In this document: positions 1 to 59,191 of the stretch, one piece after another | How the letters are laid out: each line of letters begins with the position of its first letter | Position numbering within the stretch: position 1 is the first letter of the stretch | From: Bacteroidota bacterium | GTDB taxonomy: Bacteria > Bacteroidota > Bacteroidia > AKYH767-A > OLB10 | Length of the DNA stretch: 59,191 nucleotides | Direction of reading: 5' to 3' | Assembly (NCBI GenBank): GCA_025352785.1 | Contig: JANXSD010000112.1 | Span: 1 to 59,191, forward strand | Program-made: the position numbers and the translations under genes | Notes under the pieces: model-generated | The model's database searches: none | Seen by the model: the letters and a program-made list of their open reading frames with translations, nothing else | Told to the model about the DNA's origin: nothing

Positions 1-127
1 AGGATACACTTCATCTTGGACTACGAATGGAAATCCAGTTGTTAATCCATCAACAATTAGCACAGCTGGTACATATATTCTTATTGCTTCTACTTCGTCA
101 GGTTGTACAGATACAGCTCAAGTTGTT
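1..127 (+). repeat. Direct repeat copy 1 (127 bp, exact)
   Basis: Bases 1-127 are identical to 445-571, an offset of 444 bp or 148 codons. That equals two protein modules. The match may extend left beyond the window edge. Divergence begins immediately after the shared agttgtt. Confidence 0.95.
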
Positions 128-2449
128 TTGAATATGCTAACTACACCAGTACTTGGATCAAATCAAAATACTTCAATATGTAGTAATAATACTATTGATT
201 TATCAAATTTATTCAATCTTATTGGACTAAATTCAATGTGGACGAAATCAGGAATTGCTATCAGTAATCCGACTTCAATAAATGTTGGCGGAACTTATAC
301 ACTCATTGCCACTACGGCAAGTGGTTGTGCGGATACAGCTGATGTAAATTTAAGTGTGTTACTCGCGCCTACTCTCGGTACAGATAAATTAATTGGGATT
401 TGTGATAACACTTCACTCGATTTAACTTCACAATATATTACAACAGGATACACTTCATCTTGGACTACGAATGGAAATCCAGTTGTTAATCCATCAACAA
501 TTAGCACAGCTGGTACATATATTCTTATTGCTTCTACTTCGTCAGGTTGTACAGATACAGCTCAAGTTGTTGTAAATAATTTAGCAACTCCATCATTAGG
601 ATTAAGCCAAAATGCTTCCACTTGTGCGAACATAACTTTCGACTTAACAAGTTTTTTCAATCTTACAAATCTTACTTCTACTTGGACATTGGCAGGAACT
701 GCTATAAGTAATCCGACAACTGTAAATACTACAGGAATGTATACACTTATTGCATCTGCTTCAAGTGGTTGTACTGATACCGCTGATATAAATTTAAGTG
801 TGTTTTCAACTCCCAACCTAGGTATAGATCAATCACAAAATATTTGTAGTAATATTGATTTAAATCTCACTACTTTTTACAATACCTCTGGTAATACTAC
901 TAGCTGGACACTGAATAATAATCCTGTTGTAAATCCAATTTCGGTTACTTCTTCAGGCACCTACATTCTCATAGCAACAGCTCCATCAGGTTGTACAGAT
1001 ACAGCTCAAGTTTTTGTAAATAATCTTATAACACCATCATTAGGACCCAATCAAAACACTTCCATCTGTAATGGAAAATCGACTGACCTAACAAACTTTT
1101 TTAATTTATCGGGACTAACTTCTTTATGGACATTTTACGGAACTACAATAAATAATCCTTCATCAGTAATTGCAGCAGGAACATATTCTCTCGTTGCAAC
1201 TTCAACAAGCGGATGCACGGATACTGTTGATGTAATCGTAAGCATGAATCTCTCACCAACACTAGGTGTTGATCAACAAATTTCAATTTGTGATGGCAAC
1301 AAAATTGACTTAAATAGTCTTTATAATACAACAGGAAACTCGGTTAGTTGGTCAAATAATGGAGCGTCAATAATAAATTCTGCATCCACATTTTTAGCAG
1401 GTAATTATCAAATTATTGTATCCAATATTGCAGGTTGTACTTCTTCTGCAATGGTTACGCTTTCATTGAATCCTAAACCTAATTTAGGTTTAGATCAAAT
1501 TGTAAATTTGTGTGATGGAAACTCTACTGATCTTACTGGTTTATTTTTACTTGCTAGTCTTTCATCAACTTGGACCGAAAATAATAATCCTATTGTAAAT
1601 CCTAATGCGATAAACGTAGCAGGAATTTATCAAGTCATTGTTACAAATTCTTTTGGTTGTCTAGATACTGCATCTGCAACAATTAATACCATTCAACCCT
1701 ATTCATTAGGAGCGAATCAATCCTATACACTTTGTCAATGGATGAATCTTAACCTTAGTAATTTGTATAATACAAATGGACTTAGTACCACATACACCTT
1801 TAATAATATTCCTTTAATTAATTATTCAACAGTACATGATTCGGGAACATATACCGTTCATATTATTGATGTGAATGGATGCACAAATCAAGCATTAGTG
1901 ATTGTAAAAAACCTTGAATGTGTATGTGCCGCCGACTTTAAATATACTGGTAAATGCATACAAGATCCTGTATCTTTTGAACTGTTAGCAGACTCTTCAA
2001 TCATTGGCGCTATTTGGGATTTTCACAATCCTGCAATTCCAAATCAAGAAATTATAAATCCATTTGTGAAATTGTATTCTAAAGAAAATGTTCATGTAAC
2101 ATTAGAAGCAAAACTTAGTTGCGGAACGGTAATCGTTAATAAAGAAATCCGAATGGAAGATTGCTCCGATTCTTGTCATTATTATTTTCCAAGTGCATTT
2201 AGTCCGAATGGCGATGGCCTTAACGATAATTTTACTTCTTACGGTGAATGTGAACCTGAACAATATCTTGTAAAAATTTATAACGTAATAGGTCAAATAG
2301 TTTTCAGCACTAACAATCCACATTCATTTTGGGATGGCAAATTTGATAATAACGAATTACCTCCTGATGTGTATGTAATTCATATCGAGTATAAGTTGCC
2401 CTATCAAGAAAAACAAATACTCAATCAAAAAATAACATTACTTCGATAA
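1..2449 (+). CDS. Surface repeat protein with T9SS type B (CHU_C) sorting domain, 5' partial
   Basis: The frame is already open at base 2, so the gene begins outside the window. It encodes at least eight tandem modules of about 74 residues. Each starts near a (T/S/A)PxLGxxQ phrase, has one Cys early (for example SICSNN), a Trp in the middle (xxWT) and ends in an SGCTDTA-like strand; this looks like a cell-surface beta-sandwich array. After the modules comes a PKD-like segment (IWDFHNP, about nt 1930-2160). The last ~90 residues hold the gliding-motility-associated C-terminal domain, with the signature FSPNGDGLNDNF followed by VKIYNVIGQIVF and WDGKFDNNELPPDVYV. In this family that domain directs T9SS export. 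The function is probably adhesive or structural, by inference only. The 22-bp gap to the convergent mazG shows no clear terminator. Confidence is high for the C-terminal domain and low for the role. Confidence 0.9.
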   Translation, partial: GYTSSWTTNGNPVVNPSTISTAGTYILIASTSSGCTDTAQVVLNMLTTPVLGSNQNTSICSNNTIDLSNLFNLIGLNSMWTKSGIAISNPTSINVGGTYTLIATTASGCADTADVNLSVLLAPTLGTDKLIGICDNTSLDLTSQYITTGYTSSWTTNGNPVVNPSTISTAGTYILIASTSSGCTDTAQVVVNNLATPSLGLSQNASTCANITFDLTSFFNLTNLTSTWTLAGTAISNPTTVNTTGMYTLIASASSGCTDTADINLSVFSTPNLGIDQSQNICSNIDLNLTTFYNTSGNTTSWTLNNNPVVNPISVTSSGTYILIATAPSGCTDTAQVFVNNLITPSLGPNQNTSICNGKSTDLTNFFNLSGLTSLWTFYGTTINNPSSVIAAGTYSLVATSTSGCTDTVDVIVSMNLSPTLGVDQQISICDGNKIDLNSLYNTTGNSVSWSNNGASIINSASTFLAGNYQIIVSNIAGCTSSAMVTLSLNPKPNLGLDQIVNLCDGNSTDLTGLFLLASLSSTWTENNNPIVNPNAINVAGIYQVIVTNSFGCLDTASATINTIQPYSLGANQSYTLCQWMNLNLSNLYNTNGLSTTYTFNNIPLINYSTVHDSGTYTVHIIDVNGCTNQALVIVKNLECVCAADFKYTGKCIQDPVSFELLADSSIIGAIWDFHNPAIPNQEIINPFVKLYSKENVHVTLEAKLSCGTVIVNKEIRMEDCSDSCHYYFPSAFSPNGDGLNDNFTSYGECEPEQYLVKIYNVIGQIVFSTNNPHSFWDGKFDNNELPPDVYVIHIEYKLPYQEKQILNQKITLLR
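445..571 (+). repeat. Direct repeat copy 2 (127 bp, exact)
   Basis: This is the second copy of the 127-bp segment at 1-127. It encodes the second half of one module (from GYTSSWTTNGNP through SGCTDTAQVV). Perfect nucleotide identity, against clearly diverged neighbouring modules, indicates recent duplication or gene conversion. Confidence 0.95.
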
Positions 2450-2471
2450 TCATTAATCATAGTCTGAATTC

Positions 2472-3242
2472 TTAAAGTCCTTTCGCTTTCGCTTCATTCC
2501 AATAAACATCCATCTGTTCTAAATTCATCTCTGATAAATTTTGACCATTTGCACGAGCCGAATCCTCTAAATATCGAAAACGGCTGATGAATTTTTTGTT
2601 GGTTCTCTCAAGTGCTTCCTCCGGATTTATTTTCATGAATCGCGCATAGTTGACTAACGAAAACATCAAATCACCGAATTCTTGCTCCGCTTTCACGATA
2701 TCATTCTTCTCGATCTCCACTTTAAATTCATTCATCTCTTCTTCTACTTTCTCCCAAACTTGATCTTTCTTTTCCCAATCAAAACCAGCCGCACGCGCTT
2801 TTTCTTGAATCCGCATCGATTTCACCAATGCTGGCAATGAAACTGGAACTCCTTCAAGGACAGATGTTTTGCCTTCTTTCAACTTCAATTGCTCCCAATT
2901 ACGACTCACTTCTGCTTCGTCTTCTACTTTAACATCACCATAAATATGCGGATGACGGTAAATTAGTTTCTCACAAACAACGTTTATCACATCGGCAATG
3001 TCGTAAGCATTTGTTTCAGAAGCAATTCGAGCATAAAAAACGATATGTAAAAGAATATCACCGAGCTCTTTTTTTACTTCTTCTTGCTGATTGTTAAGGA
3101 TGGCATCTCCTAATTCATATACTTCTTCGATCGTTAAATGCCTCAAACTTTCCATCGTTTGCTTCTTATCCCATGGACATTTAGTCCTTAATTCGTCCAT
3201 TATGGTTAAAAGTCGCTCAAAAGCCGATAATTTTTCTTCCAT
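2472..3242 (-). CDS. mazG: Nucleoside triphosphate pyrophosphohydrolase MazG
   Basis: A house-cleaning all-alpha NTP pyrophosphatase that hydrolyses (d)NTPs, including damaged ones, to NMP and PPi in the cytosol. Two tandem MazG domains are visible. The first has CPWDKKQTMESLRHLT, then EEVYELGDAI and KKELGDILLHIVF, which give the acidic Mg-binding EExxE...ExxD pattern. The second, near residues 165-235, repeats it in weaker form (EEMNEFKVEIE, EQEFGDLMFSLVNYAR). At 256 residues it matches the usual two-domain length. I start at the ATG at 3242 (MEEKLSAFERL) rather than the in-frame ATG at 3251, because a consensus -7 element lies at 3256-3263, only four bases from the upstream ATG. It is convergent with the repeat protein and divergent from the PagL-like gene. 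Confidence 0.93.
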   Translation of the reverse strand: MEEKLSAFERLLTIMDELRTKCPWDKKQTMESLRHLTIEEVYELGDAILNNQQEEVKKELGDILLHIVFYARIASETNAYDIADVINVVCEKLIYRHPHIYGDVKVEDEAEVSRNWEQLKLKEGKTSVLEGVPVSLPALVKSMRIQEKARAAGFDWEKKDQVWEKVEEEMNEFKVEIEKNDIVKAEQEFGDLMFSLVNYARFMKINPEEALERTNKKFISRFRYLEDSARANGQNLSEMNLEQMDVYWNEAKAKGL

Positions 3243-3255
3243 TGTTGTCATATTG

Positions 3256-3263
3256 CAAAGTTA
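3256..3263 (-). promoter_or_regulatory. Bacteroidota -7 promoter element of mazG
   Basis: On the minus strand this reads TAACTTTG followed by C, a full match to TAnnTTTG. I see no convincing -33 TTTG 19-21 bases upstream. It lies 4 bases before one in-frame ATG and 13 before the next, which favours the downstream start. Confidence 0.55.
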
Positions 3264-3288
3264 TACAAACAAAGCAGCCTTCATTTTC

Positions 3289-3296
3289 TACCTTTG
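3289..3296 (+). promoter_or_regulatory. Bacteroidota -7 promoter element for the PagL-like gene
   Basis: TACCTTTG (followed by CA) matches TAnnTTTG exactly and lies 25 bases before the ATG at 3322. It forms a divergent promoter pair with the mazG element 25 bp to the left. No clear -33 box is visible. Confidence 0.5.
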
Positions 3297-3321
3297 CACC
3301 CGCCAATGCAACTATTCCCTC

Positions 3322-4422
3322 ATGTTTAATCGTTTCCTTCTTCTTCTCTTTGTCGTACTAAGCCCTAAAAGCAGTTTTGCTAACGGTGATACTTTGACAA
3401 TTCCAGGAACATGGTCGTTGGGAGCAAAAGTGCAAATAGGCTATTTATTAGCACATCGACCATCACTCGTTTATTTGCAACAAAAGAAAATTTCAAGCTT
3501 TGAAATCTCATATCTCAAAAGCAGTCAAGGGCGCGATATATGGCAAAGAACATACAACGAACCTCTAATGGGTATGGCCTACCAATATTTTGATTTAGGC
3601 AATGAAAATATGTTAGGACATGCACATGCTGTTTATCCATTGGTGTTATTCCCGTTGCTTCACAAGCATCATCTTGGAATAAATATTCGGTTTGGAATTG
3701 GTATTGGTTATGTAGAAAAGCGATACACGATCGAAGAGAACTATAAAAACCAAGCGATCAGTACCCATATCAATGGAGTGATAACTACTGGAGTGCAATT
3801 TAGAATTCCTTGCAATTCGAGAACACAAATTAGTACCGGGATCGATTTTACACACTTCTCTAATGGCGCGTCACGATTACCAAATGCTGGATTAAATATC
3901 CCTTCCATAAATATAGGCTTTCAACATTTTTTTGGTAAGCAGATAAAATTAATTCGTACAGAACTTCCCGATTATAATCATAAAAAAGAAATTACATTTT
4001 ATGGCGCCACAGGATTTAAGGAACGAATTTCAGGAGAAACCATTAAAGTAAGTGTTGGTATTTTTACTGCTGATGTTCATTTTAGAATTACTCGTAAAAG
4101 TTTTATTGGTGGCGGTGCAGATGTATTCTATGATGCTACTTTACAAAAACGAGTCTTCGATTTAGATTCAATAAACTATAGTAAGACAGCGGCGAATACA
4201 AGAATTGGAATACATTTTTCGTATGGAATTGCAATTGGTAAATTCAGAGGATATTTTCAACCGGGATATTATCTTTATAATAAACTACCTGTGTCGGCAT
4301 CTATCTTTACACGATTGTCTTTGCGTTATTTTGTGAACGAAAAAATCTTTGTTTGCTTTAACTTAAAATCACATTTTGCAAAGGCTGATTATTTTGAATA
4401 TGGAATAGGATTTAAAATATAA
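3322..4422 (+). CDS. Acyloxyacyl hydrolase / lipid A deacylase (PagL-like) outer membrane protein
   Basis: Probably an outer-membrane beta-barrel esterase that removes an acyl chain from lipid A. The N-terminus (MFNRFLLLLFVVLSPKSSFA) is a Sec signal peptide, and short alternating strands follow throughout. The diagnostic stretch is THFSNGASRLPNAGLN, with His178 and Ser180 in the H-x-S-N arrangement of the PagL catalytic His/Ser. The catalytic Glu cannot be fixed without an alignment. At 366 residues it is longer than classical PagL (about 170-180), with extra strands C-terminal to the motif, as is common for Bacteroidota members. The ATG at 3322 is chosen because the open frame further upstream overlaps mazG antisense and would bury the signal peptide. 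It overlaps the next gene by one base. Confidence 0.75.
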   Translation: MFNRFLLLLFVVLSPKSSFANGDTLTIPGTWSLGAKVQIGYLLAHRPSLVYLQQKKISSFEISYLKSSQGRDIWQRTYNEPLMGMAYQYFDLGNENMLGHAHAVYPLVLFPLLHKHHLGINIRFGIGIGYVEKRYTIEENYKNQAISTHINGVITTGVQFRIPCNSRTQISTGIDFTHFSNGASRLPNAGLNIPSINIGFQHFFGKQIKLIRTELPDYNHKKEITFYGATGFKERISGETIKVSVGIFTADVHFRITRKSFIGGGADVFYDATLQKRVFDLDSINYSKTAANTRIGIHFSYGIAIGKFRGYFQPGYYLYNKLPVSASIFTRLSLRYFVNEKIFVCFNLKSHFAKADYFEYGIGFKI

Positions 4423-5165
4423 TGACGATGAATAAAATCAAAAACTACCTGCTATTTTTCATTGTAATAATTACATTTAATGGTTGCAATCAATTTGGAG
4501 ATCTTTTCAAAAGTGCGGGTCCTATCACTACAGAAGAACGTCACTTACCAACAATTGATAAAATTGAATTATATAATGATGTTGACGTTGTAATTCACTA
4601 TGCTTCGATTTACAGGATGACAGTTACAGCAGGAAGTCATCTCCTGGGAAAAATTGAAACAAATTTCGATGGCAATAAACTTATCATACGAAACAAAAAT
4701 AAATTCAACTGGGTGCGAAAGTTTAATCCCACACTAGTTGTTGATATTTGGGTTCCTTCCATTTCAAATATGATGATTTTTAATGGTACGGGAAATATTT
4801 CCTGTGCAGATACATTGGTCGCTCCCATATTTGAGTTGAATAGTTATGGTAGTCTTGGAAATTATAACTTAATTTTAAAGTGTAGCACTTCCTATTTAAA
4901 AATTCACAATGGGCCCGCCGACATTAACGTTAGTGGAATTACAAATTTAAGTTATATCTATGCTGCTGGCGATGGTAAGATTAACGGCGAAAATTATATT
5001 GCAGATGAAACGGACATTACAGATGAAAGCATTAATGATATTAAAGTTTATGCAAATGATAAATTAAATGTTACGTTGCAATCCATCGGGAACATTTATT
5101 ACAAGGGGACTCCCACCCAATTAATTACTAAAATTACAGGTTCAGGAAAACTGATACCATTATAA
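4422..5165 (+). CDS. Head GIN domain (DUF2807-type) lipoprotein
   Basis: This 247-residue protein has a lipoprotein signal peptide (FFIVIITFNGC, Cys22), so it is probably anchored in the outer membrane. The rest is a right-handed beta-solenoid-like run with the recurring features of putative auto-transporter adhesin head-GIN domains: an opening phrase about a residue-poor strand (LPTIDKIELYNDVDVVIHY), NxLxI repeats, a GTGNIS strand and a closing ITGSGKL. The function of the family is unknown. Its start codon overlaps the stop of the PagL-like gene by one base (taATG), indicating co-transcription and translational coupling. The ABC-F gene follows after 8 bp. Confidence 0.8.
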   Translation: MTMNKIKNYLLFFIVIITFNGCNQFGDLFKSAGPITTEERHLPTIDKIELYNDVDVVIHYASIYRMTVTAGSHLLGKIETNFDGNKLIIRNKNKFNWVRKFNPTLVVDIWVPSISNMMIFNGTGNISCADTLVAPIFELNSYGSLGNYNLILKCSTSYLKIHNGPADINVSGITNLSYIYAAGDGKINGENYIADETDITDESINDIKVYANDKLNVTLQSIGNIYYKGTPTQLITKITGSGKLIPL

Positions 5166-5173
5166 AATAAATT

Positions 5174-7123
5174 GTGATAGTACTACAAGACATTACCTTC
5201 GAGTTTGGATCAAGAATCCTTTACAGCGACTTAAATTGGCATATCAAACAAAATGAAAAAATTGGATTGATTGGTGCAAATGGAACAGGAAAATCAACTT
5301 TACTTCGTGTAATCAGTGGCGAATATTCTGTCTCACAAGGACAGATTTCGAAACGCAATGAATTAATTCTTGGATTTTTGAATCAAGATTTGTTGAGTTA
5401 CTTATCTGATAAATCTATCCTAGAAGTAGCGATGGAAGCTTACGAACGTGCCAACGAATTACATCATGAACTGGAAAAGTTATTCAAAGACATGGAGCAT
5501 GATCATTCAGATGAAATAATGAATCGTTTGCATTTAGTGCAGAATGAATATGAAGCATTAGATGGATATAATTTGCAACATAAAGCGGAATCAATTTTAG
5601 AAGGATTAGGTTTTTCTACGAAGGATTTACAACGTCCGCTCTCACAATTTTCAGGAGGATGGAGAATGCGCGTGATGCTTGCAAAAACATTGTTGCGTCA
5701 ACCGAATGTATTGTTACTTGATGAGCCTACGAATCACTTAGATCTTCCATCCATACAATGGTTAGAAGATTATTTGAAAGAATATGAAGGCACTGTTGTT
5801 ATTGTTTCTCATGATCGATTTTTCTTAGATCGTGTGGTAAATAAAATTGCAGAAATTGAACATGAGAAAATGACACTCTACACTGGAAATTACAGCGACT
5901 ATCTCGAAGAAAAAGAGGAACGTATGGAATTGCAGATGAATCAATTTAAGAATCAAGAGAAATTTATCAAAGAACAAGAACGTTTCATTGAACGTTTTCG
6001 TGCAAAAGCATCTAAAGCAAGTGCCGTACAATCACGTGTGAAAGCGATGGAACGTATGGATAGAATTGCAGCTGTTGAAGGTCCTTCAGCAAGTATACGT
6101 ATTCGCTTTGCAGTGGATAAACAACCTGGAAAAATAATTCAAAGTTTAGAGATAAAAGACAAACGTTACGATGATAATGTTATTTTTCATGATACGAAAG
6201 CTGAAATTATTAGAGGTGATAAAATTGCTTTCGTGGGTGCAAATGGAAAAGGAAAATCAACGTTACTTCGAATGCTAACTGGCGGCGAACCCTTTGATGG
6301 AACTCATGAACCTGGATACAATGTTGTATCTGCCTTTTATGCGCAGCATCAGCTTGAAAGTTTAAATGGAAATTATACTGCACTCGAAGAACTACAAACT
6401 TTCGCACCAGAAGAATCGGACACTTATCTACGTGGATTATTAGGAGCATTCCTCCTGAAAGGCGATGATGTATTTAAAAAGATTAAAGTTTTGTCGGGAG
6501 GCGAACGAGCTCGTGTTGCGCTTGCGAAAACAATTTTAGCAAAAGCAAATTTCTTATTACTCGATGAGCCAACGAATCACCTTGACATGGCAAGTGTGAA
6601 TGTATTGGTGGATGTATTGAATCGTTATGAAGGTTCTTATGTAGTAATTTCCCATGATCGTTATTTCTTATCTCGCATCGCAAATAAAATTTGGTCGATT
6701 GATAATTTCCAATTGAAAGAATACCCTGGAACGTATGCCGAATATGATGAGTATCTGAAACTGCGTAAAGAAACTGCAAGAGCGAAAGAAAGCAGTATCA
6801 ACAAAGCAGCTAAAATTGAAAAGGCGGAGGCACTTGCCAAAGTTAAAACGACTCCACAAAAAGATACACAACAGGATAAGGATAAAAAAAGAGATCGTCA
6901 GAAGTTAGATCAACTCGTTAAAAAGTTAGAAGAAGCATTAAGTAAAGTAAAAGTGGATCACGAAAAATTATCGCAAATAATGAGTGAACCTGAAGCGTAT
7001 AAAGATGCTGCGAAGTACAAAAAGATGCAACAAGAATTCGACATCCTCGATCGTCAATTGAAACATGCCGAAAGTGATTGGGAATCGCATTATCTACGTC
7101 TTATCGAATCAGATCCTGCATGA
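5174..7123 (+). CDS. ABC-F family ATP-binding protein (Uup/YdiF type)
   Basis: A soluble tandem ABC ATPase without membrane segments, so it belongs to the ribosome-associated ABC-F class. Domain 1 has Walker A GANGTGKST, signature FSGGWRMRVMLAKTLL and Walker B LLLDEPTNHLD. A charged linker follows (near residues 240-310). Domain 2 has GANGKGKST, LSGGERARVALAKTIL and LLLDEPTNHLD. The C-terminal ~100 residues form a Lys/Glu-rich coiled coil as in Uup and YdiF. It starts at a GTG (MIVLQDITFEFGSRIL); no ATG is nearby. Its last codons overlap the plug-protein start as ATGA. ABC-F members act in translation or antibiotic protection; which one applies here cannot be told from sequence. Confidence 0.92.
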   Translation: MIVLQDITFEFGSRILYSDLNWHIKQNEKIGLIGANGTGKSTLLRVISGEYSVSQGQISKRNELILGFLNQDLLSYLSDKSILEVAMEAYERANELHHELEKLFKDMEHDHSDEIMNRLHLVQNEYEALDGYNLQHKAESILEGLGFSTKDLQRPLSQFSGGWRMRVMLAKTLLRQPNVLLLDEPTNHLDLPSIQWLEDYLKEYEGTVVIVSHDRFFLDRVVNKIAEIEHEKMTLYTGNYSDYLEEKEERMELQMNQFKNQEKFIKEQERFIERFRAKASKASAVQSRVKAMERMDRIAAVEGPSASIRIRFAVDKQPGKIIQSLEIKDKRYDDNVIFHDTKAEIIRGDKIAFVGANGKGKSTLLRMLTGGEPFDGTHEPGYNVVSAFYAQHQLESLNGNYTALEELQTFAPEESDTYLRGLLGAFLLKGDDVFKKIKVLSGGERARVALAKTILAKANFLLLDEPTNHLDMASVNVLVDVLNRYEGSYVVISHDRYFLSRIANKIWSIDNFQLKEYPGTYAEYDEYLKLRKETARAKESSINKAAKIEKAEALAKVKTTPQKDTQQDKDKKRDRQKLDQLVKKLEEALSKVKVDHEKLSQIMSEPEAYKDAAKYKKMQQEFDILDRQLKHAESDWESHYLRLIESDPA

Positions 7124-8433
7124 TTTATCCCCGTTTGATTTTATCATGGTTGAGTATCACACTCATCTTTAGCATTTCATTATCTGCTCAAGATAGTACT
7201 GATTATTTCAATGCAACTTTTCTGCGGTATGCAAACCATATTTATAAATCTGAAATAAAAACGGTACTACTTTCACGCAAAGGATTTCCACTTTCCGATC
7301 CTGTTATACAGTTAAATACTGATGAAAAATTAGTGTTAACATTCGATGACTTGACGCCTGAAGTTAATGATTATAGTTACCGTTGGATTCATTGCTCTTC
7401 AAATTGGGAACCTTCTACTTTACTTTCTGAAAGTGATTATATCGATGGATTTTTTACGGATCACATCGTAAATTATCGGCATTCTTTTAATACATTGGAA
7501 GGATATTTTCATTACAACTTAGAGTTTCCCAATGCACAAATGCGTCCTATGATATCTGGTAATTATTTACTTGTTATCTATTTAAATGAGAAGCCCGATG
7601 AACCTATTATTACAGAACGATTTTGGGTAGTAGACAGTAAAGTAGAAATTCAATCTTTCATTCACCGCGCCTCCGATATTGCGTTGCGTAACACACATCA
7701 AGAAATAGATTTTAAATTGCAATTGAATACTTTGAAAGTTGCAAATCCTTATTCAGATATTAAAGTTACCATTGTACAAAATAACCGTTGGGATGCTGCG
7801 ATAACAAATCTGAAACCGGTATTTGCATTAGATGGTTTACTAGATTATAATTACGAAGAAGGAAATTTATTTAATGCTGGTAATGAATTTCGCAATTTCG
7901 ATTTAAGAACAACACGCTTCCAAACACAATATGTATCGCAAATTTTGCAGGATAGTGTTACACATCATTATACTTATATCCTCAAACCAGATTTGCGCCG
8001 GTCTACGCAACGTTATACAACGGAAGATGATATTAATGGACGCTATTTGATAAAGATTTATGATGATCGTGATGGTGATTTGGAAGGTGATTATGTGAAT
8101 GTGAATTTCCGTTTGCCGGTACTCGAAGAGTCTGATTCGGGGAGTTTTTACATCTTCGGACAACTCACCAATTGGAGCTTAGAACCTTGGGCGAAGATGA
8201 AATACAATGAGGAAACACGAAATTTTGAGCAGACAATTACCGTGAAACAAGGCTATTACAATTACGAATATCTTTTTAAACCGATGATAAAATCGCCATC
8301 AGAAATTGCGGAAACAGAAGGAAGCCATTATGAAACCGAAAACGATTATGCTTTCTTCGTATATTACAGGGATATTTCTGCGAGGTATGATCATTTGGTA
8401 GGTTACCGGATTATCAATTCGCGAAGTCACTAA
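7120..8433 (+). CDS. Type IX secretion system plug protein (DUF5103)
   Basis: This 437-residue protein has an N-terminal Sec signal peptide (IYPRLILSWLSITLIFSISLSAQ). Its sequence follows the DUF5103 family: conserved DLTPEVNDYSYRWIHC and SDYIDGF phrases near the start, RFWVVD mid-protein, and a C-terminal part with YIFGQLTNW and GYYNYEYLF that resembles an early-set/carbohydrate-binding fold. Family members are the periplasmic plug that closes the SprA/Sov translocon of T9SS, as seen in Flavobacterium structures. The ATG at 7120 overlaps the ABC-F stop (ATGA) and places the signal peptide at the N-terminus; the longer open frame would put residues before it. T9SS cargo genes lie at both ends of this window. 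Confidence 0.85.
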   Translation: MIYPRLILSWLSITLIFSISLSAQDSTDYFNATFLRYANHIYKSEIKTVLLSRKGFPLSDPVIQLNTDEKLVLTFDDLTPEVNDYSYRWIHCSSNWEPSTLLSESDYIDGFFTDHIVNYRHSFNTLEGYFHYNLEFPNAQMRPMISGNYLLVIYLNEKPDEPIITERFWVVDSKVEIQSFIHRASDIALRNTHQEIDFKLQLNTLKVANPYSDIKVTIVQNNRWDAAITNLKPVFALDGLLDYNYEEGNLFNAGNEFRNFDLRTTRFQTQYVSQILQDSVTHHYTYILKPDLRRSTQRYTTEDDINGRYLIKIYDDRDGDLEGDYVNVNFRLPVLEESDSGSFYIFGQLTNWSLEPWAKMKYNEETRNFEQTITVKQGYYNYEYLFKPMIKSPSEIAETEGSHYETENDYAFFVYYRDISARYDHLVGYRIINSRSH

Positions 8434-8456
8434 TTTTTTTCCACCCAAAAAGCGCC

Positions 8457-8487
8457 TTTGACCACCGTTAAAAACCGTTTGGTCAAA
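8457..8487 (+). other. Small hairpin between plug and apaG genes
   Basis: TTTGACCA at 8457-8464 pairs with TGGTCAAA at 8480-8487 across a 15-base loop that contains CCGTT twice. It is followed by As, not Ts, so it is a weak terminator at best on this strand. It could equally be a protein-binding dyad upstream of apaG. Confidence 0.3.
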
Positions 8488-8542
8488 AAAGATTTGGAAT
8501 TATCATATCCTTCAATAGATTTGACATTCAAGAAGCAAAAAG

Positions 8543-8935
8543 ATGAACACGTTCACAGAAGTTACCGCTGGCATAAAGGTAAGTGTAGAAACCTTTTACC
8601 AACCCACTCATAGCAATCCTGCGCAAGCACATTATGTATTTGCCTACCGCATAACGATAAAAAATGACAGTGACAACGCCATTCGTTTGAAACGTCGCCA
8701 TTGGTATATTGTTGACTCTGACAATACACGTCGTGAGGTAGAAGGAGAAGGCGTTGTTGGTGAACAACCGTATCTAGCTCCTGGCGAAACATATCGATAT
8801 GTATCAGGTTGTAACCTCAACACAGAGATTGGCAAAATGTTCGGCACCTATTTAATGGAACGACAAATGGATAAGAAGCTTTTTTTCGTAAAGATTCCCG
8901 AATTTAAAATGGTAGTTCCTACGAAGCTCAACTAA
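8543..8935 (+). CDS. apaG: ApaG domain protein
   Basis: This 130-residue single-domain protein has the full ApaG fibronectin-III-like fold. Visible strands are GIKVSVETFYQP, HYVFAYRITIKN, the conserved RRHWYIVDSDN turn, and the GVVGEQPYLAPGETYRYVSGC loop that typifies the family. The length equals the usual ~125 residues. ApaG has been linked to Co2+/Mg2+ resistance in enterobacteria and the fold recurs in F-box proteins; the biochemical role is unsettled. It stands alone, 109 bp after the plug gene, and is closed by a hairpin terminator. Confidence 0.93.
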   Translation: MNTFTEVTAGIKVSVETFYQPTHSNPAQAHYVFAYRITIKNDSDNAIRLKRRHWYIVDSDNTRREVEGEGVVGEQPYLAPGETYRYVSGCNLNTEIGKMFGTYLMERQMDKKLFFVKIPEFKMVVPTKLN

Positions 8936-8957
8936 AGAATCAATCAGAAACACAGTG

Positions 8958-8987
8958 AAAGCCCTCTCTAACCGGAGGGTTTTTTTT
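8958..8987 (+). terminator. Rho-independent terminator of apaG (convergent with RNA methyltransferase)
   Basis: AAAGCCCTC (8958-8966) pairs with GAGGGTTTT (8975-8983) around an 8-base loop, and the run of Ts continues to 8987. It lies between two convergent genes. The A-rich left flank gives it weaker terminator character on the minus strand as well. Confidence 0.85.
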
Positions 8988-9747
8988 ATGCAGGAAACTG
9001 CCGACGAAATTCTGCACATATAATTCCTGTAGCAATTCCTACGTTTAACGACTCTGCAATGGGTGCATTTTTTTTACCTTCTGGAATCCTGATAGCGCGA
9101 TTTACAAAAGGCAATAACAATGGGCTCATACCTCTACTTTCATTTCCCATAACAATAAATGCATCCTTCGATAATTGATGATCGTATAGGTTTTCGCCTT
9201 CCAGTAAAGTAGCATATACGCTCATCTTCACTGCCGAAGCATTTTTAATGAGCAAATCAGCAAGAGGATGGTAATGAACAGGAATTCGAAACAGACTTCC
9301 CATCGTAGCTTGAACAACCTTTGGATTAAAACATTCTACAGTATCAGGCGAACATATAACCGACTGAAATCCAAACCAATCAGCAATACGAATGATCGTT
9401 CCCAAATTTCCAGGATCTTGTAATTGATCAATCAAAAGATGTAATCCCTCTGTTGGAGCTTTGAATTGGGTGGCAAGAGGAGTTTTTACCACTGCTAAAA
9501 CTTTATTGGGAGTTTGTAGTGCAGAAATTTGTTCTAGCTCCTTTTCTGAAATTATTTCTACTGGATATTCCATAGCTAATAGTGGAGTTTCCCATCCGCT
9601 TAAAGAATAAATATGCTGAATAGTAAACGATGAGCTCATCAATTCTTGCAGGAGTTTTGGGCCTTCTACGATGAAACAGGCCTCCTGCTGACGGAATTTT
9701 CGCTGTTGTAAAGAGCGAACAAAACTAATTGTAGATCGTGATGCCAT
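8986..9747 (-). CDS. SpoU/TrmH-family RNA 2'-O-methyltransferase
   Basis: An SAM-dependent 2'-O-ribose methyltransferase of the SPOUT class acting on rRNA or tRNA. The N-terminal ~90 residues look like a SpoU substrate-binding domain (VEGPKLLQELMSS). The catalytic domain carries motif 1 NLGTIIRIADWFGF, motif 2 IVMGNESRGMSP and motif 3 IPEGKKNAPIAESLNV, the elements of the SAM-binding trefoil knot. I choose the ATG at 9747 (MASRSTISFVRSLQQ), where the conserved family region begins; the open frame up to 9804 would overlap the start of tamL. At 253 residues it fits RlmB-like enzymes, but the exact target nucleotide cannot be assigned. A gap of only 45 bp separates it from the divergent tamL. 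Confidence 0.9.
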   Translation of the reverse strand: MASRSTISFVRSLQQRKFRQQEACFIVEGPKLLQELMSSSFTIQHIYSLSGWETPLLAMEYPVEIISEKELEQISALQTPNKVLAVVKTPLATQFKAPTEGLHLLIDQLQDPGNLGTIIRIADWFGFQSVICSPDTVECFNPKVVQATMGSLFRIPVHYHPLADLLIKNASAVKMSVYATLLEGENLYDHQLSKDAFIVMGNESRGMSPLLLPFVNRAIRIPEGKKNAPIAESLNVGIATGIICAEFRRQFPA

Positions 9748-9792
9748 TGAATGAGAAGGAATGAAAGAGAATTGTACTTTTACACGCCCCTT

Positions 9793-12090
9793 ATGACGAC
9801 ACAAAAGGCGAGATTTAATTTATTTTTGATTATCCTGATATCCTTTTTCGGATCAGGATGCGGTGTATTAAGGAATATTCCACATGATGAGTTTCTGCTC
9901 GACAAAAATATCATTAAATCCGACCATCCCGAATTCAGAGAAAATTTCACTAACATAATCAAACAAAAGCCTAACAGAAGAATCCTTTATGTTTTCCGAT
10001 TTCATTTAGGAGTTTACTTTTTAGCCAATAGAGGAAAAGAAACACGATTTAAAAAATACTTGAAAACAGCTGTAGGTGAAGAGCCCGTTTTGCTTGATAC
10101 AGGTTTGACCCTTAAAAGTAGGCAACAACTTGAAATATTCATGCAGAATAACGGTTATTTCAATGCTGTTGTTAGAGATTCTATTGTGAGAAGAAAAACC
10201 ACTTGTAAAGTATACTACTTTATTACAGGAGGAACTCCATACCGTTTTCATAAATTATATTATTCAATTCCTGATACTCTTTTGCGTGAAGAAGTATTTA
10301 AAGATACGAGCCAAACTTTAATTAACAATGGCCTAATTTATTCGTCGACGATTTTGCAATTAGAAAGAGATCGAATAAGTAATAATTTGCGTAATCATGG
10401 TTATTATTTTTTTAGTCCGCAATACATTACCTATAAAATTGATTCGGGATTAAAATCAAATAGCGTTAATATTTACATGACGATTGGAAATCCTCAAAAT
10501 ATTCAACGGGATTCATTGGTGATAAGTGATTCCACACAAGAACATAGAAAGAGCACAATTGAGGAAGTCTTTATCGAGATGGATTATGATCCGATACTTT
10601 ATAAGAGCAAATCGACACAAGACACGATAACAATAAACGACTATAAATTTTTATCGAATAATAAGAAGGAATTTCTTTACAAGCCAGAACGATTATTAAA
10701 TCAGATATATATTTTTCCTGATTCATTATTTTCCCAGTCTAATTTAGATCTCACTTATCGAAGGTTGGGTGATCTTGCAGTATTTAAGTTTATCAACATA
10801 AAATTTGAGCCGCTTGCTACCATTGAAAGTATAAAAAACATTCCATTACGATGTACAATTTTGCTCTCCCCATCCGCTCGTCAAGAGTACAAATTGGAAG
10901 CTGAATTAACAAATAGCGGAGGCAATTTAGGTATTGCAGGTAATGTTACGTATAAAAACAAAAATGTATTTCGTGGAGCAGAATCACTCGATCTCCGCGT
11001 AAAAGGAGGTCTTGAATTGCAACGTAATTTTAGTGATACAACTTATCAGAGTTTACGTCAAATTCCATTTTTTAATGCGTATGAAATCGGCCCAGATATG
11101 ACCTTAACGTTTCCACGATTTTTAGGATTTGATTTAAAGAACCGAAAAATTAGCAATAAGAATACCGCATTCAATACAGGATATAACATTCAAAATCGTC
11201 CGGAATATTTTAGGCAGTTAGCAAATTTATCGTTTTATTGGAGTGCGCGTTATGGAAAATATACGCGTCTATATTTATATCCCGCTGAGGTCAACTTTTT
11301 AAAAGTAAAATTAGATCCTGCATTTGAAAAACAACTTGTAGAATTAAATGATGTAAATATTTTATTAGGATACCAAGATCAATTGATAGCTGATGGCAGA
11401 ACATCATTAATTTATAGCAATCAAGAATTAAACAAATCGAAGCATTACTCCTACTTTCGAATTAATTTTGAGTTAGCAGGAAATAGTATAAATTTATTTA
11501 CAAATAACTCTAAAATTTTCAATGTCAACTATGCGCAATATGTAAGACCTGATTTAGATTACCGCCACTATATAGTTGTTCGAAATTCCAATTTATTAGT
11601 GCTACGTGCGGCGTCAGGATTAGGATATGCGTATGGAAATTCATTAAGGATGCCGTTTGAAAAAAGTTTCTTCTCTGGTGGGCCGAATGATATACGCGCA
11701 TGGCGATCACGCTCTATTGGACCAGGATCTTCAAAGGCAATTGATGCCTTTGAAAGATTTGGCGAATTAAAATTAACAGCAAACTTAGAATATCGATTTG
11801 AGATTTACAGAAAACTTAAAGGAGCAATCTTTACTGACGCTGGAAATGTATGGCTCATTAGGAAATTGGATGAACGTCCAGGTGGCGCTTTTGAATTCAA
11901 CGCCTTTGCAGATGAAATTGCCATCGGTAGTGGATTAGGAATTCGATTTGATTTTACTTTTTTTATAATTCGATTAGATGGTGCATTACGAATGAAAGAT
12001 CCCACAAAACCAAATGGAAATAGTTGGGTTTATCAAGATCAAAAAATAAAGGATACCGTAATTAATTTTGGTATTGGATATCCGTTTTAA
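9793..12090 (+). CDS. tamL: BamA/TamA-family outer membrane lipoprotein TamL
   Basis: A predicted 765-residue outer-membrane assembly protein. The N-terminus is a lipoprotein signal (LFLIILISFFGSGC, Cys23), which in Bacteroidota distinguishes TamL from ordinary BamA. POTRA-like domains follow to about residue 400 (for example LEIFMQNNGYFNAVV and LGDLAVFKFINIKFEP). The C-terminal half is an Omp85 barrel, with FSGGPNDIRAWRSRSIGPGS in the position of the conserved substrate-loop region and a terminal aromatic strand INFGIGYPF. TamL pairs with TamB to insert or stabilise outer-membrane proteins. Here the downstream neighbour is msrB on the other strand, so TamB is not adjacent. The ATG at 9793 is chosen to expose the signal peptide. 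Confidence 0.85.
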   Translation: MTTQKARFNLFLIILISFFGSGCGVLRNIPHDEFLLDKNIIKSDHPEFRENFTNIIKQKPNRRILYVFRFHLGVYFLANRGKETRFKKYLKTAVGEEPVLLDTGLTLKSRQQLEIFMQNNGYFNAVVRDSIVRRKTTCKVYYFITGGTPYRFHKLYYSIPDTLLREEVFKDTSQTLINNGLIYSSTILQLERDRISNNLRNHGYYFFSPQYITYKIDSGLKSNSVNIYMTIGNPQNIQRDSLVISDSTQEHRKSTIEEVFIEMDYDPILYKSKSTQDTITINDYKFLSNNKKEFLYKPERLLNQIYIFPDSLFSQSNLDLTYRRLGDLAVFKFINIKFEPLATIESIKNIPLRCTILLSPSARQEYKLEAELTNSGGNLGIAGNVTYKNKNVFRGAESLDLRVKGGLELQRNFSDTTYQSLRQIPFFNAYEIGPDMTLTFPRFLGFDLKNRKISNKNTAFNTGYNIQNRPEYFRQLANLSFYWSARYGKYTRLYLYPAEVNFLKVKLDPAFEKQLVELNDVNILLGYQDQLIADGRTSLIYSNQELNKSKHYSYFRINFELAGNSINLFTNNSKIFNVNYAQYVRPDLDYRHYIVVRNSNLLVLRAASGLGYAYGNSLRMPFEKSFFSGGPNDIRAWRSRSIGPGSSKAIDAFERFGELKLTANLEYRFEIYRKLKGAIFTDAGNVWLIRKLDERPGGAFEFNAFADEIAIGSGLGIRFDFTFFIIRLDGALRMKDPTKPNGNSWVYQDQKIKDTVINFGIGYPF

Positions 12091-12102
12091 AAAAAATTAA
12101 AG

Positions 12103-12636
12103 TTACTTCAAAGAAAAATTTCCTTTCACGAATTTTAAGGCTACAGAGTTCATACAATACCGCAGATGTGTCGGAGCAGGTCCATCCTCAAAAACATGAC
12201 CGAGATGTGCATTGCATCTACTACAAACAACTTCTACTCGCACCAATCCATAAGCAATATCTTTATTTTCGATAACACTTCTTTTATCAATAGTTTGAAA
12301 AAAACTTGGCCAACCTGTACCAGAATCAAACTTAGTATCCGACAAAAATAATGGTTGCCCACAGCAGATACAGGAATACAGTCCTCTTTCATGATTGTCC
12401 CAATAAATTCCAGTATAGGCGGTCTCGGTACCAGCATTTCGAGTTACATGATAGGATTCGGGAGATAATTGCCTTTTCCAGTCCGCGTCTGATTTAACAA
12501 CTTTATCAATCAATATTACAACCTTTTTCGTAGCAGACGTATTAACATTAAGAGGAGCTCCTTTTTGTAAGTTTTGAGAGAACCCATTCATTAAAACTAG
12601 AACGGAAAATAGTGCTGTTATTAGTATCTTTTTCAT
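12103..12636 (-). CDS. msrB: Peptide-methionine (R)-S-oxide reductase MsrB, secreted
   Basis: Reduces methionine-R-sulfoxide in damaged proteins. A Sec signal peptide (KKILITALFSVLVLMNGFSQ) places it in the periplasm. The MsrB domain covers residues ~47-175. It has two CxxC zinc pairs (Cys89/Cys92 and Cys138/Cys141), the substrate loop SGTGWPSF, and the catalytic Cys161 in LRYCMNSVAL. An extra Cys91 lies inside the first pair (CICC). There is no MsrA domain and no msrA neighbour. The gene is convergent with tamL over 12 bp and divergent from the hybrid kinase. The periplasmic location suggests repair of envelope proteins, by inference. Confidence 0.93.
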   Translation of the reverse strand: MKKILITALFSVLVLMNGFSQNLQKGAPLNVNTSATKKVVILIDKVVKSDADWKRQLSPESYHVTRNAGTETAYTGIYWDNHERGLYSCICCGQPLFLSDTKFDSGTGWPSFFQTIDKRSVIENKDIAYGLVRVEVVCSRCNAHLGHVFEDGPAPTHLRYCMNSVALKFVKGNFSLK

Positions 12637-12798
12637 TTGGTCAATATAATAAACGATTAAAAAGGAACTTTAGTTTTTGGATAATACAATTAATATTGAA
12701 TTGAAAACACTTTTTCCTTACATTTTTATAGTTACCAGAGGAAAACCAAGTTAATTAATTGTCGTAACAGCTATCAATAAGCTAATAGCACATTGATT

Positions 12799-15700
12799 AT
12801 GTTAAAAAATATGTGGGAATATCTCACACTTCCTCAGTTGAAAGGTGTAGAAGACGGAGTATTATCAAAAAAAGTAACCACTGCTCAAAGGCTGATTTTA
12901 GTAACGTTTTTAGTAACATTTGCCTATTTGATATACTATTTTAGTCAAAATATTGCAATTCTTACATATACTTCTATAATCGACCTAATAGGTTATACAT
13001 CGTGTTTCCTACTCTTGAAAAAAGGACACATGCAGACAAGTCGGAATTTATTTGCTACCATTCTAAACATCGACCTATTTTATTCTACACTTTTTATGGG
13101 GGTAAGTTCTGGTAATCAATATTTATACTTCCCAATAGCTGCGGGTTCATTCATATTCTTTCATTCAACAGAACCTAAACGACAATTACTATTTGCCTGT
13201 ATTCCAATCATCCTTTTATCCATTCTCGAAACAGTTCCATTCCATTTGGAATACTTAGTAAATATTTCAAAAGATGAACTCTATTTAAATAATAAAATTA
13301 ATTTAATTGTTTCCTTGCTGCTTACAATTTATTGTGTTTACTACGCTATGAAATTGTTTACTAAAGCAAGTGGTAAAGTTGATGATCAAAATGCTAGTTT
13401 ATTGACGTTAATTGAAAACATGGGAAATTCAATTTGGCAAATCAATACTCGATATGAGTTGGAAGTACAAAACTCTCAATTTAAAAATCAACTTCAAAAA
13501 GTCCTTGGTATTACACTATCAAAAGGTGATAATCTATTAAACATTTGCGACGATTATGAAAAATTAAAAAAGGGAACTATCTTAAATTGGAAAACATTAT
13601 ATGATCGATGCTTAAAAGGTGAAGTATTCAATTATGAAACTAGCCATACAATCGACAATGCGATTATTTATAAAGAAATGAGCTTTAGTCCGATTGAAAT
13701 TAGTGGCAAAATTACCGGTGCTATTATTAACTCAAAGGACATTACTCAAAGGAAGGAGCAGGAGAATCTATTGCAATTAAGTTTAGAAGAAAACAAAACA
13801 CTTGCCATGGTTGCAAGCACAACTTCTTATGCAGTAATGATTACCAACAAATCGGGATTACTAGATTGGGTCAACTCAGGATTTGAAATGATTACAGGAT
13901 TTTCACAAAATCAAGTAAAAGATAAAACACTGAATGAAATACTTTTTGGTGAACTTACAGATAAAACTACCATTAATGAATTTGAAACACGATTAGCACA
14001 TAAAAAACCATTTACCTGTGAAATGGTGAATTACAAAAAAAATGGCGAACCTTTCTGGATGCACTTTAGCGTTTCACCTCAATATGACGATTTTCATTCT
14101 GTAAAAAAATATATTTTCATTGGAATGGATGTTACAGATCAGAAACAATCGGAAGAACAATTACAAATGCTACTTCAACATTCACAGAAATTAAATAAAC
14201 AACTTCAAACACGTGACGAAGATTTACAGAAATCTATTCAAGAATTAAACAATCAAAGTTGGGAATTACAATTATCGGAAGAAAAATTAAAGAAGCAAAA
14301 AATTGATCTTGAAAATTTAAATAACGAATTAATTTTAAAGGCGCAACAATTGAGTGAACAAAACTCTAAAGTACGAAATAAAAATTTTGAGATAGAAAAT
14401 AGTAGTAAAAAACTATCTCTAAAAGCGGAACAACTAGAACAATCGAGTCGTTACAAATCGGAATTCCTAGCAAATATGAGTCATGAGTTAAGAACTCCAT
14501 TAAACAGTATTATTATTTTATCACGATTATTAGCAGAAAACAAAGAGACTACTTTAACGAGTAAGCAGCAAGAATTTGCAAGAGTGGTTAATAAATCTGG
14601 ATCAGATTTATTAATATTAATAAATGACATTCTTGATTTGTCAAAAATAGAAGCAGGGAAAATAGAAATTGAGATCGAAGAGTTTTCAATAAAGGATATT
14701 GCCGACGATTTAGAATCCATATTTAATCAACTAGCCATTGAAAAAGAACTCTCCTTCCAGATTATTTTAAACACTTTACCACATCAGAAAATAAAAAGTG
14801 ATCATCTAAGGTTGGCACAGGTTCTAAAAAATCTTTTATCTAATGCTTTTAAATTCACCCCTAAAAAAGGTACGGTTGAATTAGTAATAAGCAATGAAAT
14901 AAATAACAATATATCATTTAAAGTCATTGATACTGGAATCGGAATACCTCTAGAAAAACATAATTTAATATTCGAATCTTTCAAACAAGTTGATGGAAGT
15001 ACGAGTAGAAAATACGGTGGAACTGGATTAGGATTGAGTATAAGTAGAGAACTTACCGTTCTTTTAGGTGGACAAATTGCATTGAATAGCAATCCTGGAA
15101 AAGGAAGTGTATTTTCAATTGTAATGCCATCAGGATTTGAGTTAAACGAATCCAACCCTTCAACAGAGGAATCGACTGCTCAAAAAACATTGCTAATTAT
15201 TGAAGATGATGAAATTTTTTCTAAGATGTTAGAACGCTTTGCATTAAATCAAGGATTCAAACCTATTGTATGCAATAGAGGTGACAGCGGATTTATGCGT
15301 ATTGTTGAACTTAAACCTAGCGGTATATTACTAGACATGAATTTGCCTGGAATGGATGGAAGAAGTATCCTAAAAAAATTAAAATCAGATCCTGAATTAT
15401 CAAAAATTCCTGTACATGTAATTTCATCATCACTTCAAGAAAATAAAAAAGAAGATCCATCAATAATTTCATGGCTTCAAAAACCCGTAAATTCTAATCA
15501 ACTAAATAAAGTTTTTGATAGCATTAAAAGCCAATCGAATAAATTTAAATCGAAAGTACTCGTTATTGAAGATTCTCCTGAACAAAGTAAAATCATTCGA
15601 CACTTATTAAAGCGTCAGAATGTAAATTGTGTAGTTGCAGAAACTGGAGAAGAGGCTTTGAAATATTCGGCAGCAGAAGAATTTGATTGCATAATTCTTG

Positions 15701-16344
15701 ATCTCAATTTACCAGACTCCAATGGTCTAGATATCTTAAAACTTGTTAAAGAAAATTCAAGATTAACACAAATACCTGTAATTGTTTATAGTTCAAGAGA
15801 ATTAACTGATGCTGACAAAAAGTTTCTAAAAGCCTATGCAAGCTCTTATGTTCACAAATCTGCTGAGGCTTTCGACCAATTAATGGAAGAAACAGAAATG
15901 TTTCTACAATCCGTAAAAGAACAAAAAAACAGAGTTAACATCATATCAAATACCGCAAATTCTGCATTCAACTTTAAAGGAAAAAAAGTACTTATAGTTG
16001 ATGATGATCAAAGAAATATTTATGCCATAACTTCTATGCTTGAAAATTATGATCTAACATTAATTGCTGTATCAAACGGGAAGGAAGCCATCAATGAGCT
16101 AAATGAAAATCCTGATATTAATTTAGTATTGATGGATATTATGATGCCAGAAATGAATGGTCTTGAAGCAACACAACAAATAAGAACTCAAGAAAGATTT
16201 AAGCAATTACCGATTATTGCCTTAACGGCAAAAGCAATGAAGGATGATTTCCAAAATAGTATTGATGCAGGAATGAACGATCATGTTACCAAGCCGATTG
16301 ATAGTGTGAAATTACTTCAACTTATGAACTCCTATTTCCAATGA
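12799..16344 (+). CDS. Hybrid sensor histidine kinase with two PAS and three receiver domains
   Basis: A 1181-residue membrane kinase. Layout: about six hydrophobic helices (residues ~30-190); two PAS-type sensor regions (~195-320, with a degenerate first PAS, and ~330-455 with the typical GLLDWVNSGFEMITGFS); a long coiled coil; HisKA with phospho-acceptor His562 in NMSHELRTPLNS; and HATPase_c with the G boxes DTGIGIP and GGTGLGLS. Three receivers follow, with phosphorylatable Asp846 (LLDMNLPGMDG), Asp968 (ILDLNLPDSNG) and Asp1113 (LMDIMMPEMNG). The ATG at 12799 is preferred over the in-frame TTG at 12793. The gene overlaps cheR as ATGA. Three receivers suggest a branched phosphorelay; the signal is unknown. 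Confidence 0.92.
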   Translation: MLKNMWEYLTLPQLKGVEDGVLSKKVTTAQRLILVTFLVTFAYLIYYFSQNIAILTYTSIIDLIGYTSCFLLLKKGHMQTSRNLFATILNIDLFYSTLFMGVSSGNQYLYFPIAAGSFIFFHSTEPKRQLLFACIPIILLSILETVPFHLEYLVNISKDELYLNNKINLIVSLLLTIYCVYYAMKLFTKASGKVDDQNASLLTLIENMGNSIWQINTRYELEVQNSQFKNQLQKVLGITLSKGDNLLNICDDYEKLKKGTILNWKTLYDRCLKGEVFNYETSHTIDNAIIYKEMSFSPIEISGKITGAIINSKDITQRKEQENLLQLSLEENKTLAMVASTTSYAVMITNKSGLLDWVNSGFEMITGFSQNQVKDKTLNEILFGELTDKTTINEFETRLAHKKPFTCEMVNYKKNGEPFWMHFSVSPQYDDFHSVKKYIFIGMDVTDQKQSEEQLQMLLQHSQKLNKQLQTRDEDLQKSIQELNNQSWELQLSEEKLKKQKIDLENLNNELILKAQQLSEQNSKVRNKNFEIENSSKKLSLKAEQLEQSSRYKSEFLANMSHELRTPLNSIIILSRLLAENKETTLTSKQQEFARVVNKSGSDLLILINDILDLSKIEAGKIEIEIEEFSIKDIADDLESIFNQLAIEKELSFQIILNTLPHQKIKSDHLRLAQVLKNLLSNAFKFTPKKGTVELVISNEINNNISFKVIDTGIGIPLEKHNLIFESFKQVDGSTSRKYGGTGLGLSISRELTVLLGGQIALNSNPGKGSVFSIVMPSGFELNESNPSTEESTAQKTLLIIEDDEIFSKMLERFALNQGFKPIVCNRGDSGFMRIVELKPSGILLDMNLPGMDGRSILKKLKSDPELSKIPVHVISSSLQENKKEDPSIISWLQKPVNSNQLNKVFDSIKSQSNKFKSKVLVIEDSPEQSKIIRHLLKRQNVNCVVAETGEEALKYSAAEEFDCIILDLNLPDSNGLDILKLVKENSRLTQIPVIVYSSRELTDADKKFLKAYASSYVHKSAEAFDQLMEETEMFLQSVKEQKNRVNIISNTANSAFNFKGKKVLIVDDDQRNIYAITSMLENYDLTLIAVSNGKEAINELNENPDINLVLMDIMMPEMNGLEATQQIRTQERFKQLPIIALTAKAMKDDFQNSIDAGMNDHVTKPIDSVKLLQLMNSYFQ

Positions 16345-17162
16345 TCCCCGCCGCAGAAATTAAAAATATCCATAACGAAATTGTTGATTTAGCAATTCAT
16401 CTTTACGGGATCAATTTAGGAGGATATAGTCCTGAATTTCTAGATCGTCGGCTGGAATTATTAGCATCACGTAAAGGATTAAATTCAGCGTTTCACCTGA
16501 AACATGAAATAATCAATAATGCCAATTTTGCGAAAGAACTAGAAATGAATATTTCGGTAAATGTTACTTCCATGTTTCGCAATCCAGAATTCTTTAAGCA
16601 ACTACTAAACATTATTAAAATTGACTATCAACCAAATGATACTTTAAGGATTTGGCATCCTGGATGTTCAGAAGGTAACGAAGTATATTCACTAGCAATC
16701 CTACTCCATGAAGCAGGATTACTTTCAAATACTTTATTGTACGGAACTGACATTAGTCATGAAGCATTATTGATTGCAAAAGAAGCATCAATAAGAGTCG
16801 AGCATTTGAAAATATTTTCTTCAGATTATCGTATCGCTGGTGGAAAATCTTCCTTAAAAGATTATTTTATTTTATCGTATCAGAAAGCCATCATCAACAA
16901 AGCGATTCGCAAACATACATGCTTTAGCGGTCATCAATTAGGAAGTAATTCTTCTATACGCAAATTCCAAATTGTAATATGTCGAAATATGTTCATCTAT
17001 TATAATTCGTCCTACCAAACAATGCTTTTAAACAGTTTGCTTGAAAGTTTAGACGAAGGTGGATTATTATGCATGGGACTTTATGAACCTATTAGCCATT
17101 TAAAAGGTGCTGAAAAATTAGTTTGCATAGATAATAAATTTAGAATTTACAGAAAACTATAG
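16341..17162 (+). CDS. CheR-type protein-glutamate O-methyltransferase
   Basis: An SAM-dependent methyltransferase of the CheR family (273 residues). Residues ~5-70 match the small helical CheR N-domain (YLDRRL-like stretch FLDRRLELLASRKGL). Then come SVNVTSMFRNPEFF and the SAM-binding motif HPGCSEGNEVYSLAILLHEAG, with GTDIS, and the late signature IVICRNMFIYYN. It lacks C-terminal TPR repeats. No methyl-accepting chemotaxis protein and no cheB are nearby, so its substrate is not a standard chemoreceptor visible here. It is translationally coupled to the upstream hybrid kinase by a 4-base overlap, pointing to a role in that signalling pathway. Confidence 0.88.
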   Translation: MIPAAEIKNIHNEIVDLAIHLYGINLGGYSPEFLDRRLELLASRKGLNSAFHLKHEIINNANFAKELEMNISVNVTSMFRNPEFFKQLLNIIKIDYQPNDTLRIWHPGCSEGNEVYSLAILLHEAGLLSNTLLYGTDISHEALLIAKEASIRVEHLKIFSSDYRIAGGKSSLKDYFILSYQKAIINKAIRKHTCFSGHQLGSNSSIRKFQIVICRNMFIYYNSSYQTMLLNSLLESLDEGGLLCMGLYEPISHLKGAEKLVCIDNKFRIYRKL

Positions 17163-17238
17163 CTAACTGTAAGAAATATAGAAAATATATTTATCAAAAA
17201 TACATTTAAAACGTAACAAGAATATTAATCTATCAATA

Positions 17239-18372
17239 ATGTTGATGAACACTTTAATACATAAAATTCTAATAGTAGACGATCGTGAAGAGAATTTATA
17301 TTCTTTAGAAAGTATGCTCGCTGAAGAAGATCGCCAAATACTAAAAGCCAGTTCAGGAGAAGAAGCACTTCGTATTGCTTTTAGAGAAGATATTTCTTTA
17401 ATATTATTAGATGTTCAAATGCCAGAAATGGATGGATTTGAAGTTGCACACATGTTAAAATCGACGAAACGAACACGAAAAACTCCAATAATTTTTGTTA
17501 CAGCAATTAGTAAAGAGAAAAAATACATGCTCCAAGGACTTGATGAAGGTGCTATGGATTATCTATTCAAACCCTTAGATACCGATATCACTAGAGCAAA
17601 GGTAAATACACTATTAAAGTTTTATTCTCAACAGAAAGAACTCGAAGATAAAAACCTAGAGTTAGCACGTTTAAATGAAGAAAAAAATTACTTCATGGGA
17701 GTTGCATCACATGACTTAAGAAATCCTTTAGGCAATATCCTTACCCTTGCAAGCTTTATTGAACAAGAGGCTTGTCATATCTTGTCTGACGAACACAAAT
17801 CTTATCTCGAAATTATTAACGCATCAGGAAGAAATATGTTGGATATGCTAAATAATCTTTTAGATGTAACCAAAATCGAATCCGGAAGTTTCGATTTACA
17901 ATTTCAAAGTGTAAAAATTGTAGATGTCATACAGCATATCATAGGTGAAAATAAATTAAATGCGGATAAGAAACAGATTGCTCTTGAATTTAGTGTAGCT
18001 GATAATATGCCATCGGTTCCGTTAGACATTAACCTAGTATATCAAGTGATGAATAATCTTGTTTCTAATGCGATAAAATATTCTCATTCCAATACTGTTG
18101 TAGAAATTATAGCAGAAATTAAGGAAGATGAAATGATTGTCTCAGTTATTGATCAAGGTCAAGGAATTCCAGAAAATGAACAAGCCGGAGTTTTTATTCC
18201 ATTCACAAAAACAAGTGTAAGAAGTACTGCTGGCGAGAAAAGTACTGGATTAGGATTAACGATTGTAAAAAAAGTTATCGAATCACATGGTGGAAAAATC
18301 TGGTTGAAAAGTATTGTTGGTACTGGATCAACATTTAGTTTTAGCTTGCCATTAAAAAGAGTTGAAGCCTAA
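17239..18372 (+). CDS. Response regulator-histidine kinase fusion protein
   Basis: A 377-residue cytosolic protein with an N-terminal receiver domain (residues ~8-125, Asp58 in LLDVQMPEMDG, acidic pair DD in LIVDDREEN). A short coiled linker (~126-150) leads to HisKA with His158 in GVASHDLRNPLGN, and then HATPase_c with NLVSNAIKYS, DQGQGIP and STGLGLTIVKK. It has no output domain and no membrane segment. It lies 76 bp after cheR on the same strand and so likely exchanges phosphoryl groups with the membrane hybrid kinase. ATGs at 17239 and 17245 are both possible starts. Confidence 0.9.
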   Translation: MLMNTLIHKILIVDDREENLYSLESMLAEEDRQILKASSGEEALRIAFREDISLILLDVQMPEMDGFEVAHMLKSTKRTRKTPIIFVTAISKEKKYMLQGLDEGAMDYLFKPLDTDITRAKVNTLLKFYSQQKELEDKNLELARLNEEKNYFMGVASHDLRNPLGNILTLASFIEQEACHILSDEHKSYLEIINASGRNMLDMLNNLLDVTKIESGSFDLQFQSVKIVDVIQHIIGENKLNADKKQIALEFSVADNMPSVPLDINLVYQVMNNLVSNAIKYSHSNTVVEIIAEIKEDEMIVSVIDQGQGIPENEQAGVFIPFTKTSVRSTAGEKSTGLGLTIVKKVIESHGGKIWLKSIVGTGSTFSFSLPLKRVEA

Positions 18373-18393
18373 TCCTTGTGAGTACTACCATTT

Positions 18394-19599
18394 TTATACA
18401 CTCTCTATAATTACCGCATATCCTTGGCCTACTCCAATACACATTGTTATTAAGGCATATTTTTTTTGTTTCAATTGCAATTCAATGGCCGCAGATAATA
18501 AAATTCTTGTTCCACTCATTCCTAACGGATGTCCTATTGCAATCGCTCCACCATTTGGATTTATACGTGCATCATCATCTGCTAACCCCCATGAACGAAT
18601 ACATGCTAGTGATTGCGCAGCAAAGGCTTCATTCAATTCAATAAAATCGATATCATTCCAAGTAAGTCCTGCTTTTTTCAACGCATTGTTCGCTGCTAAA
18701 ACTGGTCCGATACCCATGATGCGAGGTTCCACACCAACTACTGCTGAACTTACAATTCTTGCTAATGGCTTTAATTGATATTTTTTTATTCCATCTTGTG
18801 ACGCCAACAAGAGTGCTGCTGCACCATCATTTAATCCAGAGGCATTTCCTGCAGTAACAGTTCCGTCTTTTCTAAAAGCAGGTTTCAATTTCGTTAACCC
18901 TTCTATCGTTGATTCTGCTTTGATAAATTCATCTTTATCAAAAATTATTGCGTCACCTTTTTTACGTGGGATTTCCACAGGAATAATTTCATGATCGAAT
19001 CTCCCAGTAATTTGGGCGCGACCTGCTTTTTGTTGGGATAACAATGCGAAACGATCTTGATCCACTCTACTAATACGATCACGATCCGCGAGATTTTCGG
19101 CAGTATCACCCATCGCATCTACACCATACATTTCTTTCATTAGTGGATTTACAAAACGCCATCCAAAACTACTATCAAACAATTGTGCATCACGACCAAA
19201 AGGAGTACTCGTTTTCGACATCACCCAAGGCGCACGTGTCATTTGTTCAACGCCACCAGCAATCATTATATCGGCATCACCCGTTTGAATATATCGCGCT
19301 GCACTTACTGCTGTTGATAAACCAGAAGCACATAAACGATTCACAGTTTCACCTGGAACAGAAGAAGGCAATCCCGCTAATAAAATGGCCATTCTCGCAA
19401 CATTTCTATTGTCTTCACCTGATTGATTTGCACAACCCATTATCACATCAGTAATTGATAAAGGATCTAACGTAACGTTTTTTTCAATCAACTTACGAAG
19501 AACTAATGCCGCCAAATCATCAGCACGTAATGTAGATAATGATCCGGTAAAACTTCCTACGGGAGTACGAACTCCATTAACAATAAATGCTTCTTTCAT
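18394..19599 (-). CDS. paaJ: Acetyl-CoA acetyltransferase, probable 3-oxoadipyl-CoA thiolase PaaJ
   Basis: A type-II (degradative) thiolase of 401 residues. The nucleophilic Cys90 lies in ETVNRLCASGL. The C-terminal active-site motifs are NPNGGAIAIGHPLGMSG (His) and MCIGVGQG (second Cys). Position in the paa operon argues that it cleaves 3-oxoadipyl-CoA and/or its dehydrosuberyl analogue to acetyl-CoA and succinyl-CoA, the last step of the phenylacetyl-CoA route; sequence alone cannot exclude acetoacetyl-CoA thiolase. The start is ATG 19599 (MKEAFIVNGVRTP); it overlaps the paaI stop as ATGA, so the longer frame to 19626 is rejected. It is the last gene of the operon and converges on the receiver-kinase gene with no obvious terminator. 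Confidence 0.88.
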   Translation of the reverse strand: MKEAFIVNGVRTPVGSFTGSLSTLRADDLAALVLRKLIEKNVTLDPLSITDVIMGCANQSGEDNRNVARMAILLAGLPSSVPGETVNRLCASGLSTAVSAARYIQTGDADIMIAGGVEQMTRAPWVMSKTSTPFGRDAQLFDSSFGWRFVNPLMKEMYGVDAMGDTAENLADRDRISRVDQDRFALLSQQKAGRAQITGRFDHEIIPVEIPRKKGDAIIFDKDEFIKAESTIEGLTKLKPAFRKDGTVTAGNASGLNDGAAALLLASQDGIKKYQLKPLARIVSSAVVGVEPRIMGIGPVLAANNALKKAGLTWNDIDFIELNEAFAAQSLACIRSWGLADDDARINPNGGAIAIGHPLGMSGTRILLSAAIELQLKQKKYALITMCIGVGQGYAVIIESV

Positions 19600-20036
19600 A
19601 TTCCTGTCATGAGTTCTGGAAACCAATCACGAGATGTACGATAAACGGTGCCCTTAAACATGGCAACCGTATCACCAGAATCATTTCTAATATTGATTAA
19701 ATAAATTCCTAATTTATTTGTTAAACTAATTTCTTCAGCCGTAGCTGTAATTACATCACCTTCTTTCATTGAAACAGTATGTGAAATGGATGTCTCCACA
19801 GAAACACTTCTTCGTCCATGTGAATTAGATGCAAATGCAAGTGCGCTATCACCTAACGAATACGTTATTCCACCATGAGCAATTCCAAATCCATTCAGCA
19901 TCTCCTTTCGAATAGTCATCTTCAATTTACATCTACCAGGCAATATTTCAAGCAACTCAATACCTAACCACTGACTAAACCAATCTTGGCTAAACATTCT
20001 ATCGACAACTTTTTCCGCTAATTCTTTAGGCTCCAT
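19596..20036 (-). CDS. paaI: Hydroxyphenylacetyl-CoA thioesterase PaaI
   Basis: A hot-dog-fold thioesterase of 146 residues. The family signature NGFGIAHGGITYSLGDSALAFASNS is present, with the His54-Gly-Gly turn and the catalytic Asp63 position. In paa clusters it hydrolyses dead-end aryl-CoA esters and rescues free CoA. It overlaps the upstream ogt gene by 11 bases and the downstream thiolase by 4, so translation is tightly coupled. Confidence 0.9.
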   Translation of the reverse strand: MEPKELAEKVVDRMFSQDWFSQWLGIELLEILPGRCKLKMTIRKEMLNGFGIAHGGITYSLGDSALAFASNSHGRRSVSVETSISHTVSMKEGDVITATAEEISLTNKLGIYLINIRNDSGDTVAMFKGTVYRTSRDWFPELMTGI

Positions 20037-20538
20037 TTTTTATATTTAACAATTCATCAAATAATGTTGGTGAGTAAACACCCTTTTCGTGTGATAATAA
20101 CCATTCTTTTATTGGTAATCCCCCAGCATAACCTGTTAAAGAACCATCCGTTCCAATTACTCTATGACAAGGAATCACTATTGCTATTGGATTTTTTCCG
20201 TTTGCCGATGCTGCTGCTCTAATTACTTTTTCATCACCTAACTTTCTTGCCATTTCAAGATAGGAAACAGTTTTTCCGTAAGGGATATTCACTAATTCAT
20301 TCCAAACTTTTTTCTGAAAATCTGTTCCATCCGGATCGCAATGAAATGTAAACTCTTTACGAATTCCCGCGAAATATTCTTGCAACTCATTTATTACACT
20401 CACTAAAAATAGTGTTGAATCATTTGCAACAAATTCTTTATCGATAAATAAAATCTCTTTTACAGAAGTATTTTCAGTCGTTATTTTTAACCAACCAACC
20501 GCAGTAGAAATGCAAGCAATATTTTTTTCACCATTCAT
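20026..20538 (-). CDS. ogt: Methylated-DNA--[protein]-cysteine S-methyltransferase
   Basis: A suicide repair protein that removes O6-alkyl groups from guanine onto a cysteine. The acceptor is Cys124 in the motif IVIPCHRVIG. The helix-turn-helix segment FQKKVWNELVNIPYGKTVSY and the asparagine hinge AAASANGKNP are both present, and the downstream GYAGGLPIKEWLLSHE is typical. At 170 residues it is an Ogt-type protein without an Ada domain. It is unusual in lying inside the phenylacetate operon, 2 bp after paaH and overlapping paaI. The epoxide intermediates of this pathway can alkylate DNA, so co-expression may be protective (inference). Confidence 0.92.
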   Translation of the reverse strand: MNGEKNIACISTAVGWLKITTENTSVKEILFIDKEFVANDSTLFLVSVINELQEYFAGIRKEFTFHCDPDGTDFQKKVWNELVNIPYGKTVSYLEMARKLGDEKVIRAAASANGKNPIAIVIPCHRVIGTDGSLTGYAGGLPIKEWLLSHEKGVYSPTLFDELLNIKNGA

Positions 20539-20540
20539 TT

Positions 20541-21722
20541 TTAGAAAAATTTATTATTATCATTTGCCATTTGTTTTAACAAAATATTTGAACGGTACCG
20601 ATCCTCTTGATACATTTCATACAAATTATTTAAATGACTAACTACACTATCAATACCAATTTCATCCGCCCATTTCAACAATCCTTTAGGATAATTCACA
20701 CCTTTTGTCATAGCGAGGTCAATATCTTCTTTACTCGCAATTTTATAATGCAAAGCATCAGCAGCTTCGTTGATTAACATCACCATTACTCTATCGAAAA
20801 TTTGTTTACCAAGAATCGAGTCTTTATTTGGTTCTGGATTAATTGCGCCTTCTTCATAATCATAATATCCTTTGCCCACTTTTCTTCCAAGTCGATTTGA
20901 TTCCACCATCCTCTTCTGAATAATCGAAGGACGATATCGTGGATCAAAATAGCATTGTGTCCAAACTGTTTCTGTAACTGTATAATTAATATCATTACCA
21001 ATCAAATCCATTAACTCAAACGGACCCATTTTAAAACCACCGAATTCTTTTAGTGCCCAATCAATAGTGGCATGATCAGCAATTCCTTCTTCACAAATTC
21101 GTAATGCCTCACCATAAAACGGGCGGGCAACACGATTAACAATAAAGCCTGGAGTATCTTTTGCAAGAACAGGAACTTTATTCCAATCCAACATCAATTG
21201 CTTTAATTGTAAAGGCAAATTTACATCCGTTTGCATAGCAGGGATAACTTCTACCAGTGGCATCAATGGTGCGGGATTAAAAAAGTGCAATCCAATAACA
21301 CGACTAGAATTATTACAAGAAGCAGCTATAGCTGTTACGGATAAAGACGAAGTATTACTTGCAAGAATTGCATTTGTTGAGACGATCACTTCTAAATTTC
21401 GAAACAATTCTTGCTTAACATGTAATTGTTCTATGATCGCTTCGATAACTAAATCAGCATCTTTTAAATCTTCTAATTTATAAGCAGGATGAATATTATT
21501 TTTTATTTGATCTGCTTTCTCAAAAGTAATTTTTTGCTTCTCAACAAGCTTATTTAGCGTTATTAATAAGGTAGCAATTGCTTTATCTACAACTTCTGCA
21601 CGTGTATCAAAAAGTAGTACTTGATGTCCTGCTGTTGCAGCCACTTGCGCAATACCCGAACCCATAGCACCGGCACCTATCACAGCTACGATACAATTTT
21701 TATCAAGAATTAAATTTTTCAT
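20541..21722 (-). CDS. paaH: 3-hydroxyacyl-CoA dehydrogenase, probable PaaH
   Basis: NAD-dependent oxidation of 3-hydroxyadipyl-CoA to 3-oxoadipyl-CoA is the expected paa reaction. An N-terminal Rossmann motif (VIGAGAMGSGIAQVAATAGH) is followed by SNTSSLSVTAIAA and the catalytic GLHFFNPAPLMPLVEVI (His). Then come the 3HCDH C-domain (FIVNRVARPFYGEALRI, MGPFELMDLIG) and a second short helical repeat (residues ~300-390, RVMVMLINEAADAL). At 393 residues it exceeds simple 3-hydroxybutyryl-CoA dehydrogenases (~285) and matches PaaH-like enzymes with the duplicated C-domain. It lies 7 bp after paaG and 2 bp before ogt. Confidence 0.88.
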   Translation of the reverse strand: MKNLILDKNCIVAVIGAGAMGSGIAQVAATAGHQVLLFDTRAEVVDKAIATLLITLNKLVEKQKITFEKADQIKNNIHPAYKLEDLKDADLVIEAIIEQLHVKQELFRNLEVIVSTNAILASNTSSLSVTAIAASCNNSSRVIGLHFFNPAPLMPLVEVIPAMQTDVNLPLQLKQLMLDWNKVPVLAKDTPGFIVNRVARPFYGEALRICEEGIADHATIDWALKEFGGFKMGPFELMDLIGNDINYTVTETVWTQCYFDPRYRPSIIQKRMVESNRLGRKVGKGYYDYEEGAINPEPNKDSILGKQIFDRVMVMLINEAADALHYKIASKEDIDLAMTKGVNYPKGLLKWADEIGIDSVVSHLNNLYEMYQEDRYRSNILLKQMANDNNKFF

Positions 21723-21729
21723 ATTGAAA

Positions 21730-22506
21730 TTATTCTCCTTTAAAAATTGGTTTACGTTTCTCTAAAAATGCATCTACACCTTCTTTATAATCGGATGTTT
21801 CACCTGCTTCGGCTTGCATTAATTCTTCTAGTTTTAATTGTTGATCTAATGTATTATTCATTGATTCATTCAACAATTTCTTGGTAAGCCATAATCCACG
21901 TGTAGGCATTGAAGCTAAGGTTGTAGCAATTGTCAATGCATCGTGTTGTAATTGATTATCAGCACAAACTTTATAAATCATACCAAGTTGTAAAGCTTCA
22001 GTTGCACTTACTTTATCACCGAGCATCATCAAAGCCATGGCTTTTTGAAATCCAATCATACGTGGAAGAAAAAATGTTCCACCACTATCAGGAACTAAAC
22101 CGATTTTACTAAATGCTTGAATAAAATTTACAGATGAAGCAGCAAGAGTGATATCACAAGCAAATGCAATATTTGCTCCAGCGCCCGCAGCAACACCATT
22201 TACTGCACATACAACTGGCTTCTCTAATGATCTTAATAATTTGATCACTGGATTATAATGTTCACGTACAATTTTTTGTATTCCATATCCATTCGGATCA
22301 ATTGCCTCTGCTAAATCCTGACCCGCACAAAATGCTTTTCCTTCACCAGTAATTAAAACACATCGAATAGTTTTATCTTTTGAATAATCATTAAGCTTAT
22401 CTTGAAATAGCAATGCCATTTCGCGATTGAAACTGTTGAATTTTTCGGGTCTATTGAAACGGATAATTCCAACGTTTCCTTCCCTTTGAGCAATAATTGA
22501 ATTCAT
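21730..22506 (-). CDS. paaG: Enoyl-CoA hydratase/isomerase, probable PaaG
   Basis: A crotonase-fold protein of 258 residues. In the paa pathway PaaG isomerises the ring-1,2-epoxide to the oxepin-CoA. The match to PaaG rather than a generic hydratase rests on GQDLAEAIDPNGYG, KPVVCAVNGVAAGAGANIAFACD and FIQAFSKIGLVPDSGGTFFLPR, where the Asp at LVPDSGG replaces the hydratase Glu. The start is ATG 22506 (MNSIIAQREGNVGII); the open frame to 22536 adds a non-conserved extension. A 95-bp gap separates it from paaD; within it the minus strand has TATATTTTGC (22533-22542), a near -7 element, so an internal promoter is possible. No second crotonase (PaaF) is present. Confidence 0.87.
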   Translation of the reverse strand: MNSIIAQREGNVGIIRFNRPEKFNSFNREMALLFQDKLNDYSKDKTIRCVLITGEGKAFCAGQDLAEAIDPNGYGIQKIVREHYNPVIKLLRSLEKPVVCAVNGVAAGAGANIAFACDITLAASSVNFIQAFSKIGLVPDSGGTFFLPRMIGFQKAMALMMLGDKVSATEALQLGMIYKVCADNQLQHDALTIATTLASMPTRGLWLTKKLLNESMNNTLDQQLKLEELMQAEAGETSDYKEGVDAFLEKRKPIFKGE

Positions 22507-22601
22507 ATCGATTATTAGAGCTGCAAAGTAAGGCAAAATATAGGCTAGAAAAGAGACAAATCAGTATCAAAATAATATTGATCCAAATTTCTTTTATCAA
22601 C

Positions 22602-23102
22602 TCAATGACATTTAAAATGCTCGAACGGTTGATGGCAATGATCACAAAAATAAAGTGCCTTACAAGCCGTTGAACCAAATTGACTTGTTATTTTCGTATT
22701 CCTTGAATCACAAAAAGGACAAGCAATAGGATTGTTATGAGGATTTCCCAACGGTAACAAGTGCTCAAAAGTAAGTTTTTCAGGAGGAGCAATTCCATAT
22801 TCTTTGAGTTTCTGTTTTGCTGCGTCACTCATCCAATCCGTTGTCCATGCTGGTTTGAAAATTGTTTTTATCACTACCTTCATTCCATCATCTGTTAACT
22901 TTTTGATGATATCTTCTTCCATCGTTTTAAGTGCAGGACAACCAGAATATGTTGGGGTAATGTCCACTTCAACATGGTCATCAAAAACTCTTACAGCCCT
23001 TACTACACCCAATTCAACAATACTAATTGCTGGAACTTCAGGATCAGGAATTGATTCGAGCAGAAGCCAAATGGCCTTTTCATTAAATTGAGTATTGATC
23101 AT
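22602..23102 (-). CDS. paaD: Phenylacetyl-CoA epoxidase maturation factor PaaD
   Basis: This 166-residue protein has an N-terminal MIP18/DUF59 domain (SIPDPEVPAISIVELGVVR, then DITPTYSGCPALKTMEEDI). The C-terminal zinc-ribbon has CPFCDSRN and CDHC pairs, plus Cys at the extreme C-terminus. Both parts are characteristic of PaaD, thought to help mature the Fe or Fe-S cofactors of the multicomponent epoxidase. It follows paaC by 7 bp. Confidence 0.92.
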   Translation of the reverse strand: MINTQFNEKAIWLLLESIPDPEVPAISIVELGVVRAVRVFDDHVEVDITPTYSGCPALKTMEEDIIKKLTDDGMKVVIKTIFKPAWTTDWMSDAAKQKLKEYGIAPPEKLTFEHLLPLGNPHNNPIACPFCDSRNTKITSQFGSTACKALYFCDHCHQPFEHFKCH

Positions 23103-23109
23103 TTTTTAA

Positions 23110-23868
23110 TTACCATTTTGCATCTGGCATCGAGCGTGGTAATGATTGCATCTCTGCCAATAAAAATCCTAAATATTCTGTATGAAATCCATTCATTCCA
23201 CCTTTCGATTTATAACCTACAACCGGAACTGCTAACGTTGCTTTTGAAAATACTTCTTCTATTAATTGATCCCACTCAGCACGTAAATTTTTTAAGTCAA
23301 ATGCAATTCCTTCTTGGATCAAATACTCATCCACTTCATTCATCTCAAAAAGTTCATCGGTATATGACCATAAATCATTTGCCGCATTCTGTACCCGTTG
23401 ATGACTTTCATCCGTACCATCGCCCAATCGTATTACCCATTGACTTGTATGACGTAAATGATACGTAATTTCCTTTAATGATTTTTCCGCCAAACCAGAA
23501 ATCGTTTCATCATTACTTTTTATTAATCCACGAAAGTGTAAATAAGCAAATGCAGAAAAAAGTAACGAACGCATCATCGTCACCGCAAAATCACCATTGG
23601 GCATCTCTACTAGCATTCGATTTTTATAAGCGCGTACATCCCGGAAATAAGCCAAGTCATCTTCACTTCTTCCTTTGCCTTCTACTTGTCCAGCATACGT
23701 TAAAAATCCACGTGCGTGACCAATGAGATCCAAGGCCATATTGCTCATTGCGATATCTTCTTCGAGAATGGGTCCGTGACCGCTCCACTCTGATAATCGC
23801 TGTGCTAAAACCAGTGCGCTGTCACCAATTCTTAAATTATATTCGTATAAAGCGTTTTGCTTTTCCAT
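23110..23868 (-). CDS. paaC: Phenylacetyl-CoA epoxidase structural subunit PaaC
   Basis: This 252-residue ferritin-like protein is the non-catalytic partner that binds PaaA. Typical features are RIGDSALVLAQRLSEWSGHGPILEEDIAMSN-like opening helices, LIGHARGFLTYAG, DDLAYFRD and the late VPVVGYKSKGGMNGFHTEYLG segment with LLAEMQSLPRSMP at the end. PaaC has lost most iron ligands relative to PaaA. Its start overlaps the paaB stop by one base. Confidence 0.93.
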   Translation of the reverse strand: MEKQNALYEYNLRIGDSALVLAQRLSEWSGHGPILEEDIAMSNMALDLIGHARGFLTYAGQVEGKGRSEDDLAYFRDVRAYKNRMLVEMPNGDFAVTMMRSLLFSAFAYLHFRGLIKSNDETISGLAEKSLKEITYHLRHTSQWVIRLGDGTDESHQRVQNAANDLWSYTDELFEMNEVDEYLIQEGIAFDLKNLRAEWDQLIEEVFSKATLAVPVVGYKSKGGMNGFHTEYLGFLLAEMQSLPRSMPDAKW

Positions 23869-24161
23869 TAAACTTGTTTGATGCCTTCAGGCGTTTTAAA
23901 AGAGTTTGGCCAACGGTATAATTTATCGTTAGCAGGATCGAAAAATGGACCCATATCTTCTGGCGTAGATGCAATAATTGCTGATGAAAGTACCACCCAC
24001 ATATTTATTGCTTCCATTCGTCGTCCGTAAACATCACGTGCATTTAGAAGTGCCATTTCTGAATCGGGTGCATGAACACTACCAGCATGTTCGTGAGGCG
24101 CGCCATCTTTTTTTTGCGTAAACACTTCCCAAATCGGCCAATCGTTTGTTGAATCTGACAT
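23868..24161 (-). CDS. paaB: Phenylacetyl-CoA epoxidase subunit PaaB
   Basis: This 97-residue subunit is of the standard PaaB size. The conserved opening WPIWEVFTQKKDGAPHEHAGSVHAPD and the ALLNARDVYGRR segment identify it. It bridges PaaAC heterodimers in the epoxidase. It lies 35 bp downstream of paaA and overlaps paaC by one base. Confidence 0.94.
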   Translation of the reverse strand: MSDSTNDWPIWEVFTQKKDGAPHEHAGSVHAPDSEMALLNARDVYGRRMEAINMWVVLSSAIIASTPEDMGPFFDPANDKLYRWPNSFKTPEGIKQV

Positions 24162-24196
24162 TTCTATTTTTTATCGTTAATCAATCGCAAAAATTA

Positions 24197-25150
24197 TCAA
24201 GCTACTTTAGCTCTTTTTGATGAATATGCAGTTGCAGCATCTCTTACCCATTGACCATTTTTATGTGCATCATTTCGTTGCTTCAACCGCATTTTATTAC
24301 AGGGTCCATTGCCACTAATCACTTCATTAAATTCAGCCCAATCAATTTCACCAAAATCATAATGACGCGTTTCCGAATTCCATGTTAAATCTTTATCAGG
24401 AATCGTTAGTCCTATCGTTTCCGCTTGTGGAATTGTACGATCAACAAAACGTTGACGGAGATCGTCATTCGTGTTTAACTTCACCTTCCACTTTAAAAGA
24501 TCACCCGAGTTTGGCGAGTTCTTATCACTCGGTCCGAACATCATTAAAGTTGGCCACCAAAAACGGTTCATCGCATCTTGAGCCATCGCCTTTTGTTCAT
24601 CCGTACCTCTCATGAGATAAGCCATGATTTGATAGCCTTGTTTATTATGAAAATTTTCCTCCTTACAGATACGAATCATCGCGCGAGCATAAGGACCATA
24701 AGAGCATTTAGCCAAAACAGTTTGGTTTACAATAGCAGCACCATCAACGAGCCACCCGATTGCACCCATATCTGCCCACGAAAGCGTTGGATAGTTGAAA
24801 ATACTGGAATATTTTGCTTTTCCGCTCATTAAAAGTTCGTTCATTTCTGACCGATTCATTCCTAATGTTTCGGCTCCACTGTAAATATAAAGACCATGTC
24901 CGGCTTCATCTTGAACTTTAGCAATAAGTATAGCTTTACGGGCAAGACTTGGTGCACGAGTGATCCAATTTCCTTCGGGTAGCATCCCTATCACCTCTGA
25001 ATGGGCGTGCTGAGACATCATACGCAACAATTGTTTGCGATAACGTTCTGGCATCCAATCTTTTGGTTCAATTGTTTTACCAGAAGCTATCTTTGCGTCG
25101 AATTCAATTTCGCGTTGACCATTGTCTTCGATAATATTTTTTTGATCCAT
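24197..25150 (-). CDS. paaA: Phenylacetyl-CoA epoxidase catalytic subunit PaaA
   Basis: The di-iron monooxygenase subunit that epoxidises the aromatic ring of phenylacetyl-CoA, using electrons normally supplied by PaaE. This 317-residue protein has the expected ligand-bearing helices: [18 protein letters not shown] (E-x-x-H) and [11 protein letters not shown] (EExxH-like). [21 protein letters not shown] and [12 protein letters not shown] are also conserved. It is the first gene of a nine-gene minus-strand operon and is divergent from the polysaccharide operon across a 203-bp intergenic region. paaE is not in the window. Confidence 0.95.
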
Positions 25151-25207
25151 AAAAATTGTGATTCTATTTATTGAATGGTAAAAATACGAGATACATACTC
25201 ACTGTAC

Positions 25208-25281
25208 AAATGAGATCCATCATAATTATAAAAGAACTGTAAATATTGTTCGCGAAATTTGTGAAACATGAAATCTCATTT
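25208..25281. promoter_or_regulatory. Widely spaced inverted repeat between paaA and the polysaccharide operon
   Basis: AAATGAGAT at 25208-25216 is matched by its exact reverse complement ATCTCATTT at 25273-25281, 56 bases away. Each arm is followed outward by a GAGTAT word on its own strand. The pair lies in the divergent promoter region and could be two operator sites, but chance in AT-rich DNA is possible. Confidence 0.3.
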
Positions 25282-25340
25282 AGAGTATAAACCTCATTGA
25301 TATTGTGTACTCTTGCTTAATTATCACTTGATCCTTTCAT

Positions 25341-25348
25341 TATATTTG
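25341..25348 (+). promoter_or_regulatory. -7 promoter element of the polysaccharide operon
   Basis: TATATTTG followed by C matches TAnnTTTG exactly and lies just 5 bases before the ATG at 25354. The transcript would therefore be leaderless or nearly so. No -33 TTTG at 19-21 bp spacing is visible. Confidence 0.45.
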
Positions 25349-25353
25349 CCATT

Positions 25354-26175
25354 ATGAAAATACTACATTACCTGTTGATATTGACTATTTTAAGTTTGGT
25401 CTTACCATCCTGTCGGAGCGTTAAAGAAGTTACTTACTTTCAAAAAGAAGATACCTTAGCAACTAAAAATTCGAAAGTAGTTTACCCAAACTTCAATCAG
25501 GATGCGCTTAATAAACCTGCGATGCCTTCCTTTTTAGCAGTAATTCAGCCGCATGATATTCTATCCATTTACATCACAAGTTTAAGTCCGGAGGCTAGCA
25601 GTTTTTTTAATACTATAGCACCGGGTTCTGGTCCAACTTCTGATAATTATTCTACAAAATCAGATATTGGATATTTAGTTGATGAAAATGGAAATATAGA
25701 GCTACCATTAGTTGGAAAAGTAAAATTAGGAGGTTTAACAACATCACTAGCACACGATACACTCGTTAATCGTTTAGAAAAATATTTACAAGTTCCATCT
25801 GTTAGAGTATATATTGTTAATTTTAAAATAACATTAATCGGAGAAGTTAGTAAGCCAGGAGTTTACAATGTAACGAATGAGAAAATTAATTTACTGGAAG
25901 CAATTGCATTAGCAGGAGATCTCACCATTTTTGGAAACAGAAAAGAAGTAACGTTGATACGTGAAGTGAATGGTGAAAAAACATTTACAACGATCAATCT
26001 AACAAAAAGAGATTTATTTAATGCACCTTACTATTATTTACACTCGAATGATATTCTTTATATTCCACCAGTAAAAAGTAAAGTTGCTCAAACAGATAAT
26101 TTTTACAGGATATATCCAATTATTGTGAGCACAGTTACCTTATTAGCATTACTTGGCGTAAGATTTATTAATTAA
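25354..26175 (+). CDS. Polysaccharide export lipoprotein (Wza family)
   Basis: This 273-residue outer-membrane export component has a lipoprotein signal (LLILTILSLVLPSC, Cys20). A Poly_export domain (IQPHDILSIYITS, GYLVDENGNIELPLVGKVKLGGLT) and one SLBB-type beta-grasp (NFKITLIGEVSKPGVYNV, NLLEAIALAGDLTIFGNRKEVTLIRE) follow. A C-terminal hydrophobic stretch (IYPIIVSTVTLLALLGVRF) suggests a membrane anchor. It is shorter than E. coli Wza (379) with one SLBB repeat, the common Bacteroidota form. It is the first gene of the operon and is followed by wzc. Confidence 0.92.
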   Translation: MKILHYLLILTILSLVLPSCRSVKEVTYFQKEDTLATKNSKVVYPNFNQDALNKPAMPSFLAVIQPHDILSIYITSLSPEASSFFNTIAPGSGPTSDNYSTKSDIGYLVDENGNIELPLVGKVKLGGLTTSLAHDTLVNRLEKYLQVPSVRVYIVNFKITLIGEVSKPGVYNVTNEKINLLEAIALAGDLTIFGNRKEVTLIREVNGEKTFTTINLTKRDLFNAPYYYLHSNDILYIPPVKSKVAQTDNFYRIYPIIVSTVTLLALLGVRFIN

Positions 26176-26215
26176 TAGTAGGCGTCAAATTCCATATCAT
26201 AATAGTAGAACAACA

Positions 26216-28681
26216 ATGAGCGATTCAAATCAACAACAAATCAATAATCCTTATCCTAATCAAACCCAAGCCATTGGTGCTAACGAACCATTGAATCAAA
26301 TAAATTTGAAGCAGATATTCAACAAATTTTTTGTTCGACATTGGTATTTATATGTTTATACTTTAAGTTTAGCAATTATTACAGCTTATTTTTATAATTG
26401 GTATTCTACACCTGTATATTTTACAAGCTGTACGGTTTTGATTAAAGATGCATCGCAACATTATAATTCGAATGATTTATTATCGCAATTAAATTCTTTT
26501 AGCGCAGAAGGTGGCGTAGATAATGAAATCGGAATAATTCGATCACGACAATTAATTACAAAAGCATTAAGTGAACTTGAATATGGAAAATTATATTATA
26601 TCCAAGGAGACATAAAGACAAGTGAGATCTATAAAGATAATCCTATTCGATTAGATATTGATACACTTTATAATGGTGCTTATCGAACAAATTTAGAATT
26701 AGAAATTATTAATGATTACAAATACAAATTAACATATACATTAAGAAATCGCGAGTTCATTGGCTATTACCTGTTAGGTAAAAAAGTGAATACAGATATT
26801 GGAAAATTCGCTATTAATAAAACAATTGCTTTTGATAATGATCTTTTCAATCATCCAACATATAAGAATAGAACATTTTTAATATCATTAGCTGGATTAG
26901 AAAACATGACAGATGCCTATCAATCCATGTTGAAGGCAGATAAGGTAAGTTCGAATGCTACCTTATTACAATTATCGATACAAGGAACAGTACCTTCGAA
27001 AAATGAAGCATTCCTAAATAAACTTTGTGAATTATATATTCAAAAAGGCATTGAAATAAAAAATGAGTATGCAGTAAATACCTTAAAGTTTATTGATGAA
27101 CAATTGGGATTATTAACGAATGATATTGATGTTAATGAAAATAATGTAGAACAGTTTCGAGTAAAAAGAGGGATAACAGATATTAGTATCGAAGCCTCAT
27201 CTTACTTAGAAAGTGTTAAAAATTTCGACAACTCCATTTCAGAACTTCAAGTACAATTAAGTTTTCTCGATTACCTAGAGCGATATGTTTCAGGTGGTAA
27301 GGAATTATCAGGCAATATTTCTCCTGCTAGTATTTTAGTGGATGATCCGTTATTGAGAACGTTAATTATAAAATTAAATGATCTTGAGAATAAGAGAAAA
27401 TCCGCTTTATCAATTGTAAAATCTGATAATCCCATTTTAATCAGTCAGAATATTGAAATTCAAAATACCAAAAGTGCATTAATTGAAAATATAAAGAGTT
27501 TAAGAAATGGTTTAAAGGCATCTTTGAATGAAGCATTATCACAAAAAGGAAATGTACAAGGTAAGTTAAGGTTATTACCAGGTGCGCAACGTGAATTACA
27601 AACCATGTTAAGAGGTTCTAGCATTAAGGAAACACTATATTCTTACTTGCTTCAGAAACGTGCTGAGACTGCGATTCTTCTTGCATCCACTACTGCAGAC
27701 AACAGAGTAATAGATGCTGCAAGAACATTCCCACATCCATTAAAACCAGTAACGAGTTTAAGTTATTCTATCGCAATAATATTAGGATTAATTATTCCAG
27801 CCTTAATAATTTATTTTCGTGATTTACTCAACGATAGAGTTAATGATCGTTTTGATCTAGAACGTTTAACAAGCATTCCAATTTTAGGAATGATAGGATT
27901 AAGTGCTTCAAAATCGAACCTTGTTGTTACAGAGAAACCAAATTCGCATATCTCTGAAGCCTTTCGTTCTATTCGAACAAACATGCAATATTTCAATGCT
28001 AATAAAATACAAAATACGATCATGGTTACTTCTTCGATTTCATCGGAGGGGAAAAGTTTTTGTTCTATTAATCTTGCAGTAATGTTGGCAATGTCGGGAA
28101 GAAAAACCATTCTTGTAAGTTGTGATTTAAGAAAACCAAAAATCACATTAGGATTTGATTTTTCAAGTGAAGTCGGACTGAGTAATTACCTTATAGGTAT
28201 TGCTAATGAAAAAGAAATAATCCAGAACTCTGGGACGATACCAAATTTAGATATCATACTTTCCGGACCGAAGCCACCGAATCCATCTGAATTAATCATT
28301 TCGCAACGCATGGATGATCTGTTCGAGAATTTGAAAAAAAATTACGACAATATTATATTAGACACTCCTCCTATTGGATTGATAACTGATGCTATGGTAT
28401 TATCAAAATACTCTGACATTAACATCTATGTCGTTCGTCAGGGTGTAACTAGAAAACACCAATTGAACTTTATTAATAAATTATATTTAGAAGGCAAAAT
28501 TAAAAATGTTTGTATCATACTAAATGCTATTAAAGCAGCGAATCGTAGTTATGGATATGGCTATGAATACTCGTATGGATATGGTTATGGGTACGGCTAT
28601 GGCTACTATGAAGAAGATGAAAAAGTAAAATCTAAAAGCATTTTAAGTAGTCTTTTCAAAAGTAAAAAGAAAAGTTCATGA
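26216..28681 (+). CDS. wzc: Polysaccharide co-polymerase / tyrosine autokinase (Wzc family)
   Basis: An 821-residue inner-membrane protein that controls chain length and export. TM1 lies near residues 40-62 within a Wzz domain, the periplasmic part is a long coiled coil ending in a GNVR-like segment, and TM2 lies near 515-538 (SYSIAIILGLIIPALIIYF). The cytosolic BY-kinase has Walker A SSISSEGKSFCSINLA, Walker A' ILVSCDLRKPKI and Walker B NIILDTPPIGLITDAMVL. The C-terminal tail contains eleven tyrosines in a nearly strict Tyr-x alternation (about residues 779-798), the autophosphorylation cluster. Export is expected to depend on cycles of tail phosphorylation, and the phosphatase partner (Wzb) is not in the window. 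Confidence 0.95.
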   Translation: MSDSNQQQINNPYPNQTQAIGANEPLNQINLKQIFNKFFVRHWYLYVYTLSLAIITAYFYNWYSTPVYFTSCTVLIKDASQHYNSNDLLSQLNSFSAEGGVDNEIGIIRSRQLITKALSELEYGKLYYIQGDIKTSEIYKDNPIRLDIDTLYNGAYRTNLELEIINDYKYKLTYTLRNREFIGYYLLGKKVNTDIGKFAINKTIAFDNDLFNHPTYKNRTFLISLAGLENMTDAYQSMLKADKVSSNATLLQLSIQGTVPSKNEAFLNKLCELYIQKGIEIKNEYAVNTLKFIDEQLGLLTNDIDVNENNVEQFRVKRGITDISIEASSYLESVKNFDNSISELQVQLSFLDYLERYVSGGKELSGNISPASILVDDPLLRTLIIKLNDLENKRKSALSIVKSDNPILISQNIEIQNTKSALIENIKSLRNGLKASLNEALSQKGNVQGKLRLLPGAQRELQTMLRGSSIKETLYSYLLQKRAETAILLASTTADNRVIDAARTFPHPLKPVTSLSYSIAIILGLIIPALIIYFRDLLNDRVNDRFDLERLTSIPILGMIGLSASKSNLVVTEKPNSHISEAFRSIRTNMQYFNANKIQNTIMVTSSISSEGKSFCSINLAVMLAMSGRKTILVSCDLRKPKITLGFDFSSEVGLSNYLIGIANEKEIIQNSGTIPNLDIILSGPKPPNPSELIISQRMDDLFENLKKNYDNIILDTPPIGLITDAMVLSKYSDINIYVVRQGVTRKHQLNFINKLYLEGKIKNVCIILNAIKAANRSYGYGYEYSYGYGYGYGYGYYEEDEKVKSKSILSSLFKSKKKSS

Positions 28682-28710
28682 TCCATGAATAAGTATTCAA
28701 AAAGTATATT

Positions 28711-30102
28711 GTGATTAAGGGGATAATTGAAAACGTTAAGAATAAATTCAGAAAGAACTTCGACCATGAATCTAAGAAACTGATTAAAAACAGTTCGTGG
28801 GTATTCATAGCGAATGCGCTAGCTGTGGTACTTGCTTTTTTAAGATCTATTTTAATTGCACGAGGATTAGGTGCCACAACATTAGGAACTTATGCTGTTG
28901 TAATTGCGTTTGTAGTTACCATACAAGAGATCCTAAAACTGAATGTTGCATTAGGAATAATTCGCTTCGGCGCTCAATATATTTCAGAAAAACGTCCCGA
29001 CAAATTAGTTGCCTTATTAAAAGTGGGCATATCTGCAAGTCTGTTGAGCGCATTAGTTTCTGTAATTATTATTGCATCTTTAACAAGTTTAATTTATCCT
29101 TACTTCTTTAGTGTTCCAGGACTAGAAAAATTTATTATATTATATTCCGTAATAAATGGATTTTCGTTTCTTGATAATATTGGCAGAGGTGTATTGAAAA
29201 TATTCAATAAATTCAAATTAAACTCCATCATACAAATGATAATGGATGTTTTTGAATTTAGCATGATAGCCATTTGTATATTTAAGTATCCACATAATCT
29301 TGAATATTTCTTTTACACCGTAATAGCAACGCGATTTATTAATTCAATAATATGTAATTCATCAGTTATATTTGAGTTGAAAGGAGAATTAGGGAAATAT
29401 TTTAGTTCAAAAATAGCTATAATAAAAGGGGATTTGACAGAGATTAGACATTTTATCCTTGGAAGTTCTTTTAGCAATACGCTTAAAATATTCATGAATC
29501 AAGGAGACATTCTAATCTTGAATTCATTTGGTAATCCACACATGGTTGGAGTTTATACCGTAGCGAAAAAATTAGGATATTCCGTATTAGCAATGACTGA
29601 TCCATTGAGTATTTCCATTTATCCACAATTATCACATCTAGTTTCACAAACGAAATTTAAAGAAGCAAAGGTGATGATAAAGAAAATTACCGTCGCAACT
29701 TTTATCCCAATTGCGATTTTTCTGATAGGTGCATACTTCTTCAAAGACTTTATTATAGTACGCGTATATGGCAAAGACTTTGTTGATGCAAGTAATCCCT
29801 TTTTTATTCATCTAATTGGCGCAGTTCAATCGGCAATATTCTTTTGGTGTGTTCCACTAGTTCAAAGTTTGGGGCTAACAACAATGCGACTCAGAGTATA
29901 TACCATGGCTTTAATACTTGAAGCCATCATTGCCTTGTTTCTAGTGAAAATAATGGGACCAAGTGGTGTTGCAATTGCATTATTATCTGCGAACGTCCTC
30001 ATCTCCATTTTATTTACTTGGTATTGTTTTCAACACATGAATTTTAAAATTAGTCATCAAGATATAGAAATTAAATCAAGGTATGAGTCTGGAAGTGTAT
30101 AA
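28711..30102 (+). CDS. wzx: Oligosaccharide flippase (Wzx, MOP superfamily)
   Basis: This 463-residue polytopic protein has about 12 hydrophobic helices. The opening SSWVFIANALAVVLAFLRSILIARGLGATTLGTYAVV is the polysacc_synt signature, and IGRGVLKIFNKF and YTVAKKLGYSVLAMTDPLSISIYPQLS also fit. It moves undecaprenyl-linked repeat units across the inner membrane. It starts at GTG 28711; the nearby ATG at 28685 is in another frame and stops after nine codons. Confidence 0.9.
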   Translation: MIKGIIENVKNKFRKNFDHESKKLIKNSSWVFIANALAVVLAFLRSILIARGLGATTLGTYAVVIAFVVTIQEILKLNVALGIIRFGAQYISEKRPDKLVALLKVGISASLLSALVSVIIIASLTSLIYPYFFSVPGLEKFIILYSVINGFSFLDNIGRGVLKIFNKFKLNSIIQMIMDVFEFSMIAICIFKYPHNLEYFFYTVIATRFINSIICNSSVIFELKGELGKYFSSKIAIIKGDLTEIRHFILGSSFSNTLKIFMNQGDILILNSFGNPHMVGVYTVAKKLGYSVLAMTDPLSISIYPQLSHLVSQTKFKEAKVMIKKITVATFIPIAIFLIGAYFFKDFIIVRVYGKDFVDASNPFFIHLIGAVQSAIFFWCVPLVQSLGLTTMRLRVYTMALILEAIIALFLVKIMGPSGVAIALLSANVLISILFTWYCFQHMNFKISHQDIEIKSRYESGSV

Positions 30103-30125
30103 CTCGAGCATTAAATTAAAGAACT

Positions 30126-30860
30126 ATGAAATTATCTGACGTATGGAAATTGATTTTATGGGAAGGAATAAATCAATCACTGCTAAAACTTAAGCGTAAT
30201 AAAATTTATGAATTTCCATTGGATTTTCATGGTATAAATATTGGCTGTGGCCTTCACAATCCTCCAAAATGGAAAGGAATTGATGGTGGCGCTACCCATT
30301 ATATTGCTAAAAAATTACCAGGGCCAATTTTCAAGCTATTTTATAAAGGGTTCAACATGCATAAAAATTATACGTTACAAGAATATAAGGATAAAGTTAA
30401 AAACTTAGATTTGGTTCATCACGATTTACGTTATGGATTACCATATAAATCGAACACAATTCCAAATGTTTATTCCTCTCATTTTTTTGAACACTTATTC
30501 AGAAAAGAATCACTAGCATTATTGCTCGAATGCTTTCGGGTAATGAAAAAAGATGGATGTATAAGAATTTGTGTTCCATCTTTAGTACAAGAAGTAGACA
30601 AAATAAAATCAGCAATTGACGCTTATGACAATGGAGATATTATTCCTGTACAAAAATATGTTACATGGAATATAGTAGGTTATAGCTCTTATTACTCCAA
30701 TCATCATTGGATGTATAATTCACAAGAACTTGCAACAATTTTAAAAGAAGCTGGATTCGAAGATATTATTGAATGTAGTTTTCATCAAGGATCAATGATA
30801 GATGTTGATGTTTTAGATAATAGAAATGGAATCTATTATGAAGCATTTAAAAGAAATTGA
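30126..30860 (+). CDS. Class I SAM-dependent methyltransferase
   Basis: This 244-residue protein has an SAM motif I near residue 39 (INIGCGLHNPPKWKGID), an acidic loop (LVHHDLRYGLPY), and the post-motif HFFEHLFRKESLALLLECFRVMKKDGCIRICVPS typical of Methyltransf_11-like enzymes. In a polysaccharide operon it most likely methylates a sugar hydroxyl or carboxyl, or a lipid-linked intermediate; the acceptor cannot be inferred. It lies 23 bp after wzx and 7 bp before a glycosyltransferase. Confidence 0.85.
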   Translation: MKLSDVWKLILWEGINQSLLKLKRNKIYEFPLDFHGINIGCGLHNPPKWKGIDGGATHYIAKKLPGPIFKLFYKGFNMHKNYTLQEYKDKVKNLDLVHHDLRYGLPYKSNTIPNVYSSHFFEHLFRKESLALLLECFRVMKKDGCIRICVPSLVQEVDKIKSAIDAYDNGDIIPVQKYVTWNIVGYSSYYSNHHWMYNSQELATILKEAGFEDIIECSFHQGSMIDVDVLDNRNGIYYEAFKRN

Positions 30861-30867
30861 AATTATT

Positions 30868-32058
30868 ATGGAAAGTACGCCTATCGTTATTTATCTTTCA
30901 CCTTACGACATACTACGACCTCGCACAAACCAGGTAAGCGATGTACGATTCAGCGAAGGATTTTCTCAGAATGGCTGTGAAGTACATTTTATAACACCAT
31001 TTGTTTATAGATCTGACAATATTACCAAAGAAAAAGTACAAGAAGTTTATGGATTAGAATCACCGATTCAAATTCATTATTTGGCAACATATTTTAAAAA
31101 AGATATTTCAGGAAAATTCAGCTCTTATCTATTAGCTTTTCTCACAACACTTAAAGTTTTTAGAATACTAAAAAGATTGCCGCATAATAGGAGCATTTAT
31201 CTAATTTCACGAAGTGCATACTTATTACAAGCCTTATTATCCATCAGAAAGATTTTTTCATCAAAATTTAAAAGTAGTTCGTTGATATTTTGGGCGCATG
31301 ATTTTAAACATAAATCCGCCTTCTTAAAAGTGTATAAAGAATGTGACTACTTACTAGCAACGAATAGTTCTATTATCGATGATCTATGTAAATTAAATGT
31401 AAAGTCAATTGAAAAAACACACGTTACATTAAATCCTATAACAAAAGCACAATCAGAATTTAATATCTCAAAAGAAGATGCACGTAAAATAGTTGGAATA
31501 GACAAAATCAATGAACCACTACTTGTTTATACTGGAAAAGTTGCAATCGACTATAACGAAGAACTGGAATATATCTTGAAAGCAGTAGCTATAAATCCTC
31601 AAATCAAATTTCTATGCACGGGAGGTAAACCAGAAGCAATTTACTATTGGAAAAACTGGTGCAATGAAAGAAATATAAACAACGTTATTTTTACTGGATA
31701 TATAAATGACTATAGTAAAATAAAATATTATCAATATTCAGCTGACATCTTAATATCCTATTATACCAAACAAGGTCATGATGTTAAATATAATTTGCCT
31801 AACAAAATTTGTGAATATATGTTGAGTGGGAATATTATACTAACCCCTAATTACCCTGCAACAAGGGATTTACTTACGGACAATAATTGTTGCTTTACTA
31901 TTCCAGAAAATGAAGTGGAATTATCCAACAGCATAAATTTTATTCTTGAAAATAAAGAATTCATGTGTGCAAAAGCAGCTAATGCAAAGCACTTGGTTTC
32001 AGAAATTACGTTTAATAAAAGAGGGAAATTAATATTGGATTTTCTTCAAAAATCATAA
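30868..32058 (+). CDS. Glycosyltransferase family 4 protein
   Basis: A GT-B glycosyltransferase of 396 residues. The acceptor half opens with VIYLSPYDILRPRTNQVSDVRF. The donor half has LLVYTGKVAIDYNEELEYIL, FTGYINDYSKIKYYQYSADILISYY and a degenerate EX7E region (NKICEYMLSGNIILTPNYPATRDLL), which lacks the usual second Glu at the expected place. The sugar donor is unknown. The ATG at 30868 is chosen because the longer frame would overlap the preceding methyltransferase. The stop overlaps the next start by one base. Confidence 0.85.
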   Translation: MESTPIVIYLSPYDILRPRTNQVSDVRFSEGFSQNGCEVHFITPFVYRSDNITKEKVQEVYGLESPIQIHYLATYFKKDISGKFSSYLLAFLTTLKVFRILKRLPHNRSIYLISRSAYLLQALLSIRKIFSSKFKSSSLIFWAHDFKHKSAFLKVYKECDYLLATNSSIIDDLCKLNVKSIEKTHVTLNPITKAQSEFNISKEDARKIVGIDKINEPLLVYTGKVAIDYNEELEYILKAVAINPQIKFLCTGGKPEAIYYWKNWCNERNINNVIFTGYINDYSKIKYYQYSADILISYYTKQGHDVKYNLPNKICEYMLSGNIILTPNYPATRDLLTDNNCCFTIPENEVELSNSINFILENKEFMCAKAANAKHLVSEITFNKRGKLILDFLQKS

Positions 32059-33053
32059 TGGATAACGTAAAACTTAAATATTATTTACAGCATGGCTATC
32101 TTAGTAAAAAAAGTGGCGTAGTGGCAATTTTATTACCTAAATTAATTAATACCATTGCCGCGAAAAAAACATTTGGCTCATTACAGACAACCACTAATAC
32201 ACTATATTCCAATCAAAATTTTTCTATAGACAACTATACTGGAAAAAATACTATTGTAGAAAACATCAAGTTAATATTAAACCAATATAATTTAGATTCC
32301 TTATATGCTGCAATTGTTCATGGCAGCATATCTACCAATGAAATTGTAAATTATAGTGATTTTGATGGAATTATTATTATCGACGAGCTAAACATTAAAT
32401 CTGTCCATGAATTAAAACTACTGCGGCAACTTATTATCCGAACAGAAATGGATATGTTGAAAGTGGATGCATTACAACATCACGGTTGGCAAATTATTTT
32501 AAAAAGTGAAATGATGAATTATAATGATTCAAATTTACCACTACTTTTAATGCAAAAAGGAAAGTCACTCTTCAATGCAACTACCACATTACATTTTAAC
32601 ATAAACCTAAATAATCAAAATTATAAAATTGGATTTTACAATATAAAAAAAAGTATTGTTAAGAAAATAGCTTCAGGTGAATATAATAATAATTTTTACT
32701 CTTTCAAAAATTTTATTTCTGAGCTACTCCTAATTCCTGCATTATACTATCAAGCTTTAAATGATGAACCCATATTTAAAAAAGATAGTTTTGTATGGAT
32801 AGAAAACAATCTAGAAAATAAATACAATTCAATATTTGTAGATTTGTCGCTGTTAAGAGCAACTTGGACACAAGTTGAAGTTGTTGAATCAAATGAACGT
32901 TTAGCAAATAAATTGAAATTAATACAGATAGTATCGACACTATTTAGAACGAAGTTGCCATCGAGATATAAAGAATGGTTTACTCCAATAAGGAAAGAAA
33001 TGTTGCTCAACACATTGGATGAAATAACAAATAAAATAGATTTAAAAAATTAG
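32058..33053 (+). CDS. Divergent nucleotidyltransferase-fold protein (first of a pair)
   Basis: This 331-residue protein is not assignable to a named family by eye. Residues 84-108 read AAIVHGSISTNEIVNYSDFDGIII, matching the pol-beta superfamily pattern hG-S-x(9)-S-D-x-D with Asp101 and Asp103 as likely metal ligands. The remainder is helical (residues ~170-331), without a signal peptide or membrane segment. Adenylyl-, uridylyl- or cytidylyl-transfer to a sugar, lipid or protein is possible. It overlaps both neighbours by one base, so it is part of a coupled set with the propeller protein at 33053 and the second nucleotidyltransferase-fold protein at 34561. I am fairly confident of the fold and have no evidence for the substrate. 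Confidence 0.6.
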   Translation: MDNVKLKYYLQHGYLSKKSGVVAILLPKLINTIAAKKTFGSLQTTTNTLYSNQNFSIDNYTGKNTIVENIKLILNQYNLDSLYAAIVHGSISTNEIVNYSDFDGIIIIDELNIKSVHELKLLRQLIIRTEMDMLKVDALQHHGWQIILKSEMMNYNDSNLPLLLMQKGKSLFNATTTLHFNINLNNQNYKIGFYNIKKSIVKKIASGEYNNNFYSFKNFISELLLIPALYYQALNDEPIFKKDSFVWIENNLENKYNSIFVDLSLLRATWTQVEVVESNERLANKLKLIQIVSTLFRTKLPSRYKEWFTPIRKEMLLNTLDEITNKIDLKN

Positions 33054-34561
33054 TGGAAAAATTTAAAATAGGTATACTTGTTTCGTCGGATAAAGTTCCT
33101 GCCTATATAAATAGGTCTATTGCTATATTGCAGAATTTTAAAGAAATACAATTATCTGCCTTAAAAATCAACTTGCCAAAAGAAACGAAAACTATAAGTG
33201 ACAGAATTTCTAATTATATTTTCAGATCACCATTATTGCTAAAGCCAGAAAATATCAAATTAAAATTTAATCCTATTGAAGATTTTGAATTAGCCAAATT
33301 TGATTTCATATTTTCATTTATCAATAAAAATTCATCTATTGATGAAAATAATACAAACATATTTTATATACAAAATTTCTCAAACTTAACAAATATATTT
33401 TCAAATTTCATTGCTTCAAAAATATATAACAATGAATCAAATATAGTTATATCAATTTATAACTCGCATGGCCAAGCGGTGCTTTCTCATCGTCTTAAAA
33501 CTTGCCTTCAGAGTTATACGAAGACTTATCAATCAATATTAAGTGATCTGCCATTTTTAATCAGTGATTTTCTAAAAAGATACGATACAATTTCACATAA
33601 AGCATATTCGGATGAGCATTCAGTTCAAAGTGATAGTCGAATTCCTTTACTTAAAACTTATTTAAACCAAATTAAAAATTTATTACTTCTTCGATATGAA
33701 AATCTATTTGGATTAACAATTTGGAATGTAGGCAAAATAAATATGTCGCTTTCAGAATTTGCATTTAACGATAATTCTGTTCCGCACATTGATTGGTTAG
33801 AATCTATTAAAGGATCAAATTTTCATGCCGATCCTTTTGGCACTATTGATAAGGAAGAAGAGTTTATCCTATATGAATACTATGATTCGAAAAAGAAAAA
33901 GGGCATTATCAAAATTAAATCATCCATCAATGATAAATCGGATCAAATTATTTTAGAAAAACCTTATCATTTAAGTTACCCATTTTTATTTCAATTTGAA
34001 GGTGAGTGCTATTGTTTACCAGAACAATGTCAATCGAACCAATTAGATCTTTACAAACTTGATAAATCTTCAAGGAGTTTGAAATTTTGTAAAACAATCA
34101 TTAAAGATGTAGCCGCAGTTGATCCAACAATGCTATTTTATCAAGATAAATGGTGGCTTTTTTGTACTGATTCAAATAACAAAGGCGCCGATTTAAGATT
34201 AAATATATATTATGCAGATAATCCAATAAACGATTGGTTTTCTCATTCACTAAACCCAATAAAAACAGACATTAGTTCTGCACGACCCGCGGGAACACCC
34301 TTTTATCATGAAGGAAAATTAATTCGACCGTCCCAAGACAGTAGTAAAAGTTATGGTGGTCGTATCATCCTAAATGAAATCATTCAACTATCGACCAACG
34401 AATTTCAAGAAATTGAATTAAAACAGTTAAATCCAGATATATTTGAAGGACAATACCCTGATGGAATTCATACAATTTCCTCATTCGGTAATTGTACATT
34501 AATTGATGGCAAACGAATTGAATACAAATTCAAACATTTTCTAAAAAGATTATTAAGATAA
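33053..34561 (+). CDS. Formyltransferase-like / GINT1_N-type beta-propeller protein
   Basis: This 502-residue protein starts at a GTG overlapping the previous stop. The N-terminal ~200 residues (KIGILVSSDKVPAYINRSI...) resemble the degenerate formyltransferase-like domain found before this module in bacterial homologues. From about residue 255 (SNFHADPFGTIDKEEEFILYEYYD) there is a five-bladed-propeller-like domain with HLSYPFLFQFEGECYCLPE, VAAVDPTMLFYQDKWWLFCTDSN and ARPAGTPFYHEGKLIRPSQDSS. I recognise these as the domain at the N-terminus of plant glucosamine inositolphosphorylceramide transferase (GINT1), which resembles GH43/GH68-type propellers. The activity of bacterial members is unknown to me; sugar binding or transfer is plausible. 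It lies between two nucleotidyltransferase-fold genes. Confidence 0.6.
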   Translation: MEKFKIGILVSSDKVPAYINRSIAILQNFKEIQLSALKINLPKETKTISDRISNYIFRSPLLLKPENIKLKFNPIEDFELAKFDFIFSFINKNSSIDENNTNIFYIQNFSNLTNIFSNFIASKIYNNESNIVISIYNSHGQAVLSHRLKTCLQSYTKTYQSILSDLPFLISDFLKRYDTISHKAYSDEHSVQSDSRIPLLKTYLNQIKNLLLLRYENLFGLTIWNVGKINMSLSEFAFNDNSVPHIDWLESIKGSNFHADPFGTIDKEEEFILYEYYDSKKKKGIIKIKSSINDKSDQIILEKPYHLSYPFLFQFEGECYCLPEQCQSNQLDLYKLDKSSRSLKFCKTIIKDVAAVDPTMLFYQDKWWLFCTDSNNKGADLRLNIYYADNPINDWFSHSLNPIKTDISSARPAGTPFYHEGKLIRPSQDSSKSYGGRIILNEIIQLSTNEFQEIELKQLNPDIFEGQYPDGIHTISSFGNCTLIDGKRIEYKFKHFLKRLLR

Positions 34562-35547
34562 TGTCGTTCATGAAATTTATTAATCGACCAGAATTTAAAA
34601 TGCGATCATCGTATGATGAAGCAATTAATATAATCTCAAGCAATCTTATTAAAATCGAAGGTGTCAAAGCAATTTACCAGTTTGGGAATATTACAACTCC
34701 AGGAATATCTGATATTGACTTAATGGTTGTAGTGAAAAATACTGTTAAAATAGAACACAGTGGCTTTGAAAATTATCCATCGAAATTAAAATATCTATTT
34801 ACACATGGAATAATGGCATTAAGTGAGGGCCATTTTGCACAAAATAATTATTATAATATTTGGAGTGATCACCATTTGGTTATTGGAGTAGATCAAACTT
34901 CAAAAGACATTTTAGAAAGATCAAGTGAGGATGAAATATTATTGAAAAAGCAAATTGCATTAGAATTTATTCTAATGAATTATATTGATATTAAAGTACA
35001 ATTGGAATATGGCGTTATTAAATTACGATCGCTATTACAACATATCAAAGGTGTTAAATACGATTTGGCGTTCTTAAATATCACCAATATTCCTTTAAAC
35101 ACCTTGTTAGAGGAATTAAACTATTGGATAAGAAATTGGTTTAACGAAACACCCAATGATAAAACATTATCAGATTTTGTTTCTAGATTTGATAAAGCAT
35201 ATCAGCTATTTGTTGAAGAGATCTTTTCAAAAGAAATATTATATCTACCAACAGCTCAATCCGTAAATATCTCAAAAAAAATAATACTTAAAAATTCAAC
35301 AAGCATCGGATTTACTAGGAAGGGATTTCTTTTGCCAGCGACACTTGAGCCATTAGCAGGAAAAAAATTTATTAATCTGCAAAACAAATTGAACTGCTTC
35401 CAATTTTATGTACCCTTTACAAATATCTGTAAGGAACAGATACTTGTGAAACGATTTGAATTTTTGAGTGAAATGAAAAGATATAACGATAATTATTTAC
35501 CTAATTTTAGCACCTTAACTTCAAGCATCACTGCAAAAATTATATAG
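34561..35547 (+). CDS. Divergent nucleotidyltransferase-fold protein (second of a pair)
   Basis: This 328-residue protein has residues 36-57 KAIYQFGNITTPGISDIDLMVV, the pol-beta nucleotidyltransferase pattern with Asp51 and Asp53. The usual Gly-Ser turn is Gly-Asn here (Gly42, Asn43), so activity is uncertain. The rest is mostly helical, with no signal peptide. It shows little obvious similarity to the nucleotidyltransferase-fold protein at 32058 outside the motif. It overlaps the upstream propeller gene by one base and lies one base before the methyltransferase at 35549. The role is unknown; linkage suggests a dedicated modification step on the polysaccharide or its lipid carrier. Confidence 0.6.
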   Translation: MSFMKFINRPEFKMRSSYDEAINIISSNLIKIEGVKAIYQFGNITTPGISDIDLMVVVKNTVKIEHSGFENYPSKLKYLFTHGIMALSEGHFAQNNYYNIWSDHHLVIGVDQTSKDILERSSEDEILLKKQIALEFILMNYIDIKVQLEYGVIKLRSLLQHIKGVKYDLAFLNITNIPLNTLLEELNYWIRNWFNETPNDKTLSDFVSRFDKAYQLFVEEIFSKEILYLPTAQSVNISKKIILKNSTSIGFTRKGFLLPATLEPLAGKKFINLQNKLNCFQFYVPFTNICKEQILVKRFEFLSEMKRYNDNYLPNFSTLTSSITAKII

Positions 35548-35548
35548 T

Positions 35549-36268
35549 ATGGAATTCAAAAACCCAGGTGCAGTAATTGAAAACAGCATTAGAATGAAAT
35601 TAATGGACGATTTCTTCAATAATTTCGGTCATGCAGAAGTATTACTCGACCTTGGGTGCGGTGCAAGACCCTATTATGAATGTTATGCCCCTCATTTTGA
35701 TCGTACTATTGGAGCCGATCTGGCAGATTCACCTTTCCCTAAAAAACAAATAGATATATATTGCTTCGCAACGAATGTTCCTTTACCTGACGAAAGTGTA
35801 GATGTAATCTTATGTACTGAAGTGCTTCAAGATATCGTTGAACCCAATGATTTAATTAAAGAGGTTATGCGATTATTAAAACCCAACGGAATCTTAGTGT
35901 TAACGGTTCCCTTTCTCGTTCCTATTGCGGATGGAATTTATGATCATAACAGATTTACTATTTACGGATTAAAATATCAGTTGACGAAAGGGGGATTTAC
36001 TGTTCAAGAATTAATACCTGTTTCAGATACTTTTGGTGTTGCGATAACTCTTTCAGTAAAACCGATACTCAAACTTTGGAATATCATCTCGAAAGCACTA
36101 CACTTAAAGCTAATTTATAAATGGTATAATCCGTTATTATTTATAACAGTAATATTCCCGCAATTAATTTACTTAGCAACGAAACAGCTACCTTTATTTA
36201 AACAATTATACAAGCGTTTTAACTATGGTCCAATTGGATATGTAAGCATCTCTAAGAAATTAAAATAA
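35549..36268 (+). CDS. Class I SAM-dependent methyltransferase
   Basis: A 239-residue Methyltransf_11-type enzyme. Motif I is VLLDLGCGARPYYECYAPHFD, followed by TIGADLADSPFP, LPDESVDVILCTEVLQDIVEP and LLKPNGILVLTVPFLVPIADG. The C-terminal 60 residues contain a hydrophobic helix (YNPLLFITVIFPQLIYLATKQL) that may associate with the membrane where lipid-linked substrates reside. It overlaps the next glycosyltransferase by one base. The acceptor is unknown. Confidence 0.87.
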   Translation: MEFKNPGAVIENSIRMKLMDDFFNNFGHAEVLLDLGCGARPYYECYAPHFDRTIGADLADSPFPKKQIDIYCFATNVPLPDESVDVILCTEVLQDIVEPNDLIKEVMRLLKPNGILVLTVPFLVPIADGIYDHNRFTIYGLKYQLTKGGFTVQELIPVSDTFGVAITLSVKPILKLWNIISKALHLKLIYKWYNPLLFITVIFPQLIYLATKQLPLFKQLYKRFNYGPIGYVSISKKLK

Positions 36269-37374
36269 TGTCAAGAATTAAAGTATTGCATATTTTATGG
36301 TCAGCATCGATGGGTGGAATTGGTCGCGTAGTTATTAACTTATGCAATGCTCAATTAAGAAATGATCATCTTACAATTGGTGTTTTAATAGCGAAATCAG
36401 AAGGAGAATTATTACCACAATTAAAAACTCTTGGAATTAAAATTCATGAGTCAGGATTTATAAAGGGCAATGATAACAGAAAAGATGTACTATTAAATTG
36501 CAAAAAAACCTTTGAAGAATATGACCTACTTCACTTTCATTCTTTCAATCCTTCTTTAGCTAAACTTGCGGTAAAAAGTAAGAAAAAAATAATTTATACA
36601 GAACATGGGAATTTCGCTTTTGGAAGAGAGATGACCATAAAAGATTATATTGTTCGGTATTTTCAACAAAATTTCTTGAATAAGCAAGTGAATTTTATCA
36701 CCTTCAATTCTGAATTTTCAAAAAACACCTCGTTAAAAAGATTTGGATTAAAGAGTGTAAAAAATAAAGTTGTATATAATGGTTGTGCCGATTTGAAAAT
36801 ATCATTAAGCAATAATAATTTCAAACGTACGAAGGATGAAATTTTAATCACAACTATTGGAAGATTAGCAAGTGTTAAAAGAATTGATAGATTACTTCAT
36901 GCATATTCACTTTTTAATCGCAACAATTCCAGACTTATTATCGTTGGTGACGGCCCGCTAAAAGAAGAACTAAAAAATATTTCTAGAGAAAAAGGTATTT
37001 CTAATGATACCATCTTTACGGGGATAATGGATTCACAATCTATACTTCAAATTTCCGATATTTGTGTGTTTCCATCACAAAATGAAGCTTTTGGATTGGT
37101 TGCCATTGAAGCATATCAACAAGGAAAGCCAGTGGTCGTATTCAATGATGGTGGCGGACTTCCCGAATTAGTAAATCAAGTAGAACCTGAATTAATAGTT
37201 AAGTCGGAAAGTGAATTAGCATTATTACTTGATAAAATGGTAAAAGAAATTCAGTTATTTAATACAGAAGAAAAAATTCAGTTGAGAAAAACTTTTGCAG
37301 TAAGATTTAGTATCGATAAAATGGAGTCGGAATTATACAGTATTTACAACGAGGTAGTCGATGTGCGGAATTAA
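36268..37374 (+). CDS. Glycosyltransferase family 4 protein
   Basis: A 368-residue GT-B enzyme. The Gly-rich opening LWSASMGGIGRVVINLCNA, donor-binding TIGRLASVKRIDRLLHAY, IIVGDGPLKEELKN and the EX7E box PSQNEAFGLVAIEAYQQGKPVV (Glu...Glu) are intact, so it is probably an active retaining transferase. Sugar specificity is unknown. It overlaps asnB by 14 bases. Confidence 0.92.
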   Translation: MSRIKVLHILWSASMGGIGRVVINLCNAQLRNDHLTIGVLIAKSEGELLPQLKTLGIKIHESGFIKGNDNRKDVLLNCKKTFEEYDLLHFHSFNPSLAKLAVKSKKKIIYTEHGNFAFGREMTIKDYIVRYFQQNFLNKQVNFITFNSEFSKNTSLKRFGLKSVKNKVVYNGCADLKISLSNNNFKRTKDEILITTIGRLASVKRIDRLLHAYSLFNRNNSRLIIVGDGPLKEELKNISREKGISNDTIFTGIMDSQSILQISDICVFPSQNEAFGLVAIEAYQQGKPVVVFNDGGGLPELVNQVEPELIVKSESELALLLDKMVKEIQLFNTEEKIQLRKTFAVRFSIDKMESELYSIYNEVVDVRN

Positions 37375-39265
37375 CGGTTTATTTATACTTAATGGAAGAA
37401 TGCCTGCTGATGGAAATGAACTCATCAGTAAAATGAATTATTGTATTCGTCACCGTGGACCTGATGATACTGGGATTTGGTCAGATGCAGAACGAGGAAT
37501 TTTCCTTGGTCATCAACGATTAAGTATCATCGATCTATCATCTACGGGTCATCAACCAATGCTAGATGAAAGAGGAAATGCAATCGTTTTTAATGGCGAA
37601 ATTTATAATTATAAATCCCTAAAGTCAGAATTAAAGGAGTATCATTTTAAATCTGGAAGTGATACAGAAGTTTTATTAAACTCCTATGCAAAAAAGGGAC
37701 ATGCTACGCTCACAGATTTAAATGGAATGTTTTCATTTTCATTTTGGAATAAAGAAAAAGAAGAATTACAATTAGCAAAAGATCGCGCAGGTAAAAAACC
37801 ACTTTACTACACTACGATGAATGGTATCTTTGCTTTTTCTTCGGAAGTGAAATCTTTGCTTACATTACCTTGGATAAAAGCAAAATTGGATGACGAGGCA
37901 CTATATCATTTTCTCACTTTCAATCAACTGAGTGCCCCTCAAACTATGTTTGCTGGAATTAATAAACTTGAACCAGGATATTTACTCACGGTAAATAGAA
38001 CTGGAATTAAAGAACACCGAAAATATTGGGATGTACAATACTCTGATTATCGACAACTAAACGAAAGTCAATTGAGTGATAAAGTATTTGATGAGCTAAC
38101 AAAAGCTGTTGATTATAGAATGGTATCCGATGTACCAGTAGGTGCATTTCTAAGCGGTGGTGTTGATTCAAGTGCAGTTGTTGCATTGATGCGAGCAAAA
38201 AGTACATCTACCATCAAAACATATTCAGTAGGATTTGAAGGTCAGCCAGATTATGATGAAAGAATTTATGCGCAACAAATTTCAAAAAAATTTAATACCG
38301 AACATTTTGAAAAAATTGTAAGCCCGAATGATATAGCAGAGTTTCTACCAAGAATAGTCGATATTTTTGATGAGCCTATGGCCGACTCTACTTGCATACC
38401 CATATATTTCATCTCACAATTAGCAAAACAAAATGGCACTATCGTAGTTCAAACTGGTGATGGTGCTGATGAACTTTTTGCAGGTTACCGCGGTTGGATG
38501 AAATACGAAAAGCTATACCCTTGGTATCATCGTTATCAATTACTACCGTCTTTTATAAAAAGAGGTATTGCCTCACTTGCAAGTGCTGAACAAAATGAAT
38601 CGGTCAATGCTGAAATATTACAAAGAGCTGCTCATGATCAAGAATTTTTTTGGGGTGGAGCAAAATCTTTTAAAGAACATACGAAACGAAGTTTCTTAAC
38701 GAATGAATGGTCATTAAAATTAAAAAATACCGACTCCTATTCAATCATTAAAAAGGTAAGAACGCAATTTAGTGAATTACAAAAAGAAAATTCATGGCTT
38801 GGTGATTTAGACTGGATGTGTTATCTTGGATTTAAACAACAAATCCCTTGGAAATACCTCTACCGTATGGATCGTATAGGAATGAGTCATGGTATTGAAA
38901 TTAGAAATCCATTTTTAGATTACCACATGGTAAACTTAGCGCTATCTATTCCATCAAAATTTAAAATTGAAAAAGGAGAACCAAAATATATTCTTAAGAA
39001 ATCGTTAGAACGTATTCTTCCAAACGAAATATTGTACAGAAAAAAAATGGGTTTTTGTGTTCCATTACGTGAATGGTCAGGTGATATCATGCTCGAATAT
39101 GTAGAAAGTAATTTACATGAATTTTGTAGTAACACTGGGATCTTTAATGAATCTGGCTTACGAAAAAATATCGAAGAGATTAGAAAAGGAAATACGCAAT
39201 ACGCCAATAACTTATGGACAATCTATTTCCTTATTGCCTGGTTTAAGAAATGGATGTCTGCATAA
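37361..39265 (+). CDS. asnB: Asparagine synthase-type amidotransferase (glutamine-hydrolysing)
   Basis: A 634-residue two-domain enzyme. The N-terminal Ntn glutaminase starts directly with Met-Cys2 (MCGINGLF, Cys2 nucleophile) and has RHRGPDDTG, GHQRLSIIDLS, FNGEIYNY and SGSDTEVLL. The synthetase domain has the PP-loop FLSGGVDSSAVVAL, SVGFEGQPDYDER and QTGDGADELFAGYRGW. In housekeeping contexts it makes asparagine; inside a polysaccharide operon such enzymes are thought to amidate a uronic acid or other carboxylate on the glycan. The 14-base overlap with the upstream glycosyltransferase supports that role (inference). Confidence 0.9.
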   Translation: MCGINGLFILNGRMPADGNELISKMNYCIRHRGPDDTGIWSDAERGIFLGHQRLSIIDLSSTGHQPMLDERGNAIVFNGEIYNYKSLKSELKEYHFKSGSDTEVLLNSYAKKGHATLTDLNGMFSFSFWNKEKEELQLAKDRAGKKPLYYTTMNGIFAFSSEVKSLLTLPWIKAKLDDEALYHFLTFNQLSAPQTMFAGINKLEPGYLLTVNRTGIKEHRKYWDVQYSDYRQLNESQLSDKVFDELTKAVDYRMVSDVPVGAFLSGGVDSSAVVALMRAKSTSTIKTYSVGFEGQPDYDERIYAQQISKKFNTEHFEKIVSPNDIAEFLPRIVDIFDEPMADSTCIPIYFISQLAKQNGTIVVQTGDGADELFAGYRGWMKYEKLYPWYHRYQLLPSFIKRGIASLASAEQNESVNAEILQRAAHDQEFFWGGAKSFKEHTKRSFLTNEWSLKLKNTDSYSIIKKVRTQFSELQKENSWLGDLDWMCYLGFKQQIPWKYLYRMDRIGMSHGIEIRNPFLDYHMVNLALSIPSKFKIEKGEPKYILKKSLERILPNEILYRKKMGFCVPLREWSGDIMLEYVESNLHEFCSNTGIFNESGLRKNIEEIRKGNTQYANNLWTIYFLIAWFKKWMSA

Positions 39266-39266
39266 A

Positions 39267-40403
39267 ATGAAAAAAATACTGCTGATAACTAATATTCCCA
39301 ATCCTTATAGGGTTCCATTATTCAATGTTTTGAATGAACAAATGAAGAAAGAGCAGTTACAATTAAAAGTAGTATTTGCCTCAGCAGGATACAGTAGGAG
39401 ATATTTTAAATTATCATCAAACGAATTTAACTTTGAACATGTTATTCTTAATGGCGCCACAATAAGTTCATCAAAAGATTCTGAGAAGACGTATTTTTTA
39501 TATAAAGGACTCTGGACCTTATTGCGAAAAGAAAAACCAAATAAAATAATAGTATCAGGATTTTCTTCTGCAACAATGATGGTATTTATTTGGCGAATAT
39601 TTACTGGAACAAAATATATTATTTGGTCAGGATCTATAGAAAAAGAAAATAGAAATTCTAATATCTTACGTACACTTCAACGAAAATTATTATGTTCATT
39701 TGCCAGTGCCTTTGTGGTTTATGGTTCGAAAGCAAAAAAATACCTTCAGATAAACGGAGTATCAGAAAACAAAATCACTATTGCCATCAATACTGTTGAT
39801 ACTGATTTTTTTCGTTCTGAAACTTTAAAATTAAGAAATGAAAATATAAAAATAAATAAGCCAATAACTTTTACATATCTAGGTTATTTGGTGCCAAGAA
39901 AAAATGTGTTGCTTTTACTCGAAACGATTAATATAGTTTCAAAAAGTAGAGCAAACTTCCAACTTGATATTATTGGAGAAGGCTCAGCCAAAGCTGAACT
40001 TGAGAAATATGTTTCAGAAAATAATCTTACTTCCATCGTAAAGTTTCACGGTTTTAAACAAAAAGAGGAAATACCTGCTTTCTTTGCAAAAAGTAATGCT
40101 CTTTTATTCCAAACAGATTTCGACATTTGGGGACTAGTATTAAATGAAGCTATGGCAGCGGGAGTACCCTGTCTATCTTCTACAAATGCGGGTGCCACGT
40201 ACGATCTCATTCAAAATGGGATCAACGGTTTTTGTGTTGATTTTAAGGATAAAAACGATATTGCTGCAAAGATGATCAGTATCATTGACCATCCAGAATT
40301 GGTTGAGAAAATGGGGGAACAAGCTGAGGAGTTTATACGTACAAATGCCAATCTAATAACATCAGCAAAAGGATTTATCAATGCCATGAAATTGGCAGAA
40401 TAA
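39267..40403 (+). CDS. Glycosyltransferase family 4 protein
   Basis: A 378-residue GT-B enzyme. It opens with KKILLITNIPNPYRVPLFNVL, continues with TFTYLGYLVPRKNVLLLLETI and DIIGEGSAKAELEKY, and ends with the EX7E-type FQTDFDIWGLVLNEAMAAGVPCL. The ATG at 39267 is 2 bases after the asnB stop. The long frame reaching back to 39117 overlaps asnB and is not used. Sugar specificity is unknown. Confidence 0.9.
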   Translation: MKKILLITNIPNPYRVPLFNVLNEQMKKEQLQLKVVFASAGYSRRYFKLSSNEFNFEHVILNGATISSSKDSEKTYFLYKGLWTLLRKEKPNKIIVSGFSSATMMVFIWRIFTGTKYIIWSGSIEKENRNSNILRTLQRKLLCSFASAFVVYGSKAKKYLQINGVSENKITIAINTVDTDFFRSETLKLRNENIKINKPITFTYLGYLVPRKNVLLLLETINIVSKSRANFQLDIIGEGSAKAELEKYVSENNLTSIVKFHGFKQKEEIPAFFAKSNALLFQTDFDIWGLVLNEAMAAGVPCLSSTNAGATYDLIQNGINGFCVDFKDKNDIAAKMISIIDHPELVEKMGEQAEEFIRTNANLITSAKGFINAMKLAE

Positions 40404-40409
40404 AATAAT

Positions 40410-41684
40410 ATGAAAATTAAAGATTGGGTTAAATGGTACAAGAGTTTACACATATCACGAAAGTGGTTTGTAATTCTAGTATTATTACGCCCAATAATCG
40501 ATAGTTTTTATGGATTAAAAGAAGCATCTGCATTAGCAAGCCCATTATACATCGTTGGTGTTTTAACCCCACTATTAGTAGTTGGCAGTTTCTTTTCGCA
40601 TAAATTTCCTAGAAAAAATAAAACATTTCAAGATATACCAATGTCTATTTGGGCAATCTTTGTAGCATTTAATTGTTTAATATTTTACTTTATTGATATC
40701 TCAATTGTCGCATTTGGTGACTTAATAAAATATTGCACTCCCTTTATACTCTATTTCTATTGCCGAAGGTTTGTTCAATCACGGCAAGATATGCTTGGTC
40801 TTATAACAGCATTTATGTTTGCTTGTGCTTACCCATTTTTTATGCTACTTTATGAATCAATTATCAATCCAATTGGTATCGATTACTTAAGTGCAGGTCG
40901 AGGAGGAGGGTCACGTATCAGAGGTGAATATGCAGATATTATGAATTACGCAATTTATCTCGCAGCGTTTTTAATTGCAATGGGATATATGTACTTACGA
41001 TCGATTTATGAAAAAGGAATTAAAATTAAAATAAAACCAATCTATCTTATCATGACATTGGTTTTCGTTTTATATGGCTTAACAAGAATTAAACATGTAT
41101 CAACTTGGGCTGTTGCGATATTCTGCTTTGTTCTTTTTATGCTTCACAACTTAAAAAATGTCAAAGGAATAGCAATGGTATTTGCATTAATGATTGTGAT
41201 CCTACCATTTTTTGCTGAAGATATTTACATCGCAGAAATTCAACCATTAATTAATAAAGAAATTTTAGTAGCAAAAGGTGAACGTGATTCCCAACAAGCA
41301 TTAAATGGTAGAGTGAATAGATGGGAAAAATATATTGAAATATGGGAACAAATGCCTGCTATCAATCACTTTATTGGTGTAACAACTTCGAATTTCCCGG
41401 AAACTGATGCGATGATAAGCGCTGGAATGCATAGCGATTATATTCGTCTTCTTTTTCTTAGTGGATTCATCGGATTAGGATTCTATCTGCTATCGATCTT
41501 TTTCATTGCGTCAAATTATTTTGAATTACGTATACCCGAAAAATTTCTATTAGCCGCAAGTGTTAGCGCACTTGTATTATGGTCGGTAAGTACTATCCCC
41601 ACTTTGTATGCACCTCTACTCTACTTTACTTATCCAATTTTTTCATACGCATTACTACCGAAAGAAAGACAATACATCAATTAA
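40410..41684 (+). CDS. wzy: O-antigen ligase/polymerase-family membrane protein (Wzy-like)
   Basis: A 424-residue integral membrane protein with about ten hydrophobic helices and a central periplasmic loop (about residues 265-325, AEIQPLINKEILVAKGERDSQ...). Near the end is the Wzy_C/WaaL-type motif HSDYIRLLFLSGFIGLGFYLL, and ALNGRVNRWEKYIEIW precedes it as in polymerases. In a Wzx/Wzy-dependent operon it is the natural polymerase, joining repeat units at the periplasmic face. A ligase role cannot be excluded from sequence alone. It overlaps the next gene by one base. Confidence 0.8.
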   Translation: MKIKDWVKWYKSLHISRKWFVILVLLRPIIDSFYGLKEASALASPLYIVGVLTPLLVVGSFFSHKFPRKNKTFQDIPMSIWAIFVAFNCLIFYFIDISIVAFGDLIKYCTPFILYFYCRRFVQSRQDMLGLITAFMFACAYPFFMLLYESIINPIGIDYLSAGRGGGSRIRGEYADIMNYAIYLAAFLIAMGYMYLRSIYEKGIKIKIKPIYLIMTLVFVLYGLTRIKHVSTWAVAIFCFVLFMLHNLKNVKGIAMVFALMIVILPFFAEDIYIAEIQPLINKEILVAKGERDSQQALNGRVNRWEKYIEIWEQMPAINHFIGVTTSNFPETDAMISAGMHSDYIRLLFLSGFIGLGFYLLSIFFIASNYFELRIPEKFLLAASVSALVLWSVSTIPTLYAPLLYFTYPIFSYALLPKERQYIN

Positions 41685-42784
41685 TGAAGCGTAAAGTTAT
41701 TCTTATTTTAGGTAAAGTCCCACCACCGTACATGGGACCTTCTATCGCCACTGAGATACTGCTGAAATCAGGCTTGCAAGAACATTATGAATTAATTCAT
41801 GTAGATACAAAAGTAAATGCTGATTTAAAAGATATAGGTAAATGGAGTTTTGATAAAATAAAAAATTATTATCACATTTGGAAAGGGTTAATTGAAAAAA
41901 TTAAAACGCATCAACCAGATTTGGTTTTAATACCAATTAGCCAAAGCACAATTGGATTTATAAAAGATTCAATTTTTATTTTGATTGCAAAGTTTTATAA
42001 ACGGAAGACATTATTACATCTTAGAGGTAGTGATTTTAGAAATTGGTTGTTTAAAACCAACAAATTAAATCAATGGTATGTCCGCTTATGTTTGAATACG
42101 ACTAATGGAATAATTGTTTTAGGTCAAAACCTGCGACCAATTTTTAAAAATCTATATGAAGAAGATAAAATTTTTGTAGCGCCAAATGGAAGTAATTATA
42201 CTATTCCACCAAGAACAAGAGAAAGCAATATCGTCCGAATACTTTATCTTGGAAATCTTCAATCATCAAAAGGAATTGAAGATGTAATTGATGCGATTGT
42301 ACTATTACAAAAATCACATGCCAATAAATTTGAATTGGAAGTTATTGGAGGTTGGCGAAAAGAAAATATAAAACAAAAGTGTTTAAGAATTATTGATGAT
42401 AGCAAATTGCCAGTTCACTTTACACCTCCTGAATTAAGTAAAAATAAATTGCAAGAATTAAGTAATGCTGATATCTTCGTATTTCCTCCCAGAGAACCGG
42501 AAGGGCATCCATGGGTAATTATTGAAGCGATGGCTGCCAGTTTACCAATAATAAGCACCAATCAAGGAGCAATAATAGAATCGGTTGAAAATGGCAAAAA
42601 TGGATTTATAGTTGCTTCTGCTAATCCACAAAGTATTGCGGAGAAAATGGCTATTTTTATCGATAACCAAGAATTAAGGCAACGAATGGGCGCTGCAAGT
42701 CGTAAAAGTTATGAAAACAATTTTACGGAAAATGTAATGGTAAAAAATCTATCAAGAATATTTAATATTGTAATATCACAATAA
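41684..42784 (+). CDS. Glycosyltransferase family 4 protein
   Basis: A 366-residue GT-B enzyme. N-terminal VILILGKVPPPYMGPSIATEILL carries the Gly-rich acceptor-loop region. The donor half has RILYLGNLQSSKGIEDVIDAI, LEVIGGWRKENI and the EX7E box PREPEGHPWVIIEAMAASLPII. The ATG at 41684 overlaps the wzy stop by one base; the longer frame starting at 41579 is an out-of-gene extension. Donor and acceptor are unknown. Confidence 0.9.
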   Translation: MKRKVILILGKVPPPYMGPSIATEILLKSGLQEHYELIHVDTKVNADLKDIGKWSFDKIKNYYHIWKGLIEKIKTHQPDLVLIPISQSTIGFIKDSIFILIAKFYKRKTLLHLRGSDFRNWLFKTNKLNQWYVRLCLNTTNGIIVLGQNLRPIFKNLYEEDKIFVAPNGSNYTIPPRTRESNIVRILYLGNLQSSKGIEDVIDAIVLLQKSHANKFELEVIGGWRKENIKQKCLRIIDDSKLPVHFTPPELSKNKLQELSNADIFVFPPREPEGHPWVIIEAMAASLPIISTNQGAIIESVENGKNGFIVASANPQSIAEKMAIFIDNQELRQRMGAASRKSYENNFTENVMVKNLSRIFNIVISQ

Positions 42785-42789
42785 TATTT

Positions 42790-44919
42790 ATGCATCAACT
42801 TACACAGAATTTAAAAGATGGAGCCATGCAATTGTTAGAGGTTCCATTTCCTGCTTTAATGCCAGGTCAAATTCTTGTACGTAACCATTTTTCATTGATC
42901 AGTGCAGGCACTGAAGGGAAAACTGTGAAAGATGCTCGATTGGGATATATCGCAAAGGCAAGAGCACGTAGCGAAGAGGTTAAAAAAGTAATTCAATCCG
43001 CAAAAACGAATGGCTGGATGGAGACTTATAAAATGGTGATGAATAAATTAGATGCTCCATCATCATTAGGATACAGTTGTGCGGGTGAAGTAATAGCAAT
43101 AGCAAACGATGTTCGTGGCATTCATTGCGGTGATTTAGTTGCCTGCGGAGGAGGATCAGCAGTACATGCGGAAGTAGTGGCAGTGCCTATTAATTTATGC
43201 GTAAAATTAAATGCTGATACTAATTTACGCCATGCAGCATTTACAACAGTTGGTGCAATTGCATTACAAGGTATTCGTCAAGCGGATGTGCGTTTGGGCG
43301 AAAGTTGTGCCGTTATTGGATTAGGATTAGTTGGTCAACTTACAATTCTTTTACTTAAAGCTTCAGGCATAAAGGTGATCGCAATTGATATTGATCCCAA
43401 TCAAGTTAGTAAAGCAAAAGAGTTAGGCGCTGATCTCGCCATTGATCGTAAAAATGAAAATTTAGATGATCAAGTTTCTTTTCTAACAAATGGATTTGGT
43501 GCAGACGCAATCATCATCACAGCAAGTACTAACTCAAATGATCCAATCGAACTTGCGGGAAAATTAGCACGACAAAAAGGGAAAGTAATTATCGTTGGAT
43601 CTGTACCAACAGGATTTAGTCGTAAAAATTATTATAATAAAGAATTAGATCTTCGTATGTCTTGCTCATATGGCCCTGGCAGATATGATAACGATTACGA
43701 AGAGAAAGGAATTGACTATCCAATCGGTTATATTCGTTGGACAGAAAATCGTAACATGCAAGCTTTCGCAGATCTTGTTAGCAATGGAACGCTCGACTTA
43801 AACAAAATTATTTCGCATGAATTTACTTTTCAGGATGCACCAAAAGCATATCAAATGATTCTCGACAAAACAGAATCGTATTCAGGAATACTTTTGAAAT
43901 ATGAGGTGTCAAAAGAATTAAAAAAACGAGTTCAATTATCCAATCCAACTATATCACCAGCAGAACCAACATTAGCATTTATTGGGGCAGGTTCATTCGC
44001 TCAAAATATGTTACTTCCAAATTTACAAACGAAAGTAAAATTTATAGGAATAAGTACTGCTCGTCCTAATAATGCAAGATATATTGCCGATAAATATCAT
44101 TTTAATTATTGTACTGATAATACAGAAGAGATCTTTAAAGATGAAAAAGTAAATACGGTATTTATCGTTACGCGTCATAATTCACACTTTGAATATGTAT
44201 TGAAGGCTTTGCAAAACCAGAAAAATGTTTTTGTTGAGAAACCACTTTGTATGAATGAATCGGAGTTGGAAGAAATAAAAAATGCTTGGTTATCATCTGG
44301 AAAAATTTTAATGATTGGTTTCAACAGACGATTTGCTCCATTGATTAACAAAATAAAAAGCGCATTAAATAATGATCTTCCGATTGCAATAAATTATCGA
44401 ATCAATGCAGGAATAATTGCTCCTGATCATTGGACACAGGATCCAAAAATTGGTGGCGGAAGAATCATCGGTGAAGTTTGCCACTTCATTGATCTTTGCA
44501 GACATCTTACAGGATCACCTATACGAAGTATATCAGCGACAGCGATGAAATCAGCGGCAAATACAGAAGATACTGTTATCATCCAATTGCAATTTGAGAA
44601 CGGAAGTATCGCTAATATCTCTTATTTTGCCAATGGGAATAAAGAACTTTCAAAAGAATATCTAGAAGTATTTAACTCTGGAACTGTTTCTCAATTAGAT
44701 GATTTCAAAATATTAACTATACATGGTAAAACCAAAAAGATTTATAAGCAATCATCACAAGATAAGGGCCACAAAGCAGAGTTAGACGCATTCATAAATG
44801 CAATTAGCAAAGGAGGACCAGCTCCTATTTCTTTTGAAGAATTATATGAAAGTATGTTCGTTACTTTTAAAGCGATAGAATCTATTCGTAATAACGGATT
44901 GAATATTATTATTTCTTAA
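42790..44919 (+). CDS. Bi-domain oxidoreductase (zinc-type dehydrogenase + Gfo/Idh/MocA)
   Basis: A 709-residue fusion. Residues ~1-370 are a medium-chain dehydrogenase (ISAGTEGKTV, SLGYSCAGEVIAI, Rossmann CAVIGLGLVGQLTILLLKASG, GKVIIVGSVPTGF). Residues ~395-709 are a Gfo/Idh/MocA-type oxidoreductase (AFIGAGSFAQNMLLPNL, FVEKPLCMNESELEEI, GFNRRFAPLI, GGGRIIGEVCHFIDLCRHLTG). This fusion recurs in surface-polysaccharide clusters and presumably oxidises or epimerises a sugar; the substrate is not established. It lies two bases upstream of the toroid gene, suggesting functional coupling. Confidence 0.9.
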   Translation: MHQLTQNLKDGAMQLLEVPFPALMPGQILVRNHFSLISAGTEGKTVKDARLGYIAKARARSEEVKKVIQSAKTNGWMETYKMVMNKLDAPSSLGYSCAGEVIAIANDVRGIHCGDLVACGGGSAVHAEVVAVPINLCVKLNADTNLRHAAFTTVGAIALQGIRQADVRLGESCAVIGLGLVGQLTILLLKASGIKVIAIDIDPNQVSKAKELGADLAIDRKNENLDDQVSFLTNGFGADAIIITASTNSNDPIELAGKLARQKGKVIIVGSVPTGFSRKNYYNKELDLRMSCSYGPGRYDNDYEEKGIDYPIGYIRWTENRNMQAFADLVSNGTLDLNKIISHEFTFQDAPKAYQMILDKTESYSGILLKYEVSKELKKRVQLSNPTISPAEPTLAFIGAGSFAQNMLLPNLQTKVKFIGISTARPNNARYIADKYHFNYCTDNTEEIFKDEKVNTVFIVTRHNSHFEYVLKALQNQKNVFVEKPLCMNESELEEIKNAWLSSGKILMIGFNRRFAPLINKIKSALNNDLPIAINYRINAGIIAPDHWTQDPKIGGGRIIGEVCHFIDLCRHLTGSPIRSISATAMKSAANTEDTVIIQLQFENGSIANISYFANGNKELSKEYLEVFNSGTVSQLDDFKILTIHGKTKKIYKQSSQDKGHKAELDAFINAISKGGPAPISFEELYESMFVTFKAIESIRNNGLNIIIS

Positions 44920-44920
44920 T

Positions 44921-46114
44921 ATGAGTGATCCATTAAAACAAAAATACATTCATCAATCGTTAGAAGTATTACAAAACTATATTGAAGCTGAAGGATTCAA
45001 AGGTTTCGATCCTTATGATACATTAACGAGCACGATTCCATTTCACCGTCTCGGTAAATGGGGACCAATCATTGCAACACAAATCCAAAAACGAAATCCA
45101 TTTAATATTCGAAAATTAATCGGAATAAAAAAAGATTATAATCCGAAAGGTCTTGGATTGTTGTTGCATTCTTATGCTATTCTTGAGCAAAAATTTCCAG
45201 AACGTAATTACAAGAAACAACTAGAAGAACTTTACAATCTGATTTTAGAAAAAAGAACTACTGGATATAACGGAACTTGTTGGGGTTATAATTTCGGATG
45301 GGCTAGTCCTGTAAAATATTTAAAACCTTTTGCCCCTACAATAGTTGTTACAGCATTTATTGCAAAAGGATTATATGCTTATTATAAAGTTAGTAATAAA
45401 GAAGAAATAAAAGAATTATTACTTTCGATTGCACCTTTCATTTTAAAAGATTTACCACATACAGTTACGCAAGATGGCGTATGCATCAGTTACAGCACAT
45501 CAATGCCCGATTGTTGTTACAATGCATCATTACTAGCAGCCGAAACATTGGCAATACTTTATAATTTAGATCCTGATCCCAAATACAAACATCTCGCATT
45601 GGAAGCTGTTCGCTTTGTGGTTAACCATCAACATTCAGATGGACATTGGGGTTATAGTTTAAATGTAAAGACTGCAAAAGAACGCAAACAAACTGATTTT
45701 CATCAAGGATTTATTCTTGAATCAATTTGGAATATTACGTTGCTATTAAATTATTCTGACGCTATCATCACCAAATCATTGCAATCAGGAGTTGACTTTT
45801 ACGTGCACAAACAATTTAGTAAAAAAGGTCGTTCTTATTGGAGATTACCGTCAAAATACCCTACCGATATTCACCATCAAGCACAAGGTATCATCACTCT
45901 TACAAGGATGTCGAAATTTGCTCCTGCTTATGCGATTTTCGGAAAAACAATTGCTGCATGGACCATAGAAAACATGCAAGATCCTTATGATGGATTTTTC
46001 TATTACAAGAAAATGAGATTTCACATCAACAAAATTTCATTTATGCGCTGGAGTCAAGCATGGATGTTTTTAGCACTTGCAGAAATAATTCAACCAGAAC
46101 AAAAATCATCATGA
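44921..46114 (+). CDS. Alpha/alpha-toroid (six-hairpin-like) protein of polysaccharide clusters
   Basis: A 397-residue soluble protein without signal peptide. It is built of helix-hairpin repeats with aromatic-rich turns (NGTCWGYNFGWASPVKYLKPFAPTIVVTAFI, CYNASLLAAETLAIL, HQHSDGHWGYSLN, DFHQGFILESIW, FMRWSQAWMFLALAEI), the look of an (alpha/alpha)6 or (alpha/alpha)7 barrel shared by glycosidases, lyases and terpene cyclases. I do not recognise a verified activity. Being cytosolic and located between an oxidoreductase and a DUF354 protein, it may act on a precursor rather than degrade polymer. It overlaps the next gene as ATGA. Confidence 0.65.
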   Translation: MSDPLKQKYIHQSLEVLQNYIEAEGFKGFDPYDTLTSTIPFHRLGKWGPIIATQIQKRNPFNIRKLIGIKKDYNPKGLGLLLHSYAILEQKFPERNYKKQLEELYNLILEKRTTGYNGTCWGYNFGWASPVKYLKPFAPTIVVTAFIAKGLYAYYKVSNKEEIKELLLSIAPFILKDLPHTVTQDGVCISYSTSMPDCCYNASLLAAETLAILYNLDPDPKYKHLALEAVRFVVNHQHSDGHWGYSLNVKTAKERKQTDFHQGFILESIWNITLLLNYSDAIITKSLQSGVDFYVHKQFSKKGRSYWRLPSKYPTDIHHQAQGIITLTRMSKFAPAYAIFGKTIAAWTIENMQDPYDGFFYYKKMRFHINKISFMRWSQAWMFLALAEIIQPEQKSS

Positions 46115-47163
46115 AAAGATTCCTGATTTACATGGGACATCCTGCGCATTTTCATCTTTTCAGGAATACGATTTCCATTCTTCGCGATCAAAATCATGAA
46201 GTAGAAATAGTGATTAAGAAAAAAGATATACTCGAAGAATTACTTCGTAATTTCGGATGGGAATACACAAATATTAATCCCAAAGGTCGTGGGGATAGTA
46301 AGTTTGAAATTGCTTGGTCGTTACTTAAACGCGACGTGGAATTTTTTAAAATAGCCAAAAGTTTCAAGCCCGATTTAATGATTGGAACATCCGCAGAAAT
46401 AACACATATAGGAAAACTATTAAACATCCCATCAATTGTGGTAAATGAAGATGATGCTGCAATCGTTCCACTCTTTGCAAAACTCGCTTATCCATTTGCT
46501 TCTGCTGTTCTAGCACCTAATTGTTGTGATTGTGGGAAATGGGAATCGAAAAAAATAGGCTACGAAAGCTATCACGAATTAGCCTATTTGCATCCCAATC
46601 ATTTTACTCCTGATTTATCCATTGTAAGAAAATATATTCAAGAAGAACATTATTTTATTCTTCGATTTGCAAAGCTTACAGCACATCATGATGCTGGTCG
46701 TTCAGGAATAAATTTAGAGATCGCAAAAAAAATTATTGAATTACTTTCACCAAGAGGAAGAGTTTATATTACCTCTGAACGGGAGTTAGAAAAGGAATTA
46801 GAACCTTATCGCATTGCCATAAATCCTTTACATATCCATCATGCAATGGCATTTGCTGATATATACATTGGCGATAGTCAGACGATGGCTGCCGAAGCAG
46901 CTGTTCTGGGAACACCAGCAATACGCTTCAATGATTTCGTTGGTGAAATAGGATATCTTGAAGAGCTCGAACATCGCTATGGATTAACATTTGGAATTCG
47001 AACAAATAATGTAATTGGATTATTTCATAAACTCAATGAACTACTTCTTGATGTTGATTTAAAATCAACATGGATGCAGCGACAAAATAAAATGCTTGCT
47101 GAAAAAATAAATTTAGCAACGTATATGGCAGATCTCTTTAATGATTTCCCGAATCGAAACTAA
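46111..47163 (+). CDS. DUF354 family GT-B fold protein
   Basis: This 350-residue protein has an N-terminal FLIYMGHPAHFHLFRNTISIL (conserved GHPAH.H.F motif of DUF354), LMIGTSAEITHIGKLLNIPSIVVNEDDA, and a C-terminal YIGDSQTMAAEAAVLGTPAIRFNDFVGEIGYLEELE. The fold is of the UDP-GlcNAc 2-epimerase/glycosyltransferase B type. The family occurs in archaeal and bacterial glycan clusters, where a transferase role is suspected. The ATG at 46111 overlaps the toroid stop (ATGA). It is the last gene of the operon, just before a strong hairpin. Confidence 0.88.
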   Translation: MKRFLIYMGHPAHFHLFRNTISILRDQNHEVEIVIKKKDILEELLRNFGWEYTNINPKGRGDSKFEIAWSLLKRDVEFFKIAKSFKPDLMIGTSAEITHIGKLLNIPSIVVNEDDAAIVPLFAKLAYPFASAVLAPNCCDCGKWESKKIGYESYHELAYLHPNHFTPDLSIVRKYIQEEHYFILRFAKLTAHHDAGRSGINLEIAKKIIELLSPRGRVYITSERELEKELEPYRIAINPLHIHHAMAFADIYIGDSQTMAAEAAVLGTPAIRFNDFVGEIGYLEELEHRYGLTFGIRTNNVIGLFHKLNELLLDVDLKSTWMQRQNKMLAEKINLATYMADLFNDFPNRN

Positions 47164-47197
47164 ATAACAAAGGCAACCGATAGGTTGCCTTTGTTAT
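47164..47197. terminator. Bidirectional terminator closing the polysaccharide operon
   Basis: A perfect 15-bp stem (47164-47178 with 47183-47197, core CAAAGGCAACC / GGTTGCCTTTG) with a GATA tetraloop. It lies between the convergent DUF354 and cysteine desulfurase genes and overlaps the last base after the DUF354 stop. T-runs are short on both sides, but stem strength and position support termination in both directions. Confidence 0.85.
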
Positions 47198-47211
47198 GAT
47201 TTATAATTTTA

Positions 47212-48345
47212 TTAAACATTCACAAGAAATAACTCTTTCAGTTTTTCAATGCAATAATCCAACTCCTCTTTTGTATTGTATCTGCTAAACGAAAATCGTA
47301 TTGCAGGACGATCAGGACTAGATTGTATTCCAGTTAAAACATGCGAGCCCACATTTGTTCCCGATGTACACGCACTTCCTGCTGAACAAGCAATGCCAGC
47401 AATATCTAAATTGAATAATAACATTTCAGAAATATCAGTTGGCGGAAAGGAAACATTTAAAACAGTATACAAACTATTGTCACTCACGTCACCATTAAAA
47501 TCTATTCCAGGAATTTCACTTACTAAACGGTCATGCATGTATATCTTCAAACCTTTGATGTATTGAAGATCCTGATCAATGTTTTCGTAAGCTATTTCTA
47601 ATGCTTTAGCCAGACCAACAATTCCGTAAACATTTTCTGTACCTCCACGCATATTACGTTCTTGTGCGCCACCTGTAATGAAAGGTTTGATTTTAATTCG
47701 GTTGTTGATGTATAAAAATCCAACGCCTTTGGGTCCGTGAAATTTATGTGCGGCACAAGTAATAAAATCAATAGGAAGTGTTGAAAGATCATGCGTAAAA
47801 TGACCCATCGTTTGAACGGTATCTGAATGAAAAATGGCATCATACTTTCTACATATTTCACCAACTTGTTGTAGTGGCAATAAAGTTCCTATTTCATTGT
47901 TCGCATGCATTAACGATACTAAGGTGCGATCATTATCTTTTAAAAGTTGTTCAAGATCTGCTAAATCAACGTGACCTTGCGCATCTACTTTTACTAAACT
48001 TAATTTTATTTCCCCACGATGAGCGAGATCTTCAAGTGTATGCAAAACTGCATGATGCTCAAGCGGAGATGTGATTGCATGCTTAATACCTAAATCATGA
48101 ATACAACATCGCAATGCCATATTGTTTGCTTCTGTACCTCCAGAAGTAAAAAATAATTCCGATGGGGTTGTTTTGAGTAATTGTGCTACTTTTTTACGGG
48201 CAGTTTCAAGAGCAGAACGAACCTCACGACCAAAAGCATGAATGGAAGAAGGATTACCAAATTGATTACGCATCATTGGTATCATCGTTTCTACCACTTC
48301 AGGATGTATAGCTGTAGTAGCTGCATTATCAAGATAGATTTTCAT
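47212..48345 (-). CDS. Cysteine desulfurase (IscS/NifS type)
   Basis: A PLP enzyme that takes sulfur from cysteine for Fe-S clusters and thiolated cofactors. This 377-residue protein has the opening YLDNAATTAIHPEV, TSGGTEANNMAL, the PLP lysine Lys201 in CAAHKFHGPKGVGF, and the persulfide Cys326 in the loop GIACSAGSACTSG. No iscU or iscA lies next to it, so whether it serves Fe-S assembly or tRNA thiolation is open. The ATG at 48345 is preferred to the TTG at 48351. It lies 28 bp downstream of glmM on the same strand. Confidence 0.93.
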   Translation of the reverse strand: MKIYLDNAATTAIHPEVVETMIPMMRNQFGNPSSIHAFGREVRSALETARKKVAQLLKTTPSELFFTSGGTEANNMALRCCIHDLGIKHAITSPLEHHAVLHTLEDLAHRGEIKLSLVKVDAQGHVDLADLEQLLKDNDRTLVSLMHANNEIGTLLPLQQVGEICRKYDAIFHSDTVQTMGHFTHDLSTLPIDFITCAAHKFHGPKGVGFLYINNRIKIKPFITGGAQERNMRGGTENVYGIVGLAKALEIAYENIDQDLQYIKGLKIYMHDRLVSEIPGIDFNGDVSDNSLYTVLNVSFPPTDISEMLLFNLDIAGIACSAGSACTSGTNVGSHVLTGIQSSPDRPAIRFSFSRYNTKEELDYCIEKLKELFLVNV

Positions 48346-48373
48346 CCCCAAATTTTTTTTTAAATAATTTAAC

Positions 48374-49780
48374 TTATGCTTTAGCCATCATCTTTGAGAG
48401 GATGTCTTTAATATCGGAGATAATTTTTAAAGCAAGATTATTCGCTGTTGTCATCGATTGACTTTCAGAATAAATACGGATGATAGGTTCCGTATTGGAT
48501 CTACGCAAATGTACCCACTCATTATCAAATTCTATTTTCACTCCATCAACAACATTTACTGGTTGTTTGCTGTATTTATTTTTGATGCTTTCAAGAATTT
48601 CATCAACATCAATATCAGGAGTTAATTCAATTTTGTTTTTTGAAATAAAATAATCAGGATAGGAAGCACGAAGCATCGAACAACTTTTTCCAAACTTAGC
48701 AAGGTGTGTTAAAAACAATGCAATACCAACTAAGGCATCACGACCATAATGTAACTCTGGTAAAATTACTCCACCGTTACCTTCACCACCAATCACAGCA
48801 TTATTTGCTTTCATCATTTCCACCACATTCACTTCGCCAACTGCTGAAGCATGATAAGTTGCGCCAGCTTTTTCTGTAACATCGCGTAAAGCTCTTGTAG
48901 AAGAAAGATTGGAAACTGTATTGCCTTTTTTATTTTTTAAAACATAATCAGCAACAGCAACTAATGTATATTCTTCTCCGAACATCTCACCATCTTCACA
49001 AACAATTGCTAAACGATCAACATCTGGATCAACAACAATTCCTAAATGCGCTTTTTTCTTAAGTACTACTTTAGAAATCTCTGTTAAATTTTCTGGTAAT
49101 GGTTCAGGGTTGTGTGGGAAATTGCCATTGGGTTGACAATACAATTCAACAATATCTTTCACACCTAATGCATTTAACAAAGCAGGAACAGCAATGCCTC
49201 CCGTTGAATTCACACAATCAATTGCGATTTTAAAATTCTTCGCAGCGATTGCCTTTTTATCAACCATCGGTAAAGCAAGTATCGCCTCAATATGACGAGC
49301 CATACTTTGATTGTCGAATGTTACTTGACCTAATTTATTGACATCCGTATAAACGATTTCACCGCTCTCTGCTAAACGCAAAATTTCTTCGCCATCCGTT
49401 GCCGAAACAAATTCACCTTTTTCATTAAGCAATTTTAAAGCATTCCATTGCTTAGGATTATGACTTGCTGTAAGGATAATTCCACCTTGCGCTTGCTCAA
49501 AAGTAACAGCCATCTCAACAGTTGGCGTGGTGGATAAACCCGTATCCACAACATCAATTCCTAAACTACAAAGCGTTCCAGTAACTAAACTATTCACCAT
49601 GGTGCCCGAAATACGAGCATCGCGTCCAACAACTACCTTGCATTTTTTATCGGGATTACGTTTGATGAGCCATGTTGAATATGCAGAAGTAAATTTTACT
49701 ATATCAACTGGCGTTAATGAATCACCTGGTTTTCCGCCGATAGTTCCGCGAATTCCAGATATAGATTTTATAAGCGTCAT
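48374..49780 (-). CDS. glmM: Phosphoglucosamine mutase GlmM
   Basis: Converts glucosamine-6-phosphate to glucosamine-1-phosphate on the way to UDP-GlcNAc. This 468-residue phosphohexomutase has the opening KSISGIRGTIGG, the phosphoserine Ser106 in ILTASHNPKQWNALK, the metal loop VDPDVDRLAIV, the sugar-binding GGEGNGGVILPE, and the C-terminal phosphate-binding RRSNTEPIIRIYSE. The Ala/Thr context before the serine and the GEGNGG loop favour GlmM over ManB, though Bacteroidota mutases can be promiscuous. It is preceded by a consensus -7 element and followed by the desulfurase. Confidence 0.9.
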   Translation of the reverse strand: MTLIKSISGIRGTIGGKPGDSLTPVDIVKFTSAYSTWLIKRNPDKKCKVVVGRDARISGTMVNSLVTGTLCSLGIDVVDTGLSTTPTVEMAVTFEQAQGGIILTASHNPKQWNALKLLNEKGEFVSATDGEEILRLAESGEIVYTDVNKLGQVTFDNQSMARHIEAILALPMVDKKAIAAKNFKIAIDCVNSTGGIAVPALLNALGVKDIVELYCQPNGNFPHNPEPLPENLTEISKVVLKKKAHLGIVVDPDVDRLAIVCEDGEMFGEEYTLVAVADYVLKNKKGNTVSNLSSTRALRDVTEKAGATYHASAVGEVNVVEMMKANNAVIGGEGNGGVILPELHYGRDALVGIALFLTHLAKFGKSCSMLRASYPDYFISKNKIELTPDIDVDEILESIKNKYSKQPVNVVDGVKIEFDNEWVHLRRSNTEPIIRIYSESQSMTTANNLALKIISDIKDILSKMMAKA

Positions 49781-49841
49781 TTTAAAATTTAGAAATTATT
49801 ATTAATTGAAATGGACGAAAAATCCATCTCCTTATAGCTCG

Positions 49842-49849
49842 CAAATATA
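49842..49849 (-). promoter_or_regulatory. -7 promoter element of glmM
   Basis: The minus strand reads TATATTTG followed by C, a full TAnnTTTG match 61 bases upstream of the glmM ATG. The transcribed leader contains a 5-bp hairpin ATGGA/TCCAT (49811-49827). A -33 box is not clear. Confidence 0.5.
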
Positions 49850-49936
49850 CCAAGAAAAGACAGAAGCCTAAAGGATTATTTTGGATTGTTTATCCTCTTA
49901 TTTCTTTATCAAAAAGAGTATATCATTTTACATATA

Positions 49937-51169
49937 TTAATCCTCAATTTTAATGGTATGTCCCATTTTATCACGTTTAGTACGCAAATAAAATTCATTG
50001 TGTTGATTGGAATGAATTTCAATAGGAATTCGTTCAACTACCTCTAATCCATAACCAATTAACCCTGCACGTTTTGTAGGATTATTGGTCATCAACCGCA
50101 TTTTACAAACGCCTAAATCACGAAGAATTTGTGCACCAACGCCATAATCTCGTTCATCCATATCAAAGCCCAATTGAAGATTCGCCTCCACGGTATCTAA
50201 CCCTTGCTCTTGAAGTTTATATGCTTTTAACTTATTTAATAGTCCAATACCACGACCTTCCTGATTCATGTATACGATAACGCCCTTTCCTTCTTTCTCT
50301 ATTGTTTCCATCGCCTTATGCAACTGCGGGCCGCAATCACAACGACAAGAACCAAAAATATCGCCCGTTAAACAAGAGGAATGTACGCGAACAAGTATCG
50401 GTTCATCTTTATCCCATGTTCCTTTTACCAGTGCGAGATGTTCCTGCCCAGTAGTAATTTGTTTAAATGCGACTAATTCGAAATTTCCCCATAGTGTTGG
50501 CATCTTTACCTCCACTTGGCGCTCAATTAATGATTCTTTATTGAGTCGATATTTGATCAAATCTTCAATAGAAATTATTTTCAATCCGAAACGTTCAGCT
50601 ATGATCATCAATTGAGGAAGACGCGCCATGGAACCATCTTCGTTCATTATTTCAACAATAGCTCCTGATGGCTTTAGTCCTGCTAATCGTGAAAGATCTA
50701 CGCAAGCTTCTGTATGGCCTGCTCTTCTGAGAACCCCACCCTTTTTTGCTCGAAGCGGGAAAATATGTCCTGGGCGACCAAGATCTTCTGGTTTAGTGTC
50801 GGAGTTAATAAGAGCTTTAATTGTTTTTGATCGGTCAGAGGCAGAAATACCAGTTGTACAACCATGACCAAGCAAATCAACAGAAACAGTAAAGGCAGTT
50901 TCGTGTGATGAGGTATTATTATTCACCATCATTTCTAGATTCAGCTCGTTGCAGCGTTCTTCGGTGATGGCAACACAAATTAATCCTCTTCCATGTGTCG
51001 CCATAAAATTAACAGACTCTGGAGTGGCATACTGAGAAGCCATTAAAAAATCTCCTTCGTTTTCCCTATCGGCATCATCAACAACAATAATTATTTTGCC
51101 TTGGCGTAGATCTTCAAGGGCTTCTTCGATAGTATTTAGAACCGGAATTTCTGTTTGTGAATCTTTCAT
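49937..51169 (-). CDS. ribBA: Bifunctional DHBP synthase / GTP cyclohydrolase II RibBA
   Basis: Catalyses the two entry reactions of riboflavin synthesis. Residues ~8-208 are DHBP synthase ([58 protein letters not shown]). Residues ~215-405 are GTP cyclohydrolase II, with zinc cysteines in [21 protein letters not shown], the catalytic Tyr/Arg loop [22 protein letters not shown], and [16 protein letters not shown]. All key motifs are present. It is a single gene with its own -7 element. No FMN riboswitch is recognisable upstream. Confidence 0.95.
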
Positions 51170-51184
51170 GGTGTATTAATCCTT

Positions 51185-51192
51185 CAAAGTTA
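51185..51192 (-). promoter_or_regulatory. -7 promoter element of ribBA
   Basis: The minus strand reads TAACTTTG, an exact TAnnTTTG match 15 bases upstream of the ribBA ATG, implying a very short leader. That leaves no room for a leader riboswitch if this promoter is used. Confidence 0.5.
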
Positions 51193-51493
51193 CGGAATAC
51201 AAATATGCTGAAGCTAAAACAGTTCCTTTGAAGGATTGTTTTAGCACATTATGATTAAAATCTTACAGCTAAAAATGATTGTTTTACTAAAAATATCTTT
51301 AATGAGCATAAATTTTTCAGAGGAGAAAATGAATTGCTCCTCTTTATTCACAAGCATTTGATTTACAGATGTAATGTTTTTATAAAAAAGGGGAACCTAA
51401 AGTAGTGCGAGGCGTTTAAATTTAACATAAGCACAAAGGGAATATCGGAAGTGCTATCGTTCTTTAAATAAACATCGAATTAAGATAGGGTGA

Positions 51494-51507
51494 CCTCCGA
51501 AAGGGGG
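51494..51507 (+). repeat. GAAA-tetraloop hairpin at left edge of the hairpin cluster
   Basis: CCTCC (51494-51498) pairs with GGGGG (51503-51507), including one T-G pair, closing a GAAA loop of the GNRA type. It immediately precedes the first CCGTAA-loop unit and may be part of the same structured element. Confidence 0.5.
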
Positions 51508-51523
51508 ATGGTTTTAGGTTGAT

Positions 51524-51565
51524 GTCAGTTGAGGGGTAACCCCGTAAGGTTACCCTGGCCCTGAC
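51524..51565 (+). repeat. CCGTAA-loop hairpin, unit A (two-stem form)
   Basis: The outer stem GTCAG (51524-51528) pairs with CTGAC (51561-51565). The inner stem GGGTAACC (51534-51541) pairs with GGTTACCC (51548-51555). The loop is CCGTAA. It is preceded by TTTTAGGTTGA, which also precedes unit C. Confidence 0.85.
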
Positions 51566-51589
51566 CTCCTATTCTACTCTTAAAATAAA

Positions 51590-51605
51590 TTGCCCCGTAA
51601 GGCAA
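51590..51605 (+). repeat. CCGTAA-loop hairpin, unit B1 (short form)
   Basis: TTGCC (51590-51594) and GGCAA (51601-51605) enclose CCGTAA. There is no outer stem. The closing CC/GG pairs and the loop are as in the long units. Confidence 0.75.
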
Positions 51606-51612
51606 ATCCTAT

Positions 51613-51626
51613 TGCCCTGTAAGGCA
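51613..51626 (+). repeat. CTGTAA-loop hairpin, unit B2 (short form)
   Basis: TGCC (51613-51616) and GGCA (51623-51626) enclose CTGTAA, a one-base variant of the common loop. It lies 7 bases after unit B1 and looks like a degenerate tandem copy. Confidence 0.65.
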
Positions 51627-51657
51627 TATCACATGGTTTTGGTGTTTTTAGGTTGAT

Positions 51658-51700
51658 TGTCAGTAAGGGGGTAGCCCCGTAAGGCTACCCCAGACTGACA
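51658..51700 (+). repeat. CCGTAA-loop hairpin, unit C (two-stem form)
   Basis: The outer stem TGTCAG (51658-51663) pairs with CTGACA (51695-51700). The inner stem GGGGTAGCC (51668-51676) pairs with GGCTACCCC (51683-51691). The loop is CCGTAA. Compared with unit A, the inner A-T pair at the third position from the loop is G-C here, with both strands changed. Confidence 0.88.
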
Positions 51701-51760
51701 TCTTTATCTAAGATCCTGTGAAAAAAGGAAAAAAACTTTGGTTAGCTTTTCTGGTTGAGA

Positions 51761-51799
51761 GTCAGACTTTCGCAACCCCGTAAGGTTGTAAGCTCTGAC
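51761..51799 (+). repeat. CCGTAA-loop hairpin, unit D (two-stem form)
   Basis: The outer stem GTCAGA (51761-51766) pairs with TCTGAC (51794-51799). The inner stem GCAACC (51772-51777) pairs with GGTTGT (51784-51789, one G-T pair). The loop is CCGTAA. GGTTGAGA precedes the outer arm, similar to the GGTTGA before units A and C. Confidence 0.85.
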
Positions 51800-51812
51800 G
51801 TTCAATTCAGAT

Positions 51813-51856
51813 TTCAGAATTCAGAATTATTTTTTTTCAATTCTGCATTCTGAATT
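51813..51856. repeat. Imperfect inverted repeat of ATTCAGAATT words
   Basis: TTCAGAATTCAGAATT on the left pairs with AATTCTGCATTCTGAA on the right with one mismatch, around a loop containing a T8 tract. It touches the FAH stop codon. For FAH transcripts it is a stable 3' hairpin but lacks a following U tract, so a terminator role is uncertain. Confidence 0.55.
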
Positions 51857-52874
51857 AATGATCTCCTTTCTTCAAATCCAGTATCGAAAAATCTGAATCT
51901 ACTTTACGGATAGAATTAGTTAAACATCCTAAACCATCAACGGTCATTTCCACTACATCTCCCTCTTGTAACCATTGCACGGGATAATTGGCATCGTTCA
52001 ATTTTCCAGTTCCATTTAATTCCAAAAAACATCCTGTTCCAACAGTTCCGGAACCAATTACATCGCCAGGGAAAATATCTACACCGTAAGCACAACGTTC
52101 GATAATTTCAGCAAAAGTCCAATCCATATCTCCCATGTTTCCAGCACTAACCTCCACACCATTCACTCGGCATACCATTTTCAAATTATAATTATTGCCA
52201 GTATGGTTTTCTTTTGGAGCAATTTTATAAGCCTCCAATTCATCGGGTGTTACGAGCCATGGTCCAATAACAGTTGAAAAATCTTTCCCCTTTGCAGGAC
52301 CTAGATTTAACTTCATCTCTTCCATCTGTAATTGTCGGGCGCTAATATCATTCATGATCATATATCCAGCAATGTATTGATCAGCGTCTTGCGCTTTAAT
52401 GTTTCGTCCTTTTTTTCCAATCACTACAGAAACCTCCAGCTCGAAATCCAATTGTTTGAAATGATCCTTCATGCACCATATTTCCCCCGGACCTTGAATT
52501 GCATTGTGATTGGTGAAATAGAAAATTGGATAATCATCAAATTCTGGAATCATCTCAACTCTTCGGTTACGTCGTGCCGCCGCAACGTGCTGACGAAAGG
52601 CATATCCATCACGGCAAGAAGTAGGATGCGTTACAGGAGCAAGGATTTGCACATCCTGCCAATGCAAACCTTCAATATCAGAAGTTAACTTCAACTTCTC
52701 CTCCACTTTCCGAGCTTGATCCATTTCCTTTTCTTCGCCATCCAATAATTCTTTCATGGTAGATGATGCATTTAATCCAAAAGTTTTTGCCGAACTTTGA
52801 AGATTATAAATGCGTTCATTCAAGTATAAACCAAGGCATTCTTGCCCATCTTTTTGATAACTGACGAATTTCAT
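51855..52874 (-). CDS. Fumarylacetoacetate hydrolase family protein
   Basis: This 339-residue FAH-fold protein probably cleaves fumarylacetoacetate to fumarate and acetoacetate, the last step of tyrosine breakdown. Residues ~1-80 form the N-terminal cap (MKFVSYQKDGQECLGLYLN). The catalytic domain has FELEVSVVIGKKGRNI (Glu metal ligands), YMIMNDISARQLQMEE (Asp), KGKDFSTVIGPWLVTPDEL and GDVIGSGTVGTG. It is shorter than mammalian FAH (about 420) and closer to the bacterial FAHA-like enzymes. The pairing with divergent hmgA supports the pathway assignment; maleylacetoacetate isomerase is not in the window. Confidence 0.88.
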   Translation of the reverse strand: MKFVSYQKDGQECLGLYLNERIYNLQSSAKTFGLNASSTMKELLDGEEKEMDQARKVEEKLKLTSDIEGLHWQDVQILAPVTHPTSCRDGYAFRQHVAAARRNRRVEMIPEFDDYPIFYFTNHNAIQGPGEIWCMKDHFKQLDFELEVSVVIGKKGRNIKAQDADQYIAGYMIMNDISARQLQMEEMKLNLGPAKGKDFSTVIGPWLVTPDELEAYKIAPKENHTGNNYNLKMVCRVNGVEVSAGNMGDMDWTFAEIIERCAYGVDIFPGDVIGSGTVGTGCFLELNGTGKLNDANYPVQWLQEGDVVEMTVDGLGCLTNSIRKVDSDFSILDLKKGDH

Positions 52875-52884
52875 TTGTAATTGA

Positions 52885-52917
52885 TTTGGCTACAAAGGTA
52901 ACCATTGGTTAAATTTG
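52885..52917 (+). promoter_or_regulatory. Bacteroidota promoter of hmgA
   Basis: TTTG at 52885-52888 (the -33 box) and TAAATTTG at 52910-52917 (the -7 box, followed by C) are separated by 21 bases. This is the most complete TTTG/TAnnTTTG pair in the window. It lies 57 bases upstream of the hmgA ATG at 52975. Confidence 0.6.
52893..52900 (-). promoter_or_regulatory. -7 promoter element of the FAH gene
   Basis: The minus strand reads TACCTTTG, an exact match to TAnnTTTG, 18 bases upstream of the FAH ATG. It sits within the spacer of the divergent hmgA promoter, so the two polymerase sites overlap. Confidence 0.5.
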
Positions 52918-52974
52918 CAGAGGTTCGCTTTGAAAAGTTGTCGTTATTTGTTGATAAGAAAAGAAAAAAGTTCC

Positions 52975-54135
52975 ATGCCCCAATATCACTCCCAAGGACA
53001 ATTCCCTCATAAACGGCATACGCAGTTTCGTAAACCTGATGGGACTCTATATGCAGAAGAGTTAGTATCAACACATGGTTTTTCCAATGTGTATTCGCTG
53101 GTTTATCACTGCCACCCTCCAACTTTAGTAAAAGCTGTTGGCGAACCGTTTTCGCGTGAACCTAAAATTACGTTTCAGCGTTTTTTGCGTCATCAGAGTT
53201 TTGAAGGATTTAATATCTTACCAGAGGATGATTACATCGATAGTAAAAAAGCCATACTTGTTAACAATGATTTACAAATTTCATTGGCTGCTCCTCGCAA
53301 ATCAATAAGTGATTATTTTTTAAAAAATGCCGATGCCGATGAAATGATTTTCGTTCATAAAGGGAGTGGTGTATTAAAATCTATTTATGGGAATATTGAA
53401 TTTAGTTATGGCGATTATTTAGTGATTCCTAGAGGTACCATTTTTCAATTGCATTTTAATGATGAAGATAATCGATTGCTGATTGTGGATTCATTTACTG
53501 CTATTGAAACGCCTAAACGTTATCGCAATGCGTATGGTCAGCTAGAAGAACATTCACCTTTTTGTGAACGTGATATTCGTAAGCCTCAAAATTTAGAAAC
53601 ACACGATGAAGTAGGTGATTTCAGAGTGATGATCAAAAAACAAGGAATTGTATATCCTTATATCTATGCAACACATCCCTTTGATGCTATTGGATGGGAT
53701 GGAAATCTTTATCCGTATGCATTAAGCATTCATGATTTTGAACCCATCACTGGTAGAGTGCATCAACCACCTCCAGTACATCAAACTTTTGAAGCAAATA
53801 ATTACGTAATCTGTTCATTTGTCCCTAGGCTATTCGATTATCACCCGCTTGCTATACCGGCTCCTTATAATCATAGTAATGTTGATTCGGATGAGTTATT
53901 GTATTATGTTGATGGCGACTTTATGAGTAGAAAACATGTTACCAAAGGAATGCTCACCTTGCATCCATCAGGAATACCCCATGGCCCGCATCCTGGAACT
54001 GTTGAAAAAAGTATTGGTAAAAAAGAAACTCAAGAACTTGCCGTGATGATTGATACCTTCCGACCACTTTGGTTAACAGAGGAGGCAATGAAAATTATGT
54101 CGGATAATTACTATAAATCATGGCTGGAACTTTAG
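52975..54135 (+). CDS. hmgA: Homogentisate 1,2-dioxygenase
   Basis: An Fe(II) cupin dioxygenase that opens the ring of homogentisate to maleylacetoacetate in tyrosine catabolism. This 386-residue protein shows the two-cupin layout: YGDYLVIPRGTIFQLHF in the first part, and the metal-binding region with HPFDAIGWDGNLYPYALSIHDFEP, PPPVHQTFE, FVPRLFDYHPLAIPAPYNHSN and HPSGIPHGPHPG in the second. The start is ATG 52975 (MPQYHSQGQFPHKRHTQFR), which matches the family N-terminus; the upstream frame to 52915 runs through the -7 element. It is shorter than the ~440-residue human enzyme, as in Bacteroidota homologues. Confidence 0.92.
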   Translation: MPQYHSQGQFPHKRHTQFRKPDGTLYAEELVSTHGFSNVYSLVYHCHPPTLVKAVGEPFSREPKITFQRFLRHQSFEGFNILPEDDYIDSKKAILVNNDLQISLAAPRKSISDYFLKNADADEMIFVHKGSGVLKSIYGNIEFSYGDYLVIPRGTIFQLHFNDEDNRLLIVDSFTAIETPKRYRNAYGQLEEHSPFCERDIRKPQNLETHDEVGDFRVMIKKQGIVYPYIYATHPFDAIGWDGNLYPYALSIHDFEPITGRVHQPPPVHQTFEANNYVICSFVPRLFDYHPLAIPAPYNHSNVDSDELLYYVDGDFMSRKHVTKGMLTLHPSGIPHGPHPGTVEKSIGKKETQELAVMIDTFRPLWLTEEAMKIMSDNYYKSWLEL

Positions 54136-54211
54136 TTATTTGATTATTAACAAAAAGCATGTGTATTTATGTTCTAATTTTTTATGCAACCTTATTGATA
54201 AAATCGGCGTC

Positions 54212-54231
54212 TATCACTTCATGAAGTGATA
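54212..54231. promoter_or_regulatory. Perfect 20-bp palindrome upstream of the T9SS cargo gene
   Basis: TATCACTTCA and its reverse complement TGAAGTGATA abut with no spacer. It lies 76 bp after hmgA and about 145 bp before the cargo gene ATG. The lack of a loop and of a T tract argues for a dimeric protein-binding site rather than a terminator. Confidence 0.5.
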
Positions 54232-54298
54232 ATTTGCTATTGTTGAAAATTTACATAAAAATATAACGTAGTTCTACTGAGATAAAAAGATAATTTCC

Positions 54299-54306
54299 TA
54301 TTTTTG
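54299..54306 (+). promoter_or_regulatory. -7 promoter element of the T9SS cargo gene
   Basis: TATTTTTG matches TAnnTTTG and lies 69 bases upstream of the ATG at 54376. No -33 box is apparent at the usual spacing. The leader would be about 60 nt. Confidence 0.4.
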
Positions 54307-54375
54307 AAGATCATACTATTTACCTAACGATTACATCATTTACAAATTTGCTACCGACAACACAAACCAATTCCT

Positions 54376-55827
54376 ATGAAAAAATTATTACTAGCGCTAT
54401 TCCTGTTTGTCAGTTATTCCACGGTGAATGCCCAATTCTCTGAGAATTTTGACGGGGGTACGGTCAACATGGTTAATAGCGGACCAGGAACATGGACCAT
54501 TGATAACACACTATCAACCTCCGCTCCAAATAGCTACCGCGGGCAGTATACTTTAAACTCCTATACGAGTTTAGAAACTCCAGCCAATACAATTGATGCA
54601 ACTGGAAAAGCTTTTGTTGTATTAAGCTTCAAACAAATCTGTAAAATAGAATTTGTTGATTCAGCAAAAATCGAAGTTTCTGTGGACGGTGGCATCACGT
54701 GGGTCAAACTATATGACCACGGTATAAGTAATCAAAATTGTATTTATTTAGGAAATAGTCCTTCTTTCCAAGCGAATGAAAGTTTTTCTGAAAGCTCTTA
54801 TGGCTTAACCTGGGATCCAGGTAATGTCACAACACCAACAAATTCATGGTGGCAAACGGAAACATTTGATATTTCTCAATTAGCTGCTTTTCAACCAGAT
54901 ATTCGAATCAGATTTAAGTCATTAGATGTACAAAATATTGGCGCAGCACGTTACGGTTGGAATATCGATGATTTAAATGTTCAATTGGCTACTTGCGAAT
55001 TAAACGCGCCAACTTTTGGGGTAATAACACCAAATTTAAGTGGAACAATTTATTCAGTAAATCCTGTGGATATTGATGCAGATATCTTAGATGCATCTGG
55101 TGTTCCTCAAGGCAATGCGCAATTATTTTGGATGATAAACGGTGGACCAGTACAGGAATTTCAACCAGGTTTTGGAATGTTTGATGCTTCTGGTTCAGGT
55201 GTAGGTCATTATTTCGGAACTATTAGCGACAACGGGAATCCATTTAGTGATGGAGACACCATTTGCTGGTGGATTCAAGCTACTGATGGTTCAGGATGTA
55301 ATAACGTTTCTTTTTATCCTCCATCGGGTCAAGCAGGCTGTAAACAATTTATAGCGAGCACAGGTGTACGTATTCCTTATTGCGATTCTTTTGACAATCC
55401 TTTTCCTGTATGGCATGCGGATTCTACAAGTATTGGGGATTTATGGACTTTAGGAACTCCAGCAAATGGATCGCTTAATGCAGCACATTCTGGATCTAAT
55501 GTGTGGGGAATCGGTTTAACTACCGCCTATAATTCTAGTGATGAAAGTTATCTTCTTTCTCCAGTGTTTGATTTCTCATTAATCAGTGTTGCTAACCTAA
55601 CTTTTTGGTTAAATTATAATACAGAAGGAAATGCATTCGGGCAGTACGATGGTGCACGTATTGAATATGCTTTAAATTCAGCCTCTCCAGTTTGGCAGGT
55701 TTTAGGTAACTCAGGCGGAAATTCGCAAGTACAAAATAACTGGTACAACACTGCTAATCTTACTTCATCTTCTCTTCCAGCTTGGAATGGAAACAGTAAC
55801 GGTTGGCAAAATCATCTTATAAATTAG
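54376..55827 (+). CDS. T9SS cargo protein with jelly-roll modules, N-terminal fragment (frameshifted)
   Basis: The first 483 codons of what should be a ~1551-residue secreted protein. A Sec signal peptide (KKLLLALFLFVSYSTVNAQ) is followed by a MAM/jelly-roll-like module (FSENFDGG to about residue 205, with GWNIDDLNVQ), a domain at about 210-330 and the start of a second jelly-roll (YCDSFDNPFPVWHADS, LGTPANGSLNAAHSG). The frame ends prematurely: after NGWQ it reads NHLIN and stops at 55825-55827, while the -1 frame continues the module as KSSYKLG. One missing A in the run at 55808-55811 explains this. Restoring it gives a total length of 4656 bases from 54376 to 59030, an exact multiple of three. 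Confidence 0.88.
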   Translation: MKKLLLALFLFVSYSTVNAQFSENFDGGTVNMVNSGPGTWTIDNTLSTSAPNSYRGQYTLNSYTSLETPANTIDATGKAFVVLSFKQICKIEFVDSAKIEVSVDGGITWVKLYDHGISNQNCIYLGNSPSFQANESFSESSYGLTWDPGNVTTPTNSWWQTETFDISQLAAFQPDIRIRFKSLDVQNIGAARYGWNIDDLNVQLATCELNAPTFGVITPNLSGTIYSVNPVDIDADILDASGVPQGNAQLFWMINGGPVQEFQPGFGMFDASGSGVGHYFGTISDNGNPFSDGDTICWWIQATDGSGCNNVSFYPPSGQAGCKQFIASTGVRIPYCDSFDNPFPVWHADSTSIGDLWTLGTPANGSLNAAHSGSNVWGIGLTTAYNSSDESYLLSPVFDFSLISVANLTFWLNYNTEGNAFGQYDGARIEYALNSASPVWQVLGNSGGNSQVQNNWYNTANLTSSSLPAWNGNSNGWQNHLIN

Positions 55828-58800
55828 GATCAGTAGCGGGCTTACCAAATGATCCAACAGGAGTTCAGTTCCGTTTCGCATTTAATTCGGATGCTTTTGG
55901 AACAGTGGAAGGTTTCCTTATCGATGATCTTTGCATCCTTGTTCCTCCAGCTAATGATCTTGGTGTTACCACTTATCTTCAACCAATTCCAAATGCAGGA
56001 CAAGCAGCAGGTTCTTCAAGTCCGTTTTCAGTAGTAGTTGAAAACTTTGGAACTGATCCTCAAACCACTTTTAATATTGGTTATTCTATTACAACATTAG
56101 GTACTTCATCTGTACCGTATACTGGAACTGTTGTTGCCGTAAATTCAACAAGTAACGTAATACTGCCAAATTTTGTGGTTCCTTCTGGTTCATTTACAAT
56201 ATGTACATGGACCGATCTAGCTGGTGATGGAGATCATTCAAATGATACTTTATGCAGTACGTATGTTGGTGTTCCAACAATTACTCCTACATTTTGTGAT
56301 AACTTTGAAAATGCAAACGTAAACGGATGGAATCCTGTAAATAATGGTGCTTCAGGTTCAGATTGGTTACTAGGAACTCCCGCACATGCTAATTTAAACA
56401 CAGCACATTCAGGAGTTAATGCGTGGGATATTAATTTATCTTCAACGTATGGTCCTAATGCAGATGCAGAATTATATTCACCTTATTTCGATTTTAGCGC
56501 CATTTCAAACGGTAAACTTTCTTTCTCGTACAATTTTAATACAGAATCAAGCTTTGATGGAACACGGTTAGATTATTCTACTGATGGTGGTGCTACTTGG
56601 AACCTACTTGGAACAGGTGGTTCAACAGGCGCTCCAAACTTAGCAGGTACTGATCCATGCGGAACAAACTGGTATTCGAAAGCCTCAATCTTCTCTAGTA
56701 CCCAAAATGCTTGGGCAGGAAATACAACTGGTATCTGGAGAAATGCTTCTTATAAATTATGTTGTACTAATGGGATTTTATTAAGTCCTACATTAGTTCA
56801 ATTCCGTTTCGTATTTACTTCCGATGCTTCTGTTCAAATTGAAGGATTTTCTATTGATGATTTTTGCATCACTTCTTCAACGGGTGGCGATGCTGGTGTA
56901 TCTGCAATTATATCTCCCGTAGTTGGTGGATTTCCTGTAGGTGTTCAAGCACATGTAGTTGTAAAAATTGAAAATTATGGTTCAACTATTTTAACATCAA
57001 TACCAGTAACTTATTTCGCAGGTGGCGTAGCTCATTCATTTACTTATACAGGTTCAATTCCTGCTTGTGGATCAGTCACTTTTGCATTTCCTGATAGTAT
57101 TGGAATTATTCAAGGGCCTAATGACATCTGTGCTTACACCCAATTACCAGGTGATGTGAATTTGAATAATGATACAACATGTATCTCTGTTATCGGACAA
57201 CCAGTAATCACTTCAGTTTATAACAATAGTTATAATGATAATTTAGAGTCGGGAAATATTGGTTACGCTCCTTCTATTGATCCACTAGGAGATGCAGGAA
57301 CAATTTGGGAATTTGGAACGCCATTTTTCGCACTTACTACTGGGGCTCATACGCCTGTAAATGCATGGGATGTTAACTTAACTACTGCAACTACCACTAA
57401 TGCATTTACTTACTTAACAACTCCATATTTTAAACTAAAAGGAAATGCTAATTCACAACATGCCACACTTCGTTTCTGGCAAAATCGTGATATGGCTCCG
57501 TTTACTGATCAATTTTATATTGAATATAAAAAAGGTGCAACAGGTGGAACATGGACTAAACTTGGTTTCAATGGTGATATAAATGGTACAAATTGGTACA
57601 ACGCAACCGACAATTGGAATGGCATTCAAGGATGGATAAGAAGCTCTTATAAAGACATTGATAAATTATTCACGTCTCCGCTTCCAGTAGGTGATTCAAT
57701 TATTCAATTCCGTTTTGTATATACTACTGGCGGGTTCTCTACATCAAATGGTGTATCTGTTGATGATATTGAATTGTACATCCCAATTCCATTATCTATT
57801 ACTCCACTAAGTGTTAATTTAAGTATTCCTAACTCATTAATACTACCTGGACAACCAATTACTTTTGCAGCTCCAATTCATAATGACGGTAATAATCCCG
57901 TATTTATACATAATGCTTCTTTAGTAATAGATAATAACCTCGTTGCAACTGATTTTGTAAATTATCTAGGTAGTCCTCTGGAACCAGATAGTACTATCAT
58001 TCATAATTTTACAACTACTACATGGATCGCAAGCCCAGGATTCCATCAAGCATGTGTTTATACTTCTAGTCCGAACGGTACATTTGATTATGCAATGTAT
58101 AATGATACTATTTGTTCTACCATCCTTGTATTTGATTCAGTAACTACAACATCATTACCTTATTGTAATGATTTCGAATCAGGAACACAGTGGGTAACTT
58201 TAGATGCGATCTCTTACTCGAAGGCCACAGATTTTGAATTAGGAACTCCTAATCAAACACATTTAAATAGTGCGCATTCAGGTTCCAAATGCTGGACTTT
58301 ATATGTTGATAGTAATTATATAAATCGTGATTCATCTGGTTTATTCTCTTCTATGATGCGTGTACAAACGGGTCACTGTTATAAATTAGGATTCTGGCAA
58401 CAATTCCGTACTGAATTCGGTTCGGATGGTGGTACTGTAGAATATTCAGATGACTTAGGTGTGTCATGGAAACGCATTGACTATACAGGAACTCCAGGAG
58501 TAATTTCCTCAGGAGCGCCAGGAACAAATTACTCTTATGTAATTGCACTTAATCCAAATGATCCATCTAAAAAAGGATTTACAGGAAATGCAAACAACTG
58601 GTTTAAAGTTGAACAAACTATTCGCCCTAATCTTGATGGTTTAATTATCATTCGTTGGAGATTCGCTTCAGATTATTCTGCTCGTGATGAAGGTTGGTCA
58701 ATTGATGATGTTTGTTTCACTGACTTAGGTATCTGTACTCCACTTGGTGTGAATGAATTTGCAATTGATGATTTTGGTTTAAGCCAGAATTATCCTAACC

Positions 58801-59030
58801 CAGCAAATGGAAATACAACAATAGAATACATGATTCCACATACTGGATCTGTTTCTATTCAAGTTACTGATATGATAGGTCAAGTGGTTGATGTAATTGT
58901 TTCTAAAAATGAATCAGAAGGCAAGCACATTATCGATTACAATACTTCGAAACTTGCTCCTGGAATCTATACTTACACTATGAAGTTTGGTGACCGCCAG
59001 GTTACAAAACGAATGGTGATCACAGAATAA
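55803..59030 (+). CDS. T9SS cargo protein with jelly-roll modules and type A sorting domain, C-terminal fragment
   Basis: Continuation of the frameshifted gene. The listed start is only where this frame opens; it is probably not a real initiation site. It completes jelly-roll module 2, then has three more MAM/jelly-roll-like modules, each with an LGTP...LN.AHSG..W phrase and a closing (I/V)DD(L/F/V/I)C-type strand (IDDFCI, VDDIELY, IDDVCF). Between them lie CARDB-like domains (NDLGVTTYLQPIPNAGQ..., GDAGVSAIISPVVGG...). The last ~80 residues are the type A C-terminal sorting domain (NYPNPANGNTTIEYMIP, VTDMIGQVV, LAPGIYTYTMKFGDRQVTKRMVI). The protein is expected on the cell surface or released; binding targets are unknown. 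Confidence 0.88.
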   Translation: MAKSSYKLGSVAGLPNDPTGVQFRFAFNSDAFGTVEGFLIDDLCILVPPANDLGVTTYLQPIPNAGQAAGSSSPFSVVVENFGTDPQTTFNIGYSITTLGTSSVPYTGTVVAVNSTSNVILPNFVVPSGSFTICTWTDLAGDGDHSNDTLCSTYVGVPTITPTFCDNFENANVNGWNPVNNGASGSDWLLGTPAHANLNTAHSGVNAWDINLSSTYGPNADAELYSPYFDFSAISNGKLSFSYNFNTESSFDGTRLDYSTDGGATWNLLGTGGSTGAPNLAGTDPCGTNWYSKASIFSSTQNAWAGNTTGIWRNASYKLCCTNGILLSPTLVQFRFVFTSDASVQIEGFSIDDFCITSSTGGDAGVSAIISPVVGGFPVGVQAHVVVKIENYGSTILTSIPVTYFAGGVAHSFTYTGSIPACGSVTFAFPDSIGIIQGPNDICAYTQLPGDVNLNNDTTCISVIGQPVITSVYNNSYNDNLESGNIGYAPSIDPLGDAGTIWEFGTPFFALTTGAHTPVNAWDVNLTTATTTNAFTYLTTPYFKLKGNANSQHATLRFWQNRDMAPFTDQFYIEYKKGATGGTWTKLGFNGDINGTNWYNATDNWNGIQGWIRSSYKDIDKLFTSPLPVGDSIIQFRFVYTTGGFSTSNGVSVDDIELYIPIPLSITPLSVNLSIPNSLILPGQPITFAAPIHNDGNNPVFIHNASLVIDNNLVATDFVNYLGSPLEPDSTIIHNFTTTTWIASPGFHQACVYTSSPNGTFDYAMYNDTICSTILVFDSVTTTSLPYCNDFESGTQWVTLDAISYSKATDFELGTPNQTHLNSAHSGSKCWTLYVDSNYINRDSSGLFSSMMRVQTGHCYKLGFWQQFRTEFGSDGGTVEYSDDLGVSWKRIDYTGTPGVISSGAPGTNYSYVIALNPNDPSKKGFTGNANNWFKVEQTIRPNLDGLIIIRWRFASDYSARDEGWSIDDVCFTDLGICTPLGVNEFAIDDFGLSQNYPNPANGNTTIEYMIPHTGSVSIQVTDMIGQVVDVIVSKNESEGKHIIDYNTSKLAPGIYTYTMKFGDRQVTKRMVITE
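55807..55814 (+). other. Frameshift site (single A deficit in a homopolymer)
   Basis: The sequence CAAAATCA needs one more A (CAAAAATCA) to encode Gln-Lys-Ser and join both halves of the cargo gene. The corresponding place in the next module (WRNASYKL) shows the expected reading. The context (TGG CAA AAT) is not a canonical slippery heptamer. Confidence 0.8.
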
Positions 59031-59040
59031 GATTAAAAAT

Positions 59041-59094
59041 TGATCATAAAAAACCCCTTGAAGTCTTAGTACTTCAGGGGGTTTTTTATGATCA
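59041..59094. terminator. Long-stem terminator of the T9SS cargo gene
   Basis: A 24-bp stem (59041-59064 with 59071-59094, one G-T pair) with a 6-base loop CTTAGT. The stem contains A6CCCC on the left and GGGGT6 on the right. It lies 10 bases after the stop codon. The A and T tracts lie inside the stem, so it should terminate transcription in either direction. Confidence 0.88.
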
Positions 59095-59151
59095 AAAATT
59101 TATTGGTTCAATTATACACGCCTCTGATTTTATTTTAAAAAGCATCGGATA

Positions 59152-59170
59152 CAAAACCTTTACGGTTTTG
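59152..59170. repeat. Short hairpin with GTAAA loop at the right edge
   Basis: CAAAACC (59152-59158) pairs with GGTTTTG (59164-59170). Read on the minus strand, the loop is GTAAA between CC and GG, resembling the CCGTAA-loop units at 51534-51789 but one base shorter. The window ends 21 bases later, so further copies cannot be judged. Confidence 0.45.
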
Positions 59171-59191
59171 CAAGATCGTGATTATCAGATT

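Follow-up and report, generated by a model that had tools for sequence, protein, structure and literature searches.

The intergenic hairpin array at positions 51524 to 51799 looks like a seemingly undescribed small RNA composed of repeated hairpins. Apart from its function, a predicted noncoding RNA gene on the + strand that stands alone and spans about 400 to 450 nt is well supported by sequence comparison. Judged from the architecture, the most likely function of the RNA would be that of a decoy, or sponge. The window, as the term is used here, is the whole stretch of DNA analyzed, which is 59,191 nucleotides of contig JANXSD010000112.1 from a Bacteroidota bacterium.

Hairpins and flanking elements of the array

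The array contains five hairpins, four with the loop CCGTAA and one with CTGTAA. The original prediction described five hairpins, three of which (units A, D, and E) were said to have an outer GTCAG/CTGAC stem after a GGTTGA word, and all of these are present. The array and its surroundings are composed as follows.

49937-51169, - strand: ribBA, a vitamin B2 gene named from its sequence; opposite strand to the array
51363-51374, strand unassigned: TTACAGATGTAA box, a putative promoter or operator element, judged by conservation only
51390-51463, + strand: putative RNA, conserved 5' domain, seen in the alignment of ribBA-linked loci
51494-51507, + strand: CCTCC-GAAA-GGGGG hairpin, found among the aligned loci only in this genome
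51516-51565, + strand: unit A, AGGTTGA and then a two-tiered hairpin with the loop CCGTAA at 51542-51547
51524-51528 and 51561-51565, + strand: outer stem of unit A, GTCAG/CTGAC
51533-51541 and 51548-51556, + strand: inner stem of unit A
51590-51605, + strand: unit B1, short hairpin TTGCC-CCGTAA-GGCAA
51613-51626, + strand: unit B2, short hairpin TGCC-CTGTAA-GGCA with the variant loop
51650-51700, + strand: unit D, AGGTTGA and then a two-tiered hairpin with the loop CCGTAA at 51677-51682
51658-51664 and 51694-51700, + strand: outer stem of unit D, TGTCAGT/ACTGACA
51668-51676 and 51683-51691, + strand: inner stem of unit D
51753-51799, + strand: unit E, GGTTGA and then a two-tiered hairpin with the loop CCGTAA at 51778-51783
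51761-51766 and 51794-51799, + strand: outer stem of unit E, GTCAGA/TCTGAC
51772-51777 and 51784-51789, + strand: inner stem of unit E, GCAACC/GGTTGT
51800-51857, strand unassigned: AT-rich inverted repeat around a T-run (about 51829-51837), inferred terminator
51855-52874, - strand: FAA_hydrolase (PF01557) gene, on the other flank of the array

The core sequence CCCCGTAAGG, with at most one mismatch allowed, occurs six times in the window, where 0.7 occurrences would be expected, and this count was reached in 0 of 100 shuffles. The array region also has a more stable fold than its shuffles (z -5.3, + strand). The GAAA-loop hairpin at 51494-51507 is unrelated to the CCGTAA array.

The element probably extends past 51494-51799, from a conserved region starting at about 51363 to the AT-rich repeat with its T-run, which ends at about 51857. 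The 5' domain contains GAACCT, CGTTTAA, a small hairpin (AGCAC/GTGCT), and ATCGTTCT. The inverted repeat at the other end is a putative 3' end common to the array and the convergent gene. Several relatives have a TTACA-NN-TGTAA-like or TGTAAG-repeat motif 5' of the array that is akin to the TTACAGATGTAA box, and this box seems to resemble the operators of the BlaI/CopY repressor family. The canonical promoter motif TAnnTTTG was not found upstream of the ribBA-linked arrays in the alignment. Just upstream of the ribBA start, at 51178-51237, there is a 12-nt perfect inverted repeat (AATCCTTCAAAG/CTTTGAAGGATT).

None of the families in Rfam 15 scored above its gathering threshold in the window, and none did so at the arrays of relatives. 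The literature searched, from which the 224 candidate RNAs listed in 2017 were absent, gave no description of the motif.

Both stems covary, and the putative RNA would be read away from ribBA

The original prediction proposed selection on structure, possibly of a structured RNA, and named covariation as a check. We examined 118 clustered cores that were taken without any pairing requirement. In permutation tests that take the sequences as independent, with shared ancestry uncorrected, the inner stem had 5.32 of 6 positions paired, against 3.55 ± 0.08 (maximum, 3.76) when the arms were permuted. In a test of the outer stem of the same kind, the figures were 6.08 against 4.71 ± 0.16. Thus, the outer stem covaries as well as the inner one. 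Its variants include GTCAG/CTGAC, GTCTA/TAGAC, CAGGGA/TCCCTG, and TGATTCAG/CTGAATCG. At least four Watson-Crick pairs were present in 56 of 69 clustered cores, versus 4 of 40 single cores, and almost never in scrambled controls.

The loop had been called invariant, and this is nearly so. Among 80 strong hairpins from 37 arrays, 49 loops were CCGTAA, 2 were CTGTAA, and every other loop occurred at most twice; the arrays were gathered with CCGTAA as bait, so that the constancy is partly a product of this choice. The variant CTGTAA occurs both here and in relatives. The closing pair is near-invariant too, being C:G in 105 of the 118 clustered cores.

The wobble pairs on the CCGTAA strand comprise 24 G·U and 8 A·C (p = 0.007). 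A T-tract lies directly 3' of the last hairpin in 18 of 38 arrays, and directly 3' of an inner hairpin in only 2 of 101 cases. The G·U bias and the terminators at the last hairpins therefore indicate an RNA gene that is transcribed away from ribBA, on the + strand. The covariation of both stems, the strand bias, the one-strand terminators, and the conserved synteny described below all bear out the proposed selection on structure.

Arrays keep their place next to ribBA and recur in distant Bacteroidota

The array lies upstream of ribBA in most genomes of the family. At 18 of 20 loci that were fetched for their hairpins, ribBA adjoins it and is encoded on the other strand. The gene on the far side varies; it encodes an FAA hydrolase in some genera and a glycosyltransferase or other proteins elsewhere. 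Copies of the core in other members of the family are clustered as well, and most often a genome has one main cluster. These copies in relatives, together with the covariation, refute a local tandem duplication without function, which had been the null reading of the region.

Other loci, too, have arrays of two to nine hairpins, and so do distant families of the Bacteroidota, GC-rich ones included. One shared locus is flanked by a PKD/secreted-protein gene on one side and a DUF6580/TonB-receptor pair on the other. At a POR/TPP gene pair there is one hairpin in this genome and one in genome G001, but seven in G015 and eight in G010. In more distant genomes, arrays lie near a thymidylate synthase gene or adjoin an Hsp70 (dnaK-like) gene. 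The tandem pattern is uncommon in the phylum. It matched at least 9 of 395 genomes, several of these matches not being hairpins, and at least 10 of 196 genomes in the class of G193; the search accepts short spacings only, and both counts are lower bounds.

Two further observations were made in relatives. Genome G003 has 49 exact copies of the CCCCGTAAGG 10-mer. Outside the array, most of the sampled copies are almost stemless and look coding, so we rejected the dispersed copies as hairpins; their abundance suggests a codon or peptide bias of that genome. On contig L061, a cobalamin riboswitch (RF00174, 110 bits) at 1765-1949 lies about 3 kb from a CCGTAA array.

Comparison with known RNAs and search for a binding factor

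The putative RNA resembles CsrB/CsrC and RsmY/RsmZ, which are likewise stand-alone RNAs with a 3' terminator and several hairpins that share one loop motif on variable stems. CsrB/RsmZ RNAs titrate CsrA/RsmA. These decoys have GGA in their loops, whereas the loop here is CCGUAA. Another difference is the absence of CsrA/RsmA: a search for CsrA (PF02599) found it in 0 of the 21 array-bearing genomes tested, with 3 of 14 found in the control, and we rejected CsrA as the partner. Only 1 of 33 genomes searched had CsrA.

Tandem hairpins with hexanucleotide loops are also found in ANTAR target RNAs (PMC3369931). These have two hairpins and often adjoin a terminator, and their protein recognizes the loop and probably also the top pair (PMC3369931). 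However, positions 1 and 4 of ANTAR target loops are A and G (PMC3369931), whereas the array loop is C1 C2 G3 U4 A5 A6, and the arrays have two to nine hairpins instead of two. The ANTAR domain (PF03861) gave no match above the cut-off in array-bearing genomes, where two weak matches fell below it, and the control genomes also gave none, so that the sensitivity of the search is uncertain. An ANTAR partner was provisionally set aside.

The FopS/GibS sRNAs and RbpB of Bacteroides offer another likeness, a multicopy RNA family in the same phylum (PMC11697453). FopS RNAs are about 65 to 70 nt long and act through base pairing via a 5' seed (PMC11697453). Unlike in that system, RRM proteins were found neither here nor in most of the family. 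This absence does not match the occurrence of the arrays, and an RRM partner was rejected. Hairpin-cluster intrinsic terminators also have clusters of hairpins near 3' ends, but they are not a stand-alone RNA gene, and the abstract mentions no common loop (PMC8355165). A protein-recognized hairpin, one of the options in the original prediction, is the reading that we favor, but the searches for CsrA, ANTAR, and RRM proteins named no protein.

A possible decoy RNA and the alternatives

We suggest that the RNA comprises the 5' domain and then five hairpin modules, some of them two-tiered, each of which would present the loop CCGUAA closed by C:G. One loop-specific factor, probably a protein, may dock at the repeated, near-invariant loops. 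The similar hairpin arrays across the phylum suggest that one component of the cell recognizes the loop. In this scenario, the RNA would titrate the factor as a multivalent decoy or scaffold, as CsrB/RsmZ do with CsrA/RsmA. The few isolated CCGUAA hairpins at the 3' ends of bacterial and viral genes may be targets or competitors of the same factor. We give such a Csr/Rsm-like role for the stand-alone RNA about an even chance.

A structural role, though rather unlikely, is the main alternative. C(CCGUAA)G hairpins may be unusually stable or resistant to nucleases and serve in termination and 3'-end protection, as UUCG and GNRA hairpins do, and the arrays would then be protective strings and not binding sites. 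Isolated CCGTAA terminators are indeed present in several genomes, and viral contig L470 has four of them beside three GAAA-loop terminators within 8 kb. A two-hairpin CCGTAA element with a terminator is found in viral contigs (L416, L344, L362, L383, L395, L402, L449, and L472), and in ones related to Flavobacterium phages it comes after the gene for the major head protein. In L416, which is related there to phage immuto, the element (1965-2020) is preceded by this gene (PHROG 138) and followed by a PhoH gene. At the matching place, after the same gene, the terminator of Flavobacterium phage immuto has a UUCG loop, which suits a structural role as well as recognition. The viral CCGTAA terminators and their immuto counterpart thus keep the structural explanation alive. 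Against it, an unbiased sample of terminator-like sites in this genome contained none with CCGTAA outside the array, and this rejects CCGTAA as a loop of terminators throughout the genome. Outside the array, this genome yielded only two more CCGTAA hairpins, and of the 101 inner hairpins in arrays, 99 are not terminators. The loop also gains no extra stability in a nearest-neighbor energy model; such models miss some special loops.

We consider it improbable that the CCGUAA loops pair with UUACGG in target RNAs, which would make the array a multi-site antisense RNA. Multi-loop antisense RNAs are known in principle, and the loop is unpaired and nearly invariant. However, start-codon regions in three genome samples show no enrichment of UUACGG, and the near-invariant closing C:G is not needed for pairing. 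The constant position upstream of ribBA would fit a 5' untranslated region, in which the array is the ribBA leader on the - strand and replaces a missing FMN riboswitch. The FMN riboswitch (RF00050) was found in 0 of 61 genomes of the family and related ones (control, 7 of 14), a result that also rejects the array as an FMN riboswitch itself. But the terminators and the G·U pairs indicate the + strand, and many arrays are at loci without ribBA, so that a leader is very improbable. Palindromes repeated in an intergenic region could also be mobile DNA, and a REP-like mobile repeat had been among the original suggestions. We find a REP-like or other mobile DNA hairpin hardly credible, because a single-hairpin covariance model gave only six matches in the whole genome, four of them inside the array. 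This low copy number largely refutes a mobile repeat. In addition, the position is kept in related genomes and between genera, and there is no transposase among the annotated neighbor genes. The original prediction had also proposed a count of copies; they do occur at other loci and in relatives, but they are few in this genome.

If the RNA is a decoy, it may belong to a wider system. We propose, tentatively and with less confidence than we have in the decoy itself, that Bacteroidota possess a posttranscriptional system analogous but unrelated to Csr/Rsm. In such a system, a protein would read C(CCGUAA)G in mRNAs and would be titrated by multi-hairpin RNAs, and some phages of these bacteria would carry the same hairpins behind the gene for their major head protein. 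To our knowledge, little is known of global control by RNA in Bacteroidota. The near-invariant loop module, which recurs across the phylum and in viral contigs, may serve as a bait RNA in the search for a new RNA-binding factor and for the regulon that it controls.
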